Below are positions 1-64,000 of a stretch of 64,000 bases of DNA, in pieces. Location of the stretch: NCBI GenBank assembly GCA_903861645.1, contig CAIOVE010000098.1:62001-126000 (forward strand), read 5' to 3'. Position 1 is the stretch's first letter; each line of letters opens with the position of its first letter. The translations under genes and the position numbers were made by a program. Source of the stretch: an uncultured Hyphomicrobiales bacterium (lineage in GTDB: Bacteria > Pseudomonadota > Alphaproteobacteria > Rhizobiales > Beijerinckiaceae). Below the pieces are notes generated by a model. That model was not told the origin of the DNA. It did no database searches and saw only the letters and a program-made list of their open reading frames with translations.

Positions 1-77
1 CCGACCGTGGCGAAGCGAAGGCGCGGGCGTGGCCGTGCGATGTCATCCCTCGAACGAGGAAACCTCGCGCAACAGGG

Positions 78-92
78 TTAATCAATGGTTAA
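78..92. promoter_or_regulatory. Candidate CtrA-binding site (TTAA-N7-TTAA)
   Basis: The sequence TTAATCAATGGTTAA is an exact TTAA-N7-TTAA, the full CtrA recognition pattern of alphaproteobacteria. Read on the minus strand it begins TTAACCAT, the half-site form also reported for CtrA. It lies 22 nt past the cysQ stop codon in a stretch (1-113) where I see no gene, so it more likely serves a leftward gene starting outside the window than cysQ. That the same window encodes CtrA makes the match plausible; binding is not shown. Confidence 0.5.
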
Positions 93-113
93 GCCGACGG
101 GTCGCGCCCCGCG

Positions 114-977
114 TCAGAGCTTCACGCCGCTGGCCTCGAAGGCGGCGGCGGCCGCCGGATCGCCCCAGGCGATAAAGCCGTCATTGTAAAAACGGCGCGT
201 CGCGCGACCGTAGCGCAACGGCGCGCCGTCCTCGCCCAGCACCATGCCGCCCGCGGCCCGCAGGATCGCGTCGCCGGCGGCGGTGTCCCATTCCATCGTC
301 GGCCCAAACCGCGGATAGATGTCCGCCTCGCCCTCGGCGATCAGGCAGAACTTGATCGATGAGCCCATGGGGCGGCGCTCGGCGACGGGCAGGCGAGCGA
401 GCGCGTCGAGCGATCGGTCGTCCAGATGCGAGCGGCTGATCAGAGCCACGAGATCGCGTGATGGCGCGCGGCGCGCCCGGATCAACCGCCGATCCTCGCC
501 AGGCGGCAGCGCGTCGCCCGGATGCGCCGGCGCGCAAAAGGCCTCGCGGCCCGAGAACCAGAGGCGATCCATCGCCGGAGCGAAAACCGCGCCCGCCACG
601 GGCGCCCCATCGCGCACCAGCGCGATATTGACGGTGAAATCATTATGGCCGGCGAGAAACTCGCGCGTGCCGTCCAGCGGATCGACGAGGATGAAAGCGG
701 CTGGCGTCGCGGGAATCGATCCGCGCGAAACCGACTCCTCGGCGATCACGGGGACGCCCGGCAACAGGGACGCCAGCCGTTCCAGGATGATCTCCTCGGC
801 GCGTTCGTCGGCCTCGGTGACAGGGCTTTCGTCGGATTTGCGGCGGGTGCGGAAGCTTGACTGACGCGTTTCCATGATCGCGAGGCCGGCCGTGAGCGCG
901 ATGGCTCCGAACGCCTCCCCGATCTCGTCCCTGTCGTCGCCTCTGTGTTGTAAAACGTTCATGACCGGGTCGACCAT
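114..977 (-). CDS. cysQ: 3'(2'),5'-bisphosphate nucleotidase CysQ (inositol monophosphatase family)
   Basis: 287 aa, the usual length for CysQ. Members of this family remove a phosphate from 3'-phosphoadenosine 5'-phosphate, recycling the by-product of sulfate assimilation; some act on inositol phosphates. The metal-binding signatures are present: an Ala-Glu-Glu around residue 80, DPLDGTREF at about 99-107, and the C-terminal EWDTAAGDA near residue 228. A second in-frame ATG five codons downstream (962) is an alternative start. The gene stands alone on the minus strand, divergent from chpT. A TAAA-N7-TTAA sequence sits in the shared upstream region. The assignment to CysQ rather than another inositol-phosphatase-like enzyme rests on the overall motif set and is inference. 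Confidence 0.85.
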   Translation of the reverse strand: MVDPVMNVLQHRGDDRDEIGEAFGAIALTAGLAIMETRQSSFRTRRKSDESPVTEADERAEEIILERLASLLPGVPVIAEESVSRGSIPATPAAFILVDPLDGTREFLAGHNDFTVNIALVRDGAPVAGAVFAPAMDRLWFSGREAFCAPAHPGDALPPGEDRRLIRARRAPSRDLVALISRSHLDDRSLDALARLPVAERRPMGSSIKFCLIAEGEADIYPRFGPTMEWDTAAGDAILRAAGGMVLGEDGAPLRYGRATRRFYNDGFIAWGDPAAAAAFEASGVKL

Positions 978-1026
978 AGCATCCCCGCCGGAAATGCGAA
1001 GGCGACCTAGCTAGACGGGCGCGAGG

Positions 1027-1041
1027 TAAACCAACGCTTAA
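1027..1041. promoter_or_regulatory. Imperfect CtrA-like site between cysQ and chpT
   Basis: TAAA-N7-TTAA differs from the CtrA consensus by one base in the first half. It lies 50 nt upstream of the cysQ start and 225 nt upstream of chpT, in the 288-nt divergent intergenic region, where I see no other gene. The distance to chpT is long, so if functional it more likely touches cysQ or a distal chpT promoter. Confidence 0.25.
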
Positions 1042-1265
1042 CCTCCGTCGTGGCACTTCTTCCACAAGTGTTTTGTCGAGCGGCGCGATCTTGCGTCGAA
1101 CGGCGGGCGCGCTATGAATTCGGCATGTTCAACGCGCGGTGATTCGCGCGGCGTTCGAAGCGCTCCCGTTGCAATGCGTGCATGCCAGTCGCGTCGAAAT
1201 GATGTCGCGTCGCTGGCGCGCTGTATGTTCAACCCGGAGCAGCGACAGCAAAGCTCCCAATCTGG

Positions 1266-1937
1266 ATGACGCCCATGTCGGTTTTCGCGCTCGACGCCCT
1301 CGACCTCGCCGCCCTGCTTTGCTCCCGCGTGTGCCACGACGTGATCAGCCCCGTGGGCGCCATCGTCAACGGGCTGGAAGTGCTCGAGGACGAAAAGGAC
1401 GCCGATATGCGCGCCTTCGCCATCGACCTCATCAAGAAAAGCGCCAAGACGGCGTCGGGCCGCTTGCAGTTTTGCCGCCTCGCCTTCGGCGCGGCGGGCT
1501 CGGCGGGCGCGCTCATCGACACCGGCGACGCCGAACAGGTGGCGCGCAACCTGCTCGCCGACGACCGCACGAAATTCGAATGGAACGCCGCGCGCGTGCT
1601 GCTCGCCAAGAACAAGGTGAAGGTCGCGCTCAATCTGTGCCTGATCGCCGGCGCCGCGATTTCGCGCGGCGGCGTCATCACCGTGACCATCGAGGGGCAG
1701 GACGAGAACGCGCGCATCTCCGTCAGCGCCAAGGGCGCGAACGCCCGCCTCGCGCATCATGTTCCCGCGCTTCTGGCGGGCACGCCCGAGTCCGACAATG
1801 TCGACGCGCACGGCATCCAGGCCTACTACACCGGCCTTGTGGCGCGCGCGTCGGGCATGGACGTCACCGTCGAGGTCACGCCCGAGGGCATCGAACTGCG
1901 CGCCGCGCCCGTCGCCGCGGTCGAGGCGGCCGCCTGA
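1266..1937 (+). CDS. chpT: Histidine phosphotransferase ChpT
   Basis: 223 aa. ChpT relays phosphate from the CckA hybrid kinase to CtrA and to CpdR, so it feeds the master cell-cycle regulator encoded about 6 kb away. The first helix of the four-helix bundle carries the phospho-accepting histidine (H24 in RVCHDVISPVGA). It is followed by a degenerate Bergerat-like C-terminal domain that ends in a GIQAYYTGLVA segment typical of this family (DUF2328). A start four codons downstream (Met4) is possible. It is co-oriented with cheA, 101 nt ahead of it, so co-transcription with the chemotaxis operon is possible but unproven. Confidence 0.9.
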   Translation: MTPMSVFALDALDLAALLCSRVCHDVISPVGAIVNGLEVLEDEKDADMRAFAIDLIKKSAKTASGRLQFCRLAFGAAGSAGALIDTGDAEQVARNLLADDRTKFEWNAARVLLAKNKVKVALNLCLIAGAAISRGGVITVTIEGQDENARISVSAKGANARLAHHVPALLAGTPESDNVDAHGIQAYYTGLVARASGMDVTVEVTPEGIELRAAPVAAVEAAA

Positions 1938-2038
1938 GGCCGGATTGGGGCCTGAAAGAAAGCCTCCCTTAACTCCTTGAGTCCATTCTACCGATCGGTT
2001 GACGTCGCGGCCCCGCCGCGACGGAACGGGCTGGTTAG

Positions 2039-4621
2039 ATGGACGATATTCTCAAGGATTTTCTCGCCGAAACCAGCGACCAGCTCGATTCGGTCGCCGC
2101 CCAGCTCGTGCAGTTCGAGCAGGAGCCCGGCGACGCGCGCATCATCGCGTCGATTTTCCGGCTCGTGCACACGATCAAGGGCACTTGCGGGTTTCTCGGC
2201 CTGCCGCGGCTGGCCAACATCGCCCACTCGGCCGAAACCTTGCTGGGCAAGCTGCGCGACGGCTCCGAGCCGACCCATGAAAGGGTCTCCCTGATACTTG
2301 CCGCGATTGACCGCGTGCGGCTGATCCTCGCCGAACTCGAGCGCAGCGCGCAGGAGCCGGACGGCTCGGACACGGACCTCATCACCGCCATCGAGATGGA
2401 AGTTTCCGACGGCGAGGAACGTCACTTCGTGGGCGACAACGTCGACCCCATGTCGATCGCCGCTCCGCTGGACGAGCCTGTCGAGCAAGCGCCCGTCGCC
2501 GCCGTCGCCAGCGCCGCGCCCGTCACGGCGGAGACCGCGGCTCCCAAGCCCGCCGCCGCGCCCGCCACCATTCGCGTCGCGGTCGGCGCGCTCGAACGCA
2601 TCATGGCGCTCGTGTCGGAGCTGGTGCTGACGCGCAATCAGTTGCTCGAAATCACCCGCCACGACGACGACGAGGCGCTCAAGAATCCGCTCCAGCAATT
2701 GTCCTCGCTGACCACGGACTTGCAGGACAGCGTCATGCGCGCGCGCATGCAGCCCATCGGTCGACTGTTTTCGAACCTGCCGCGCCTCGTGCGCGAACTC
2801 GCCGCCGAGCTCGACAAGAAGATGTCGCTCGTCGCCGAGGGGTCCGACACCGAGCTTGATCGCCAGTTGATCGAGCTCATTCGCGATCCGCTGACGCACA
2901 TGGTCCGCAACTGCGCCGACCATGGCATCGAGACGCCCGAGGAGCGCCGCGCCGCCGGCAAGCCCGAGATCGGCAAGATACTCGTGCGCGCGTCGCATGA
3001 AACCGGCCATATCAACATCGAGATTTCCGACGACGGCAAGGGCCTCGACGTCGAGCGCATTCGCGCCAAGGCGACCGCGCTTGGCCTCGCGCCCGCCGAC
3101 GAAATCGCCCGCATGACGAATGACGCCGTGTGTCGGTTCATTTTCGCCGCGGGCTTCTCGACCGCCACGCGCGTCACCAGCATCTCCGGTCGCGGCGTCG
3201 GCATGGACGTCGTGCGCGAGAACATCGAATCCATCGGCGGCACGATTTCCCTGTCGACGACGATGGGTCGCGGAACCACCTTCTCGCTCAAGATTCCGCT
3301 GACGTTGGCCATCGCGCCCGCGCTCATCATCGAATCGCATGGTCATCGCTTCGCGCTGCCGCAGCACGCGGTCGTCGAGGCGGTTGGCGTGTCGGAGGAC
3401 GGCGCCCGCGTCGACAACGTGCAGGGCGCGCTGGTGCTGCGCCTGCGCGATCAGGTCTTGCCCATCGCCGATCTCGGCCGCTTTCTCGGCTTTGAATCGA
3501 GCCCCGCGCGCCCCGGCGTGGACCAACTCGTGGTGATCATGCGCGTGGGATCGCTGAATTTCGGCATCGTCGTCGACGGCGTCAACGACGTGCAGGAAAT
3601 CGTCGTGAAGCCGCTGGGACAATCGCTGGCCGGCCTGCCGGCCTTTTCGGGCAACACGATTCTCGGCGACGGCTCGGTCGTGCTCATTCTCGATCCGCCG
3701 GGGCTCGCCAAGACGCTGGGGCTCGACAACTCCAACGAATTCAGCGTCGCGCCCACGCAACCGCCCTTCGTCATGCCGCGCGAGCCGATGCGCCTCATCG
3801 TGTTCCGCGCCGGTCCGGGCGCGCTCAAGGCGGCGCCGCTGTCGATCATCTCGCGCATCGAAAGCGTGCGATCCGAGGAAATCTTCGTCTCCGATGGCAA
3901 GCGCATGATGACGCATCAGGGCCGCCTGATGCCATTGATCAGTCCATCCGACGACATGGTGGCGACCATGCCGGGCGGCGTGCAGCCGGTGCTGGTGATT
4001 GGCGTTGGCGGCGAGCCCATGGGGCTTCTCGTGTCGGAAATCGTCGACATCGTCGAGGAAGAGCTCGAAATCGAGATCGCCGGCGAAAGCGAAAGCGTCA
4101 TCGGCTCGACCACGATCAATGGTGAGCCGGCCGAAATACTGGATATCGCCTATTTCATGCGGCTCGCGCGCCCCGGCGCCTTCTCGCGCGGGCATACGCG
4201 GCGCTTCTCCGTGCTCATCGTCGACGACAAGCTCTTCTTCCGCGACATGCTGTCGCCCATCGTATCGGCGGCCGGCTACGAAGTGTCGACGGCCGGCTCG
4301 GCCGCGGAAGCGCTCGAGCTGTTCGACAAGGGCGCGCAGTTCGACGTGGTCGTCACCGACACCGACATGCCCGACATGGACGGCTACTCCTTCGCGCGCG
4401 CCCTGTTCGAGGACTCGCGGCGGCGCGACATGCCCATCATCGCCATGGCGGCTCACGCGGCGCCGGCGGTGACCGCGGCGGCGAGCGCGGCTGGCATGCG
4501 CGCCGCCGTCGGCAAGTTCGATCGTGGCGCGCTGCTGGCGGCGCTGAGCGAGGCGCTCGACGGCGGCGCCTTCAATTTCCACGCGCTTGAAACGCGCGTC
4601 ATTTCGAAGGTGGCGGCATGA
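2039..4621 (+). CDS. cheA: Chemotaxis histidine kinase CheA with C-terminal receiver domain
   Basis: 860 aa, longer than a standard CheA. Domains in order: an Hpt (P1) domain with the phospho-histidine at H44 (LVHTIKGTCGF); a short Ala/Pro linker in place of a recognisable P2 CheY/CheB-docking domain; a dimerisation helix pair from about 178; an HATPase domain with N-box near 287 (HMVRNCADHGIE) and glycine-rich DDGKGLD and GRGVGMDVV boxes; a CheW-like domain at about 425-565; a second CheW-like domain at about 590-715; and a receiver domain at about 722-845 (VLIVDDKLFFRD, then DVVVTDTDMPDMDGY with the acceptor Asp). It autophosphorylates in response to chemoreceptors and phosphorylates CheY. 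The fused receiver may act as a phosphate sink or replace the receiver missing from CheB. Its stop overlaps the cheW start by 4 nt. No chemoreceptor gene is in the window. Confidence 0.93.
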   Translation: MDDILKDFLAETSDQLDSVAAQLVQFEQEPGDARIIASIFRLVHTIKGTCGFLGLPRLANIAHSAETLLGKLRDGSEPTHERVSLILAAIDRVRLILAELERSAQEPDGSDTDLITAIEMEVSDGEERHFVGDNVDPMSIAAPLDEPVEQAPVAAVASAAPVTAETAAPKPAAAPATIRVAVGALERIMALVSELVLTRNQLLEITRHDDDEALKNPLQQLSSLTTDLQDSVMRARMQPIGRLFSNLPRLVRELAAELDKKMSLVAEGSDTELDRQLIELIRDPLTHMVRNCADHGIETPEERRAAGKPEIGKILVRASHETGHINIEISDDGKGLDVERIRAKATALGLAPADEIARMTNDAVCRFIFAAGFSTATRVTSISGRGVGMDVVRENIESIGGTISLSTTMGRGTTFSLKIPLTLAIAPALIIESHGHRFALPQHAVVEAVGVSEDGARVDNVQGALVLRLRDQVLPIADLGRFLGFESSPARPGVDQLVVIMRVGSLNFGIVVDGVNDVQEIVVKPLGQSLAGLPAFSGNTILGDGSVVLILDPPGLAKTLGLDNSNEFSVAPTQPPFVMPREPMRLIVFRAGPGALKAAPLSIISRIESVRSEEIFVSDGKRMMTHQGRLMPLISPSDDMVATMPGGVQPVLVIGVGGEPMGLLVSEIVDIVEEELEIEIAGESESVIGSTTINGEPAEILDIAYFMRLARPGAFSRGHTRRFSVLIVDDKLFFRDMLSPIVSAAGYEVSTAGSAAEALELFDKGAQFDVVVTDTDMPDMDGYSFARALFEDSRRRDMPIIAMAAHAAPAVTAAASAAGMRAAVGKFDRGALLAALSEALDGGAFNFHALETRVISKVAA

Positions 4622-5160
4622 GCCTTCCCGAATTGATGCGAACATCCTCGCGCGCGCGCGCGCCCGCCGCGGCGCCCCCGCGCGAGATGCGCATTTTCAC
4701 CGTGGTCGCCGGCGGCGAGCGGTTGGGTTTGCCCGTCGAGTGCGTGCACACGATCGTGCGCATCGCGCGCATCACCCCGGTTCCCTGCGGCCCGCGCGAG
4801 GTCATCGGCCTCGCGAATTTGCGCGGCAAGATCGTCACGGTCGTCAGCCTGCGCCTGCGCCTGGGCATGCCCGATATCGGCGACATCGGTCCGGCGCTCG
4901 CCATCGGCATCGAGCATCTGGGCGAAAGCATCGCGCTTGTCGTCGACGAGGTTGGCGACGTGATTTCCGTCTCGGAGGCCGACCGCATTCTCGCGCCTCC
5001 ACATCTCTCGGGGTCGCGATTGGGCGTCACCGGCGCCGTTTTACGTTTTGACGAGGGCATCCTTTCCGTTCTCGAACTCGATCGCCTGTTCGAGTTCGAC
5101 GGGACCGCCCGCCCCAAGTCCACGCCCAGAATTGCCGCAGCTCCTGGAGGTCGATTGTGA
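4618..5160 (+). CDS. cheW: Chemotaxis coupling protein CheW
   Basis: 180 aa with one CheW domain at about 24-160. CheW bridges chemoreceptors and the P5 domain of CheA in the cytoplasmic signalling array. Visible family features include the strand FTVVAGGERLGLPVECV, the GLANLRGKIVTVVSLR segment and the VDEVGDVISV segment. The N-terminal 20 residues are Ala/Arg/Pro-rich and probably disordered, as is the C-terminal tail. The start ATG overlaps the cheA stop (ATGA) and the stop overlaps the cheY start, which indicates translational coupling. CheA already carries two CheW-like domains, so this separate copy makes three in the operon. Confidence 0.92.
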   Translation: MSLPELMRTSSRARAPAAAPPREMRIFTVVAGGERLGLPVECVHTIVRIARITPVPCGPREVIGLANLRGKIVTVVSLRLRLGMPDIGDIGPALAIGIEHLGESIALVVDEVGDVISVSEADRILAPPHLSGSRLGVTGAVLRFDEGILSVLELDRLFEFDGTARPKSTPRIAAAPGGRL

Positions 5161-5522
5161 AGCAGATATTGATCGTCGATGATTCCGCCGTCATGCGTAA
5201 GGTGACCCGTCGCATTCTCGACGGAATGCGCTTCCAGACTTCCGAGGCGGAGGATGGACGTCACGCGCTGGCGGCCTGCGCGACGGAAATGCCCGACGCC
5301 ATTCTTCTCGACTGGAACATGCCGGTCATGGACGGCTTCGAGTTCCTCAAGGAATTGCGGCGTCTGCCCAACGGCGCCAATCCGAAGGTGATTTTCTGCA
5401 CCACGGAAAACGACGTCGCCCATATCGCGCGCGCCATGCACGCGGGCGCCGATGAATACATCATGAAGCCGTTCGATCGGCAGATCGTGCAATCCAAGTT
5501 GCAGGAAATCGGCCTGATCTGA
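5157..5522 (+). CDS. cheY: Chemotaxis response regulator CheY
   Basis: 121 aa single receiver domain. The acidic pair D8/D9 (IVDDS), phospho-acceptor D52 (LLDWNMPVMDG), a Thr in the FCTTEND strand and the Lys of MKPFD are all present. Phosphorylated CheY binds the flagellar motor switch. The start is a GTG overlapping the cheW stop (GTGA), preceded by GGAGG at a suitable distance. The sequence downstream of D52 is typical of alphaproteobacterial single-domain CheY. Confidence 0.93.
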   Translation: MKQILIVDDSAVMRKVTRRILDGMRFQTSEAEDGRHALAACATEMPDAILLDWNMPVMDGFEFLKELRRLPNGANPKVIFCTTENDVAHIARAMHAGADEYIMKPFDRQIVQSKLQEIGLI

Positions 5523-5563
5523 CGAGCCGCCAATCGCCTTTACTCCAGCCACAGACGGAACTC

Positions 5564-6277
5564 ATGCCCCTAGCGAACGCGCCCGGCCAAGGCCCGACGC
5601 CCGCGGCGCCGAATGCGCGGGTCGCGATCGGGGCGCGTAATTCCGCCTCGCCGTTTTCGCTGCGGCGTTTCGCGCCTTGCTCGCCGCGCGCGATCTTCAT
5701 TGGCGCCTCGACGGGTGGGCCGCAGGCGCTAGCCTCCGTGCTGGAGGCGCTCGCGCCGCATCTCGGCTCGGTTCCCGTATTCGTCGTGCTGCATGTGCCA
5801 GCCGATTTCACGACCTTGGTCACTTCCAACATCGCCCGGGTGACGAAGCTCGACGCGCACGCCGCCCAGCATGGCGAGCAGGCCAAGCCCGGCATCATCT
5901 ATTTCGCGCCCGGCAACGTGCACATGCGTGTTCTGCGCATGGGCGAGACGCCGGTCATCGTGCATAGCGACAGCCCGCCAGAAAACTTCTGCAAGCCGGC
6001 TGTCGACGTGCTGTTCCGATCCGCCGCTCAGTCCTTCGGTCCGGGCGCGCTTGGCGTCGTGTTGACGGGCATGGGCTCCGATGGCCTGGCGGGCTCGCGC
6101 GCCATCGTCGACGCGGGCGGCGCCGTCATCGCGCAGGACGAGGCGTCCAGCGTTGTCTGGGGCATGCCGCGCGCGGTGGCCGTGGCCGGCCTCGCGGCCG
6201 CGGTAATGCCGCTCGATCAGATCGCGCCCGCGATTGGCTCCCTGATACGGGGCATCAAGCCGGGGAGGGCCGCTTGA
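5564..6277 (+). CDS. cheB: Stand-alone chemoreceptor methylesterase CheB without receiver domain
   Basis: 237 aa, whereas canonical CheB is about 350 aa with an N-terminal receiver. Only the methylesterase domain is present. The first 40 residues are Pro/Ala/Arg-rich, then come the catalytic Ser49 (IGASTGGPQAL), His77 (VVLHVPA) and Asp173 (LTGMGSDG). The protein demethylates or deamidates glutamyl residues of chemoreceptors. Without the receiver, activity cannot be switched on by its own phosphorylation, so adaptation may be controlled differently here. It follows cheY by 41 nt and overlaps cheR by 4 nt. The intact catalytic triad argues against simple decay. Confidence 0.9.
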   Translation: MPLANAPGQGPTPAAPNARVAIGARNSASPFSLRRFAPCSPRAIFIGASTGGPQALASVLEALAPHLGSVPVFVVLHVPADFTTLVTSNIARVTKLDAHAAQHGEQAKPGIIYFAPGNVHMRVLRMGETPVIVHSDSPPENFCKPAVDVLFRSAAQSFGPGALGVVLTGMGSDGLAGSRAIVDAGGAVIAQDEASSVVWGMPRAVAVAGLAAAVMPLDQIAPAIGSLIRGIKPGRAA

Positions 6278-7125
6278 TCGCCGCCTTTGGAAAACTCTCC
6301 GGCCTGATCAAGGAACTGACCGGGATCGTCATCGATCCCGAGAAGAAGTTCATCATTGAATCGCGACTGATGCCGCTCGCGCGCGCCAATGGGTTCGATT
6401 CGGTCGCGACCATGATCCACATGCTCATGAGCGAGAGCCAGCCGGCGCTTCTCGCGGAGGTCATCGACGCCCTGGCGACCAACGAAACCTTCTTCTTTCG
6501 CGATCGCGCGCCTTTCGATCTGTTCGGCGCCCACATCCTGCCCTACCTGCTGCAAGCGCGCGCCGAACAGCGGGCCGTGAGAATCTGGTGCACGGCCTGT
6601 TCGACCGGGCAGGAGCCCTATTCGCTCGCCATGACCATTGATCAGTTCGCGCCGCGGCTGACGGGATGGCGCATGATGCTGCAAGCCAGCGATATTTCCC
6701 GCAAGGCGATCGAGGCGGCGCGCAACGGGCTTTACAACCAGTTCGAGGTTCAGCGCGGCATGCCCGCCAATTTCCTTCTGCGGTACTTCAGCCGCGAGGG
6801 AGAGAACTGGCGCATCGCGGAACACTTGCGCTCCAAGGTGGCCTTCTCGAATTTCAATCTGCTGAATTCATTCGAGGACCGCGGGCCCTGCGACGTGGTG
6901 TTCTGTCGCAACGTGCTGATCTATTTCGACCAGCAAACCCGCAACGACATCCTCGCGCGTCTGTCGCGCGTCGTGCGCAAGGACGGATTTCTGATCCTGG
7001 GTTCGACGGAGGCGCTGCTGGGCGGGGAGGGCGGTTGGATCCCGGCACCGGCGGCGCCAATGCTCTATGTCCACCGCGACGGGCCGCACGCCATGGCGGC
7101 CGCTGAATTCGCCGAACGAGCCTGA
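6274..7125 (+). CDS. cheR: Chemoreceptor methyltransferase CheR
   Basis: 283 aa, the normal CheR length. The N-terminal helical domain is followed by NETFFFRD (residues 70-77), the SAM-binding strand WCTACSTGQEPYSLAM (105-120) and FCRNVLIYFD near 210-219. It methylates glutamates on chemoreceptors using SAM. The start appears to be a TTG overlapping the cheB stop (TTGA), preceded by GGGAGGG. It is the last gene of the che operon. An inverted repeat follows before convergent ctrA. Confidence 0.93.
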   Translation: MIAAFGKLSGLIKELTGIVIDPEKKFIIESRLMPLARANGFDSVATMIHMLMSESQPALLAEVIDALATNETFFFRDRAPFDLFGAHILPYLLQARAEQRAVRIWCTACSTGQEPYSLAMTIDQFAPRLTGWRMMLQASDISRKAIEAARNGLYNQFEVQRGMPANFLLRYFSREGENWRIAEHLRSKVAFSNFNLLNSFEDRGPCDVVFCRNVLIYFDQQTRNDILARLSRVVRKDGFLILGSTEALLGGEGGWIPAPAAPMLYVHRDGPHAMAAAEFAERA

Positions 7126-7149
7126 ATTCCTTGCTCGCTGGGTATTGAC

Positions 7150-7174
7150 CGCGGGCGCGACGAACGCGCCCGCG
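7150..7174. terminator. Hairpin between convergent cheR and ctrA
   Basis: A perfect 10-bp stem (CGCGGGCGCG / CGCGCCCGCG) with a 5-nt loop lies between the cheR stop and the ctrA stop. Only a short T-containing run follows on the plus strand (TCGTTTC). It is placed to stop transcription from both sides, but the weak U-tract leaves the mechanism uncertain. Confidence 0.5.
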
Positions 7175-7179
7175 TCGTT

Positions 7180-7881
7180 TCAAGCGGTGATGCGCTCGTC
7201 GTTCTCTGAAGGCTCGCGCAGCACGTAGCCGCGACCCCAGACCGTTTCGATGTAGTTGCGGCCCTGGCTCGCGTTCGCGAGCTTCTTGCGCAGCTTGCAG
7301 ATGAACACGTCGATGATCTTGAGCTCGGGCTCGTCCATGCCGCCGTAAAGGTGGTTCAGGAACATTTCCTTGGTGAGCGTCGTTCCCTTGCGCAGGGAAA
7401 GCAGCTCCAGCATCTGATATTCCTTGCCGGTCAGATGGACCCGCACGCCGCCGACCTCGACGGTCTTCTGATCGAGATTGACGACCAGATCGCCGGTCGT
7501 GATGACCGACTGCGCGTGCCCCTTGGAGCGGCGGACGATGGCGTGAATGCGCGCCACCAGTTCGTCCTTGTGGAAGGGCTTGGTCAGATAGTCGTCGGCG
7601 CCGAAGCCGAGGCCCTTGACCTTGTCCTCGATGCCCGCGAGGCCCGAGAGGATGAGGATTGGCGTCTTGACCTTGGCGACGCGCAAGGTGCGAAGCACCT
7701 CGTAGCCCGACATGTCCGGCAGGTTCAGGTCCAGCAGGATGATGTCGTAATCGTAGAGCTTGCCGAGGTCGATGCCTTCCTCGCCGAGATCGGTCGTGTA
7801 GACATTGAAATTCTCGGATTTCAGCATCAGTTCGATGCTCTGCGCCGTCGCGCTGTCATCCTCGATCAAAAGTACGCGCAT
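7180..7881 (-). CDS. ctrA: Cell-cycle response regulator CtrA
   Basis: 233 aa from the MRVLLIEDD start, which matches family length; an ATG four codons upstream (7893) is also open. The receiver domain has the acidic pair D8/D9 and the phospho-acceptor D51 ([16 protein letters not shown]). The OmpR-type winged-helix DNA-binding domain occupies about 125-225 ([12 protein letters not shown] ... FICKLRKKL ... VWGRGYVL). CtrA activates flagellar, chemotaxis and division genes and can block replication initiation in several alphaproteobacteria. It is activated by ChpT and antagonised by SciP, both encoded nearby. It is convergent with the che operon and divergent from fliJ across a 551-nt control region. 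The identification is firm from near-complete family conservation. Confidence 0.97.
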
Positions 7882-7893
7882 GTGTGTCCCCAC

Positions 7894-8444
7894 CTTGCCG
7901 CGTTTTCACACGGCCGCAACGATCGAAACCGTCCATCCGACGGCAAGCCACGCGGCCATGACCAGGGCGGCTGCCCAAATAATTTCCGGCTGAGTAACCT
8001 TAACGCTCAATCGTTAACAAAGTCTGATTCGCTTCGGCAAGGCCTTGGCTAAAATAAGGTCCAAATTCGCCAAAAATGCTGAAAAACATTGGCAATCGCG
8101 AATTTGTCTTCTTGAACCATCACATTAAGAAACGTTGACAAGTGATTCATGTGACTCAAGGGGGCGATTTAGGGGCCTTTTCGCGCTCGGCCAGCCTGTT
8201 CGATCGCCTCGGACATCCTGACGGCGATCCGACAAGAAATTATTAACGGCGTTCGCAAATCGCGGGCGAATCAGCGGGCGGTCGATCGCGCCCGGGCGAA
8301 TCCTCGGGGAGTCGCCGATCCCGGTAAGGAAAGGGAAACCTCCCTCGTTCATGGTGAATCCGTCTCGCGGAAGCGCTACGCGCCTCGACCGGCTCCTCGG
8401 CCGGCGAGGATTTGAATTCAACCTGCGTGACGGAGTAACGAGTA
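7894..8444. promoter_or_regulatory. 551-nt intergenic control region between ctrA and fliJ
   Basis: I see no convincing gene here. The half near ctrA is A/T-richer than the surroundings. It holds two TTAA words in TTAACG...GTTAAC at 8000-8017, but separated by 10 nt rather than the 7 expected for a full CtrA site. It also holds GANTC sequences, the CcrM methylation target, at 8026-8030, 8144-8148 and 8153-8157. A TTAA-N6-TTGA sequence occurs at 8125-8138. In Caulobacter the ctrA promoter is controlled by CtrA and by GANTC methylation, so these elements are consistent with similar control. That is analogy, not evidence of function. Confidence 0.45.
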
Positions 8445-8849
8445 ATGAAGTCGCGGGATACACTCATTCGCCTGAAGCGGTTCCAGGCCGAGGACAGGCG
8501 TCGTCGGGTCGCCCAGATCGAGGCGATGATCGCGGAATTCACCCGCATGGCCGGCGATCTTGATCGCGAAATCGCCACCGAGGAACAGCGTTCGGGCAAT
8601 TCCAACCCGACGCATTTCGCCTATTCCACCTATGCGCGCGCCGCCCGTGGGCGCCGGGACAACCTGAAGCATTCGGTTGACGAATTGCGCGGGCAGCTCG
8701 AGGAAGCCAAGGCGCTCCACGCCGAGGCGCTGGAAGAGGTGGCCAAGGCGCAGAGCCTCGAGGGCCGCGACAAGACCGAGCGCGTCATCGAGGCCGTCCG
8801 GGAAAGGCTCGACCCGAACATGATCGGGATGCGCCCGCTGGGCGCCTGA
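8445..8849 (+). CDS. fliJ: Flagellar export protein FliJ
   Basis: 134 aa, almost entirely charged alpha-helix with heptad-like spacing, as expected for the coiled-coil FliJ. FliJ sits in the flagellar type III export apparatus with the ATPase FliI and helps couple export to proton flow. The N-terminus (MKSRDTLIRLKRFQAEDRRRR) is typical of alphaproteobacterial FliJ beside ctrA. GGAG stands 9 nt before the ATG. No other flagellar gene is present in the window. A clear intrinsic terminator follows. Confidence 0.85.
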   Translation: MKSRDTLIRLKRFQAEDRRRRVAQIEAMIAEFTRMAGDLDREIATEEQRSGNSNPTHFAYSTYARAARGRRDNLKHSVDELRGQLEEAKALHAEALEEVAKAQSLEGRDKTERVIEAVRERLDPNMIGMRPLGA

Positions 8850-8866
8850 CCGACCGATATCGCGCG

Positions 8867-8892
8867 CCGCGCGTAAGTAAGCGCGCGGTTTT
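8867..8892 (+). terminator. Intrinsic terminator after fliJ
   Basis: A perfect 7-bp GC stem (CCGCGCG / CGCGCGG) with an 8-nt loop is followed directly by TTTT. It begins 18 nt after the fliJ stop codon. This is one of the few hairpins in the window that is followed by a run of T. Confidence 0.7.
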
Positions 8893-8976
8893 CCCCGCCG
8901 TGGCCTTGCGCCACGCGCGGCCATCGTGCAGGGAAAGCGCGTTCGATCCGGGCGGGGCGCATTCTGGCGGAACTGA

Positions 8977-10026
8977 ATGAAGCGGTATCTCGATTATTTC
9001 TGGCCGCTTCTGGGGCTCGTGGCGGTCGTCATGTCCGTCCAGCTGCTTTACGAGAAGCTGAAGTCCGAGGCCGCCAAGGATCAGGCGACCCGCGCCTTGC
9101 TCGCAACCAGCGACTTGTGGTCCAGCATCAAGATCATCGCCGGCGTCATCGGCGCCAAGCTGGCGGCGATCCCGCCTCACGCCTACGGACTGGCGTTTAT
9201 TTCCACGCTGGCCGCCTATGCCGCGCTCGCCTGGTACGACCGCATCGCGCTGATCCATCTGCGCAAGCAGGCGGGAATCTCCTTTTTATACGTGGCGACC
9301 TGTTCCTTCGTCACCTACGCCCTGTCCCATAATATCGGGGCGTCTGTTTTTTCGGGTGGCATGGTGCGGTTGCGCGCCTATACCGCCAAGGGACTCACGG
9401 CGACGGAAGTCGCGGTGCTCGTGGCGCTTTGTTCCTTTACCTTCGCTTTTGGCACGATCCTCCTGATGGGCGTCGTGCTGCTGCTGGAGCCGCATATTCT
9501 GGAGCCGCTCAGCTCCCTGTCTCGGCATTTCGCCGTCAACCCGATCGCGGCGCGCATGATCGGCGTGGCGATGATCGCCTTCTGCATGCTGTACACGCTT
9601 GGCGCCTGGCTGAAGCTGCGTCCCCTGAGGATCGGCGAGTTCCGGCTGGTCTATCCGGGCATGCCCATCGTCATCCGCCAGTATCTGGCCGCCCCGCTGG
9701 AGCTCATGGGCGCCGCGGGAATCATCTATTTCGCGCTGCCCTGGGAGTCGAATCCGGGGCCGCATATCGTGCTGGGCGCCTTTCTCCTGTCTTTTTCGGC
9801 CGGACTTCTGTCGCAAGTGCCGGGTGGGGTGGGGGTGATGGAGGCTGTGTTCCTCGCGATCATGCCGCAGGTGCCCGCCTCGGCCGTCTTCGCGGCCCTG
9901 CTCGTATGGCGGCTTTTCTACCTGCTGTTGCCGCTGGCGCTCGCCATTCCCGTGATCGTGCTGTTCGAGCGGTCGCAACTTGGCAAGAATACGCGGGGCC
10001 TGAAACCGCCGCCCGGATCGCACTGA
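8977..10026 (+). CDS. YbhN/UPF0104-family integral membrane protein (LPG-synthase TM-like)
   Basis: 349 aa with about eight hydrophobic segments, matching the lysylphosphatidylglycerol synthase transmembrane region family (YbhN, and the flippase half of MprF). Recognisable signatures are the SVFSGGMVRLRAYTAKGLT loop near residue 125 and the SQVPGGVGVMEAVFL segment near 284-298. Characterised relatives move or bind lipids in the inner membrane; the substrate of this one is unknown. No lysyl-transfer domain is attached. It stands alone between fliJ and sciP. Confidence 0.8.
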   Translation: MKRYLDYFWPLLGLVAVVMSVQLLYEKLKSEAAKDQATRALLATSDLWSSIKIIAGVIGAKLAAIPPHAYGLAFISTLAAYAALAWYDRIALIHLRKQAGISFLYVATCSFVTYALSHNIGASVFSGGMVRLRAYTAKGLTATEVAVLVALCSFTFAFGTILLMGVVLLLEPHILEPLSSLSRHFAVNPIAARMIGVAMIAFCMLYTLGAWLKLRPLRIGEFRLVYPGMPIVIRQYLAAPLELMGAAGIIYFALPWESNPGPHIVLGAFLLSFSAGLLSQVPGGVGVMEAVFLAIMPQVPASAVFAALLVWRLFYLLLPLALAIPVIVLFERSQLGKNTRGLKPPPGSH

Positions 10027-10047
10027 ACCGGCGCCCCGCAACGACAA

Positions 10048-10068
10048 CGCCGGCCACGAGGGCCGGCG
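10048..10068. terminator. Hairpin between convergent membrane-protein gene and sciP
   Basis: A perfect 8-bp stem (CGCCGGCC / GGCCGGCG) with a 5-nt loop lies between two genes whose stop codons face each other. It is followed on the plus strand only by a short TCGTTT. It is probably a bidirectional terminator. Confidence 0.5.
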
Positions 10069-10097
10069 AGCAAGTCGTTTGATCGTGAATTTGACTG

Positions 10098-10373
10098 TTA
10101 CTGGCGATATTGCTGGATGCGCGTCGTGCGCAGGCCGGCGAGGCCATGTTGATCGATCGACATCTGCCAGCTCAGGAATTCATCGACGGTCAGCGTATAA
10201 CGGCTGCACGCCTCGTCGAGCGAGAGAAGTCCGCCACGCACGGCCGCGACGACTTCCGCCTTGCGGCGAATGACCCAGCGCTTCGTGCCCGTGGGGGGCA
10301 GATCGGCGATGGTCAGGGGGCTGCCATCGGGCCCAATCACGTATTTTACCCTCGGGCGTTGGGGTTCGGCCAT
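10098..10373 (-). CDS. sciP: CtrA inhibitor SciP (DUF1153)
   Basis: 91 aa, the expected length. The block KYVIGPDGSPLTIADLPP, then WVIRRKAEVVAAVRGGLLS and a helix-turn-helix-like segment EACSRYTLTVDEFLSWQ, is the hallmark of DUF1153/SciP. In Caulobacter, SciP accumulates in G1, binds CtrA-regulated promoters and prevents activation by CtrA. Finding it about 2.2 kb from ctrA, with chpT on the far side of the che operon, puts input, regulator and antagonist in one stretch. A TTAA-N7-CTAA sequence lies 57-71 nt upstream of the start, consistent with CtrA feedback on sciP. Confidence 0.92.
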   Translation of the reverse strand: MAEPQRPRVKYVIGPDGSPLTIADLPPTGTKRWVIRRKAEVVAAVRGGLLSLDEACSRYTLTVDEFLSWQMSIDQHGLAGLRTTRIQQYRQ

Positions 10374-10429
10374 GGTGCTTACTCACTACTCTACTGACTG
10401 GCGTTGAAAATCAGACTACGCCCGCGCCT

Positions 10430-10444
10430 TTAAAATTTGGCTAA
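10430..10444. promoter_or_regulatory. sciP: Near-consensus CtrA site upstream of sciP
   Basis: TTAAAATTTGGCTAA is TTAA-N7-CTAA, one base from the CtrA consensus. It is centred about 64 nt upstream of the sciP start codon. In Caulobacter sciP is itself activated by CtrA, so the position fits a feedback loop. The match is imperfect and the region is locally A/T-rich. Confidence 0.4.
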
Positions 10445-10554
10445 GTGAGTTGCCGCAAGTGGAGCGTGATATCGCCTAAAATACCTTGATTTATTTTGAT
10501 TTTATTAGGATTCGGCCGCTTTCGTCCACGTTCGGCACAGGCGTCCATCAAGCG

Positions 10555-10562
10555 TTAACCAT
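10555..10562 (+). promoter_or_regulatory. TTAACCAT half-site upstream of mnmA
   Basis: The octamer TTAACCAT matches the CtrA half-site but has no second TTAA at the right distance. It lies about 100 nt before the chosen mnmA start. An octamer occurs by chance often enough that this is weak on its own. Confidence 0.2.
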
Positions 10563-10662
10563 AACGGACGGGAGCCTTGTCCGGCGGTCGCGCGCGGTGG
10601 CGGCCGCGCCAACAGTTGCAATCGCCCGCCAAATGCGTTTTCTGCCGACTGGGGAACAGGTC

Positions 10663-11886
10663 ATGCCGGCAATGATGGACATTCAATCCGGCGCCCGGCC
10701 GCTCGAATCCGGCCGCGTCGCCAATTCGCTGGGCTTCCACAAGGAGCCCGGCCAGACCCGCGTGGTCGTCGCCATGTCGGGCGGCGTTGACTCATCCGTG
10801 GTCGCCGCCCTGCTGCGCCGCGATGGCTATGACGTGGTCGGCGTGACCCTGCAACTCTACGATCACGGCGCGGCCACCCATCGCAAGGGTTCCTGCTGCG
10901 CCGGGCAGGATATTGCCGACGCGCGCGCCGTCGCGGCGCGCCTTGGCATTCCCCACTATGTGCTCGATTACGAGAGCAAGTTCCGCGAGAAGGTGATCGA
11001 TCCCTTCGCGCGCAGCTACGTCGCCGGCGAAACGCCCATTCCCTGCGTCGCCTGCAACCAGCACATCAAGTTCGCCGACCTGTTCGACACGGCGCGCGAC
11101 CTCGGGGCGGACGTGCTGGCGACGGGCCACTACATAGCTTCGCGACCCGCGCCCGACGGCGGTCGCGCCCTTTACCGCGCCGCCGACGCGGATCGCGACC
11201 AGAGTTATTTTCTGTTCGCCACCACGCGCGCGCAACTCGACATGCTGCGTTTTCCGCTGGGCGACCTGCCCAAGAGCGCCGTGCGCGAATTTGCGCGCGA
11301 GTTCGGGCTGGACGTCGCCGACAAGCCCGACAGTCAGGACATCTGCTTCGTGCCCGAGGGGCGCTACACCGACATCGTGCAGAAGCTGGCGCCCAACGCC
11401 GCCGAACCGGGCGAGATCGTCCATCTCGACGGCCGCGTGCTCGGCCGTCACGCTGGTCTGATGCGATACACCGTCGGCCAGCGGAAGGGGCTTGGCGTCG
11501 CCGATCAGGGCGGCGGCGCGCCGCTCTACGTGTTGCGCCTCGACGCCGAACGCAAGCGCGTCATCGTCGGGCCGCGCCAGGCGCTCGCCACGACGCTCGT
11601 CGAGTTGCGCGACGTGAACTGGATTGGTCCGGGCGCCTTCGGCGACCTGCCCGCCGAGGGCGTGGAAATCGCCGCGCGCATGCGATCGACCCGACCGCCG
11701 ACGCGCGCGCGCCTGTTCGCCCGCGCCAACGGCGCGGCGGAGGTGGAGCTTTACGCCGGCGAGGAGGGCGTCGCCCCCGGACAGGCCTGCGTCTTCTATG
11801 AAACCGCCGAGCCCGACGCCCGCGTGCTCGGCGGCGGCTTCATTCGCGCCACCCATCCCGCCGCCCGTCAGGCCGTGGTCGCATGA
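10663..11886 (+). CDS. mnmA: tRNA-specific 2-thiouridylase MnmA
   Basis: 407 aa from the ATG at 10663, which is preceded by GGGGAACAGG; the frame is open upstream to 10486 but that extension is not family-like. MnmA adenylates and thiolates U34 of tRNA-Glu, -Gln and -Lys. The PP-loop SGGVDSS is at 39-45. The two catalytic cysteines are C131 (in [10 protein letters not shown]) and C228 (DSQDICFV). The C-terminal barrel domain is complete. The stop overlaps the downstream methyltransferase start by 4 nt. A TTAACCAT word lies upstream. Confidence 0.93.
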
Positions 11887-12527
11887 TGGTTGCCCCGGCG
11901 ATTTCCAACGCTGACGTCGAGAGCGCCTATGCGCGCTGGGCGCCGTTTTATGACGCGGCCTTCGCGCTGGTGATGCGCCCCGGCCGCAAGGCGGCGGCGG
12001 CGGCGATCAACCGGCTGGGTGGCCGCATTCTGGATGTCGGCATCGGCACGGGGCTCGAATTGCCGATGTTCCGTTCCGATATCGATCTCGTGGGCGTCGA
12101 TCTGTCCGGCCCCATGCTTGAAATCGCCCGCAAGCGCGTCGCCGAGCTCGGCTTGAGCCACGTCGAGGCCCTGCTGGTCATGGACGCCATGAATCTCGAG
12201 TTCGCCGACGGCGACTTCGACGCGGTGGTCGCGCCCTATGTGCTGACGGTTGTGCCCGATCCCCGCCGCATGCTCGACGAGGTCGCGCGCGTCGTGAAGC
12301 CGGGCGGCGAGATCGTGCTCGTCAATCACATCGGCGCCGAAAGCGGCGTGGTCGAGGTCGTCGAGCGCTGGCTCGGCAAATATTCGGATCGCCTTGGCTG
12401 GAACCCGCGCTTTCCGTGGGCGGTGCTTGGCGACTGGATCGCGGCCCGCGACGACATCGAATTGCTGGAGCGTCGTCCCGTGGCGCCGCTGAAATTGTTC
12501 ACGCTCACGCGGCTGCGCCGCAAGTAG
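11883..12527 (+). CDS. Class I SAM-dependent methyltransferase, PmtA/UbiE-like
   Basis: 214 aa. SAM motif I is [13 protein letters not shown] near 50-62, then [14 protein letters not shown] and a post-I acidic loop; [13 protein letters not shown] at the N-terminus is typical of Rhodobacter-type phosphatidylethanolamine N-methyltransferases. Those enzymes convert phosphatidylethanolamine to phosphatidylcholine at the membrane surface. A quinone or other small-molecule methyltransferase cannot be excluded. Translation is probably coupled to mnmA through an ATGA overlap; a second ATG follows immediately. Confidence 0.7.
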
Positions 12528-12550
12528 CGCCGATTGGCGGCGCGCGATCC

Positions 12551-12579
12551 TTGACAGGCCGAGAGCGCTGCCCCTATAC
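12551..12579 (+). promoter_or_regulatory. Sigma-70-type promoter of tRNA-Met
   Basis: TTGACA at 12551-12556 and CTATAC at 12574-12579 are separated by 17 nt. The -10 element ends 45 nt before the mature tRNA-Met 5' end, leaving a short leader. This is one of the best housekeeping promoter matches in the window. Confidence 0.7.
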
Positions 12580-12624
12580 CCCCACCGTCCTCGCGACGCG
12601 CGTTTACGCGCTTTCCGCGATCGG

Positions 12625-12701
12625 GGCAGAGTAGCTCAGCTGGCTAGAGCACGGGAATCATAATCCTGGGGTCGGGGGTTCGAGTCCCTCCTCTGCTACC
12701 A
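12625..12701 (+). tRNA. tRNA-Met (anticodon CAT)
   Basis: 77 nt including an encoded CCA. The 7-bp acceptor stem (GGCAGAG with CTCTGCT, first pair G-U), the D arm GCTC/GAGC, the anticodon stem CGGGA/TCCTG with loop ATCATAA, and the T arm GGGGG-TTCGAGT-CCCTC all fold. The sequence resembles elongator tRNA-Met of alphaproteobacteria. A CAT anticodon also occurs in tRNA-Ile2, which would need lysidine at C34; sequence alone does not fully exclude that. Confidence 0.95.
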
Positions 12702-12818
12702 ACCTTCCTGACATCCGCTGTTTGACCGTCTCGCTGCTGGCGCACGCTTGCCTTCGCCGCCAAACAGTCGGATGCTTCATCCAAGGGCCGCGCCAAGCGG
12801 CCCGTCAGGGAGGATGAC

Positions 12819-13541
12819 ATGGCGGATCAGGCCATACCGCGGCGCGGATTCTTGAAGGGAGCCGGCGTCGCTGGCGCTGGCGCGGCGGCCGCGCTGACAG
12901 GCGGGGCGGCGCAAGCTCAAACTCCGGCGCCCGCTGTCACAGCTGCTGCCAAGCAAGTCGCGCCGAACGAGCCGCTGCTGGCCCTGACCGCCGCCGAGGC
13001 GGCATTCTTCACCGCGGCCTTCGATACGCTGATCCCCGCCGACAAGCTTTCGCCGTCCGGCAGCGAATGCGGTCTGGTGACATTCATGGACAGGCAGCTC
13101 GCCGGCGCCTGGGGCAATGGCGCGCGGCTTTATCGCGCCGGGCCCTTCATGCCCGGCAAGCCCGAGCAGGGCTACCAGTTGCCGCTGACGCCGCGCGAGT
13201 TTTTCGCGGCCGGAATCAAGGCCGCCAACGCCTACGCCCGCAAGACCTTCGGCAAGGATTTCGACCGTCTGTCGCCCACCGACCGCGAGGCCGCTATGAA
13301 GGCGATGGAAAGCGGGCAAGCGCAATTTCCCGACTTTGCCTCGAAGATGTTTTTCGAGGCGCTTTACGCGTCGGCCATGGAGGGCTTTTTCGCCGACCCC
13401 ATCCATGGCGGCAATCGCGACAAGGCGTCGTGGCGCATGATCGGCTACCCCGGATTGCCGGCCACCTACGCGCGGACAGCGGAGCAATACCGCGGCAAGA
13501 AACTCAACATCGAACCGCAATCCATCGCCGACTTCATCTGA
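12819..13541 (+). CDS. Tat-exported gluconate 2-dehydrogenase subunit 3 family protein
   Basis: 240 aa. The N-terminus has a twin-arginine signal (PRRGFLKGAGVAG, then an Ala-rich stretch ending AQA), so it is exported folded to the periplasm. The rest matches the small gamma subunit of membrane-bound gluconate/sorbitol-type dehydrogenases, which lacks cofactors and escorts the FAD subunit through Tat. The GMC subunit starts 11 nt downstream and a cytochrome c follows, so the three genes form a dehydrogenase complex. The actual substrate is unknown. Confidence 0.82.
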   Translation: MADQAIPRRGFLKGAGVAGAGAAAALTGGAAQAQTPAPAVTAAAKQVAPNEPLLALTAAEAAFFTAAFDTLIPADKLSPSGSECGLVTFMDRQLAGAWGNGARLYRAGPFMPGKPEQGYQLPLTPREFFAAGIKAANAYARKTFGKDFDRLSPTDREAAMKAMESGQAQFPDFASKMFFEALYASAMEGFFADPIHGGNRDKASWRMIGYPGLPATYARTAEQYRGKKLNIEPQSIADFI

Positions 13542-13552
13542 CGGGGGACGTC

Positions 13553-15319
13553 ATGGCCAAGGTAATGAAATCGGTCGACGTTGTGATCGTCGGTCTGGGA
13601 TGGTCGGGCTCGATCATGGCCCGTGAACTGACGAAGGCGGGACTGAACGTAGTCGCGCTCGAGCGCGGCGCCGAGCGAACGCCCGCCGAGGATTTCGTGT
13701 TTCCCTATATCCGCGACGAGCTGAAGGTGCGCGTGCGCAACGGGCTCATGCTCGACACGGCGACGGAAACGCTGACCATGCGCAACGCGCCGGGCGACAC
13801 CGCGCTGCCCATGCGTCGTTGGGACGTGTTTTCGCTGGGCGACAACGTCGGCGGCGCCGGCTCGCACTGGAATGGCATCACGTGGCGTTTCACGCCGAGC
13901 GAATTCGTGCTGCGCAGCCACTTGCGGGAGCGCTACGGCCGCGACGCCATACCCGCCGAACTGCAATTGCAGGACTGGGGCGTCACCTACGACGATCTGG
14001 AGCCGCATTACGACCGCTTCGAGAAACTCTGCGGCACGTCGGGCAAGGCGGGCAATCTCAAGGGCAGGATCGTCGAGGGCGGCAACCCGTTCGAGGGGCC
14101 ACGATCCGATGAATATCCCAACAAGCCGCTGATCATGTCGCAGGCGGGGCTGATGCTGACCAAGGCGGCGCGCGAACTGGGACTGCATCCGTTTCCCACG
14201 CCGGCGTCCAACTCCAGCGCGCCCTACACGAATCCGGAGGGCTGCGCGATCGGCCAATGCCAGTATTGCGGCCACTGCGAATATTTCGGCTGCGAGGCCA
14301 ACGCCAAGGCGAGCCCCAACATCTGCCTGCACCCCGTGCTGTTCCGCGATCCGAAATTCGAGTTGCGGACCCTGTCTTACGTGAAGAGCCTCAACTACGA
14401 CGCGCAGTCGCGACGCGTGCGCGGCGTCGTCTATATCGACCGCCGCACGGGCGAGGAAGTCGAGCAGCCGGCCGAGATGGTCGTGCTGTGCGCCTATCCC
14501 TTCAACAATGTTCTGCTGATGCGTCTGGCCGGCATCGGCAAGCCCTACGATCCCGCGACGGGCGAGGGCGTCATCGGCAAGAATTATTGCTACCAGACCA
14601 ATTCGGCCGTTGGCGTCTTCGTGGACGAGGAGATCAATCCCTTCATTGGCACCGGCGTTTCGCCCGCCGTCGTCGACGACTTTCAGGGCGACAATTTCGA
14701 TCACGGCCCGCTCGGCTTTTTCGGCGGCGGATATATTTCGCCGACGGTCAGCGGCGGGCGTCCGATTCAGGTGCGCGCGACGCCGCCCGGCACGCCACGC
14801 TGGGGCGCGGCGTGGAAGGAAGCCACGGCGCAATGGTACAATCACTGGTTCCCGCTCTCCATTCACGGCACCAGCTACGCGCATCGCAACAACTATCTCG
14901 ACCTTGATCCGACCTATCGCGACGCGATTGGCCGGCCGCTCGTGCGCATGACATTCAACTATCCCGAGAACGACAGGAAAATGTCGGTTTTCCTCACCAA
15001 CAAGGCCAACGACATCGCCAAGGCCATGAACGCCAGGTTCACGACGCCCGCGCCGCGCACGTCGAATTTCGGCGCCGCCAACGGGCAGGCGTCGCATCAC
15101 ACGGGCGGCGTCATCATGGGAACCGATCCGAAAACCAGCGCGCTCAATCGCTATCTGCAAAGCTGGGATTGCGACAACCTGTTCGTCATGGGCGGCGCGG
15201 CCTTCCCGCAAAACGCCGGCCACAATCCCACGGGCACCATCGCGGCGCTGGCCTATTGGTCGGCGAAGGCGATCACCGAGCAATATATCAAGGCGCCGGG
15301 GCGGCTCGTGCATGGCTGA
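13553..15319 (+). CDS. GMC-family FAD-dependent dehydrogenase, large subunit
   Basis: 588 aa. The Rossmann FAD motif VIVGLGWSGS lies near residues 11-20, and the C-terminal GMC segment includes NAGHNPTGTIAAL. A cysteine cluster (C231, C236, C239, C242, C247 in CAIGQCQYCGHCEYFGC) lies where membrane-bound FAD-dependent glucose, gluconate and fructose dehydrogenases carry a [3Fe-4S]-binding loop; here the spacing is CX4CX2CX2CX4C. It probably oxidises a sugar, sugar acid or alcohol in the periplasm after export with the Tat-signalled subunit upstream, since it has no signal of its own. It overlaps the downstream cytochrome gene by 8 nt. The substrate is not predictable. Confidence 0.85.
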   Translation: MAKVMKSVDVVIVGLGWSGSIMARELTKAGLNVVALERGAERTPAEDFVFPYIRDELKVRVRNGLMLDTATETLTMRNAPGDTALPMRRWDVFSLGDNVGGAGSHWNGITWRFTPSEFVLRSHLRERYGRDAIPAELQLQDWGVTYDDLEPHYDRFEKLCGTSGKAGNLKGRIVEGGNPFEGPRSDEYPNKPLIMSQAGLMLTKAARELGLHPFPTPASNSSAPYTNPEGCAIGQCQYCGHCEYFGCEANAKASPNICLHPVLFRDPKFELRTLSYVKSLNYDAQSRRVRGVVYIDRRTGEEVEQPAEMVVLCAYPFNNVLLMRLAGIGKPYDPATGEGVIGKNYCYQTNSAVGVFVDEEINPFIGTGVSPAVVDDFQGDNFDHGPLGFFGGGYISPTVSGGRPIQVRATPPGTPRWGAAWKEATAQWYNHWFPLSIHGTSYAHRNNYLDLDPTYRDAIGRPLVRMTFNYPENDRKMSVFLTNKANDIAKAMNARFTTPAPRTSNFGAANGQASHHTGGVIMGTDPKTSALNRYLQSWDCDNLFVMGGAAFPQNAGHNPTGTIAALAYWSAKAITEQYIKAPGRLVHG

Positions 15320-15674
15320 CGCGAGGTTCTTGCTGGTGGCCGCCGGACTGTTGTGCGCGACTTCGCCGGCCTTGGCGGGCGACGCCGCGCGTGGCAAGCA
15401 GGTGTTCCAGATCTGCGCGGCCTGCCATGGCGACCAACCGGGCGATCTCGGCCCAAGCCTTGTCGGCGTTGTCGGGCGCAAGGCCGGCGCGCGCGACGAC
15501 TATCGTTATTCCGGGCCCATGTCGCGGGCGGATTTCACCTGGGACCGCGAGCGCCTGCGTTCGTTCCTGCGCGATCCGCGTGGCGTGGTGAAAGGCACGA
15601 AAATGCCGTTCGATGGACTCGCCGACGAGGGCGAAATAGATGACGTCATCGAATTCCTCGCGTCGCGCCCCTAG
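15312..15674 (+). CDS. Periplasmic monoheme cytochrome c
   Basis: 120 aa with a Sec signal (MADARFLLVAAGLLCATSPALA). One haem site CAACH near residues 35-39 and a downstream TKMPF Met ligand mark a class I cytochrome c. It overlaps the end of the GMC gene, so it is probably the electron acceptor of that dehydrogenase. Canonical membrane-bound gluconate dehydrogenases use a triheme cytochrome; this one has a single haem and no membrane anchor, so it should be soluble and pass electrons onward. Confidence 0.88.
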   Translation: MADARFLLVAAGLLCATSPALAGDAARGKQVFQICAACHGDQPGDLGPSLVGVVGRKAGARDDYRYSGPMSRADFTWDRERLRSFLRDPRGVVKGTKMPFDGLADEGEIDDVIEFLASRP

Positions 15675-15704
15675 CGCCGGACCATTGATGGACGAGGCGA
15701 CCAT

Positions 15705-16679
15705 ATGATGATTTCCCGTCGACGGGCGCTGGCCGCCGCCGGCGCCGCGGCCCTCGTGTCGTCGCGGTCAGCTTGGGCGTTCGATTATCCCACCCGTCCC
15801 GTGAAAATCGTGGTGGGGCTTCCGCCGGGCGGCTCGCCCGACACGACCGCGCGCCTCGCCGGCCAATGGCTCGCCGAGCGTCTTGGCCAGCCCTTCATCA
15901 TCGAGAACCGGCCCGGCGCCGGCGGCAACCTCGCCGCCGAGGCGGTGATCCGCGCGCCCGCCGACGGCTACACGCTGCTGCTGATCGGCACGCCCAACGT
16001 CATCAACGCCGCGCTCTCCGACAAGGTCGATCTCGACTTCACCCGCGATGTGCTGCCGGTCGCGACGCTGACCGGCAATTCGCCCTTCGTGATGATCGTG
16101 CATCCCGCCCTGCCGGCGCGCACCGTGCCGGAGTTCATCGCCTACGCGAAGGCCAATCCAGGCAAGATCAACATGGCCTCGACGGGCACGGGCAACATGA
16201 GCCACGTCTCCGGCGAACTGTTCAAGATGCTGGCTGGCGTCGATCTGCTGCACGTTCCCTTCCGCGGCGAGGCGCTGGCGCAGGGCGACCTGATGAGCGG
16301 CCGCGTGCAGGTGATGTTCGACGTGCTGTCGGCGGCCATGCCCTACATCAAGGAAGGCATGGTGCGCGCGCTGGGCGTGACAACAGCGCAACGATCGCCC
16401 GCCTTGCCGGACGTGCCCGCCATCGGCGAATTCGTGCGGGATTACGAGGTCGGCGCGTCCAGCGGGCTGGCCGCGCCGCGCAACACGCCAAGGGAAATCA
16501 TCGATCTGCTTAACCGCGAGATCAATCTGGGCCTCGCCGACCCACGCATGGGCGGACGCATCGCGGAGGTCGGCAGTCCCGTGCTGATCGGATCGCCCGC
16601 CGATTTCGGCGACATCATCGCGCGTCAGAAGGCGAAATGGACCGAGGTCATCAAATTCGCCGGCATCAAGCCGGACTGA
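15705..16679 (+). CDS. Bug/TctC-family tripartite tricarboxylate-type binding protein
   Basis: 324 aa. The N-terminus MMISRRRALAAAG...AWA is a Tat-like or Sec signal. Family marks include YPTRPVKIVVGLPPGGSPDTTAR near residues 26-48, the IIENRPGAGGNLAAE block and the C-terminal WTEVIKFAGIK. These periplasmic receptors bind carboxylates or related small molecules for TctAB permeases. No tctA or tctB gene is adjacent, so it is an orphan. It starts 30 nt after the cytochrome gene and could be co-transcribed with the GMC dehydrogenase. Confidence 0.87.
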   Translation: MMISRRRALAAAGAAALVSSRSAWAFDYPTRPVKIVVGLPPGGSPDTTARLAGQWLAERLGQPFIIENRPGAGGNLAAEAVIRAPADGYTLLLIGTPNVINAALSDKVDLDFTRDVLPVATLTGNSPFVMIVHPALPARTVPEFIAYAKANPGKINMASTGTGNMSHVSGELFKMLAGVDLLHVPFRGEALAQGDLMSGRVQVMFDVLSAAMPYIKEGMVRALGVTTAQRSPALPDVPAIGEFVRDYEVGASSGLAAPRNTPREIIDLLNREINLGLADPRMGGRIAEVGSPVLIGSPADFGDIIARQKAKWTEVIKFAGIKPD

Positions 16680-16689
16680 GCGCGCCCGC

Positions 16690-17124
16690 TTAGATGACGA
16701 GACGCGGCGCGCCGCTCTCGGCGACCTCGAGTCGCCCCGCGACCTCCATCGTCCGCAGCATGGACGTGTCCGCCGGCGCCTCGGCGCCGATCACCGCGAG
16801 GCTCGCGCCGGGATCATGGATCAACCCGCAGGCGAGGCAGGGCGCGGTCGTGCGCTCGTAAAGATCGAACAGGGCGCCCGCGCGCAGGGCCGGCGCGTAA
16901 AAGCCGGCGACGCGGATATGTTCGCCCGCGCGCGTCCGGGCCAGCGGCGTCGCCGCGCCCGCGTCGTCGACGAGGTCGCCGATCCGCAACGCGCCATCGT
17001 TGGCGCGCCTGTCGAAGGCGCCGTGTTTCGTCGCCATCAGCGCCAGCAGCGGCGCGCCCGCGCCAATTCCGACCACGAGGGCGCGGCGGGTGGGGGCGTC
17101 GCAACGAAATCGGCTCTGGCTCAT
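16690..17124 (-). CDS. Hypothetical exported protein
   Basis: 144 aa from the ATG at 17124; the frame is open to 17172 but that extension would overlap the ubiD-like stop. The N-terminus (DAPTRRALVVGIGAGAPLLALMA) looks like a Tat-type signal or a membrane anchor. The mature part includes a CLAC pair near residue 96 and a strand-rich GEHIRVAGFYAP segment. I do not recognise the family. It lies downstream of the UbiD-like gene on the same strand with 44 nt between them, so it may be expressed with it. Confidence 0.6.
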   Translation of the reverse strand: MSQSRFRCDAPTRRALVVGIGAGAPLLALMATKHGAFDRRANDGALRIGDLVDDAGAATPLARTRAGEHIRVAGFYAPALRAGALFDLYERTTAPCLACGLIHDPGASLAVIGAEAPADTSMLRTMEVAGRLEVAESGAPRLVI

Positions 17125-17168
17125 CGTCAATCCTCGCTCACGCTGCCTTCTACACCCGAAGTCCGCCA

Positions 17169-18644
17169 TCATTCCAGCAAATAGCCGAAGCGGCGGCGGG
17201 CCTCCTTGCGAACCTCGGGCGAGGGCTGGTTCACCTTCGGGAACTTGTCCTTCCAGTAAAATGGCTTGCAGGCGTCAATGATGGCGCGGCTGTTGGTGAA
17301 GTCGCCCTTCGCCTTGCGCTCGGGCTCGATGCGCGGGTCGAGCGGCGTCGACCAGGCGTTGGTGATGATGTCGATCGAGGTGGCCGGATCGGAGCGCGTC
17401 AGCACCGCCCACATGACCTCCTCCAGATTCGAAACATCGATGTCGTCGTCCACCACGATCACATAGCGGCCGGCGTAGGCGCCCGAATGGCACATGGCGG
17501 CGATATGGCCCGCCTGTTTCGCGTGGCCGCCGTAGCGCTGCTTGATGGCGACCGCGAGCAGCAGCCGCGCCGTGCCGATTTCATGCGCCCACGCGGCGGT
17601 CACGTCGGGCACGCCGGCCTTGACGATGTTCTCGCGCACGATCGCCGAGCGTGTAAGGGCGCGGTAGCGCGCGATCTCGTCCGGCGGACGCTGCGGCGCG
17701 CACCCCAGCAGGATCGGGTCGTTGCGGTGATAGATCGCCTTGATGTCCATCACGGGCTCGGGCCGCACGTCCGAGCCGTAATAGCCGAACCATTCGCCGA
17801 ACGGCCCCTCGTTCTTGAGATTGCCGGGCTGGACGAATCCCTCGATGACGATTTCCGCGTCGGCGGGCACGGGCAGGCCGGTGATCGGCGCCTTCACCAG
17901 ATCGACAGCCTTGCCACGAATGCCGCCGATGACCTCGTATTCGCAAACGCCATGGGGGATTTCGCTCGACGACATCAGGAACGACATGGGGTCGCAACCC
18001 ACCACGATCGCCACGGGCATCGGCTCGCCGCGCGCCTCGTACTTGTCGCGCATGATGCGGCCATGCTTGCCGGGCGAAATGTAGAAACCGACCGTCTGCT
18101 TGTCGTGAATCATCACGCGGTAGGTGCCGCAGTTGATCCATCCGTCGTCGGGGTCGCGCGTGACGTTGAAGCTGCCGGTGCCGATGTAGCGGCCGCCGTC
18201 GTCCTCGTGCCACTTCGGCGTCGGGAATACGCCGATGTCGATGGCGTCGCCGGTGATGACGTTCTCGAACACCGGGCCGTCGTTCACGTAGCGCGGCTCG
18301 ATGCGCTTGAGGTCGGTCATGTAGTTGAGGCGGAAGGCCTCGCTCAGTTCGAGCTTGTTGAGGTCGGTGGGAAAGCCCAGCGTCATCGCCGCCCGCTTGC
18401 CGCCGAAGAAGTTGACCAGCAGGCGGCTGCCCTTGAGCGTGCCGGGCACGTCGGTGAACACCACGGCGGGCGCCTTCTCGTCATGCAGGATCACCTCGGC
18501 GGCCATGCCGATTTCCTCCTGCCAGTTGAGGCCGCTGGCCTCGCGCACCTCGCCGAGCTTGCGCGCTTCCTCGATCCACTCGCGCAGGTCGGTATAGGCG
18601 AGGTCGGCCACGACTGGCTTTCGGGCCCCTGAATCCCCGGACAT
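17169..18644 (-). CDS. UbiD-family prenylated-FMN-dependent decarboxylase
   Basis: 491 aa, typical UbiD length. The family uses prenylated FMN to decarboxylate (or carboxylate) aromatic and alpha,beta-unsaturated acids. The active-site segment NEGPFGEWFGYYG is near residues 278-290, with the two glutamates of the conserved E-R-E triad; the SFNVTRDPDDGW segment near 165 supplies the arginine. Ubiquinone UbiD is one possibility, but the accessory neighbourhood suggests aromatic-acid metabolism. No ubiX-like prenyltransferase gene is in the window, so cofactor would come from elsewhere in the genome. Confidence 0.87.
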   Translation of the reverse strand: MSGDSGARKPVVADLAYTDLREWIEEARKLGEVREASGLNWQEEIGMAAEVILHDEKAPAVVFTDVPGTLKGSRLLVNFFGGKRAAMTLGFPTDLNKLELSEAFRLNYMTDLKRIEPRYVNDGPVFENVITGDAIDIGVFPTPKWHEDDGGRYIGTGSFNVTRDPDDGWINCGTYRVMIHDKQTVGFYISPGKHGRIMRDKYEARGEPMPVAIVVGCDPMSFLMSSSEIPHGVCEYEVIGGIRGKAVDLVKAPITGLPVPADAEIVIEGFVQPGNLKNEGPFGEWFGYYGSDVRPEPVMDIKAIYHRNDPILLGCAPQRPPDEIARYRALTRSAIVRENIVKAGVPDVTAAWAHEIGTARLLLAVAIKQRYGGHAKQAGHIAAMCHSGAYAGRYVIVVDDDIDVSNLEEVMWAVLTRSDPATSIDIITNAWSTPLDPRIEPERKAKGDFTNSRAIIDACKPFYWKDKFPKVNQPSPEVRKEARRRFGYLLE

Positions 18645-18822
18645 TGACGTTTCTCCCGCGTGTTGGGCGCCGGTCGCGGGGCGCCCCCGAGCCGGCGTTG
18701 TTCTGAATCTTCACCAGCTACTTTGAGGACTTCGGGCGGTTTGGCAATCCCCGCCGCGACGTTGATTCCGATCAATGCCGGCGGCGTCCGTTGGCGGACA
18801 ATGCGACAAAGAGGAGAATGTC

Positions 18823-19035
18823 ATGGAAACGTCGCCCAGCGCCCGTCCGGGTCTCGTCGAGAAGCTGCGCAACGCCCTCGCGTCGCTGGTTCGCGAGGAA
18901 AAGTTCACCTGCGGCGATTGCGAAAGGTGGGAGCGTTGCGGCCAGCGACCGAGCGAGCAATGCGTCGCGCGCGCCGCGCAGATCGAGGCCGCCGACGGCC
19001 AAGTCCACCGCAAGAACCCGCTCGCGGGCTGGTGA
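18823..19035 (+). CDS. Small cysteine-containing hypothetical protein
   Basis: 70 aa from the ATG at 18823, which has GAGGAG 6 nt upstream. The central part reads FTCGDCERWERCGQRPSEQC, giving CX2CX6CX7C, a spacing that could bind zinc or an Fe-S cluster. The rest is charged helix. The family is not recognised. It sits alone on the plus strand between the minus-strand ubiD-like gene and uvrB. The ribosome-binding site and the cysteine pattern are the main grounds for calling it real. Confidence 0.6.
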   Translation: METSPSARPGLVEKLRNALASLVREEKFTCGDCERWERCGQRPSEQCVARAAQIEAADGQVHRKNPLAGW

Positions 19036-19061
19036 GGTCGCCGCCGCCCGCGCGTCGCGAA

Positions 19062-21671
<2,610 letters not shown>

Positions 21672-21720
21672 GTCCCCAATATGGGGCGAGTCCCCCGCCG
21701 GGGGAAGGCCGGTCGGCGCG

Positions 21721-22338
21721 TCAGGTCGCCTTCGCGCCAGCCAGCACGCGATACATGAAGCCGGTCATCAGCCCCATGGCGGCCACCGTTGGCACATGTT
21801 CATCTTCGAGGCCGAGGCCTTTCATGGTCAGCGCATAGGCGACGCCCGCCATGGCGCCGGCGATGGCGTAGGCGATCGAGGAAAGGGTCTTCGGGCTGAG
21901 GGTCCGCAGGCCGAAATGCGCCAGCAGCATGGTGACGGCGGCGCTTCGCCCGCCAACCCACAGGCCATAGGCGATCAGCAGGGGCTCCATGGACGAACCG
22001 GCGCCGCCCACTTCGAACTGAACGCCCGGCAGGATGGCGGTCGGCGTCTGCGCCGACATCACGACCACGCCGGCCTGAAGACAGGACGCGCAGACGCCGG
22101 CCAGCAAGGCCGCGCGCCAGGACCACGGAACGACGCCGGTTTGCTCTTTTTCGGCCCCTGGGGCGGGGGCGTCGCCAGAACCGATGAGATTGCGCGCGAT
22201 CTGATCGAGGGGAATGCCGGATTCGGTGGTCGACAGGGCCGCGTTCAGGTCTGGCCGCGCCGCGCGCGAGGCCGTCGCGGAAACCTGTCGTGGCGAGGCT
22301 CCGCGCTTGCCGAATGTCGCTGCTTTCGAAAACGTCAT
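21721..22338 (-). CDS. Hypothetical membrane protein
   Basis: 205 aa. The first 70 residues are polar. Four hydrophobic segments follow (beginning near residues 74, 115, 154 and 185), rich in Gly and Ala. No family is recognised. It is 49 nt upstream of uvrB on the same strand and could share its transcript. The A/T-rich stretch just upstream (22380-22440) is a plausible promoter region but holds no clear -35/-10 pair I can name. Confidence 0.55.
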
Positions 22339-22458
22339 GTCGCGATGTTACGAAGACGGCATTACCGAGCCGTAAACGGATGCTTGCTCGACTATTGTTT
22401 TTGACTAAAAAAATATTCGGTTTGGTAAAATATAAAACCCCGGGACTAGCGGCGATTC

Positions 22459-22482
22459 GACGGGCGGCGCGCGCCGCCCGTC
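22459..22482. terminator. 24-nt perfect palindrome downstream of comEA-like gene
   Basis: A perfect 12+12 palindrome with no loop bases, rich in G and C, begins 15 nt past the stop of the minus-strand ComEA-like gene. It is not followed by a T-tract on either strand. It could end transcription, or it could be a protein-binding palindrome. Confidence 0.4.
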
Positions 22483-22496
22483 ATTAATCGCGGAAT

Positions 22497-22826
22497 TTAT
22501 TTCGCCTGCTTGGCGATGATCTTGTCCTTGATGTCGTCATAGACGTTCTGCGGCACGATGCCCTTCTGGACCAGCTCGTCCTTGCCCTTGTACGGGCGGC
22601 CCTTGACGATCGCGGCGGCGCGCGCCTTGCCGATGCCCTTCAGGGCGTCGAGATCGTCGGCGCTGGCCGTGTTGATGTCGATCAGGGCGGCGGCGGGCGC
22701 CGGCGCGGGCTTGGCCGCGGGTGTCGTCGCGGCGGCAGGCGCCGTGGGCTTTGGCGCGGGCGCCTGGGCGAAGGCGGGCGTGGCGAGAAAAGCCAGCGCC
22801 GCGAGACTAGCAAGGGTCAATTTCAT
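22497..22826 (-). CDS. ComEA-like helix-hairpin-helix protein, secreted
   Basis: 109 aa. A Sec signal (MKLTLASLAALAFLATPAFA) is followed by a 25-residue Ala/Pro/Lys linker. A helix-hairpin-helix pair comes next (LIDINTASADDLDALKGIGKARAAAIVKGRP, about residues 48-78) and is closed by DELVQKGIVPQNVYDDIKDKI. ComEA-type proteins bind double-stranded DNA in the periplasm; in many alphaproteobacteria short members like this occur without other competence genes. None of those are present here. It is separated from the gene on its left by a palindrome. Confidence 0.8.
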   Translation of the reverse strand: MKLTLASLAALAFLATPAFAQAPAPKPTAPAAATTPAAKPAPAPAAALIDINTASADDLDALKGIGKARAAAIVKGRPYKGKDELVQKGIVPQNVYDDIKDKIIAKQAK

Positions 22827-22985
22827 CGGGTGCTCCCAATACGGGGCCGCGAATCGAGCCCCGGCGGGATCATCCGCCGGAAGCGCGCCGCTTCCAAGGC
22901 CGCGCCGGGGGGCTTTCCGGGGATTTCCCGCGCGATTTCGGGTTGCCGGAGGGGGCGGCGGCCTCTATGGTCCGCGCCGCTATAA

Positions 22986-24218
<1,233 letters not shown>

Positions 24219-24225
24219 CCCATCG

Positions 24226-24256
24226 CGGGGGCGCGGCCGCGTAAGCCGCGTCCCCG
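24226..24256 (+). terminator. Long GC hairpin after aspartate aminotransferase gene
   Basis: A 12-bp stem with one G-T pair and a 7-nt loop begins 8 nt after the stop codon. It lacks a T-run, so a purely intrinsic mechanism is uncertain, but its position fits a terminator. Confidence 0.55.
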
Positions 24257-24361
24257 GTTCATCCGCGCGCGGACCACTGGGGGCGCGACCATCGGATGCA
24301 TTGCGGCGTGACGCGCGCGCCGATAGTTTGCCGGATACGACAAGGCCGGGAGGCAGCGCGG

Positions 24362-25534
24362 ATGAAACCTGTTTTCGATCTTTATTCCGGCCAGATCGAC
24401 GCCGATCCCTTTCCCTCCTACGCCGCGTTGCGCGAGGAGCATCCCTGCTACTGGTCCGACGACAATGGCCTGTGGATTCTTTCGCGCTTCGAGGATGTTT
24501 TCGCGGCGGCGCAGGACTGGCGAACCTTTTCGTCGACCAGCGGCAATCTGATCGACGAACTGCCGGGTCGCACCGGCGCGACCCTCGGCACCACGGATCC
24601 GCCGCGCCATGATCGCCTGCGGGCGCTCGCCGCCGCGGCCTTCGCCCGCAAGAACATGGCGGCGCTCATCGAGCCTACGCGCGAACTGGCCAGATCGGCG
24701 CTCGCGGTCGCGCTGGAAAAGCCGGTGTTCGACTACATCACGGATTTTTCCAGCAAGGTGACGGTTGGCCTGTTGTTCCAGTTGCTGGGCCTGCCCGAAT
24801 CCGACGCCGCGGAAATCCGGCGCAAGGTCGTGCTGTCGATTTCCACCGACAAGGAGAAGCGCGGACGCAACGACGAGCAGATCGCCGCCTTCGCCGATAT
24901 TTCGCGCTTCATCACGGAGGAAGTCGAGAGCCGCCGCGCCGCGCCGCGCGACGATCTCATCACCGCGCTCGCCACGGCGGAGATCGATGGCGACCGGCTC
25001 AGCGACCGCGAGGTCGTGCTGACGACGGCGACCTTTGTCATGGCCGGCGTCGAGTCCCTGTCGAGTTTCATGTCGATGTTCGCGCTCAACCTGCATGATT
25101 ATCCCGACGCGCGCCGGCGCGTCGTCGCCAACGCGGAATTGATGCCGTTGGCCATCGAGGAGTCCCTGCGTTTCAACACCTCCGCGCAGCGCTTCAAGCG
25201 CGTCGCCACGCGCGATGTCGAATTGCATGGCAAGACCATCAAGGCGGGCGACCGCGTGGCGCTCGCCTATGGCTCGGCCAATCGCGACTGGCGCAAGTTC
25301 CGCAATCCCGACGTCTACGACATCGAACGCCGCCCGCAGGGACACATGGGTTTCGGCGCGGGGCCGCATTTCTGTCTTGGCAGCAACATGGGGCGGCTCG
25401 TGACTCAGGAGGCCATGCGCGTTTTTCTCGACGCCGTGCCGGAATATCATCTGACCATCGAGAAATTGGCGTGGACGCCGTCGTCGAATTTCCGTAGCCC
25501 GGTGGCGATGCCTTTCGAGATCGGCCACGCCTGA
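24362..25534 (+). CDS. Cytochrome P450
   Basis: 390 aa soluble bacterial P450. The haem-ligand cysteine is C338 (FGAGPHFCLG), the K-helix ExxR is E267-R270, and the I-helix oxygen-activation segment reads AGVES, with Ser where Thr is common. It should insert oxygen into an organic substrate with electrons from a ferredoxin and reductase, neither of which is encoded nearby. The chosen ATG has GGGAGG upstream. It stands alone between hairpins; the substrate is unknown. Confidence 0.9.
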   Translation: MKPVFDLYSGQIDADPFPSYAALREEHPCYWSDDNGLWILSRFEDVFAAAQDWRTFSSTSGNLIDELPGRTGATLGTTDPPRHDRLRALAAAAFARKNMAALIEPTRELARSALAVALEKPVFDYITDFSSKVTVGLLFQLLGLPESDAAEIRRKVVLSISTDKEKRGRNDEQIAAFADISRFITEEVESRRAAPRDDLITALATAEIDGDRLSDREVVLTTATFVMAGVESLSSFMSMFALNLHDYPDARRRVVANAELMPLAIEESLRFNTSAQRFKRVATRDVELHGKTIKAGDRVALAYGSANRDWRKFRNPDVYDIERRPQGHMGFGAGPHFCLGSNMGRLVTQEAMRVFLDAVPEYHLTIEKLAWTPSSNFRSPVAMPFEIGHA

Positions 25535-25538
25535 GCGA

Positions 25539-25557
25539 GCGCGCCAAAACGGCGCGC
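25539..25557 (+). terminator. Hairpin after cytochrome P450 gene
   Basis: A 7-bp stem (GCGCGCC / GGCGCGC) with loop AAAAC lies 5 nt after the P450 stop codon. There is no T-tract. It probably separates the P450 from the binding-protein genes that follow. Confidence 0.4.
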
Positions 25558-25616
25558 CGGAATTTCACGAATCACCCGCGTCACAAAAGCGCGGCGATGA
25601 ATAAAGGGGAAACGCG

Positions 25617-26651
25617 ATGACGGCATGGAAAGCCCTTGCGCTGGCGGCGACATTCGCCATTGCCGCGACTGGCGGCGCGATGGCGCAAAACCGCAAGGTG
25701 ACGATCGGCAACACGCTGTCGGCGACCGACATCGGCCTTTGGGTGGCGCACAAGAAGGGCTTTTTCCGCGACGAGGGCATCGACGCCGAATTCATCACCT
25801 TCGATTCCGCCGCGCGGATGATCGCCGCGGCCGGCACCGGCGAGCTTGATGTCGTGGCGGGCGGGCACTCCGCCGGCCTGTTCAACGCGGTCGGGCGCGG
25901 CATCGATATCCGCATCGTCGCCGACAAGAGCCAGAACGTCACCGGGCGCAGCAGCATCAAGATGCTCGTGCGCAAAGATCTCGTCGATTCCGGGCGCTAC
26001 AGGAGCTACGCGGATCTCAAGGGCCTGAAGGTCGCCGAGGCCGCGCCGGGCGGGTCGGCCCAGCCGATCGTCGTGAAGTTCCTGGAGAAGGCGGGGCTCG
26101 GATATGGCGATATCGAGCATGTCTACATGGCCTTTCCGCAGATGGCCGTGGCGCTGCAAAACAAGGCCATCGATGTCGCTATCCCCGCCGAGCCCTCGGT
26201 GACGCAGGCGCTGCGCATGGGCGGCGTTGTCGCCGTCGCCAATGATTACGATGTTTATCCCGTGCATGAAGTGTCGGAGATCATGTATTCCGGCAAGTTC
26301 GCCAAGACCGACCCGGAACTGGCGCGCAAATTCATGAAGGCGTTTCTGCGCGGCGTGCGCTACCACAACGACGCGCTGGGCCCCAATGGCGAATTCGTCG
26401 GCGCGCGCGGCGACGAGATCGTCGCCATCGCGACCGAATACGGCCCTTTCAAGGACCCCGCCGTCTGGCGTTCGTTCATCCTGAGCTATTGCGGCCCGGA
26501 TGGCGAATTGCACGTGCCGAGCCTCAAGGAGGATCTCGACATTTTCCGCAAGCTGGGGCTCATTGAATCCGATGTCACCATCGACAAGGTCATCGACACG
26601 AGCTTCGCGACCGCCGCGGTCAAGGAACTCGGGCCCTACAAGAAAAACTAG
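25617..26651 (+). CDS. NitT/TauT (NMT1-like) ABC substrate-binding protein, copy 1
   Basis: 344 aa with a Sec signal ending in AMAQ. The sequence has the type-2 periplasmic fold features: IGLWVAHKKGFFRDEGIDAE, then ARMIAAAGTGELDVVAGG, GIDIRIVADK, and a C-terminal VIDTSFATAAVKELGPYKK. Family members bind sulfonates, nitrate, thiamine precursors or aromatic acids. It is the first of three tandem paralogues. No ABC permease or ATPase is adjacent. A short hairpin separates it from copy 2. Confidence 0.87.
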   Translation: MTAWKALALAATFAIAATGGAMAQNRKVTIGNTLSATDIGLWVAHKKGFFRDEGIDAEFITFDSAARMIAAAGTGELDVVAGGHSAGLFNAVGRGIDIRIVADKSQNVTGRSSIKMLVRKDLVDSGRYRSYADLKGLKVAEAAPGGSAQPIVVKFLEKAGLGYGDIEHVYMAFPQMAVALQNKAIDVAIPAEPSVTQALRMGGVVAVANDYDVYPVHEVSEIMYSGKFAKTDPELARKFMKAFLRGVRYHNDALGPNGEFVGARGDEIVAIATEYGPFKDPAVWRSFILSYCGPDGELHVPSLKEDLDIFRKLGLIESDVTIDKVIDTSFATAAVKELGPYKKN

Positions 26652-26652
26652 G

Positions 26653-26671
26653 CCGCGCGCCTGACGCGCGG
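26653..26671 (+). terminator. Hairpin between binding-protein copies 1 and 2
   Basis: A 7-bp stem (CCGCGCG / CGCGCGG) with a 5-nt loop begins directly after the stop codon of copy 1. There is no T-run. It could reduce read-through or stabilise the upstream mRNA, as such hairpins do in other binding-protein operons. Confidence 0.35.
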
Positions 26672-26698
26672 ACACTAACGGGAGAGGGAACGTCACGC

Positions 26699-27733
26699 AT
26701 GATGGCGAGGCCGTTGGCGATTGCATTGATGGGCCTTGCCTGCGTCGCGACGTCGACGTGGGCGGACGAAGCTCGTAAACTGAACGTCGGCATCACCAAT
26801 TCAGCGAGCGACGTTTGCCTTTTCGTCGCCGACGCCCATGGCTATTTCAAGCGCGAGGGGCTCGACGTCAATTTCGTCAAGTTCGATTCCGCCGCGCGCA
26901 TGATCGCGCCATTCGCGTCGGGCGAGCTCGACGTGGGCGCGGGCGGGCCATCGGCGGGACTATTCAACGCCGTCGCGCGCGGCATCGACATCCGCGTTGT
27001 CGCGGACAAGACCTCGACCATTCCCGGGCGTCCCATCAATTTCCTCATCGTGCGCAAGGACCACGTCGACTCCGGTCGTTACAAGACCTTGGCCGATCTG
27101 CGCGGCATGAAGATCGGCGGCGCGGCGCCGGGCGGCGCGGCGACCGCGACCCTGCACAAGCTGCTGGTCATGGCGGGCCTCAAGACCGCCGACATCGAGC
27201 GCGTCTATCTCGGCTTTCCGCAACAGGTCATCGCCATCCAGAACAAGGCGATCGACGCGGCCATGCCGACGGAGCCCTTCGTCACCGACTCCGTCGTCAA
27301 CGGCTCGGCCGTCCGCGTCATGGGCGATGACGTCATCTATCCAGGCCATCAACTGGCGACGCTTTTCTACACGGGCCAGTTCATCAAGAAGGATCCCGAG
27401 GCGGCGCGCCGCTTCATGCGCGCCTATATCCTCGCCGCGCGCGACTATAACGACGCGATTGTCGGCCAGCATCTCGCCGGTCCGAAGGGCGAGGAAATGA
27501 TCTCCATTCTCACGCGCTATTCGCTCGTCACCGACCCCGCCGTGCATCGCTCGCTGACCGCCGTCAACATCGATCCCGACGGGCGCGTCAACGCCGACAG
27601 TCTGCGCGAGGACGTCGATATATTCGCCGCCGAGGGTCTGCTCGAAGGCAAGCTGGATATGAACAAGGTCATCGACACGTCGATCGCTGAATCCGTCGTG
27701 CGCGATATTGGCGCATATGTTCGCAAACCCTGA
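26699..27733 (+). CDS. NitT/TauT (NMT1-like) ABC substrate-binding protein, copy 2
   Basis: 344 aa with a Sec signal (MMARPLAIALMGLACVATSTWA). It is closely related to the gene on each side: it shares ARMIAPFASGELDVGAGGPSAG, GIDIRVVADK and HVDSGRYKTLADLRGMKIG with copy 3. The related position of every conserved block implies tandem duplication. It has an Ala/Val-rich signal and no lipobox. No transport partner is adjacent. Confidence 0.87.
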   Translation: MMARPLAIALMGLACVATSTWADEARKLNVGITNSASDVCLFVADAHGYFKREGLDVNFVKFDSAARMIAPFASGELDVGAGGPSAGLFNAVARGIDIRVVADKTSTIPGRPINFLIVRKDHVDSGRYKTLADLRGMKIGGAAPGGAATATLHKLLVMAGLKTADIERVYLGFPQQVIAIQNKAIDAAMPTEPFVTDSVVNGSAVRVMGDDVIYPGHQLATLFYTGQFIKKDPEAARRFMRAYILAARDYNDAIVGQHLAGPKGEEMISILTRYSLVTDPAVHRSLTAVNIDPDGRVNADSLREDVDIFAAEGLLEGKLDMNKVIDTSIAESVVRDIGAYVRKP

Positions 27734-27763
27734 ATTTACCCGACGCCAACCGGAGCGCGCGCG

Positions 27764-28783
27764 ATGAAATCGATTTTGACGGCGCTTGCCCTCGTGGCGC
27801 TTTCGCCCACGACGCTCTCCGCGCAAACCGCCGTAACGGTGGGCATCGCCAATTCCGCGACGGATGTCGGCGTCTTCGTCGCCGACAAGCGCGGCTACTT
27901 CAGGAGCGAGGGACTCGACGTGACGTTGACGCCCTTCGACGCGGGCGCGCGCATGATCGCGCCCTTCGCGTCGGGCGACCTCGACATTGGCGCGGCCGGC
28001 CCCTCGGCGGCGCTTTATAACGCGGTGGCGCGCGGCATCGACATTCGCGTGGTCGCCGACAAGGGGTCGACGCCCGCGGGGCGCCCGATCAGTTATCTGC
28101 TCGTGCGCAAGGATCACGTCGATTCCGGGCGCTACAAGACGCTCGCCGATCTCAAGGGCATGAAGATCGCCAATTCCGCGCCGGGCGCCTCGGCGAACAC
28201 GGTGCTGGCGAAGTTGCTGCAAAAGGCGGGTCTTTCCGTCGCCGATGTCGAGCGTGTTTATCTCGGGTTCCCGCAGCAGGCGCTGGCCTTGCAAAACAAG
28301 GCCGTGGACGCGGCGCTGCCCGTCGAGCCGGCGGCGAGCGCGGCGGTGCGCGATGGCTCCGCGGCGCGCATCGCGGGCGACGATACGATCTATCCCGATC
28401 ACCAGATCGCGACGATCTTTTATTCGGGCCAGTTCATCGCAAAAAAGCCGGAGGCGGCGCGCAAGTTCATGCGCGCCTATCTGCGCGGCGTGCGCGATTA
28501 CAACGACGGCATCGTTGACGGACATTTGCGCGGCGACAAGGGCGAGGCGATCATCGCCATCCTCGCCGAATACAGCACGATCAAGGATCCCGCGATCCAT
28601 CGCGCCATCTCCGCGGCCAATATCGATCCAGATGGCAAGGTCAATGTCGCCAGCCTCGCCGAGGATCTGTCCATCTTCGCCAGCGAGGGACTGATCGAGG
28701 GCAAGGTCGACTTGGCCAGGGCTGTTGACATGACGTTCGTCAACGCGGCGGTGAAGGAACTCGGGCCCTATAAAAAGCCCTGA
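27764..28783 (+). CDS. NitT/TauT (NMT1-like) ABC substrate-binding protein, copy 3
   Basis: 339 aa with a Sec signal ending TLSAQ. It is the most similar to copy 2: NSATDVGVFVADKRGYFRSEG, ARMIAPFASGDLDIGAAGPSAA and KDHVDSGRYKTLADLKGMKI all have direct equivalents. Its C-terminus (NAAVKELGPYKKP) instead resembles copy 1, which suggests gene conversion or retention of an ancestral state. It starts 30 nt after copy 2 and ends 9 nt before a convergent cytochrome gene. Confidence 0.87.
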   Translation: MKSILTALALVALSPTTLSAQTAVTVGIANSATDVGVFVADKRGYFRSEGLDVTLTPFDAGARMIAPFASGDLDIGAAGPSAALYNAVARGIDIRVVADKGSTPAGRPISYLLVRKDHVDSGRYKTLADLKGMKIANSAPGASANTVLAKLLQKAGLSVADVERVYLGFPQQALALQNKAVDAALPVEPAASAAVRDGSAARIAGDDTIYPDHQIATIFYSGQFIAKKPEAARKFMRAYLRGVRDYNDGIVDGHLRGDKGEAIIAILAEYSTIKDPAIHRAISAANIDPDGKVNVASLAEDLSIFASEGLIEGKVDLARAVDMTFVNAAVKELGPYKKP

Positions 28784-28792
28784 GTAGGGCCG

Positions 28793-29299
28793 TTACGGCT
28801 TGCCCGGCAGTTTCTCGCGCAAGTAAGCCGTTATGATTTTGGCCTCGTCCGCCGTCATCGGCGCGCCGATGTCGAGCATGTGGCCGACCACGCGGTCCCA
28901 GTCCTTGCGGCCGAGCCGTTCCGTGCCGACCTTCTGCAAATCGTGGCAGGCCACGCAGCGCTGTTCGACCAGTTGCTTGCCATCGCCTTCGGGCAGCGTC
29001 ACCGCGGTCGCGGGCGGCAGATTGACGCCCGGCGCGAAGTTGCTCGCGAGATAGTTCACGACGGTTTCCACCTCGGCGTTCTTGATCTGGGCGCCGCGCA
29101 GGATCATGTCGTGCACGTGAAATCGCCAGCCCGTGGGCCCTTCGCGCAATGTCATGATGATCGTGGGCTGGTGACATTGCACGCAGGCGACCGAAACAAT
29201 CTCGCGGCCCTCGCCGGGGGGCCATTGCGGTTGCTGCGCAAGGGCGGGCGTCGCCGCGGCGAAGGCGAGAAGGGCGATGGAGAGCGAATGACGATTCAT
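28793..29299 (-). CDS. Secreted dihaem cytochrome c
   Basis: 168 aa. The Sec signal MNRHSLSIALLAFAAATPALA is followed by two haem sites, CVQCH near residues 39-43 and CVACH near 114-118, each in its own small domain. The start codon lies 2 nt after the stop of the upstream ThDP-enzyme gene, so the two are almost certainly co-transcribed and co-translated. This suggests it accepts electrons from that enzyme in the periplasm, which is inference. It has no membrane anchor apart from the signal. Confidence 0.85.
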   Translation of the reverse strand: MNRHSLSIALLAFAAATPALAQQPQWPPGEGREIVSVACVQCHQPTIIMTLREGPTGWRFHVHDMILRGAQIKNAEVETVVNYLASNFAPGVNLPPATAVTLPEGDGKQLVEQRCVACHDLQKVGTERLGRKDWDRVVGHMLDIGAPMTADEAKIITAYLREKLPGKP

Positions 29300-29301
29300 G
29301 G

Positions 29302-31191
29302 TCAGACCTTCCGCGTGCGCAGGCCGGCGATCGAATATTCGGGGTGCCACGCGGACGAGGCGCCGATGCCGTCGCGCTGAATGTTCACGTCGAGCAGATA
29401 GGGCCGGCCATCCATGTTGGCCTTTTTGGCGCGCGCCAGCGCGTCCTTGATCTGGCTGGCGTCCTGAACCTTTTCGGCGTCGACGGAAAAAGCCTTCGCC
29501 AGCATGGCGTAATCGACGTCGGGCGAGCCGAGATAACAGGTCATGTCGCGGCCCGCCTTGAACTGCGTTCCGCCGCTCATCCAGATGCGGTTGCGTTCGT
29601 TGTTGTAGCTCTTGTTGTTGAGCACGATGCTCGTCGTCGGCGCCTGATAGCGCGAAAGACTCCACAGCGGCTGGGGGCCGCTGAACAGGAAACTGCCGTC
29701 GCCCACCACCGAAAGCACCTGACGGTTGGGATGGGCCAGCTTGACGCCAAGCCCCGCCGCCATGCCCCAGCCCAGAATGTTCGGGCCCGTGCCGATATAC
29801 GACTTGTCGTCGCCGCCAAAGCTCATGAACGGGTCCATGCGCTTGCCCGAGTCGACGTCGCAGACATAGATCGCGTCCTTGTCGAGCCATTGCTCGAGTT
29901 CCACGCCAAGGCGCTCCATGCGGATCGCCGATCCCTCCGCGTGATCCCGCGCGATCTTCTGGAGGATCTTCGCCTGCTCGCTGGTGTAGTCGCGCACGCG
30001 TTGGCCGCGTTCGTCGGCGATCTGCTTGAGTCGCTCCTTCGTCGCCAGGCTTTTGACCGCGTCGATGAGGTCGATCAACGCCAGTCGAATATCCGCGATC
30101 ATCGGCAGATCAACCGGCGCGTTGCGCGCGATGGAGGCGGGGTCGCGCCGGATCGAAATCTGTTTCGAGCCGGGCATGTAGAGTTCGCCGTGCTTCCAGC
30201 CGACGTTGAGATGCACGTCGACCGCGCCGGGAAAGCGCATCTGGCGCAGCATGGCGCCGATGTAGAGCGGATGGCGCGTGGGGAAGGGCTTCGACCAGAA
30301 GCCCAGCGCGCCCGAGCCGCCGGCGGCGGGCAGGCCCAGCAATTCCGCCAGTTCGACGAGTTCCTTCTCGCCCTTGCACAGCGTGACTTCGTCGCCGAAC
30401 GAGAGAACCGGGTTCATCGCCTCGATCAGCATGCGCGCGGCGCGCTCGATGTCGTCCTTCGACGGACGCATGGTCATCGGCACGTTGAACAGCGCGCCGT
30501 CGTAAATCTGCGCCGACGCCTCCGTGCGCAACAGGTTCTCCGGGAAGGAGAGATAGACTGGCCCCGAGGGCGCGGTTGACGCGTATTTGATCGCGCGTCG
30601 CGCGGTTTCGGGAATCGCCTCCGTGGCCTGCGCCACCCAGCTCCATTTCGTTATGGGCTGGGTCATCTGCTCGATATGTTCGTATTCCTGGAAGGCCTCG
30701 CGCCCGACCGCCTCCTGCGCGACGGAAGCCGCCGCGAGCAGGATCGGAATCTGGTCCTTCCAGCTGTTGACCATCTGGCACAGCGCGTTGGGCAGGCCGA
30801 CGTTGGCGACGATCGCGACGCCGAGCTTTCCGGTGGCGCGGGCGTAGCCGTCGGCCATGGCGACCACGGCGCCTTCCTGCACGCCCTTGATCAGTTGAAT
30901 GCCGGGCTCGTTGACAAGCGAGTCGAAAATCGGCGCGTCGGCCGTCGACGGATTGAAGAAGATAAATTCGACGCCCGCCGCCTTGAGTTGTTGCGTGAAC
31001 AAAGCGCCGCCGGTGCCCTTCATGTCCCTGACGGCGCCGGGCGCCGCGGCCGCGGCTTGCGGTGTCGGTTGCGCCAGATTTTGCGCCATGGCGCTGGCGG
31101 CGACGGATGTCATGCCGGCGGCCGTCAGGCCGGTCGTCAACTCGCGGCGCGAGATTCCCTTGTCGAGAAACTGTTTGACCAGATCCTTCAT
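29302..31191 (-). CDS. Tat-exported thiamine-diphosphate-dependent enzyme (acetolactate synthase-like)
   Basis: 629 aa. The N-terminus MKDLVKQFLDKGISRRELTTGLTAAG...ASAMAQ is a twin-arginine signal (RR at 15-16), unusual for a family that is normally cytosolic. It has the three ThDP-enzyme domains: an N-terminal PYR domain with the catalytic-type Glu in KGVQEGAVVAMADGYARATG, a central domain (about 240-380), and a C-terminal PP domain with GDG at 497-499 and NNKSYNN near 522 for Mg-ThDP binding. Tat export of a folded, cofactor-loaded enzyme is consistent with a periplasmic ThDP reaction. The cytochrome c gene 2 nt downstream points to a redox role. The substrate, perhaps a 2-oxo acid, is unknown. 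Confidence 0.85.
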   Translation of the reverse strand: MKDLVKQFLDKGISRRELTTGLTAAGMTSVAASAMAQNLAQPTPQAAAAAPGAVRDMKGTGGALFTQQLKAAGVEFIFFNPSTADAPIFDSLVNEPGIQLIKGVQEGAVVAMADGYARATGKLGVAIVANVGLPNALCQMVNSWKDQIPILLAAASVAQEAVGREAFQEYEHIEQMTQPITKWSWVAQATEAIPETARRAIKYASTAPSGPVYLSFPENLLRTEASAQIYDGALFNVPMTMRPSKDDIERAARMLIEAMNPVLSFGDEVTLCKGEKELVELAELLGLPAAGGSGALGFWSKPFPTRHPLYIGAMLRQMRFPGAVDVHLNVGWKHGELYMPGSKQISIRRDPASIARNAPVDLPMIADIRLALIDLIDAVKSLATKERLKQIADERGQRVRDYTSEQAKILQKIARDHAEGSAIRMERLGVELEQWLDKDAIYVCDVDSGKRMDPFMSFGGDDKSYIGTGPNILGWGMAAGLGVKLAHPNRQVLSVVGDGSFLFSGPQPLWSLSRYQAPTTSIVLNNKSYNNERNRIWMSGGTQFKAGRDMTCYLGSPDVDYAMLAKAFSVDAEKVQDASQIKDALARAKKANMDGRPYLLDVNIQRDGIGASSAWHPEYSIAGLRTRKV

Positions 31192-31345
31192 GGCGCTTCT
31201 CCCTCGCGCGTGGACGCCTGTTCTGGCGGGGGTTGAATGCCCCCGCTCGCCAGCGTCTCGGCGACAAAGCCTAGCATGGCCGCGTGGATTGACAACCGGG
31301 GGCGGTGCTGGCTTGTGGTGCGCGCTGAATGAAATGGGCGAGGGA

Positions 31346-32335
31346 ATGTCGATGTCGATGCGGAAGTGGCGGACGGCGTTTGTCGTCGTGGGCCTTCTGG
31401 CCAGTGTCGCGGGAGCGAGGGCGCAGTCGGGCGCGGCGGACTATCCCAACCAACCCATCAAGATCATTGTTTCGGCGGCGGTCGGCGGCGGGAACGATCT
31501 CATCGCGCGCATCGCCGGCGATCGCCTGCAACGCAAATGGGGCCAGAACGTCGTCGTGGATAATCGTCCCGGCGCGGGCAACAATCTGGCGACGGAACTC
31601 GTCTATCGCTCGCCGCCCGATGGATACACGATTCTCGTTTCGCCGCCGGCCTCGCTCGTGGTCAACAAGGCGCTGTTCAAGGAACTGCGCTTCGACCCGG
31701 CGAAAATCGAACCCGTCGCGATCACGTCGTATATTCCCAACGTGCTTGTCGTGAACGCCAAATCGCCATTCAAGACCGCGCGCGAGCTGATCGACTTCGC
31801 CAAGGCGAACCCCGGCAAGCTGTCCTATGCCTCGCAGGGCACCGGCACCACGGGCCATCTGACGGGCGCGCTGTTCGAGGCGTTGACCGGCGCGAAGCAG
31901 AACCACGTTCCCTTTGGCGGCGCGGCTCCCGCGCTCAACGACGTGGCCGCGGGCCATGTCGATTTCATGTTCGCCGATATCGGCACGACCATGCCGCTGC
32001 TCGATGGCGGTCTCGTGCGCATTCTCGCGACGCTGACGAAGGAGCCGCTCGCCGTCGCGCCGGACGCGCCGACCATCGCTTCCGTTGGCCTGCCCGACTT
32101 GCTGTCGGACACCTGGACGGCGTTCACGGCGCCTCCCGGCACGCCATTGGACGTGCGCGAAAAAATGGCCGCCGCGCTGAAGGAAATCATCTTCGATCCC
32201 GAGGTGGCCGGGCGTCTCGCCAAAATCGGCGTCGTGCCATGGGGCCTCGGCCCGAAGGAAGCCGCCGACGTGATCGCGCGCGAGACCGCGCGCTGGACCG
32301 ATGTCGTCAACAAGGCGGGCATTCGCGTCGAATAA
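31346..32335 (+). CDS. Bug/TctC-family binding protein
   Basis: 329 aa from the ATG at 31346, which has GAGGG immediately upstream. A Sec signal (MSMSMRKWRTAFVVVGLLASVAGARA) is followed by YPNQPIKIIVSAAVGGGNDLIAR and VVDNRPGAGNNLATELV, typical of the Bug family. The ligand is probably a carboxylate; no TctAB genes are adjacent. It is divergent from the ThDP-enzyme gene across 154 nt and convergent with msrP. Confidence 0.87.
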   Translation: MSMSMRKWRTAFVVVGLLASVAGARAQSGAADYPNQPIKIIVSAAVGGGNDLIARIAGDRLQRKWGQNVVVDNRPGAGNNLATELVYRSPPDGYTILVSPPASLVVNKALFKELRFDPAKIEPVAITSYIPNVLVVNAKSPFKTARELIDFAKANPGKLSYASQGTGTTGHLTGALFEALTGAKQNHVPFGGAAPALNDVAAGHVDFMFADIGTTMPLLDGGLVRILATLTKEPLAVAPDAPTIASVGLPDLLSDTWTAFTAPPGTPLDVREKMAAALKEIIFDPEVAGRLAKIGVVPWGLGPKEAADVIARETARWTDVVNKAGIRVE

Positions 32336-32356
32336 CGACGCGAGGCCCCGTAGAGA

Positions 32357-33316
32357 TCAGATGTAGAGCTTTTCCTTTTCGAGCCCCTTGTAGAGGTCGG
32401 CGACGTATTCCGCGTAGCCGTTGAACAGCAGGGTGGGGCGGCGGTCGCTCGTGCCGATCACCTCCTCGGTCGCCTGACTCCAGCGCGGATGCGGCACCTG
32501 CGGATTCACGTTCGCCCAGAACCCGTATTCGCCGGGGCCCGAGGTTTCCCAGAAGGTCTCGGGCCGCTTCTCGACGAAGCTGATCTTCGTGATCGACTTG
32601 ATCGACTTGAATCCATATTTCCACGGCGTGTGAAGGCGCAGCGGCGCGCCGAAGGCGTTGGCCAGCGGTTTGCCATAGGCGCCGGTCACCATCAGCGCGA
32701 GGTCGTTGGTCGCCTCGGCCATGGTGAGCGCCTCGACATAGGGCCATGGAAAAAAGCCGCGCTGGCCCGGCGCCATTTTCGGATCGAGGAAGGTCTCGAA
32801 ACGCACGAACTTCGCGCTGCCGAGCGGCTTGGCGTAGTCGACGAGCTTCTTGAGCGGAAACCCCGTCCACGGCATGGTCATCGACCACGCCTCCACGCAA
32901 CGATGGCGATAGAGCCTTTCCTCGAGCGGCATGGCCTTGATGAGATCGTCGATGCCAACCGTCATGGGCTTTTCGACGAGGCCGTCGATCTTGACGGTCC
33001 ACGGCCGCGTTTTCAGCGACTCGGCCTGCATGAAGGCGTTCTTGCTCAGGCTGAACTCATAGAAATTGTTGTAGCGCGACGCCGTCTGTTCCGGCGTCAG
33101 GTCGCGATCGAGCTTGTAGGCTTCGTTGCGCTTGGCCGGGTAGAGCCCCGCGGTCGGATCGGCGTCGGCCATCGCGTGGCTTGAAAGGCCCGGCAGGATC
33201 GATCCGGCGCCGAGAATGGCTCCGGCGCGCACCAGCGATCGCCGGCTGAGCGCCAGATGCTCCGGCGTCGCCTCGCGCTCGGGAATTTCCCAGCCTTTCT
33301 TGCGGATAATATGCAT
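32357..33316 (-). CDS. msrP: Periplasmic methionine-sulfoxide reductase catalytic subunit MsrP
   Basis: 319 aa. The Tat motif SRRSLVRAG is at residues 24-32, and the molybdopterin-ligating cysteine is C140 (YRHRCVEAWSM). The family repairs oxidised methionines in envelope proteins, taking electrons from the quinone pool through the membrane haem protein MsrQ. No msrQ-like gene lies next to it, which is unusual because the two often form a pair. The ATG at 33316 gives the family-like N-terminus; another lies four codons upstream. Confidence 0.93.
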   Translation of the reverse strand: MHIIRKKGWEIPEREATPEHLALSRRSLVRAGAILGAGSILPGLSSHAMADADPTAGLYPAKRNEAYKLDRDLTPEQTASRYNNFYEFSLSKNAFMQAESLKTRPWTVKIDGLVEKPMTVGIDDLIKAMPLEERLYRHRCVEAWSMTMPWTGFPLKKLVDYAKPLGSAKFVRFETFLDPKMAPGQRGFFPWPYVEALTMAEATNDLALMVTGAYGKPLANAFGAPLRLHTPWKYGFKSIKSITKISFVEKRPETFWETSGPGEYGFWANVNPQVPHPRWSQATEEVIGTSDRRPTLLFNGYAEYVADLYKGLEKEKLYI

Positions 33317-33461
33317 GCGACCCTCCATTGTCGCGAAAGTGACGCAGACGCGGGCCACTGGCAAATCACGTCGGCGCGAGGGTTGGGTGACCCCGCGCGG
33401 GCGCTTGCGGGGACGCGAGCGCGGGGCGATAAGGCTTGGTTCGCGCCAGAAGGAGACGGGC

Positions 33462-34343
33462 ATGGTCAAGGCGGTTGTCGGCATCATCGGCGGTTCGGGC
33501 GTCTATGACCTTCCTGGCCTTGAAATCGAGCGCGAGGAGCGGATCGCGACCCCATGGGGCGAGCCTTCCGACGCCCTGCGGTTTGGTCGCATCGGCCAGA
33601 CCAGCGCGGTTTTTCTGCCCCGCCATGGGCGCGGCCACGTCCTGTCGCCCTCCGACATCAACTACCGCGCCAATATCGACGCCATGAAGCGGGCGGGCGT
33701 CACCGACCTCGTCTCCGTCTCCGCCTGCGGTTCATTCAAGCCGGAGTTGCAACCAGGCCTGTTCGTGCTGGTCGATCAATATGTCGACCGCACCCATGGC
33801 CGCCAGTCGAGCTTTTTCGGCCGGGGCTGCGTCGCGCATGTGTCCATGGCGCATCCCGTCGCGCCGCGTTTGGTCGAGCGCATCCACGAGGCCGCGAAGG
33901 CCGAGGCCATCGCCATCGTGAAGGGCGGAACCTATGTCTGCATGGAAGGTCCACAGTTTTCGAGCTACGCGGAATCCCTGACCTATAAGGCGCTGAACTA
34001 CGATGTGATCGGCATGACCGCCATGCCCGAGGCGAAACTCGCCCGCGAGGCGGAAATGTCCTACGCGACCATCGCCATGGTGACGGATTTCGATTGCTGG
34101 CACCCCGAGCATGACGCGGTGGACGTCGCGTCCGTCATCAAGATCGTGCATGAAAACGCCGACAAGGCGTCGCGCCTGCTGACGCGGTTGCTCAGGGATT
34201 TCCCCGCCGAGCACGAGCCTTGCCCCGTTGGATCGGACCGCGCGCTCGACGCGGCGCTGATCACGGCGCCGGCCGCGCGCGATCCCGAGGCGCTCAAGAA
34301 ACTCGACTCCATCATGGCGCGCGTCTTGAATGCCCGCGCCTGA
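33462..34343 (+). CDS. mtnP: S-methyl-5'-thioadenosine phosphorylase
   Basis: 293 aa. The N-terminal GIIGGSGVYDLPGLE phosphate-binding segment, LPRHGRGHVLSPSDINYRAN, and the MEGPQFSSYAES and GMTAMPEAKLAREAEM segments are diagnostic. It splits methylthioadenosine into adenine and 5-methylthioribose-1-phosphate. The adenine can be salvaged by Apt, encoded 46 nt downstream, so the pair forms an MTA/adenine salvage unit. AAGGAG is placed well before the ATG. Confidence 0.94.
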   Translation: MVKAVVGIIGGSGVYDLPGLEIEREERIATPWGEPSDALRFGRIGQTSAVFLPRHGRGHVLSPSDINYRANIDAMKRAGVTDLVSVSACGSFKPELQPGLFVLVDQYVDRTHGRQSSFFGRGCVAHVSMAHPVAPRLVERIHEAAKAEAIAIVKGGTYVCMEGPQFSSYAESLTYKALNYDVIGMTAMPEAKLAREAEMSYATIAMVTDFDCWHPEHDAVDVASVIKIVHENADKASRLLTRLLRDFPAEHEPCPVGSDRALDAALITAPAARDPEALKKLDSIMARVLNARA

Positions 34344-34389
34344 GCGCGTCGTCGCCTCGATTGAAACGGTAACTCGCATCGGATAACGC

Positions 34390-34929
34390 ATGGCCATCGT
34401 CGACGAATTGAAAGCCTCTATTCGCACGATCCCGGATTACCCCAAGCCGGGCATCCTGTTTCGCGACATCACGACCCTGTTGGGCGACGCGCGCGCCTTC
34501 CGCCGCGCCATCGATGAACTCGTGCAGCCATGGGCCGGCGCGAAGATCGACAAGATCGCGGGCATGGAGGCGCGCGGCTTCATCCTTGGCGGCGCGGTGG
34601 CCCACCAGTTGTCGGCGGGCTTCGTGCCGATCCGCAAGAAGGGCAAGTTGCCCCACGCGACAGTGTCCATCGCCTATTCGCTGGAATACGGGCTCGACGA
34701 GATGGAGGTCCACGAGGACGCGGTGTTGCCCGGCGAGCGCGTCATTCTGGTGGACGATCTCATCGCCACCGGCGGCACCGCCGAGGGCGCGGTCAAGCTG
34801 TTGCAGAAGATCGGCGCTAACGTCGTGGCGGCCTGCTTCGTCATCGATCTGCCCGATCTCGGCGGCGCCAAGAAAATCCGCGACCTCGGCGTGCCCGTTC
34901 GCACGCTCATGGAGTTCGATGGGCATTAA
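34390..34929 (+). CDS. apt: Adenine phosphoribosyltransferase
   Basis: 179 aa, usual length. The PRPP-binding loop is [17 protein letters not shown] near residues 117-133. [18 protein letters not shown] near the N-terminus is characteristic of Apt. It converts adenine plus PRPP to AMP in the cytoplasm and follows mtnP, its likely source of adenine. A short inverted repeat (34943-34961) lies between its stop and the convergent MaoC gene. Confidence 0.95.
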
Positions 34930-34957
34930 GTCCGGCGGCGGCCTGATCGAAACCCGA

Positions 34958-36013
34958 TCAGCCCCGCATCCGCGCCAGCGCCGCGCCGTGGGACTCGAAC
35001 ACGAGGCCGCCCGCCGCGTCGTGGCCGCGGGCGCGCGTGAACAATTTGCCATAACCGGGCTTTGACGAAGGCCGCTTGCCGGTGATCGTCGTCTCGAAGG
35101 AGATGACATCGCCGACGAAAACCGGTCGAATCCAGCGCAGGTCGTTGAAGCCCGGCGAGGGACGGCCCGCCGCGCCTTCGACGCCGCGGGCGCGCGCCTC
35201 CGCGCGCATCAGGTCGCGAGTCTCGATGAAACATTTCATATAGGCCGCGGCCGTGTGCCAGCCGGAGGCGGCGAGCTTGCCAAAATGGCTTTGCGCCGCG
35301 GCCGCGTTGTCGAGATGAAACGGTTGCGGGTCGTAGGCGCGGGCGAAGCGCAGCATGTCCTCGCGCCGGAATTCATGCGACCCCAGCGCGACGCGCGCGC
35401 CAACAACCACGTCCTCGTAAACGGTCGAGAAGCGCGTCGCGTTGATCGGGGGATCGTCGAAAGCGGGCGGCTCGGGCGGCAACGTTCGGCGCGCGGGTGC
35501 GGGCGTTTCGTCGTTTGGAAACGGCGCCGACGGATCGCGCCGCGAAAACATCGTCCAGTTGCGCTGGCGCATCAACAGATCGCCGGTCTGGTCGACGATA
35601 TTGAAGACAACCTGCGTCAGGCCGATGTCGGGACGCGACCGCGAGACGCGCGCGCCGACAATGTCGAGATCGATGGACAGGACCATGCCCGGCCGCACGG
35701 GCTTGAGCCATTCGCATTCATCGACGCCGGGCGCGCCGACGCTGCTGGAGTTCAGCATGAAGCCGTCGCAGGTCATGCGCATCATCATCGCGCAGGTGTG
35801 CCAGCCCGACGCGATCAGGCCGCCGGGCGTCGCGATATTGACATGAAACGGTTGCGGATCGAATTCGCGCGCGAAGGCGAGGATTTCCGCCTCGGTGACC
35901 GCGTAGGCGCCGTAACGCATGCGCGCGCCCGGCTTGAAGTCCTCGAAATAGAGCAATTGCGGCGCTTTTTCCGTCGATCCCGATGCGTTGACGATATCGA
36001 AGCCCCGCGCCAT
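34958..36013 (-). CDS. Tandem MaoC-like (hot-dog) dehydratase-family protein
   Basis: 351 aa with two MaoC-type hot-dog domains. The first spans about residues 20-160 (YFEDFKPGARMRYGAY, AFAREFDPQPFHVN, ASGWHTCAMM). The second spans about 200-350 (YEDVVVGARVALGSHEFRREDMLRFARAYDPQPFH, ASGWHTAAAYMK). Each carries the D-x-x-x-x-H hydratase-like motif in DPQPFH. Such proteins act on acyl-CoA or acyl-ACP esters; two-domain forms often work alone. It starts only 21 nt from the divergent Crp/Fnr gene. Confidence 0.82.
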   Translation of the reverse strand: MARGFDIVNASGSTEKAPQLLYFEDFKPGARMRYGAYAVTEAEILAFAREFDPQPFHVNIATPGGLIASGWHTCAMMMRMTCDGFMLNSSSVGAPGVDECEWLKPVRPGMVLSIDLDIVGARVSRSRPDIGLTQVVFNIVDQTGDLLMRQRNWTMFSRRDPSAPFPNDETPAPARRTLPPEPPAFDDPPINATRFSTVYEDVVVGARVALGSHEFRREDMLRFARAYDPQPFHLDNAAAAQSHFGKLAASGWHTAAAYMKCFIETRDLMRAEARARGVEGAAGRPSPGFNDLRWIRPVFVGDVISFETTITGKRPSSKPGYGKLFTRARGHDAAGGLVFESHGAALARMRG

Positions 36014-36034
36014 TGTCCATTTGGGGCGAATGAA

Positions 36035-36706
36035 TTGAAAAACACCACGGCGGCGAACTGGCTCGATCTTTACGCGCCACTGACATCGGTCTCGGGCGAG
36101 GCGCGTCGCGTGCTCGCGGACTTGGCGCCGCGCGCGATTCCGGCGGGAACGGTGTTGTTCACGCCGGGGGCGTCGGCGGCGGCGTTTGTCGTGGTGCTCG
36201 ATGGCGATATCCGCGTGGCGCTCGATGGCGCGGGCGGTCGAAGCCTCGTGCTTTATCGCGTCGGCGTTGGCGATACGTGCATCGAGACGACGCTGTGCCT
36301 CGCGGGCAATCAGGCCTATTCGGCGACAGGCTTTGTTGAACGCGATCTGACGGCGGTGCTGATTCCACCGGCGATCTATAACCGCTTGCTGGGCGAATCC
36401 GCCGAGTTCCGCGCCTATGTGTTCAGCCGCTTCGGACTTCGTTTCGCCGACATGACGCGCGTGCTGGAGACCGTGGCCTTCGTGCGCGTCGACGCGCGGC
36501 TGGCCAAGGCGCTTCTGGCGCGGGCCGGCGCGGGCGAGGAAGTGGCGATGACCCATCAGGCGCTGGCCGAGGAGATGGGCAGCGTGCGCGAGGTCGTCAG
36601 CCGGCAACTCGCGGCTTTCGCGCGCGACGGCCTCGTGAAACTGGCGCGTGGCCGAATCGTGTTGCGTGATCGCCGGCGCCTCGCGATGCTGGCGGATATA
36701 TCCTGA
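36035..36706 (+). CDS. Crp/Fnr-family transcriptional regulator
   Basis: 223 aa from a TTG at 36035, which has GGGGCGA 7 nt upstream; no ATG in frame gives a full domain. The cyclic-nucleotide-binding-like fold spans about 10-125 (AGTVLFTPGASAAAFVVVLDGDIRVA). The C-terminal winged helix includes MTHQALAEEMGSVREVVSRQL, with the recognition helix VREVVSR. No N-terminal Fe-S cysteines are present, so it is not a classical Fnr. A small DUF2892 membrane protein follows 113 nt downstream, a pairing I know from other proteobacteria, sometimes linked to sulfur or redox stress. Confidence 0.82.
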   Translation: MKNTTAANWLDLYAPLTSVSGEARRVLADLAPRAIPAGTVLFTPGASAAAFVVVLDGDIRVALDGAGGRSLVLYRVGVGDTCIETTLCLAGNQAYSATGFVERDLTAVLIPPAIYNRLLGESAEFRAYVFSRFGLRFADMTRVLETVAFVRVDARLAKALLARAGAGEEVAMTHQALAEEMGSVREVVSRQLAAFARDGLVKLARGRIVLRDRRRLAMLADIS

Positions 36707-36819
36707 ACCGCGCGATTTATTCGGTCGTTTGGTGACTTCGTCACCGACGGGCGGGCGACGCGCGACTAGCTTGTTTCCATTCCGTTGGCGGTTTCGCCTT
36801 CGGGCATGGAGTGGAAAAC

Positions 36820-37014
36820 ATGTTCAGCACAAATGTCGGCGGCATTGACCGCGTCTTGCGCGTCATCGTTGGATTGGTTCTGCTGTCACTCGTGTTCGTT
36901 GGGCCCAAGACCTATTGGGGCCTGATCGGACTCATCCCGTTGATCACGGCGGCGATCGGCAGTTGTCCGCTATACAGCATCATCGGCGTATCGAGCTGCC
37001 CGACCGGGAAATAG
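36820..37014 (+). CDS. DUF2892 (YgaP-like) small membrane protein
   Basis: 64 aa with two transmembrane helices, MFSTNVGGIDRVLRVIVGL then GLIGLIPLITAAIGSCPLYSIIG. The pattern NVGGIDRVLR...G.CPLY is the DUF2892/YgaP membrane domain, without a rhodanese domain. GGAG precedes the ATG at 36820; a GTG at 36811 would add three residues. Probably controlled by the adjacent Crp/Fnr regulator. Function unknown. Confidence 0.78.
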   Translation: MFSTNVGGIDRVLRVIVGLVLLSLVFVGPKTYWGLIGLIPLITAAIGSCPLYSIIGVSSCPTGK

Positions 37015-37029
37015 CGCCGAACGCGGGAG

Positions 37030-37055
37030 CGCGGCCCCGGAAATACGGGGCCGCG
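37030..37055. terminator. Hairpin between convergent DUF2892 gene and ychF
   Basis: A perfect 10-bp stem (CGCGGCCCCG / CGGGGCCGCG) with loop GAAATA lies between two facing stop codons. No T-run. Likely shared terminator. Confidence 0.5.
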
Positions 37056-37061
37056 ATCGCG

Positions 37062-38159
37062 TCAATTGGCGAAGCGGAAGTGCAGCACGTCGCCGTCGCG
37101 CACGACATATTCCTTGCCTTCGAGGCGGAACTTGCCGGCCTCGCGCGCGCCCGTCTCGCCCTTGCAGGCGATGTAATCCTCGTAGGCGATCGTCTCGGCG
37201 CGAATGTAACCCTTCTCGAAGTCGGTATGGATGACGCCCGCCGCCGCCGGGCCCTTCGTGCCCTGCTCGATGGTCCAGGCGCGCGCTTCCTTCGGACCGA
37301 CCGTGAAATAGGTCACCAGATGCAATAGCTCGTAGCCGGCGCGAATGACGCGGTTGAGGCCCGGCTCGTCAAGGCCGACGGCTTCGAGATAATCCTTTTG
37401 CTCGTCGGCGGGCAGAACCGCGATCTCGCTTTCGATGCGGGCGGAAACGACGACGGCGACGGCGCCTTCGAGCGCGGCGCGCTCGAAAACCCGCTTCGAG
37501 AAATCGTTGCCCTTGTCGGCGGAGGCTTCCTCGACGTTGCAGACATAGAGAACCGGCTTCGACGACAGCAGGCCGAGGCCCGCGAAGGCCTTGCGTTCAT
37601 CGACGGAGACTTCGGCCAGACGCGCCGGCTTGCCCTCGCGCAACAACACGAGACAACGCATGACGAGGTCGAGGATTTCCTTCGATTCCTTGTCGCCGCC
37701 GCGCGCCTTCTTTTCCAGATTGACGACGCGCTTTTCGAGGCTCTCGAGGTCGGAGAGCATCAGTTCGGTCTCGATGGTCTCGATGTCGTTGACCGGATCG
37801 ATGCGGCCCTCGACATGGGTGATGTCGCCATCCTCGAAGCAGCGCACGACATGGGCGATGGCGTCCACCTCGCGAATGTTGGCGAGAAACTGGTTGCCAA
37901 GACCCTCGCCCTTGGAGGCGCCGCGCACGAGGCCGGCGATGTCGACGAAGGTCAGCCGCGTCGGAATGATTTCCTTCGAGCCGGCAATGGCCGCCAGTTG
38001 TTCAAGGCGCGGGTCGGGCACCGCGACGTCGCCGACGTTGGGCTCGATGGTGCAGAAGGGATAGTTCGCCGCCTGCGCCGCCGCCGTCTGCGTCAGGGCG
38101 TTGAACAGGGTCGACTTGCCGACGTTGGGCAGGCCGACGATGCCGCATTTGAAACCCAT
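37062..38159 (-). CDS. ychF: Redox-regulated ATPase/GTPase YchF (Obg family)
   Basis: 365 aa. The P-loop [15 protein letters not shown] is at residues 9-23, [17 protein letters not shown] is the switch region, and the C-terminal TGS domain ends [11 protein letters not shown], an almost invariant family ending. YchF binds ribosomes and hydrolyses ATP in preference to GTP. The start at 38159 ([12 protein letters not shown]) is the family start. It is a conserved core gene. Confidence 0.95.
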
Positions 38160-38279
38160 GGGTGTGGCCGTCTCGAATGGAGGTATTTTGAGGGGCCTTG
38201 TGCGGCGGGCGGGCTCAAAAGGCAAGGGCGGCGGGGCGTCCGGCTTGCTTTCCGGCGTCGCCCCCGCCAAAAGACCCCC

Positions 38280-38798
38280 ATGAACGACTCGATTTGCCCT
38301 TGCCGCCTGATGGCGGCCGAAAAACTCTCGCTCGCCGCCTGCTGCGGCCCCAATCTGGAGGCGCCCTCGCGCGCGCCCACGGCCGAGGCGCAGATGCGCG
38401 CCCGCTACAGCGCCTACGTGCTCGGCAAGCTGGATTTCATCCACGACACCATGGCGCCCGAGACCCGCAAGGAGTTCGACCGCAAATCCGTGGCGCGCTG
38501 GTCGAGCCAGTCGCAGTGGCTGGGGCTGGAAGTGCAGGCGACCGAAAACGGTCAGCCCGGCGACGCCGAGGGCGTGGTCGAGTTTTCCGCGCACTTTACC
38601 GCCGAGGGCAAGAAGCAGGAGCATCACGAACGCGCGCTGTTCCGCTTCGAGCCGACGGAAAAGGCCTGGGTGTTCGTCGACGCCCTCAACCGGATCAAGG
38701 CGCCTGTCGTCAAGGGGCCGCAGCCCGGCCGCAACGATCCATGCCCCTGCGGCTCCGGCAAGAAATTCAAGAAGTGCCACGGCGCCGCCGCGGCGTGA
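38280..38798 (+). CDS. YchJ-like SEC-C motif protein
   Basis: 172 aa. It has an N-terminal SEC-C-like cysteine pair and a closing SEC-C motif ([19 protein letters not shown]) of CXCX8CH type that binds zinc. The central domain has SnoaL/NTF2-like character ([20 protein letters not shown]). The molecular role of this UPF0225 family is unknown. It is divergent from ychF across 120 nt. Confidence 0.88.
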
Positions 38799-38829
38799 TC
38801 AACGCGCCCGGCCGCCGCCGTGGCGTGGG

Positions 38830-40722
38830 ATGGCATTGATGGCTGGAGAAGCTGACGGCGTCGCGCTGGCGCCCGAAAGGGACGTGGAGATCGTCGCCGG
38901 TCGCGCGGTCGCGACGTCTCGCCGTCCGTGGCTGCGGGTCGTTGACCCCGCGAGTTTTTCGCCCGGCGCCCATGTCGAAATCCACTATCGGTCGAGCCTT
39001 TATGACGATCCCGTCCGTCCCGTTCTCCGGTTTCTGACCCCGGACGGGCCCCTCGATCGCCTGCTGCCGGGGCCGGTCGCGGGCGCGGGCGTCTGGACAG
39101 GGCGCGTCCCAAGGGGCGCGGACGCGGTTCTGATCAGCCCGACCCATTTGGCTGGCCGCTTCGACTTCAGGCTGGAAAGCGTCCGAACGGTGTCCGCGTT
39201 CAGACTGTACGGACGCGGCTTGCGCCGGTCGCCGGGCGACGCCATTGGCGCGCTGGCGTGTCGCGTCATCGGCTTCGGTCCGGAACATGATCGCAATCTC
39301 GCCTGGGCGACGGGGTTCACGCCGCTGGAGGACTACGCCGCGTGGAGAGCCGCGCGCGTCCGGCCCATCGAGCCGGATGGCCTCGACGCGCCGCGCGCCG
39401 ACTGGTCGCAAGGGGCGGGCTTTGTCGTTCGTCTGACGCCCGGCGGCGACGCCGAGGTCACGCTCCGATCTCTGCGCGGCCAGACGTTCCCCCGCTGGCG
39501 GCTCCATGAACCAGATGCGCGGACGGACGAAACGCCCGCGTGGGTTCTGACCCTCGCCGCCGGCGACGAACTCGCGCCTCATGCGCTCGCCTGTCTGTTC
39601 GAGCACGCCGCGCGCCATCCCGAGCGCCGCTTCATTTACGCCGACGAGGAGGCGCTGGACGCCGAGGGCCGTCTCGTGCCTCTCTTCAAGCCGGGCTGGA
39701 GCGCCTTGCTGGCGGGAGACGGCCCCTATCCCGGTCGCATGCGCGCCGCGCTCGCGCGCGGGCCCGACGAACTGGCGGCGTTGCTGGCCGAAACGCCGTG
39801 GCCGACCGGCGCCGTTGGCCACGTCCGCCGCGCGCTCATGCGTGGCCGTGGCGACTATGCGCGACCGCTGGCCGCGCCCGCGCCCGCCGCGCCCGTCGCC
39901 GGGCGGAGCGCCATTGTCATTCCCTCGCGCGACCGGGTCACGCTGTTGCGCGCCTGCGTCGACAGTGTTTTTGGCCGAACGCGCGCCGGCGATTTCGAGG
40001 TGGTCATCGTCGACAACGGCAGTGTCGAGCCCGCGACCGCCGCGTTTTACGCGGAACAGGGGGCGTCGGGTCGACCGGTGCGCGTTGTCGCCGCGCCGGG
40101 CCCGTTCAATTTTTCGCGTTTGTGCAACCTCGGCGCGGCGGCGGCGCCGGACGCGCGCCTGCTCGTGTTCCTCAATAACGACACCGAGGCGCTGACAACG
40201 GATTGGCTCGACCGGCTGGCGGCGCGGGCGATAAGTCCCGACATCGGCGCGGTCGGCGCCAAGTTGCTGTTTCCCGATGGCGGGGTCCAGCACATCGACC
40301 TCGTGCTTGGCCTTCAGGGCGCGGCGGGCGCGCCCGATCGCGGCGTCGACCCGTCGTGGCCGGGTTGGCTCGGTCGCGATATCGTCGCCCACGAGGCGAG
40401 CGCCGTCACGGCGGCCTGCCTCGCTGTTTCACGTGAAAAATTCGATGCTGTTGGCGGCTTCGACGAGGCGCTGGTGGTCGAACTGAACGACGTGGATCTC
40501 TGTCTTCGGCTGGCGGCGCGCGGTTGGCGCTGCGTCACGGAGCCGACCGCGACCTTGCTGCATCGCGAGGGCGCGAGCCGCGGCGGCGCCTCCCTGCAAC
40601 GACTCTCGAAGCACGCGGGCGAACGCGCGTTATTCAGCGAGCGCTGGTTCGACGTGGCGCGCGACGACCCGTATTTTCATCCGGGATTGTCGCTGGAGCG
40701 ATTGCGGACATCGCTAGGTTGA
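38830..40722 (+). CDS. Glycosyltransferase family 2 protein
   Basis: 630 aa; a second ATG three codons downstream is possible. The first 340 residues hold a beta-rich N-terminal region and a degenerate GT-A-like segment. The C-terminal half is a clear GT2 domain: AIVIPSRDRVTLLRACVDSV, VVIVDNGS, LLVFLNNDTE (metal-binding Asp) and GGFDEALVVELNDVDLCLRL. It likely transfers a sugar to a cell-surface polysaccharide. Its end overlaps the end of the convergent glycosyltransferase by 9 nt. No transport or other capsule genes are next to it. Confidence 0.85.
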   Translation: MALMAGEADGVALAPERDVEIVAGRAVATSRRPWLRVVDPASFSPGAHVEIHYRSSLYDDPVRPVLRFLTPDGPLDRLLPGPVAGAGVWTGRVPRGADAVLISPTHLAGRFDFRLESVRTVSAFRLYGRGLRRSPGDAIGALACRVIGFGPEHDRNLAWATGFTPLEDYAAWRAARVRPIEPDGLDAPRADWSQGAGFVVRLTPGGDAEVTLRSLRGQTFPRWRLHEPDARTDETPAWVLTLAAGDELAPHALACLFEHAARHPERRFIYADEEALDAEGRLVPLFKPGWSALLAGDGPYPGRMRAALARGPDELAALLAETPWPTGAVGHVRRALMRGRGDYARPLAAPAPAAPVAGRSAIVIPSRDRVTLLRACVDSVFGRTRAGDFEVVIVDNGSVEPATAAFYAEQGASGRPVRVVAAPGPFNFSRLCNLGAAAAPDARLLVFLNNDTEALTTDWLDRLAARAISPDIGAVGAKLLFPDGGVQHIDLVLGLQGAAGAPDRGVDPSWPGWLGRDIVAHEASAVTAACLAVSREKFDAVGGFDEALVVELNDVDLCLRLAARGWRCVTEPTATLLHREGASRGGASLQRLSKHAGERALFSERWFDVARDDPYFHPGLSLERLRTSLG

Positions 40723-41490
40723 ATCCGTTTCGCCGGTTGGCGCGATCGCGATCGTCGCGCGGCGCGGCCAGGGGTTCGGCGGAATGTCCCGCTCGATCCA
40801 CCGTCGGCGGAAGGGTTTGCGAGTCTCGTCGCTTTTCCACGAGCCCACGAAATGGTGGCGCGCGTGAACATGGGCGTTGAACGGCCAGCAATTCGGATAA
40901 TCGCGCGACGGCGCCCAATAGGTTTGCGCCAGAACGCTCATGCCCGCGAAGGGACGTTCGTAAAACAGGCGCGTCAGCATGCGCGGGCCGGTGATGTCCT
41001 CGATGTCGCCGCGTTTCGGGCGGGGATTGGCTCGCGCGAGCCGCGCGACCCGATCGATCGCCGCGGCGAAAAACGGATGCCCCGGCTCCCCGGCGAAGAT
41101 GAAATTGGCGATCTGCATGGGCCGCGCGTAGCCAAGTTCAGCCTGACGCGCGCGCGTCAAACGCGCCTCCACGCCCAGAATCGCGCCGCCAAGGGTCAGC
41201 AGCGGCGTGAAGGGCCTGACGCATTCGACATCCGTATCGGCGTAAACGCCGCCGAACCGGTGAACCGCGAGATAGCGGAACAGGTCCGACCGCATGACGC
41301 CGAAGGGGAAGCCATCGAGGACATCGAGCAGGGCCGGGTAGTCGCGGGCGACGAAGGCGCGAACGGCCGCGTCGTCGCGCAGGCGAAGCTCGAAACCGGG
41401 ATTGTGTCGGGCCCAGCTATCGCGCCATCGCGCTTCGCGGTCGTCGAGAACGCCGCGCGCGTTGGTCTGATGCAGGATGGGCGGGATCAT
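40714..41490 (-). CDS. Glycosyltransferase with DXD sugar-binding motif (OCH1/TcdA-like)
   Basis: 258 aa from MIPPILHQTN, the standard beginning of the Gly_transf_sug family. The nucleotide-sugar region is FGVMRSDLFRYLAVHRFGGVYADTDVECVRP, containing DTD of the DXD motif near residue 86. The acceptor is unknown; with the convergent GT2 gene it suggests glycan assembly. The two stop codons overlap, so the genes are expressed from opposite ends. Confidence 0.85.
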   Translation of the reverse strand: MIPPILHQTNARGVLDDREARWRDSWARHNPGFELRLRDDAAVRAFVARDYPALLDVLDGFPFGVMRSDLFRYLAVHRFGGVYADTDVECVRPFTPLLTLGGAILGVEARLTRARQAELGYARPMQIANFIFAGEPGHPFFAAAIDRVARLARANPRPKRGDIEDITGPRMLTRLFYERPFAGMSVLAQTYWAPSRDYPNCWPFNAHVHARHHFVGSWKSDETRKPFRRRWIERDIPPNPWPRRATIAIAPTGETDST

Positions 41491-41644
41491 CTGAAATCCA
41501 GGAGGGTCGGATGCGTGCGGCGTCACGCTAGTGGAGCGCCGCGCGGCGCGCAATGAAACGCCGCCGGGAGCGCTTCGCCTAGGTCGCGCGCCGTTGGCAA
41601 TCGCCCGGCGATGCCGGTACATTGGGGAGGGAGAGGAACCACCC

Positions 41645-42685
41645 ATGCGCCTAGGAATCTGGACACCCGCGCCCCTGTCGATGCGCCCCACGGTCGAGAC
41701 GCAGCCAGCCATTGACGCGCTGACGCGCTCGGGCGGCGGCGTCGACCGCAATTTCCTGTTCGCCGCTGAAATCCTGCAACGGGCCGAGCAGCTTGGATTC
41801 GAGATCACGCTCATCGCCCAGCGGTTTCTGGGGCCGGACCTTGATTCATGGGTTCATGCTTCCGCGCTCGCCACCCAGACGTCCAAAATCGAGATCATGG
41901 CGGCGGTGCATCCGGGCATCATGGACCCGCGCATCACCGCCAAGCTCGGCGCCTCCATCGACCGCATCAGCGGCGGACGCTTCTGCGTCAACATCGTCAA
42001 TGGCGGGCGACCGCATGAATTCGCGGTGTTCGGCGACTGGATCGAACAATCGGAGCCGCGCTACCGGCGCATGCGCGAATTCATCCAGGTCATGCGGGGC
42101 ATGTGGACCTCGGACGATTTCAACTTCAACGGCGAGTTCTACAAGGTGGCGCATGGAACCGTGCCGACCAAGTCGGTGCGCTTGCCGCACCCGCCAATCT
42201 ACGCCGCCAGCCGCGTCGACGAGGGCATGGATGTCGTCTCGCGCGAATGCGATCTCTGGTTCGTCAACTATGACAAGGATTATCGCCAGTACGAGGCGAG
42301 CCTGAAGCGCATCGAGCACGAGATCGGCCTGATGGAGCGTCGCACCCGCGAGCTTGGCCGCAAGATGCGCTATGGCATCAACGCCTGCCTGCTGATGGCC
42401 GAAACGGACGCGGAGGCCCAGGCCATCGCCGACGACTGGATGGCGCAGCTCGCGCGCGATCCCTCCATCGGTTCGGCGTCGGGCGGCGTGGGCGCCGCGG
42501 TCATCGGCAGCCGCAAGACCGTTCTGGAGCGTATCCGTCGCTATATCGACATGGGCGTCGAACTGTTCATGTTCCAGTTCTATCCCATGCGGGAGGGGCT
42601 CGAGGTTTTCGCCCGCGAACTTCTGCCCGAGCTGCAACGCGACATCGAGCGCCGCGCCCGTTCCGAGGCCCGGGTCGTCGCCTGA
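41645..42685 (+). CDS. LLM-class flavin-dependent monooxygenase (SfnG/SsuD-like)
   Basis: 346 aa luciferase-like TIM barrel. The segments VDRNFLFAAEILQRAEQLGFE, LGASIDRISGGRFCVNIVNG and PPIYAASRVDEG resemble FMNH2-dependent alkanesulfonate and dimethylsulfone monooxygenases. It would need a partner NAD(P)H:FMN reductase, which is not nearby. It is the first of four plus-strand genes (LLM, Bug receptor, ThDP enzyme, MetE-like) spaced by about 30-100 nt. The substrate is not predictable; organosulfur is one possibility. Confidence 0.85.
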   Translation: MRLGIWTPAPLSMRPTVETQPAIDALTRSGGGVDRNFLFAAEILQRAEQLGFEITLIAQRFLGPDLDSWVHASALATQTSKIEIMAAVHPGIMDPRITAKLGASIDRISGGRFCVNIVNGGRPHEFAVFGDWIEQSEPRYRRMREFIQVMRGMWTSDDFNFNGEFYKVAHGTVPTKSVRLPHPPIYAASRVDEGMDVVSRECDLWFVNYDKDYRQYEASLKRIEHEIGLMERRTRELGRKMRYGINACLLMAETDAEAQAIADDWMAQLARDPSIGSASGGVGAAVIGSRKTVLERIRRYIDMGVELFMFQFYPMREGLEVFARELLPELQRDIERRARSEARVVA

Positions 42686-42778
42686 GGCTTGTGCGCCGCG
42701 GCGCGCGGGGCTAATCCCTGCCGCGACCCAGTTTCGGGATCGGTCTGGTCCCGGTTCGCCATTCTGGCGCGGAGCGGA

Positions 42779-43813
42779 ATGTTTTTCATGCAACGATCAG
42801 TCAGGGCTTTGGCCATCGCGGCGCTTCTCATCGCGGGCGGCGGCGCGGTCGCGCAACCGGCGAGCGATCTTTACAAGGGCCGCAACGTCGATCTCTACAT
42901 CGGCTACAGCGCCGGTGGCGGCTACGACCTCTACGCGCGCGCCCTCGCGCGCTTCATCGGCCGCCATCTGCCGGGCAATCCGACGGTCACGCCCCGCAAC
43001 ATGGAGGGAGCGGGCTCGCTGCGGCTCGCCAACTGGCTTTACAACCTCGGCCCCAAGGACGGCCTGTCCTTCGGCACGTTCGCCCGCGGCACCGCGTTCG
43101 ATCCGCTGTTCGGCTCCACGCAGGCCCAGTTCGACGCGTCGAAATACAACTGGATCGGCAGCGCCAACAACGAGGTCAGCACCTGCGTCATGTGGGCGGC
43201 GGGCGGTGTCACGACCATGGACGATCTGTTGACCAAGCCCAGCGTCATGGGCGGCTCCGGCGGCGCCGCCGACACCGACCAGTTCGTCTATGTAATGAAC
43301 GGCGTGCTCGGCACGAAGATCAAGCTCGTGCAGGGCTACCCCGGCGGCAACGAGGTCAATCTGGCCATGGAGCGCGGCGAGGTGCAGGGCCGCTGCGGCT
43401 GGTCCTGGTCGAGCCTCAAGACGACGCATCCCGAATGGTTGCGCGACAAGAAAGTCACGGTCCCCGTGCAGCTTTCGCTGACCCGGCATCCCGAATTGCC
43501 GGATACGCCCGTCATCATGGATTACGCCAAATCCGACGCCGATCGCGCGATCCTGCGTCTCGTATTCGCGCGCAACATCATGGGGCGGCCCTTCGCCGCG
43601 CCGCCCGGCGTCGCGCCCGAGCGCGTGGCCATTCTGCGCAAGGCCTTCACGGACACCATGAACGACAAGGATTTCCTCGCCGAGGCGGCCAAGATCGATC
43701 TCGAGATCAATCCGGTGTCGGGCGAGGAGCTGCAATCGCTGGTGGCCGACGCCTATAAAACGTCGCCGGACATCGTCAAGCGGACGGCGGACCTGCTCAA
43801 GGGCATGAAATAG
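42779..43813 (+). CDS. Bug-like periplasmic binding protein
   Basis: 344 aa. GGAGCGGA precedes the ATG. The Sec signal MFFMQRSVRALAIAALLIAGGGAVA is followed by VDLYIGYSAGGGYDLYARALARFIGRHLPGNP, typical of a diverged Bug subgroup shared with the gene at 51315. The ligand is unknown and there is no adjacent permease. It sits inside a plus-strand run with catabolic-type enzymes, so it may deliver or sense their substrate. Confidence 0.83.
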   Translation: MFFMQRSVRALAIAALLIAGGGAVAQPASDLYKGRNVDLYIGYSAGGGYDLYARALARFIGRHLPGNPTVTPRNMEGAGSLRLANWLYNLGPKDGLSFGTFARGTAFDPLFGSTQAQFDASKYNWIGSANNEVSTCVMWAAGGVTTMDDLLTKPSVMGGSGGAADTDQFVYVMNGVLGTKIKLVQGYPGGNEVNLAMERGEVQGRCGWSWSSLKTTHPEWLRDKKVTVPVQLSLTRHPELPDTPVIMDYAKSDADRAILRLVFARNIMGRPFAAPPGVAPERVAILRKAFTDTMNDKDFLAEAAKIDLEINPVSGEELQSLVADAYKTSPDIVKRTADLLKGMK

Positions 43814-43912
43814 GAAAATCCGGCGCGCCGGCTTGCCGCGGGGCGTCCATTCACTAGACTGCGCGCCATCGATTGATGGCGTGGCCACATAAACCATGAA
43901 GAGGAAACACCC

Positions 43913-45625
43913 ATGACACATGAGAAGCCGCCGCGGACGGTCGCCGAGGATTACATGTCGGCCCTGCACGCCTGCGGCGTGAGCCACGTGTTCGCCAATG
44001 GCGGCACGGATTTCGCGCCGATCATCGAAGGCCTCGTGCAGATGAAGGCGCGCGGCGAGCCCGCGCCGGAATTCGTCACCGTGCCGCACGAAAACGTCGC
44101 GACCGCCATGGCGCAGGGCTACTGGAAGGTCGCCGGCAAGCCCGCCGCCGTGATGGTTCATGTCAACGTCGGCACCGCCAACACCATTTGCGCGCTGATG
44201 AACGCCGCGCGCGACAACGTGCCGATGCTGCTGGCCGCCGGGCGCACGCCGCTGACCGAGACCGGACATGCCGGTTCGCGCGATGTGCCGATCCATTGGG
44301 CGCAGGAACAGTTCGATCAGGCCTCGATCGTGCGCGAGAACGTCAAGTGGGATTATGAGCTGCGCCATGGCCAGCCAATCAACACGATTGTCGCCCGCGC
44401 GCTCGATATCGCCATGAGCGAGCCGAAGGGCCCGGTCTATCTGCAATTGCCGCGCGAGGCGCTGGGCGACGACGGAGTCAATCCCGGCCCGGCCATTCGT
44501 TCATTTCCCGCGGGCGCCGCGGCCGCCGCGCCGTCGCTCGCGGCTCTGGAGCAGGCCGCCGACATGATCGCCAAGGCGCAAACGCCGCTCATCATCGCCG
44601 GTCGCCCCGGCGCCTCGCCGGGCGGCTTCGAGGCGCTGGCCGCGCTGACGCTCGACGCGGTGATTCCCGTGGCGAGCGGGTCGCATCCCAACATGCCGTC
44701 GAACCATCCGATGAACCTGGGCATGCTGACCAAGCCGCTGCTGGAATCGGCCGACGTGATCCTCGTGCTGGAGTCCGCGGTGCCGTGGGTGCCGCGCGCC
44801 ATGCAGCCCTCGGCGGACGCCAAGGTCATCCACATTGCGCATGATCCGATGTTCCGCACCATGCCGTTGCGCGGTCACCAGATGGACCTCGCCATCGCCG
44901 GCGATTGCGGGCAGGCGCTCGTCATGCTGCGCGAGATGCTGAAGACCAAGATGCAGGGTCGCGAGACCGCGCGCGACAAGCGTCGCGCGCGCGTCGCCGA
45001 GCTGCGCCAGAAGATCGTCGATGGCCGCAAGGCGACCATCGAGAAGCTGAAGGACACGGCGCCGATCAGCCCGATTCTCGTCGCCCACGCGCTCAACATG
45101 GTGCGCGACGAAAGCGCCATCGTGGTGGAGGAACTCGGCGCGCCGTTCCCCTTCCTCGACATTACGCGTCCCGACAGCTTCATCACCGGCCATTCGGGCG
45201 CCCTGGGCATGGCGCTTGGGCAGGCGCTCGGCGCGAAGCTCGCCGCCGGCAAGCGGCAGGTCATCACCACGGTGGGCGACGGTTCCTACATGTTCGGCGT
45301 GCCGCTCGCGGCGCATTTCGTCGCGCGCGCCGAAAATCTGCCGACGCTGACCATGGTGTTCAACAACTCGCAATGGTACGCGGTGCGCCGCGCGACCATG
45401 TCGATGTATCCCAATGGCGACGCGGCCAAGCAGAACTCGCTGCCCATCGTCGACCTCGCGCCCTCGCCAGACTTCGAGAAGGTCGCCGAGAGCTGCGGCG
45501 GTTATGGCGAGCGCGTCGAGGATCCGGCCAAGCTCATTCCGGCCATCGAGCGCGCGCTCAAGAAGGTCGACGACGGTCAGCAGGTCACGCTCAACGTGAT
45601 CACGGGTCTACGGCCCTACGGCTGA
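43913..45625 (+). CDS. Cytosolic thiamine-diphosphate-dependent enzyme
   Basis: 570 aa with no signal peptide. The PYR domain has TVPHENVATAMAQGYWKVAGKP, with the catalytic Glu; the PP domain has GDGSYMFG (Asp at 456) and FNNSQWYAV. The family covers acetolactate synthase, benzoylformate decarboxylase and similar C-C lyases or ligases. The sequence does not allow a choice. It differs from the Tat-exported paralogue at 29302-31191 in the N-terminal domain and lacks a cytochrome neighbour. The MetE-like gene follows 32 nt later. Confidence 0.86.
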   Translation: MTHEKPPRTVAEDYMSALHACGVSHVFANGGTDFAPIIEGLVQMKARGEPAPEFVTVPHENVATAMAQGYWKVAGKPAAVMVHVNVGTANTICALMNAARDNVPMLLAAGRTPLTETGHAGSRDVPIHWAQEQFDQASIVRENVKWDYELRHGQPINTIVARALDIAMSEPKGPVYLQLPREALGDDGVNPGPAIRSFPAGAAAAAPSLAALEQAADMIAKAQTPLIIAGRPGASPGGFEALAALTLDAVIPVASGSHPNMPSNHPMNLGMLTKPLLESADVILVLESAVPWVPRAMQPSADAKVIHIAHDPMFRTMPLRGHQMDLAIAGDCGQALVMLREMLKTKMQGRETARDKRRARVAELRQKIVDGRKATIEKLKDTAPISPILVAHALNMVRDESAIVVEELGAPFPFLDITRPDSFITGHSGALGMALGQALGAKLAAGKRQVITTVGDGSYMFGVPLAAHFVARAENLPTLTMVFNNSQWYAVRRATMSMYPNGDAAKQNSLPIVDLAPSPDFEKVAESCGGYGERVEDPAKLIPAIERALKKVDDGQQVTLNVITGLRPYG

Positions 45626-45657
45626 TCCGTCGCGCGTCCTGATAACGGGGAGGAAAC

Positions 45658-46760
45658 ATGCATCCGCCATTTCGCGCCGAGCATATCGGCAGCCTGTTGC
45701 GGCCGACCGAATTGCTCGAATTGCGCCAGCGGCACGCCGCCGGCGCCGCGACGGCGGAAGCCCTGCGCGCGGCGGAGGACGCGGCCATCCGCGCCGCCGT
45801 CGCCATGCAGGAACGCGTTGGGCTAAGGGTTGTCACGGATGGCGAGTTTCGTCGCCATTCCTATCACAGCTACTTCTTCGCCCAGCTTGGCGACATCAAG
45901 CCGGACTATGTGCCCGGCGACGATGGCGGCGGCACGGCGACAACGCCGCGCCGCGCCGCACAGCCCATCGCGCGCATCAACAGCCGCGTCGCCTGGACGA
46001 AGCCCATTCACGTCGACGATTTCACTTTCCTGAAGTCGCTGACCTCGGCCATGCCAAAGATCACGATTCCCGGCCCCTGCGCGCTGCACTTTCGTGGCGG
46101 CGACGCCGCCGTGCTGGCGAGCGCCTACAAGGACACGGATTCGTTCTGGTCCGATATCGTCGCGGCCTTTCGCCAGGAGCTCGCCGCGCTCGCCGGGGCC
46201 GGTTGCGCTTACGTGCAGATGGATGAAACGGCCTTCGCCAAGTTCGGCGATCCCCACGTGCAGGCCTCGCTCGCCGCGCGCGGCGACAACTGGTCCGATC
46301 TGATCGACCGTTACATCGAGGTCACCAACGAGACGCTCAAGGGCGTGTCGGCGCCGCGCGTCGGCATGCATCTGTGCCGCGGCAATCGCGCCGGGCAGTT
46401 CCATTCCGAGGGCGGCTACGACGTGGTCGCCGAACGCCTGTTCAACAAGCTGGCGATCGACATCTATTTCCTCGAATACGATTCCGATCGCGCCGGCGAC
46501 TTCTCCCCGTTGCGCCATGTGCCGAAAGGCAAGCACGTGGTGCTCGGCCTTGTCTCCACCAAGACCGGCGAGATGGAGACGCGGGACGAAATCCGCCGTC
46601 GCGTCGACGAGGCGACGAAATATGTCGACCTCGATCGCCTGTCGATCTCGCCGCAATGCGGCTTCGCCAGCATCGATCGCGGCAACCCCCTGTCGCGGCA
46701 GGCGCAGGAGGACAAACTCGCGCTCGTGGTCGACATGGCCCGGGAAATCTGGGGCGAGGC

Positions 46761-46764
<4 letters not shown>
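45658..46764 (+). CDS. MetE C-terminal-domain-like methyltransferase family protein
   Basis: 368 aa, corresponding only to the C-terminal catalytic half of cobalamin-independent methionine synthase. The zinc ligands appear as HLC in [12 protein letters not shown] and Cys in [19 protein letters not shown] is a family N-terminus. Stand-alone members include methyl or alkyl transferases that act on other thiols, for example in alkylated-compound metabolism. The gene closes the plus-strand LLM-Bug-ThDP run and is convergent with cmk, overlapping its end by 4 nt. A second copy of this family lies at 55854-56978. Confidence 0.82.
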
Positions 46765-48930
<2,166 letters not shown>

Positions 48931-48940
48931 TCAGAAAATC

Positions 48941-49312
48941 GTGGCGAAACCAGAACTCGGCATGAAGCGCCAATGCCAGAATTGCGGCGCTAGGTTTTTC
49001 GACCTCAATCGCAGCCCCATCGTCTGCCCGAAATGCGCGACGGTGTTTCAGGCGCCGGCGATTTCCCGCGCCGCGGCGCGCCCCGTGGCGAACGACGACG
49101 GCGACGAGGCCGACGTGGCGCCGGTCGAGATCATTTCGCTGGAGGACGCCGACGCCGGCGACGAGAAGACCGCCGCCGCCGCCGTCGACGACGTGGAAAT
49201 CGAGGACGATGATTCCGCCGCCGATGAAACCTTCCTCGAGGAAGAGGAAGAGGACGCCGACGACGTCGCCGGCCTGATCGATGGCGACATCGAGGACGAC
49301 GAGGAAGCCTGA
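48941..49312 (+). CDS. TIGR02300-family zinc-ribbon protein
   Basis: 123 aa from a GTG at 48941 (VAKPELGMKRQ). A zinc ribbon CQNCGARFFDLNRSPIVCPKC covers residues 12-34. After a linker, the C-terminal 60 residues are almost all Asp, Glu and Ala. The family is restricted to alphaproteobacteria and is usually found near aroA/cmk; no function is known. It is divergent from aroA across 199 nt and precedes tRNA-Pro. Confidence 0.85.
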   Translation: MAKPELGMKRQCQNCGARFFDLNRSPIVCPKCATVFQAPAISRAAARPVANDDGDEADVAPVEIISLEDADAGDEKTAAAAVDDVEIEDDDSAADETFLEEEEEDADDVAGLIDGDIEDDEEA

Positions 49313-49350
49313 CCGGTTTCCATTCAACGGGAAAAGACGAGGGCTTGCCC

Positions 49351-49379
49351 TTGTCGACCCCGCCAACCGCGTCTATAAG
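49351..49379 (+). promoter_or_regulatory. Promoter of tRNA-Pro
   Basis: TTGTCG at 49351-49356 and TATAAG at 49374-49379 with a 17-nt spacer lie 38 nt after the zinc-ribbon gene and 70 nt before the tRNA. This is a good housekeeping-sigma match. Confidence 0.6.
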
Positions 49380-49449
49380 GCGCGCATCGGCGGCCCCGTT
49401 CAAAGGGCCGGCGGTCTTCCAGGGCCGCCGGTGGGAACGCCTGATAAAT

Positions 49450-49526
49450 CGGAGTGTAGCGCAGCCTGGTAGCGCACCTCGTTCGGGACGAGGGGGTCGG
49501 AGGTTCGAATCCTCTCACTCCGACCA
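49450..49526 (+). tRNA. tRNA-Pro (anticodon CGG)
   Basis: 77 nt with encoded CCA. The acceptor stem CGGAGTG/CACTCCG is perfect. The anticodon arm CCTCG-TTCGGGA-CGAGG gives CGG, reading proline CCG, and the T arm is GGAGG-TTCGAAT-CCTCT. A T-rich run (49527-49538) follows and probably ends transcription. Confidence 0.96.
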
Positions 49527-49685
49527 TTTTCTTTTTTCCATCGAATCGTCACGGCGGCCGGGCGCATATGCCTTCGACGTTTTCTCGATCATTACGAGCG
49601 CTGACGCGACCAACGAGTTTTTTGGCGATTGTGCGTCGGTTTCCGTCACGCTACCCTCGGGTCCGAGGATGTATCGGGATGGCGC

Positions 49686-50039
49686 ATGAAAACGCTGGCG
49701 GTTCTTGCTTGTTTGACCTGCCTGGCCACGCCCGCCTTGTCCGACATGGCGCCCATGCCCATTCCGCCCGCGATTCTGAATCCGCTTTTCGAGGGTTACG
49801 CGGCTGGCGCCATGTGTGGCTTAGTCGTGCGCATGGATGTCGCGGAAGCTTACTTGACGGACAAATTTGGGTCTGGCGTGAAATTCAACGCCGCGCAATT
49901 GGCCGCGATCACGTTCGCGCAGTCGAGGAAAATCGCCGCGACCATGGAAAGGTCCGGCGACAAGCGACGCTATTGCGGGAGCATGCTCGCCGCGTTTGGT
50001 CCGCGGGGAAAGCAAATACCCGGCCTGCTAGGCAACTGA
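49686..50039 (+). CDS. Hypothetical secreted protein
   Basis: 117 aa. A Sec signal MKTLAVLACLTCLATPALS is followed by a mostly helical mature domain with two cysteines (C44 in GAMCGLVV and C97 in RRYCGSML), which could form a disulfide. No family recognised. It lies alone between tRNA-Pro and a broken methyltransferase gene. Confidence 0.55.
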   Translation: MKTLAVLACLTCLATPALSDMAPMPIPPAILNPLFEGYAAGAMCGLVVRMDVAEAYLTDKFGSGVKFNAAQLAAITFAQSRKIAATMERSGDKRRYCGSMLAAFGPRGKQIPGLLGN

Positions 50040-50067
50040 CGGCGGCGCGGTTCAACGCCGCCGCGCG

Positions 50068-50814
50068 TTACTTGGCGCCATAAACGACGACGCGCGATCC
50101 GCGGCTGAATTGTTCGTAGTCGTCGGGATCGGGCTTGATGACCTCGATCGTCTTGAAGCCGAAGTCGCTCATCAGGAACAGCAGCGCGTTGAGCGAGGGA
50201 ACCAGCGCGATATCGGTCGAACCGCCTTCGCGCACGTGATGGTAGTCGGAGGAAAGCTAAAAGACACCGCTCACCTCGCGTTGCCAGATGTAGTGGCCTT
50301 CCTCGAGTTTGCCCGCGATGTCATACGGAAATATCTGCGTTTCGATGAGGATGTGCTTCTTGGAAAGCTGGGAGGCGAGCCGCAGCACGTGAATCGGATT
50401 TTCCAGATGATATAAAAGGCCATAAACGAGCACGAGATCCGCCGGGGCGATATCGTTCGTGGTCAGTTTCGTCAGGTCGCCCTGCGTGAACGTGACGTTT
50501 GACACGCCCAGCGCCGCCTGCATCGCGAGGCAGGCCGCGAAGCTTTCATCGCGGTATTCGACGCCATGGACCTGGCCAAAATGCCTGGCGAGTTCAAAGC
50601 TGAAATAACCCTCGTGCGAGGCGAAGTCGAGCGCGGTCAGGTTGCTGGCGTCGCCCACGCGCTCGGCGATGACGCGTCGCAGCTTGTCGCGGCGCGAAGT
50701 GTGTATGCGCAAGACGTCGGCGGGTATGTTCGTTTGCGTGATCGAACCGTCCGGCAATTCAAATTCGTAAAACCAGATTCGCTTTTTGACTTCGTCCAGC
50801 ATCGCCAAGCTCAT
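50068..50814 (-). pseudogene. SAM-dependent methyltransferase gene interrupted by an in-frame TAG
   Basis: The first 185 codons encode a class I methyltransferase (ALDFASHEGYFSFELARHFG as SAM motif I, VLVYGLLYHLENPIHVLRLA after it). The frame is then stopped by TAG at 50257-50259. Past the TAG the same frame stays open for 62 codons to TAA at 50068-50070 and reads LSSDYHHVREGGSTDIALVP, then a coherent helix and the closing strand SRGSRVVVYGAK. No frameshift is involved, so one base change would restore a 248-aa protein. Either the gene is decayed, the shortened product is used, or this is a sequencing error. Confidence 0.8.
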
Positions 50815-50960
50815 GGGAATTGTGTTCCTTCAAAAAACGGATGTTGTATTGACGACGATAACAGCTTGTCGAAAATGATACATCCGTCAATTGGGGAACA
50901 CGCCACGTCCCGCGCCACGCGGCGCGGTCACGCCGGCCTCATGCGTTTATTGGCGTTCCG

Positions 50961-51158
50961 TCAGCGCGCCAGACAAAAAGCGAGGGCGAGGGCGAGCCAG
51001 ATCGCGAGGCCGATGCAGACTCCAAGAAAAATACCCGAAAATCCGGAGTGCGCCTCGCGCCGGTCGTCGTCGCGAACGCTGGCGTCGACATAGCGCGTGG
51101 CGTTGGAGGAGCCCATGGGACCGGCGGATGAAAAAGCATTGAGCGAAAATTTTGTCAT
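50961..51158 (-). CDS. Possible small single-pass membrane protein
   Basis: 65 aa starting MTKFSLNAFSSAGPMGSS. A polar segment with DDDRREAHS is followed by one strong transmembrane helix (SGIFLGVCIGLAIWLALALAFCL) near the C-terminus. AGGCGA precedes the ATG. No family recognised. The upstream 156 nt (51159-51314) are A/T-rich and hold no gene I can see. The call rests on the helix and start context only. Confidence 0.4.
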   Translation of the reverse strand: MTKFSLNAFSSAGPMGSSNATRYVDASVRDDDRREAHSGFSGIFLGVCIGLAIWLALALAFCLAR

Positions 51159-51314
51159 TGTGGCGTCGCCTGCAATCACTGAAATCAAAAATAAATATGA
51201 CAAACTAAAAGTGCATTTCGGTAAAACCGACTGGATTATTGAATTCCGTTAACCCCCTTGTCAATGCGCCCCTTCATCGCGCCGAGGCGCCACCGACGCC
51301 TCGGCCTGGACGCC

Positions 51315-52358
51315 TCAGCGTCCCATCGCCTTGCGCACGCGTTCGACCACGGCCTTCGGGCTGGCGTACATGGCGGCGATGGTCTTTTGCAAATCCTCGC
51401 CGGACGTCGGCACGGCGTCGATGTTCATGCGATGCGCGTCCTCCTGCAACTCGGGGTCCGCGATTGTCTCGGCGAAGGCCTTGCGCAACGCCGCGACCCG
51501 TTCGGGCGCGACGCCGGCCGGCAGGATGAAGGGCCGGCTGAAGGCGTTCTGGGAGAGGAACATGGTCATCGCCGCCTTGTCCTCGTCGGTTTTCGCCAGC
51601 GACGTGATCAGCGGCACGCCGCGCGCGTTGAGCTCGGGATGGCCGACGACATCCTCCTGCGCGAAAACACGCGCGAACATGCCGCCTTTCAGCATGTCGG
51701 GATATTGCACCTTCACGGTCGACCAGCCGAGACCGCAGATGCCCTGCACCTCGCCCTTTTCAACCGCCAGCGTCACCTCGCGCGAGCCCTGATAGCCCGT
51801 GACGATGCGGTACTTCGCGCCAAGCAGACCCTTTTCGATCACCGGGAAATCCGACGTCGTGCTGCCGGGCGCGGTCGCGCCGATGATGATCTCCTTCGAC
51901 AGAACGTCGTCGAGTGTTTTCGTCGGCGCGTCGCCACGCACGAGGCACACCAGCACCTCCGCGTTGGCGTTGCCGAGATAGGCGAATTTCGTCGGATCGT
52001 AGCCGCGATGGTTCTCCGCCAGCAGCGGATCGATGATCACGCTGGGGAAGGTGATGCCCATGAAGGTTCCATCCTTCGGGGCGGTTGTCCACAGATTGTT
52101 GGCGACGACATTTCCGCCAGCGCCCGGCATGTTCGAAACGATGACCGTCGGATTGCCGGGAATGTGCTTGCCGAGATGCCGCGAAACGAGGCGGCCGTAG
52201 GTGTCGAGACCGCCGCCGGCCGAGGAGCCGATGCCGATCGTCACGGTCTTGTCCTTGTAGAAACGCGCCAGCGTGTCGGCGTCCTGGGCGACCGCTGGCG
52301 CGGCCATGCCGGCGAGGGCGCATAGCGCGAGAACAAGCGAGGGGCGCGAAACAGGCAT
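51315..52358 (-). CDS. Bug-like periplasmic binding protein
   Basis: 347 aa. The Sec signal MPVSRPSLVLALCALAGMAAPAVA is followed by VTIGIGSSAGGGLDTYGRLVSRHLGKHIPGNP and IVSNMPGAGGNVVANNL. It belongs to the same diverged Bug subgroup as the protein at 42779-43813, sharing the GRLVSRHLGKHIPGNP-type block and an FxRPFxxPxGVAPER segment. There is no permease next to it. It is divergent from the dihydroxyphthalate-decarboxylase-like gene. Confidence 0.85.
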   Translation of the reverse strand: MPVSRPSLVLALCALAGMAAPAVAQDADTLARFYKDKTVTIGIGSSAGGGLDTYGRLVSRHLGKHIPGNPTVIVSNMPGAGGNVVANNLWTTAPKDGTFMGITFPSVIIDPLLAENHRGYDPTKFAYLGNANAEVLVCLVRGDAPTKTLDDVLSKEIIIGATAPGSTTSDFPVIEKGLLGAKYRIVTGYQGSREVTLAVEKGEVQGICGLGWSTVKVQYPDMLKGGMFARVFAQEDVVGHPELNARGVPLITSLAKTDEDKAAMTMFLSQNAFSRPFILPAGVAPERVAALRKAFAETIADPELQEDAHRMNIDAVPTSGEDLQKTIAAMYASPKAVVERVRKAMGR

Positions 52359-52569
52359 TTCCAATCCTTTGAAGCGGGCGATCGGATTTCTCGGCGATCG
52401 TGATTGACGGTTCAATATATCAGGAATGGCGCGAGGGCGAGGGCCGCTGGCGCGACAAAATGGGCGCGTCGCCGTCGCCGACAGTGGCGCGCCGGGCGAA
52501 TTTATAGGACATTGAATGCGAGGGAGGCGCGCGGCCTCGACGCCGCCGCGCTCGGCGAAAGGACAGAAA

Positions 52570-53553
52570 ATGAGCCCGCCCAGAATATCGTTTGGATGCA
52601 CCGTTTACGATCGCATGTTGCCGCTTTACCTGCGCGAGGTCGAGGTCAAGGGTTTCGAGCTTGATTTTCAGGGCTCGCACGGCGTGCGCGGCGTGCGCGC
52701 CATATTCGACGCCATGGGCGCGGGCAAGGGTTTCGACGTCTCGGAAATGTCCAGTTCGGAATACATTTCCGGGCGCATGCAGGGCGATCGGCGCTTTGTC
52801 GCCATTCCCGTCTTTCCGTCGCGCGTGTTTCGTTCGAGCTACACATTCATCAACGCCGATCGCATTCGCCATCCGCGCGATCTTCAGGGCGAGCGCATTG
52901 GCGTGCCGCTGTTCACCATGACCGCGGCTGTCTTCGCGCGCGGCCATCTGAGCGACGAATATGGCGTGGATTTCTCCGACTGCGTTTGGGTGCAGGGCTC
53001 GATGTTCGACGGCGGCTCGCATGGCAATCCATCCGCCCCGCCACTGGCGCGCCCGACGCAAATCGAGATCAACCACTCGGGCAAATCGCTCAGCGCGCTG
53101 CTGGCCGAGGGCGCCATTGACGCGACGCTTGGCGCGCTGATCCCCGACACCTACGGCAAGCAACGCCACGTGCAGCGGTTATTTCCCGATTACCGTCAGG
53201 TGGAGCTGCAATATTTCAAGCGCTCGGGCGTTTTCCCAATCATGCATCTCATTGTCATCAAGCGCGAGGTCCACGAGCGCCATCCCGAACTCGCGCGCGC
53301 CCTGTTTGACGCGTTCAACGCCTCCAAGAACATCGCGCTGGAGCGCATGATGGATGTCGGCAGCCTTCAATACATGGTGCCGTGGCTGACGCAGGACACG
53401 GACGAGATCAAGGAAGTCTTCGGCGGCGATCCCTGGCCCTACGGGCTCGAAGCCAACCGCCCGACGCTCGAGGCCTTGACCCGTTACCTGCATGAACAGG
53501 GGCTCACGGCCACGAAGGCGTCCGTGGACGACCTGTTCCTGCCGGTCGGCTAG
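52570..53553 (+). CDS. 4,5-dihydroxyphthalate-decarboxylase-like protein (periplasmic-binding fold)
   Basis: 327 aa with no signal peptide. The start MSPPRISFGCTVYDRMLPLYLREVEVKG, the SSEYISGRM block and the C-terminal DPWPYGLEANRPTLEALTRYLHEQGL match the family of Pseudomonas Pht5, which removes CO2 from 4,5-dihydroxyphthalate. The fold is the same as NMT1-like binding proteins, so assignment as an enzyme rather than a cytosolic binding protein is by family only. An MFS transporter follows 14 nt downstream and may export or import the same compound. Confidence 0.78.
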   Translation: MSPPRISFGCTVYDRMLPLYLREVEVKGFELDFQGSHGVRGVRAIFDAMGAGKGFDVSEMSSSEYISGRMQGDRRFVAIPVFPSRVFRSSYTFINADRIRHPRDLQGERIGVPLFTMTAAVFARGHLSDEYGVDFSDCVWVQGSMFDGGSHGNPSAPPLARPTQIEINHSGKSLSALLAEGAIDATLGALIPDTYGKQRHVQRLFPDYRQVELQYFKRSGVFPIMHLIVIKREVHERHPELARALFDAFNASKNIALERMMDVGSLQYMVPWLTQDTDEIKEVFGGDPWPYGLEANRPTLEALTRYLHEQGLTATKASVDDLFLPVG

Positions 53554-53567
53554 CGTGGCTCGCGGCC

Positions 53568-54827
53568 ATGACCGACGGCGCGCCGAAGCCAGAAAGCGCC
53601 TTCAGGTCGTCGGTCAATCTGCTGTTCACGCGACGGTTTGGCGTGTTCTGTCTCGCCAGCCTGCTGTCGAACCTGGGCACGTGGGCGCAGCAGGTGGCGC
53701 AGCCGTGGTTGCTGCTGAGTCTCGGCGCCTCGTCGATGTTGCTGGGCCTCGACGCCTTCGCCATGGGCGCCCCCGTGTGGCTGCTGACGCTGGTGGGCGG
53801 CGCCCTGGCCGATCGCGGCGATCGTCGCCGCGTCATCGCGTCTTTCCAGTCGATCCAGATGCTGTGCCCGATCGCGCTCGTGGCGCTTATATTGTTCGGC
53901 GTCATTCAATCGTGGATGGTTGTCGCCTTGTCCGTCGTGGTTGGCGTGACCGACGCGCTGTCGATGCCATCGTTTCAGACCATCGCGCCGACGATCGTCG
54001 ATCCCGATCAGTTGCCCTCGGCGCTCGCGTTGAACGCGACGCAATTCAATCTGTCGCGCATCCTCGGGCCGGCGCTCGCGGGCGTTTTGATGGCAAGCCT
54101 TGGCGCCGTGGGTTGCTTCGCGTTGAACGCGGCCTCCTACGCGCCGTTCATTCTCGTCGCGCTGTGGATATTGCCGGCGCGAACGCAAGCGGCAACGCCC
54201 GCGAACGCCGCGGTCCGTTGGGCGATTCTCGCGGGCTTGCGCGATGTCTACGCCGCGCCGCGTTTGCGAGCGACGATTTTCATGGTCTTCGCCACGAGCC
54301 TCTTGTGCGGCCCGCTCATTACCTTCGCGCCGGTGCTCGTGCGCGACGCCTTTCAGGGCGACGTCACCCATTTCAGCCTGATGATCGGGGTCTTTGGCGC
54401 TGGCGGGCTGCTGGGAGCGATCGCGTTGCTGGGCGTCGCGCCCGGGCGCGACCGTCGCTGGCTTTGCGTCGGCGCGGCGGCTTCCCACGCGACCGTTCTG
54501 GGTTTCGTCGCCATTGATCCGTGGCTTTGGGCGCTCCCCATCCTTCTCATGCTCTCCGGTTTTTCGATGACCATCGCCAACACCTCGGCGAACACGTTCC
54601 TGCAATCGACGTCGTCGCCCGGTCTGCGAGGTCACACAGTCAGCGTTTACATGCTGTCGATGCGCGGTGGTGTTTCCATTGGCAGCCTGATCACGGGCCT
54701 GTCGGTGCACGCTATTGGCGTGCGCCACGCGCTGCTGATCAACGCCGCGCTGGCGTTGATCGCCGTCGCCGCCGTCGGGCGCTTCTGGTTGCGCGCGCCC
54801 GCCGCCGGGTCCGCGCCGGCTATTTGA
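53568..54827 (+). CDS. MFS transporter (MFS_3/EntS-like)
   Basis: 419 aa with about twelve hydrophobic helices. The segments FCLASLLSNLGTWAQQVAQPWLLLSLG and LADRGDRRRVIA (loop 2-3) are typical of the MFS_3 subgroup that includes enterobactin exporters. The substrate is unknown; co-transcription with the decarboxylase-like gene 14 nt upstream suggests an aromatic acid or its product. Its end overlaps the end of the next minus-strand gene by 8 nt. Confidence 0.87.
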   Translation: MTDGAPKPESAFRSSVNLLFTRRFGVFCLASLLSNLGTWAQQVAQPWLLLSLGASSMLLGLDAFAMGAPVWLLTLVGGALADRGDRRRVIASFQSIQMLCPIALVALILFGVIQSWMVVALSVVVGVTDALSMPSFQTIAPTIVDPDQLPSALALNATQFNLSRILGPALAGVLMASLGAVGCFALNAASYAPFILVALWILPARTQAATPANAAVRWAILAGLRDVYAAPRLRATIFMVFATSLLCGPLITFAPVLVRDAFQGDVTHFSLMIGVFGAGGLLGAIALLGVAPGRDRRWLCVGAAASHATVLGFVAIDPWLWALPILLMLSGFSMTIANTSANTFLQSTSSPGLRGHTVSVYMLSMRGGVSIGSLITGLSVHAIGVRHALLINAALALIAVAAVGRFWLRAPAAGSAPAI

Positions 54828-55830
54828 CCGACTGCGCCGCCTTCGCGACAAAGCGGCCGTCGAAGGTTGTCGCGAGGTCGACCTTGGCGTCCTTCAACTC
54901 GGGATCGAACTTGGTCAGCATGTCATTGGTCGATTGCATGCCGGCGGGATCGAGCACGCCCGTCAGCGAATAGGACGGCTTCGATTTCGTCGCCGCGAGC
55001 ATGTAGAGCGACTTGTCGCCCAGCAGATATTCCTCCGGCACGGTGGCGGCGATGTCCTCGGCGCTGGCCGACTTCAACCATTGCAGCGTTTTGTAAAAGG
55101 CTTTGGTCAACGCCTGCACCGTGTTTGGATTGGCGTCGATGAAGCTTTTCCTCATGTAGAGAACCGCGGCGGGATTGGACCCGCCAAACAGCGCGCGCGT
55201 GCCTTCCTCGGTGCGCGTGTCGATGACGACATTCACCTCGCCCGCGCGCTCCAGGAAGGAGATCACGGGTTCGAGATGCGAGATCGCGTCGATCTCGCCC
55301 TTCTGGATCGCGGCGAGCGCCGATTGCGCGCTGCCGATACCGATATAGGAGGCGTCCGATGGCGCGAGGCCGGCCTTCGCCATGACGAAGTTCATCAGCA
55401 TGTTGGTGGAGGAGCCCGGCGCGGTGACGCCGATCTTCATACCCTTGAAATCGGCGGGGCCGGACCACTTGCGGTCCTTCTTCACGCCAACGCCGATGCC
55501 GGGAAAGCGGCCGAGCTCGATGACCGCGCGGATGTCCTGCCCCTTCGCCTGCATGCGGATGGTGTGTTCATAGGCGCCCGTGACCACGTCGACGGAGCCG
55601 CCGACCAGCGCCTGCAACGACTTGGCGCCGCCGGCGAAATCGGTGATCTCGACGTCGAGCCCCTGTTCCTTGAAGAAGCCCTTCCGCTCGGCGATCGTCA
55701 GCGGCAGATAGTAGAGCAGGGCCTTGCCGCCGACGCCCAGCGCGATGTTCTTCTTCTCGGGCGCCTGCGCGAAGGCGCTGGCCGAGGCGAGCAGCGCGGC
55801 GAGCGCCGCGGCGAACTTGATCAATCGCAT
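54820..55830 (-). CDS. NitT/TauT (NMT1-like) ABC substrate-binding protein
   Basis: 336 aa. The Sec signal MRLIKFAAALAALLASASAFA is followed by YYLPLTIAERKGFFKEQGLDVEITDFAGGAKSLQALVGGSVDVV, the family core. It is less similar to the tandem triplet than those are to each other. It is the last gene of a minus-strand run with an amidohydrolase, a hydrolase and a MetE-like gene (23 nt from the last). No permease or ATPase is adjacent. Confidence 0.87.
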   Translation of the reverse strand: MRLIKFAAALAALLASASAFAQAPEKKNIALGVGGKALLYYLPLTIAERKGFFKEQGLDVEITDFAGGAKSLQALVGGSVDVVTGAYEHTIRMQAKGQDIRAVIELGRFPGIGVGVKKDRKWSGPADFKGMKIGVTAPGSSTNMLMNFVMAKAGLAPSDASYIGIGSAQSALAAIQKGEIDAISHLEPVISFLERAGEVNVVIDTRTEEGTRALFGGSNPAAVLYMRKSFIDANPNTVQALTKAFYKTLQWLKSASAEDIAATVPEEYLLGDKSLYMLAATKSKPSYSLTGVLDPAGMQSTNDMLTKFDPELKDAKVDLATTFDGRFVAKAAQSVK

Positions 55831-55853
55831 GTTTCCCTCCCCACGCACGCGGC

Positions 55854-56978
55854 TCAGACCGCGCTTCCCCAGACTTCCGTCGCCGTTTCGACGATCAGTT
55901 CGAGCTTGCGGCGCTCGATATCCTCGGTGATCTTGTTGCCGCCGCTGGTGCTGGCGAAGCCGCATTGCGGCGACAGGCACAACTGATCGAGCGCGATGTA
56001 TTTCGTCGCCTCGTCGATCCGGCGCTTGAGATCGTCCTTGGTCTCCATCGTCGCGAGCTTGGAGCTGACGAGGCCCAGCACGACCTTCTTGCCCTTGGGC
56101 ACGTAGCGCAGCGGCGCGAAGCCGCCGGAGCGCTCGTCGTCGAATTCGAGGAAGAAACCGTCGACGTCGACGATGTTGAACACCGCTTCCGCGACGGGAT
56201 CGTAGCCGCCCGACGCCATCCACATGCTCTCGTGGTTGCCTCGGCAGGTGTGCATGGTGACGGTCAGATGTTCGGGCCTGCCGGCGATCAGCGAATTGAT
56301 GACGCGCGCGTAGAACTCGGGCAGCTTCTCCGGATCCTCGCCGTCGTTCGCCACCTGCTTGCGGATGTCCGCGTCGCAGAGATTGGCGAAGGAGACGTCG
56401 TCGATCTGGATATATTCCGCGCCCGCCTTTACGAGATCGGCGATTTCCGCCCGGTATCCCGTCGCGACATCGGCCCAGAACTCGGCCATGTCGGGATAGG
56501 CCTTTTCGTCGACGACCTTGCGACCGCCGCGCATGTGCAGATAGGTCGCCGCCGGCATGCAGAACTTCGCGACCTTCTTCGTTACCGATTTCAGATACTG
56601 GAAATGGTCGAGCATGATCGGCTTCGAGCGCCGCACCTTGTCGTTCACGACCAGCATGGAACGGGTCTCCGCCGTGGAGCCGTCCTTGCCCTGAAATTTC
56701 GCCGCGTATTGCGAATGGGTCGCGACCACGCCGTCGAAGCCGGTGAGGAAATCCGTGTGCCACATCGCGCGCCGGAACTCGCCGTCGGTGATCGACGTGA
56801 GCCCGGCGGACTCCTGTAGTTTGACAACGTCCGCGATGCAGCGATCCTCGATCGCGCGCAACGCCTCGCGGGTGATCTCGCCCTTTTGCGCCTTAAAGCG
56901 CGCCTGCTTTAACTCATCCGGGCGCAGCAGGCTGCCGACGTGGTCGGCGCGATAGGGTCCCTTGGCCATGCGATCCAA
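55854..56978 (-). CDS. MetE C-terminal-domain-like methyltransferase family protein
   Basis: 374 aa, with AAGGA 5 nt before the first ATG; another ATG is three codons in. It has YRADHVGSLLRP at the N-terminus, the zinc ligands MHTCRGNHES and SPQCGFAS, and a central VTMHTCRGN block. It parallels the protein at 45658-46764 but is not a recent copy. It starts 3 nt after the hydrolase stop, so the two are coupled. The likely role is methyl or alkyl transfer in a catabolic pathway; this is inference. Confidence 0.82.
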   Translation of the reverse strand: MDRMAKGPYRADHVGSLLRPDELKQARFKAQKGEITREALRAIEDRCIADVVKLQESAGLTSITDGEFRRAMWHTDFLTGFDGVVATHSQYAAKFQGKDGSTAETRSMLVVNDKVRRSKPIMLDHFQYLKSVTKKVAKFCMPAATYLHMRGGRKVVDEKAYPDMAEFWADVATGYRAEIADLVKAGAEYIQIDDVSFANLCDADIRKQVANDGEDPEKLPEFYARVINSLIAGRPEHLTVTMHTCRGNHESMWMASGGYDPVAEAVFNIVDVDGFFLEFDDERSGGFAPLRYVPKGKKVVLGLVSSKLATMETKDDLKRRIDEATKYIALDQLCLSPQCGFASTSGGNKITEDIERRKLELIVETATEVWGSAV

Positions 56979-56981
56979 TCC

Positions 56982-57683
56982 TTACCAATGCATCCAGCGG
57001 CGCAGCGCGTCGGTGAGAACATCGGGCTGCTCGACGGGCGTGAAATGTCCACTGTCCTCGATGATCTCCAGCTTCGCGCCGGGGATCATCGCGGCGAAAG
57101 CCTCGTGGCTGGGCACATCGCTCCATTCGTCCTGCTGGCCAACGGCGACAAGCGTCGGGCACCTGAAGCCCGACAACAGGGGCCGCGCGTCGGGGCGGCC
57201 GAGCAGGGCGCGGATTTGACCCGCGAAAATGTCGGGCGTCGCGCGGCACACCATGTCCGTCAGCGGTCCGACGATGGCCGGGTCGGCGCGATGCGCCGCG
57301 TTGAGCATCGGCGGCAGCCAGACGTCGCAAAGCGCCTTCATGCCCTTCTCGTAGGCGAGATCGACCAGCGTTTGACGTTTCTCGGCCTCGCCCGGCGCGG
57401 CGGGCGTCACGGCCGTGTCCAGCAGGCAGACGCGCTCGACGCGCTCGGGCGCCAGCGCCATGATGCGCAGCAGCGCGCGGCCGCCCATCGAGAAGCCGCA
57501 GGCCGAAAACTTCTCGGGCGCGTGCGCCAGCACCTTTTCTGCCATGGCCGTCATGGAATCGAGGCCGAAGAAGTCGAGCACGCGGACGTCGAATTCATCC
57601 GACAACGCGACGCGCTGCTTCTCGAACGTGTAGGCGTCGCACAGCAGGCCAGGCAGCAGATAAAGAACGGGGCGGGTGGTCAT
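56982..57683 (-). CDS. Alpha/beta hydrolase
   Basis: 233 aa. The nucleophile elbow GFSMGG holds the catalytic Ser near residue 65, an Asp (VGQQDEW) lies near 188, and a His (DSGHFTP) near 212. LYLLPGLLCD at the N-terminus is the oxyanion strand. It probably hydrolyses an ester or C-C bond in the same pathway as the amidohydrolase gene 21 nt upstream. The substrate is unknown. Confidence 0.88.
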   Translation of the reverse strand: MTTRPVLYLLPGLLCDAYTFEKQRVALSDEFDVRVLDFFGLDSMTAMAEKVLAHAPEKFSACGFSMGGRALLRIMALAPERVERVCLLDTAVTPAAPGEAEKRQTLVDLAYEKGMKALCDVWLPPMLNAAHRADPAIVGPLTDMVCRATPDIFAGQIRALLGRPDARPLLSGFRCPTLVAVGQQDEWSDVPSHEAFAAMIPGAKLEIIEDSGHFTPVEQPDVLTDALRRWMHW

Positions 57684-57704
57684 GTCGGACTGTTTCCTCG
57701 GCGG

Positions 57705-58664
57705 TCAGAGCTTGAGCAGGCGCGTCGCGTTGCCCGACAGCATCTTGGTCATGTCATCGCGCGAAATCTGCAGGGTCTTCAGCCAGTCCATGCCCGGCTT
57801 GTTGGACACGAAGGGCCAGTCGATCGCGAAGATGATGTGATCCATGCCCATTTCCATCATCGAGGTGACAAGCGCCGGCGTCGAGAAATGGCCTGACGTG
57901 GTGATGTAAAAGTTCTTGCAGAACGTGCCGCGGAAATCCATCGGCTTGGCGCCGGGACGGCGCAGCGCCTGATCGATGCGCCAGAGCTGGTAGGGCAGGG
58001 TCTCGCCGAAATGGCCGAGGATCACCTTGAAGTTCGGGTGTTTCTCGAACAGGCGCGAAAGGATCAGCCGGATCGCCTGCGTGGCCGTTTCGACGGTGTA
58101 GCCCCAGGCCGCGCGCACGACCTGCGGAAAGTCGGCCGCGTATTTGTCGTAATAGAGCGCGGAAACGTCCTTGTTGGGGAACGAGGGGTGGAAATAGACC
58201 GGCACGTCGAGCTTTTCGGCGACCTCGTAGATGCACCAGAACCGCTCGTCGTCATGAAACACGCCATTGGTCATGCCGTGGATCATGGCGCCCTTGAAAC
58301 CGAGCTGCGTGACCGCGCGCTCAAGCTCGCGGGCCGCTTCCTCCGGCGCCTCGGTCGGGATGCAGGCGAAGGCGGCGAAGCGGGTGGGGTGTTTGGCGAC
58401 CGCCTCGGCCAGCCGGTTGTTGGCGCCGCGCGCGATGGCGGCGGCGATGCTGGCGTCGAGTTTCTGCGCGCCCGGCGCGCCAAGCGACAGCACCTGCATG
58501 TCCACGCCGGATTCGTCCATTTCCTTCAGGCGCAATTCGCCGAGATCGTATAGCCGCGCCAGCAGCGAGTCGCCGCGGATGCCCTCTTGCCCGGAGACAT
58601 GGCTGAACAATTCGCGGTCCCAGTAATGTTCCTCGATGGCGATGACGGGGATATTGTTGAACAC
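57705..58664 (-). CDS. Amidohydrolase-superfamily decarboxylase (gamma-resorcylate/ACMSD-like)
   Basis: 319 aa from a GTG at 58664, which has GGGAGG upstream; the longer open frame is not family-like. The metal-binding EEH near residue 12, FHPSFPN (His near 155), GHFGE (His near 207) and IFAIDWPFVS (Asp near 277) match 2,6-dihydroxybenzoate and aminocarboxymuconate-semialdehyde decarboxylases, including the close VVRAAWGYTVETATQAIRL region. It likely decarboxylates an aromatic acid with Zn or Mn. It leads the four-gene minus-strand run. Confidence 0.83.
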   Translation of the reverse strand: MFNNIPVIAIEEHYWDRELFSHVSGQEGIRGDSLLARLYDLGELRLKEMDESGVDMQVLSLGAPGAQKLDASIAAAIARGANNRLAEAVAKHPTRFAAFACIPTEAPEEAARELERAVTQLGFKGAMIHGMTNGVFHDDERFWCIYEVAEKLDVPVYFHPSFPNKDVSALYYDKYAADFPQVVRAAWGYTVETATQAIRLILSRLFEKHPNFKVILGHFGETLPYQLWRIDQALRRPGAKPMDFRGTFCKNFYITTSGHFSTPALVTSMMEMGMDHIIFAIDWPFVSNKPGMDWLKTLQISRDDMTKMLSGNATRLLKL

Positions 58665-58832
58665 TGGGGAGCCTCCCGCTCGGTGGATTGCGTATCGCCG
58701 ACTTATACGCGTGGCTGCCGCGTCCTCCAATGGAAAACGGCGCCGCCGCCGAGCCAGATTGACAGGGCCGCCGACCGACGCCTAGCGTGCGGCCAAGCGC
58801 CCGCCGACGCGGCGCGCGACAAGGGACGGGAA

Positions 58833-59909
58833 ATGCGGTTTGGCATCTGGTCGCCGACCAATCCACGCGACGGCGTGTCGATGGTCGAGCTCTATCGCCA
58901 GCAGGTCGAGGAAGTGGTTGTCGCCGAGGAATGCGGCTTCGATCACTACTGGTTCTATGAGCATCACGTCTCGCCCTCCGGCCCCATGCCCTCGCCCAAC
59001 CTGATGATCGCCGCGGCCGGCGAGCGCACCAGCCGCATTCGTCTCGGCACGATGGTCAACATCCTGCCCTATCGGCATCCGCTGATCGCCGCCGAGGAGG
59101 CGGCGATGCTCGACACGCTGACGAACGGGCGTCTCGACTGGGGCGTCGGGCGTGGGCTCAAGCCCATCGAATTCGAGGCTTTCTGTCTTTCTCAGGCGAA
59201 GTCGCGCGAGGCTTTTCTGGAGCATGTGGAGGTGCTGCGGCGTGTCTGGGCCGACGAGAATTTCGAATTTCACGGCCAGCACTTCCACATCAACAAGCAA
59301 TCGCCGCTGTGCCCGCCCGTCGTGCAGCGCCCGCACCCGCCGCTCTATGTCAGCGCGCAGAGCGAGGAATCGCTGCGTTGGGCGGCGGAAAACGACGTCT
59401 ATTTCTGCCAGATCGACGCGTTGATCGAGGAGGCGCGGCTCGATGGCGATTTCTATCGCGCCATCCAGACCGCCAACGGCGCGCCGCCGCGCGCCCGCCA
59501 GATCATCACGCGCGAGGTCTACGTGGCGCCGACCATGGAGATCGCCCGCGAGGAATCGCGCGAATGGCTGCTGCGCTACTGGCAGTTGTGGCGGCGTTAC
59601 GCCCAGTTGACCCATCAGGGCCAGATGCCGCTCGAATACCAGAAATGGCGCGAGCGCGCGCCCATGCTCGCCGACATGAGTTTCGACGAACTCAACGAGC
59701 GTGGCCTGATCATGGTCGGAACGCCCGAGCATGTCGCCGCGCGCATGATCGAGCACATGGAAGGTCTCGACCTCGCCGCCATGGCTTGCGTGTTCAAGTT
59801 TGGCGGCATGCCCTATGACATGGTGCTGCGCTCGATGCGCCTCTTCGCCAGCGAGGTGATGCCCGTCGTCAAGGCCGCCATGCGGCCGGAGCTGCGCGGC
59901 GCCGCCTGA
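58833..59909 (+). CDS. LLM-class flavin-dependent oxidoreductase
   Basis: 358 aa luciferase-like fold. FGIWSPTNPRDG, then HYWFYEHHVSPSG, TSRIRLGTMVNILPYRHPLIAAEEAAMLDTLTNGR and PLYVSAQSEES are family blocks. It needs reduced FMN from a separate reductase, not found here. It is divergent from the amidohydrolase operon across 168 nt; the shared promoter region suggests joint control. A VOC protein follows 29 nt later. Confidence 0.86.
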   Translation: MRFGIWSPTNPRDGVSMVELYRQQVEEVVVAEECGFDHYWFYEHHVSPSGPMPSPNLMIAAAGERTSRIRLGTMVNILPYRHPLIAAEEAAMLDTLTNGRLDWGVGRGLKPIEFEAFCLSQAKSREAFLEHVEVLRRVWADENFEFHGQHFHINKQSPLCPPVVQRPHPPLYVSAQSEESLRWAAENDVYFCQIDALIEEARLDGDFYRAIQTANGAPPRARQIITREVYVAPTMEIAREESREWLLRYWQLWRRYAQLTHQGQMPLEYQKWRERAPMLADMSFDELNERGLIMVGTPEHVAARMIEHMEGLDLAAMACVFKFGGMPYDMVLRSMRLFASEVMPVVKAAMRPELRGAA

Positions 59910-59938
59910 AGCCTTCAACGAAAACCGGAGCAAACCCC

Positions 59939-60292
59939 ATGCTGAAACGCGTGCAAAGCGTCTATTACACGGTCAAGGACATGAATCGCGCGGTGGACTT
60001 CTACCAGAATGTCTTTGGCATGAAGCTGAAGTTCCGCGACGGCGACAAATGGGCCCAGTTCGATGGCGGCAACGTCAGCGTCGCGCTCAGCTCGCCCGAG
60101 GAATCCGCCAGCATGGAAGGCGGCGCCGTCGTCGCGCTCGAGGTCGACAACATGGCCGACTACGAGGCGAAGCTGAAAGCCGCCGGCGCCGTCGTCATCC
60201 AGCGCCGCGACATGGGTTCGCACGGCTCCGTCGTCGCCTTCCGCGACACCGAGGGCAACATCGTCCAATTGTTCGCCAAGGCGGCGCCTTGA
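59939..60292 (+). CDS. Glyoxalase/VOC-family protein
   Basis: 117 aa. One betaalphabetabetabeta pair: VQSVYYTVKDMNRAVDFYQNVFG at the start and VVAFRDTEGNIVQLF at the end, where the Glu/Asp ligand positions of VOC metal sites fall. It may be a ring-opening dioxygenase, a glyoxalase-like lyase or a binding protein. It lies in the catabolic block after the LLM gene. Confidence 0.85.
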   Translation: MLKRVQSVYYTVKDMNRAVDFYQNVFGMKLKFRDGDKWAQFDGGNVSVALSSPEESASMEGGAVVALEVDNMADYEAKLKAAGAVVIQRRDMGSHGSVVAFRDTEGNIVQLFAKAAP

Positions 60293-60320
60293 TCGACGCA
60301 AGCGCGGATCGCCCGACGTC

Positions 60321-62105
60321 ATGACGTTGTCGACGCACTTGGAGGGGACCGCCACGGAAGGCGGCGGGCTGGCGCGTGGCCTGCCGATGACAATCTTCGG
60401 CGTCGTATTTGGTCTGGTCGTCTGGATCGCCGCGGCGCCCTTCATCATGCTGCTTTACAGCTCCCTGTCCTCGGACAAGGACAAGCTGCCCTATGAATCC
60501 ACGCGGCTCTCGCTCGACAATTACATCGCCGTCCTCGCCGACGGACGCAATCTCGAACTGCTGGCGACGACGGCGGCCTTCACCATTGGCGCGACCGTCA
60601 TCGGCGTGGGGCTGGCGATATTCTTCGCCTGGCTGATCGAACGCACCGATGTTTTCGCGCGGCGTTTCCTGTTCGTCGCCATGCTCACGCCCATGGCCAT
60701 TCCGAGCATGATCTACGCGATGGCGTGGATTCAGCTCTGCGGCCCCAATAATGGACTCGTCAACGCCACGCTGGTCAATCTTGGCCTCGGATTCCTGCAA
60801 ATCAATGTGTTCTCGCTGCCGAGCATGATCGTCGTTCAGGGGCTCGCGCTCGCCTCGCACGCCTATCTGTTGATCGCTATTTCGTTCCGCAATTTCGACA
60901 CGAGCTTCGAGGAGCAGGCGTTCATGTGCGGGCGCGGCCGCTTCGCCACGGTTGTCGGCATAACCCTGCCCATGCTGAAGCCGGCGCTGCTCGCCGCGGG
61001 CCTTTTCTTCACCGTGGTCTCGATGGAGACCTTCGATATTCCGATCACGCTGGGCCTGACGTCGCATGTGCGGGTCGTCAGCACGTCGATCTATTGGGCG
61101 ACGCATCCAGAAAGCGGGCGCCTGCCTGATTATGGCGTGGCGAGCGCGCTGGCGGTGGGCCTCGTCGCCATCGCCTACGCGTTGATCAGCCTCTATACGC
61201 GCGCCACGCGCGACGCCAGGCGCTTCGTGTCCATCACCGCGCGCGGCTTTCGCCCGCGGCCCATTCCACTGGGTCCGTGGCGCTGGCCGCTCTTCGCCGT
61301 CGCCATGATCTTTGTCGTCGTGGCGGTGGGCTTGCCGCTGTTCATCCTGATCTGGCGTTCGCTGCTGCGGTTTTATCAATATCCATCGCTGGTCGCGCTT
61401 AATCAGCTCAACCTGAACGCGTATCGTAGCGTCTTCGCCGATGTCGACATGCCCGGCGTTATCGCCAACACATTTGGCCTTTCAGTTGGCTCGGCCGCCG
61501 CGGTCGTCGTGCTCGCCGCGGCCATCGCGTGGCAAACGGTGCGCGGCCCGGCGAGCCCCGCGTGGCGCGAAAGGCTCAACCGTCTCGCGTTCTTTCCGCA
61601 ATCGATTCCCGGCGTCGTCGTCGGTCTCGCGCTGATCTTCATTTATCTCTGGTTGCCCATTCCCATCTACGGCACGCTGTGGATCATGGGGCTCGCCATG
61701 GTCACGCGCTTTCTGGCCTATGCCGTGGGCTCGGCCATCGCGGCGCAGTTGCAGATATCCGGCGAGCTGGAGGAGGCCGCGCGCATCGCGGGCGCGAGCC
61801 GCGCCTTCACCTACTGGCGCGTCGTGCTGCCGCTGGTGACGCCCGCGCTCGTGGCGACTTTTCTCTGGGTGCTCATTCACATCGTGCGCGAGCTTGGCCT
61901 GTCGCTGATGCTCTACACGCTGCAATCGCAGGTGCTGTCGACCAAGATCTGGCTTCTGTGGGAGAATGGCCGCGTCGCCGACGCCTGCGCCACCGGCGTG
62001 CTGACGGTTCTCGGCCTTCTGGCCTTGCTCGGCGCGCCGGCGCTGGCGCGACTCGCGCGCGGCGGCTGGCGCGTGGTGGCGACGCGCCAGGGACGCGTCG
62101 CCTAG
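60321..62105 (+). CDS. ABC transporter permease with two fused membrane domains (FbpB-like)
   Basis: 594 aa with about twelve transmembrane helices in two halves. Each half has an EAA-type loop, EEQAFMCGRGRFATVVGITLPML in the first and EEAARIAGASRAFTYWRVVLPLV in the second. Such fused permeases occur in iron(III), thiamine or sulfonate-type importers. No matching ATPase or binding protein is adjacent in the same orientation. Its last 4 nt overlap the end of the convergent metal-binding receptor gene. Confidence 0.87.
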   Translation: MTLSTHLEGTATEGGGLARGLPMTIFGVVFGLVVWIAAAPFIMLLYSSLSSDKDKLPYESTRLSLDNYIAVLADGRNLELLATTAAFTIGATVIGVGLAIFFAWLIERTDVFARRFLFVAMLTPMAIPSMIYAMAWIQLCGPNNGLVNATLVNLGLGFLQINVFSLPSMIVVQGLALASHAYLLIAISFRNFDTSFEEQAFMCGRGRFATVVGITLPMLKPALLAAGLFFTVVSMETFDIPITLGLTSHVRVVSTSIYWATHPESGRLPDYGVASALAVGLVAIAYALISLYTRATRDARRFVSITARGFRPRPIPLGPWRWPLFAVAMIFVVVAVGLPLFILIWRSLLRFYQYPSLVALNQLNLNAYRSVFADVDMPGVIANTFGLSVGSAAAVVVLAAAIAWQTVRGPASPAWRERLNRLAFFPQSIPGVVVGLALIFIYLWLPIPIYGTLWIMGLAMVTRFLAYAVGSAIAAQLQISGELEEAARIAGASRAFTYWRVVLPLVTPALVATFLWVLIHIVRELGLSLMLYTLQSQVLSTKIWLLWENGRVADACATGVLTVLGLLALLGAPALARLARGGWRVVATRQGRVA

Positions 62106-62995
62106 TTCGCCAACGCTTCCACGAAGGCCGCGATGTTGTTGCGCATCATGGCCATGTAGGTCGCCGCCGGACCATCGGGCGGCGACAACGCGTCGGAGAA
62201 CAAGGGCTTGCCGATCCGCGCGCCGCTTTCCGTCGCGATGTTGCGGATGAGGCGGGGATCGCTGACGTTTTCGAGAAACACGGCCGGGATTTTTTCCGCC
62301 TTGATCTGTCGGATGATCTTGCCGACGTCGCGCGCCGAGGCCTCTGACTCCGTCGAAACGCCCTGCGGCGCGATGAACGCCATGCCATAGGCCTTGCCGA
62401 AATAGCCGAAGGCGTCATGCGTCGTGATGATGCGACGGTTCGCGGGCGGGATTTTCGCGATCGCGGCGCGCACCTCCGCCTCCAGCGCTTCGAGCCCCGC
62501 CAGATAGGCGGATGCATTGGCGTCGTAAACGTACTTGCCGGCGGGATCGGCCGCGATGAAACCATCGCGGATGTTGGCGACGTAGATTTTCGCGTTGGCG
62601 ATGTCCTGCCACGCGTGGGGGTCGGACTTGCCGCGCTCCTCGCCTTCGCCCGCGAGCGGCTTGACGCCCTTCGAGGCGACGATTTGCGGGGCCTTCGCGC
62701 CCGATGTCTGGATCAGTCGACCCAGCCAGCCCTCCAGCCCCAGCCCATTGACGACGATGGCTTGAGCCACCGACAGCAATTTGGAGTGCGCGGGCGAGGG
62801 CTCGAACACATGGGCGTCGCCGTTGGGCCCGACCAGGGCGGCGACCGCCACCCGTTCGCCGCCCACCTGCCGCGCGAAATCGCCAAGAATGGAGAAGGTC
62901 GCAACGACGCGCAGCGGCGCGTCCGCCCGCGCGGGCAGGGGGGCCGCAAGCGCGATCGAGGCGAGCCCGAGCAAATACTGTCTTCTGGTCCGCAT
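62102..62995 (-). CDS. Zinc/manganese ABC transporter substrate-binding protein (ZnuA/TroA family)
   Basis: 297 aa. TRRQYLLGLASIALAAPLPARA is a Sec or Tat-like signal. The four metal ligands appear as H62 (GDAHVFEPS), H127 (DPHAWQD), H193 (TTHDAFGYF) and D268 (FSDAL). The His-rich loop of true ZnuA is short and charged here (GEGEERGKSD), so Mn is possible, but two Zur-like sites upstream favour zinc. The znuBC permease/ATPase genes are not in the window. It is divergent from a TonB-dependent receptor. Confidence 0.88.
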   Translation of the reverse strand: MRTRRQYLLGLASIALAAPLPARADAPLRVVATFSILGDFARQVGGERVAVAALVGPNGDAHVFEPSPAHSKLLSVAQAIVVNGLGLEGWLGRLIQTSGAKAPQIVASKGVKPLAGEGEERGKSDPHAWQDIANAKIYVANIRDGFIAADPAGKYVYDANASAYLAGLEALEAEVRAAIAKIPPANRRIITTHDAFGYFGKAYGMAFIAPQGVSTESEASARDVGKIIRQIKAEKIPAVFLENVSDPRLIRNIATESGARIGKPLFSDALSPPDGPAATYMAMMRNNIAAFVEALAN

Positions 62996-63035
62996 TCCTA
63001 AATCCCGGACGGAAGGGGGTTGGACATTTCTGAAT

Positions 63036-63048
63036 GTTATAATATTAC
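63036..63048. promoter_or_regulatory. Zur-box-like palindrome 1
   Basis: GTTATAATATTAC is a near-palindrome of the type bound by the zinc regulator Zur in alphaproteobacteria (GTTATA-N-TATAAC-like). It lies 41 nt upstream of the metal-receptor start codon. Confidence 0.55.
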
Positions 63049-63063
63049 GTCGCAGAGTGCAAC

Positions 63064-63076
63064 GTTATAATATGAC
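63064..63076. promoter_or_regulatory. Zur-box-like palindrome 2
   Basis: GTTATAATATGAC repeats the first 10 bases of the palindrome 28 bp away. It lies 18 nt upstream of the TonB-receptor start codon, so a repressor bound here would block that gene. Two copies at a spacing of nearly three helical turns argue for a real operator. Confidence 0.55.
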
Positions 63077-63093
63077 ATATTGGAGATGGCGAC

Positions 63094-64000
63094 GTGCTTT
63101 GGTCCCCGCGGTTCGGTCTGTCAATGCTGGAAATTTTATGCTCATTGTCAATGAGTTGCGTCCTGGCGCAGGAATTGTCGGCCGAGGAGTTGGTTGCCTT
63201 GCCGACGATCGACGTGGTGGCGGCGCGCTTTAACGACGCCCGAAACAGCATACTGCCCCAGGTCGGGGCAAGCAGCTATGAATTGTCGCGTTCCGCGATC
63301 GAGGCCGCGCCACAGGGCGCGAACGCCGCATTAAATAACGTTCTGCTTCAGGCTCCCGGCGTGGCCCAGGACTCCTTTGGGCAACTGCATGTTCGCGGCG
63401 ACCACGCCAACCTGCAATACCGGATCAATGGCGTCATTATCCCCGAGGCCATCAGCGGCTTCGGGCAGGCGCTCGAAGCCCGCTTCGCGGATCGCATCAA
63501 CTTGATGACCGGCGCCTTGCCGGCTCAGTACGGCTATCGCACGGCGGGCGTCATCGATATTCAAACAAAAAGCGGCGCGCTGACGCCCGGCGGCAGCGTA
63601 AGCGTCTATGGCGGCGGGGCGGGGACGTTCAGCCCAAGCATCGAATATGGCGGCAGTGTCGGTCGCTGGGACTACTATATTTCCGGTAATTTTCTCACCA
63701 GTGGCCGCGGCATTGAAAATCCCGCGTCGAGTTTTCTGCCTACCCACGATCTGACCAATCAGGGCAAGGGCTTCGCCTTTATCTCCGGCGCGATCGATGA
63801 CACAACGCGCCTCAGCTTTTTCGGCGGAACATCCATGGGAACGTTCAAGATTCCCAATAACCCCGGCCAGGCCACCAGTTTTCAGGTCAATGGGCTGACC
63901 GACTTCGACTCCTCGAAGCTCAATGAACATCAGCGGGAGGAAAATCACTACGGCGTGGTCGCCTTGCAGAAAACGTTCGACAGGGCGGACGCTCAGCTCG
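63094..64000 (+). CDS. TonB-dependent outer-membrane receptor (partial, continues past window)
   Basis: About 302 codons from a GTG at 63094 (GGAG 8 nt upstream; ATG at 63124 is an alternative), open to the window end. A Sec signal ends VLAQE. The plug domain is clear: LNNVLLQAPGVAQDSFGQLHVRGDHANLQYRINGV, then the segment ending GYRTAGVIDIQTKSG. Beta-barrel strands begin near residue 185 (GYGG-type repeats). It imports a metal complex or similar across the outer membrane with TonB energy. The Zur-like operators and the divergent metal receptor suggest zinc, as for ZnuD. It is not closed by a stop codon in the window. Confidence 0.87.
   Translation, partial: MLWSPRFGLSMLEILCSLSMSCVLAQELSAEELVALPTIDVVAARFNDARNSILPQVGASSYELSRSAIEAAPQGANAALNNVLLQAPGVAQDSFGQLHVRGDHANLQYRINGVIIPEAISGFGQALEARFADRINLMTGALPAQYGYRTAGVIDIQTKSGALTPGGSVSVYGGGAGTFSPSIEYGGSVGRWDYYISGNFLTSGRGIENPASSFLPTHDLTNQGKGFAFISGAIDDTTRLSFFGGTSMGTFKIPNNPGQATSFQVNGLTDFDSSKLNEHQREENHYGVVALQKTFDRADAQL

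Follow-up and report, generated by a model that had tools for sequence, protein, structure and literature searches.

A ThDP-dependent enzyme gene adjoins a dihaem cytochrome gene

The window considered here (the whole 64,000-nt stretch of DNA that was analysed, from an uncultured Hyphomicrobiales bacterium) carries on its minus strand a gene for a 629-aa ThDP-dependent enzyme with a twin-arginine leader (29302–31191) and, directly downstream, a gene for a predicted secreted dihaem c-type cytochrome of 168 aa (28793–29299). The enzyme matches the Pfam models TPP_enzyme_N (PF02776; residues 60–170, 30682–31014), TPP_enzyme_M (PF00205; residues 248–373, 30073–30450), and TPP_enzyme_C (PF02775; residues 469–602, 29386–29787) in that order, each of them above its cut-off (89.1, 51.1, and 89.0 bits, respectively). 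The QE-motif Glu of benzoylformate decarboxylase aligns with E106 (30874–30876), the equivalent of the catalytic Glu, and sequence and alignment likewise locate a GDG motif (G497-D498-G499; 29695–29703) and an NN motif (N525-N526; 29614–29619). All of these residues are invariant in 20 of 20 aligned rows, in agreement with a preliminary description of the locus, which had proposed a full-length ThDP enzyme with its catalytic Glu and cofactor motifs intact. Between the leader and the first domain lies an Ala/Pro-rich linker (residues 37–57; 31021–31083) that varies in length and sequence among relatives.

The structure model of the enzyme is weak (mean pLDDT 58.5, pTM 0.50), too weak for work on the active site, and its fold matches (the HKA synthase BbmA, benzaldehyde lyase, acetohydroxyacid synthase, and pyruvate oxidase, with 1pow_A at rank 8) do no more than confirm the superfamily. 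The host genome contains 18 stretches, the gene itself included, that match the enzyme at an E-value of 0.001 or better. A second ThDP enzyme is encoded elsewhere in the window (43913–45625, plus strand); it scores above the cut-off of NCBIfam PRK08327 and has no twin-arginine leader.

The cytochrome begins with a probable Sec-type signal peptide, recognised by eye (residues 1–21, 29237–29299; likely cleavage at A-L-A/Q), in which A19, A21, and the following Q22 are invariant in 9 rows. Two sites are predicted to bind haem: C39-V-Q-C-H43 (29171–29185; sequence and alignment) and C115-V-A-C-H119 (28943–28957; alignment). Behind each CxxCH stand a Trp and a Met that do not vary, the Met residues being the candidate axial ligands M65 (29105–29107) for site 1 and M141 (28877–28879) for site 2, both conserved in 9 of 9 rows; the earlier reading of the gene as a secreted dihaem cytochrome c is thereby upheld. 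In three related cytochromes (L035 9963–10472, L036 6476–6982, and L037 2642–3148) the second haem site reads CGTACH, a CX3CH motif.

The cytochrome passes the cut-off of PF09098 (Dehyd-heme_bind, the haem domain of quinohaemoprotein amine dehydrogenase) at 35.4 versus 25.2 bits. Two more specific identities were rejected: the NCBIfam equivalog model of the quinohaemoprotein amine dehydrogenase alpha subunit gave 33.3 bits against a cut-off of 274.35, and the NCBIfam model of SorB gave 62.7 bits, below its cut-off of 93. A fold search with the structure model (pLDDT 76.9) returned as top matches the quinohaemoprotein amine dehydrogenase dihaem subunit (1jmx_A, E 9e-4) and SorB (2blf_B, E 3.5e-3, TM 0.75 of the target). 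Both SorB and the haem subunit of quinohaemoprotein amine dehydrogenase take electrons from a periplasmic catalytic unit, a role that fits the acceptor function proposed for this cytochrome below.

Three tandem genes for NMT1/SsuA-like substrate-binding proteins (25617–28783, plus strand) lie tail to tail with the cytochrome gene; no permease was found among the genes called beside this array. On the other side, and divergent from the ThDP enzyme gene, is a gene for a TctC-type receptor (PF03401; 31334–32335, plus strand). Arrays of two to five NMT1/SsuA-like relatives occur at the related loci L009, L035, L036, and L037 and not at L011 and L012 (all in clade A, as defined below), and in L038, L039, and L040 the clade B operons are preceded upstream by members of the BLAST cluster of the TctC-type receptor; L055 has a gene similar to the receptor that gave no Pfam match at 0.01. 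Counterparts of both kinds of protein are thus present at several loci and not at all of them. Because of this patchiness, the lack of a visible permease, and the size of the receptor cluster (20 genes among the loci compared), we do not draw the substrate of the enzyme from these neighbours.

The enzyme belongs to a small family with three clades

A scan of genome contigs by sequence pattern, a method limited to close relatives, recovered seven relatives with 58–91% identity to the window protein, all from metagenome-assembled genomes of Alphaproteobacteria. Within the window's genus, the enzyme family is present in 13 of 51 genomes. Wider draws gave at least 11 of 397 genomes from the window's family (all 11 in the window's genus), at least 3 of 385 from the class (its own genome included), and, as a lower bound, the window's own genome only in draws of 397 genomes from the order and 398 from the phylum; these counts are lower bounds since at most three candidates were scored per genome. 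In the distant family f92, the enzyme was found in four of five genomes, in two of these as leaderless pieces at contig ends. Among plasmid records there were no relatives of the enzyme at an E-value of 1e-60 and three at 1e-30, none of them more than 29% identical, and no match to the cytochrome at 1e-5; viral contigs yielded no relatives.

For the comparisons that follow, loci duplicated between our two collections, as recognised from the length and content of their contigs, were counted once (L032 with L009, L033 with L010, L034 with L012, and L056 with L011). A tree was built from 21 members together with 8 other ThDP enzymes (seven from the host genome plus benzoylformate decarboxylase). 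A branch supported at 100/100 sets the members apart, and they divide into clade A (11 rows, 100/100), which includes the window protein, clade B (6 rows, 100/100), and clade C (4 rows, 100/99). Identity to the window protein is 58–91% for its clade A relatives and 36–39% for clades B and C (about 37% for clade B). The outgroup branches are long, so the tree does not settle which enzyme is the nearest outside relative.

The N-terminal leader is conserved and probably directs export

The window enzyme starts with an N-terminal leader (residues 1–36; 31084–31191) whose sequence, MKDLVKQFLDKGISRRELTTGLTAAGMTSVAASAMA, contains S14-R15-R16 and is followed by Q37 after a proposed cleavage site at A36/Q37. 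Its twin arginine (R15-R16; 31144–31149) is part of a set of residues (M1, L4, S14, R15, R16, and G26) that are invariant, with constant spacing, in 20 of 20 aligned rows, down to 36% identity; the S/T-R-R motif of Tat substrates is therefore present throughout these rows. Arginines occupy residues 15–16 in all 21 leader rows, and the pair is retained in every homologue examined that has a full leader, a point on which the preliminary description had suggested that the proposal might fail. Farther along, the leaders show A-x-A sites and then the variable linker. Pooled over 28 pairs of eight clade A coding sequences, pN/pS is 0.25 for residues 1–17 and 0.25 for residues 18–37; the core has a value of 0.29 and the linker one of 0.53, so that the leader, like the core, is maintained by purifying selection. 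No such leader was seen in seven other ThDP enzymes of the host genome (7 of the 17 other matched stretches). TatC is present in the host genome.

The leader is atypical, and general Tat models respond to it poorly. Among five leaders tested, TIGR01409 scored above cut-off for one (L047), fell just short for another (L014), and did not match the remaining three, the window leader among them; PF10518 was above cut-off for none of the five, and formate_TAT gave weak matches, far below cut-off, for three (E 0.003–0.7). Charged residues interrupt the hydrophobic stretch in all six clade B leaders and in three of the four clade C leaders compared. The n-region, moreover, is conserved in length and sequence to a degree that is unusual among signal peptides.

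This last feature could instead indicate that a conserved helical segment for docking, and no signal, forms the N-terminus, leaving the enzyme in the cytosol with the cytochrome as a mere neighbour. Such an account would also suit the lack of a match between the window leader and the standard Tat models, and the weak structure model does place short helices at residues 2–11, 15–24, and 29–39. It is difficult to reconcile, however, with the invariant SRR, with A-x-A sites that give way to a variable linker, and with a linkage to cytochromes that recurs in two gene layouts (see the next section), and we regard it as very improbable. From these sequence features, we consider the leader an atypical Tat signal and export of the ThDP enzyme likely, as had been suggested when its twin-arginine motif was first noticed.

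Linkage to cytochrome genes recurs in two gene layouts

In the window, the stop codon of the enzyme gene is separated from the start of the cytochrome gene by 2 nt (29300–29301), exactly the spacing given in the preliminary description. A dihaem cytochrome gene lies directly downstream of the enzyme gene in all nine clade A loci with room for one; L015, which ends inside the enzyme gene, and L010, which ends just after it, were set aside. The gap is 2 nt in seven of these nine loci, 3 nt in L012, and a 1-nt overlap in L013, and the recurrence of the 2-nt spacing indicates that it is no accident of the window genome.

Clade B shows a different arrangement. A monohaem cytochrome gene sits immediately upstream of the enzyme gene in seven of seven loci (gaps of 14–86 nt), and a second follows 1–2 nt downstream in five of the six loci with room. 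The exception is L042, which lacks this second gene; L043 ends 63 nt past the enzyme gene and does have the upstream cytochrome. Over clades A and B together, downstream gaps range from -1 to 3 nt; a few of the starts used for the upstream and downstream gaps have in-frame alternatives. Alignment shows that the upstream cytochrome of clade B and haem domain 1 of the window cytochrome are homologous, and the A3 profile of the dihaem cytochrome matches the upstream cytochromes of clade B in six genomes (E 2e-14 to 3e-16). The one downstream cytochrome scanned, that of L038, matches Cytochrome_CBB3 above cut-off. With haem domains fused in clade A and carried by separate proteins in clade B, an enzyme accompanied by two haem domains thus recurs in two gene layouts. 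Downstream of the clade B enzyme in L042 (3892–5764, minus strand) there is also a protein gene together with a cytochrome c gene, a pair that we take to resemble SoxC and SoxD.

Across the 51 genomes of the genus, the cytochrome was detected at an E-value of 1e-12 in 14 and the enzyme in 13, with both present in 13; that is, the cytochrome occurs in 13 of 13 enzyme carriers versus 1 of the 38 other genomes (Fisher p 2.9e-11, uncorrected for kinship). The match in the fourteenth genome, G1473, covers the second haem region only. There are 16 cytochrome matches in all, of which 13 lie beside the enzyme gene, one lies at a contig end (in G699, where the cytochrome match starts at a contig end and the clade A enzyme gene also ends at one), and two lie elsewhere (G1473:C6 and G630:C129). 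The linkage counts and the co-occurrence within the genus lead us to reject chance adjacency of the enzyme and cytochrome genes for clades A and B.

No cytochrome gene was found within 1.5 kb of the enzyme gene in any of the four clade C loci. In their wider flanks (one side being short in L045 and L046), the sole frame with a CxxCH was one of 137 aa in L047, which we did not take for a cytochrome, and in the family to which clade C belongs weak cytochrome matches occurred in two of five genomes (best E 9e-10, with internal stops). Clade C thus has the leader with no cytochrome close by, and not every branch of the family need have a cytochrome. The proposal that the gene pair is conserved therefore stands for clade A (9/9), stands in a modified layout for clade B, and does not extend to clade C (0/4).

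A putative periplasmic ThDP-dependent oxidoreductase

We propose, with about an even chance of being right, that the gene pair encodes a periplasmic ThDP-dependent oxidoreductase for which the adjacent c-type cytochrome serves as electron acceptor. A direct partnership of the two proteins, an oxidative chemistry, and a 2-oxo acid or related carbonyl as the substrate class are plausible from the sequences. The preliminary description's suggestion of an oxidative decarboxylation whose electrons reach the cytochrome is thus partly supported, and it is the reading that we favour. The enzyme would fold and load ThDP and its metal in the cytoplasm and leave through Tat in the folded state; once exported, it would attack a 2-oxo acid or related carbonyl to form a ThDP carbanion/enamine, whose electrons would pass to the c-type cytochrome encoded alongside and from there to the respiratory chain.

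By sequence, the best match of known structure is benzoylformate decarboxylase (E 1.6e-49), and by profile the first is BbmA. An identity as benzoylformate decarboxylase was rejected: the NCBIfam model gave 223.4 bits against a cut-off of 493, and both catalytic histidines are missing, His70 aligning with Val or a gap and His281 with a gap or Tyr in two alignments. In benzoylformate decarboxylase these histidines handle protons, and their loss would fit an enamine whose fate is other than simple protonation to an aldehyde. The window enzyme also lacks the FAD motifs of acetolactate synthase (presumably GGG, LGMHG, and RFDDR) in an alignment with an acetolactate-synthase-like row of the host genome that has them (L002, taken for acetolactate synthase from its own sequence and its gene neighbours). 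With neither the usual protonation of the enamine nor the usual FAD site, and with a cytochrome linked to the enzyme, electrons could pass straight to haem.

Against the oxidoreductase reading stand the same absence of any visible acetolactate-synthase-type FAD site to bridge ThDP and haem, the existence of clade C with its leader and no cytochrome, the failure of the Tat models on the window leader, and the weakness of the ThDP enzyme model. Part of this evidence would suit a periplasmic lyase or carboligase with non-oxidative ThDP chemistry, which would release an aldehyde or ketol while the cytochrome served a product-oxidising dehydrogenase or was simply co-regulated. The nearest solved relatives are indeed lyases or ligases (benzoylformate decarboxylase, the HKA synthase BbmA, and benzaldehyde lyase), and both the missing FAD motif and the cytochrome-free clade C would be natural for such an enzyme. 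The window enzyme lacks the benzoylformate decarboxylase histidines, however, and among the neighbouring genes listed, no other dehydrogenase gene or gene cluster is common to every locus of clades A and B; we consider a lyase or carboligase rather unlikely.

A second alternative keeps the oxidative chemistry but places FAD between ThDP and the cytochrome, as in a pyruvate-oxidase-like enzyme relocated to the periplasm. FAD is the classical route for ThDP oxidases such as PoxB, and 1pow_A does appear among the fold matches; yet the acetolactate synthase FAD motifs are present in the host's acetolactate-synthase-like row and absent from the window protein, and we hold a flavin-bridged enzyme to be improbable.

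Returning to the cytochrome-linked oxidoreductase, its most far-reaching form would be a new, flavin-free class with ThDP as the only catalytic cofactor, in which haem c oxidises the enamine one electron at a time and the haem domains are either fused (clade A) or supplied as two proteins from flanking genes (clade B). Ferricyanide oxidises ThDP enamines in vitro, which makes one-electron acceptors chemically possible; a literature search on ferricyanide or one-electron oxidation of ThDP enamines found nothing relevant. We advance this flavin-free form tentatively, as a possibility well short of even.

To our knowledge, ThDP chemistry is a cytoplasmic chemistry. Among the titles and abstract openings listed in a literature search that covered few subscription papers, no exported or cytochrome-linked ThDP enzyme is described, and none of those listed for the cytochrome describes such an enzyme; one passage of PMC3305326 mentions thiamine a single time, within a COG name. 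If the proposal is correct, these bacteria could oxidise 2-oxo acids or related carbonyls with no need to take them up, an exported, cytochrome-coupled branch of the ThDP enzymes would extend the list of Tat-exported cofactors, and, should the system be flavin-free, a direct electron route from ThDP to haem would exist. The cytochrome linkage in two of the three clades may point to a new entry route for electrons into the respiratory chain, and conservation of the gene pair makes the proposal testable with two purified proteins.

Comparison with known systems

The window system shares features with four kinds of characterised enzyme. With benzoylformate decarboxylase and BbmA, the enzyme shares the three-domain ThDP fold; the known enzymes of this type are cytosolic, and benzoylformate decarboxylase has two catalytic histidines, both of which the window enzyme lacks. 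The likeness to PoxB and pyruvate oxidase lies in the common superfamily and, as proposed here, in the delivery of electrons from a ThDP adduct to respiration. PoxB (pyruvate:quinone oxidoreductase) is, however, cytosolic and FAD-dependent and reduces quinone, whereas the window enzyme carries a twin-arginine leader, is linked to a c-type cytochrome, and shows none of the FAD motifs of acetolactate synthase.

Gluconate-2-dehydrogenase-type GMC complexes resemble the locus in layout, combining a dehydrogenase and a cytochrome c with a protein that bears a Tat leader, and are a known type of cytochrome-linked periplasmic dehydrogenase; their enzyme is an FAD-dependent GMC oxidoreductase with a fold unrelated to that of ThDP enzymes. 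The window happens to contain such a set as well (12819–15674, plus strand), where genes for a gluconate-2-dehydrogenase-like subunit 3 (PF13618; a twin-arginine leader was recognised by eye), a GMC oxidoreductase, and a monohaem cytochrome c stand in tandem.

In mode of action, the proposed system would parallel SorAB sulfite dehydrogenase and quinohaemoprotein amine dehydrogenase, in which a periplasmic catalytic unit has a c-type cytochrome as its acceptor. The window cytochrome matches SorB, below the NCBIfam cut-off, and the haem domain of the amine dehydrogenase, above the Pfam cut-off. The catalytic cofactor of those two systems is Mo or a quinone; in the system proposed here, it would be ThDP.
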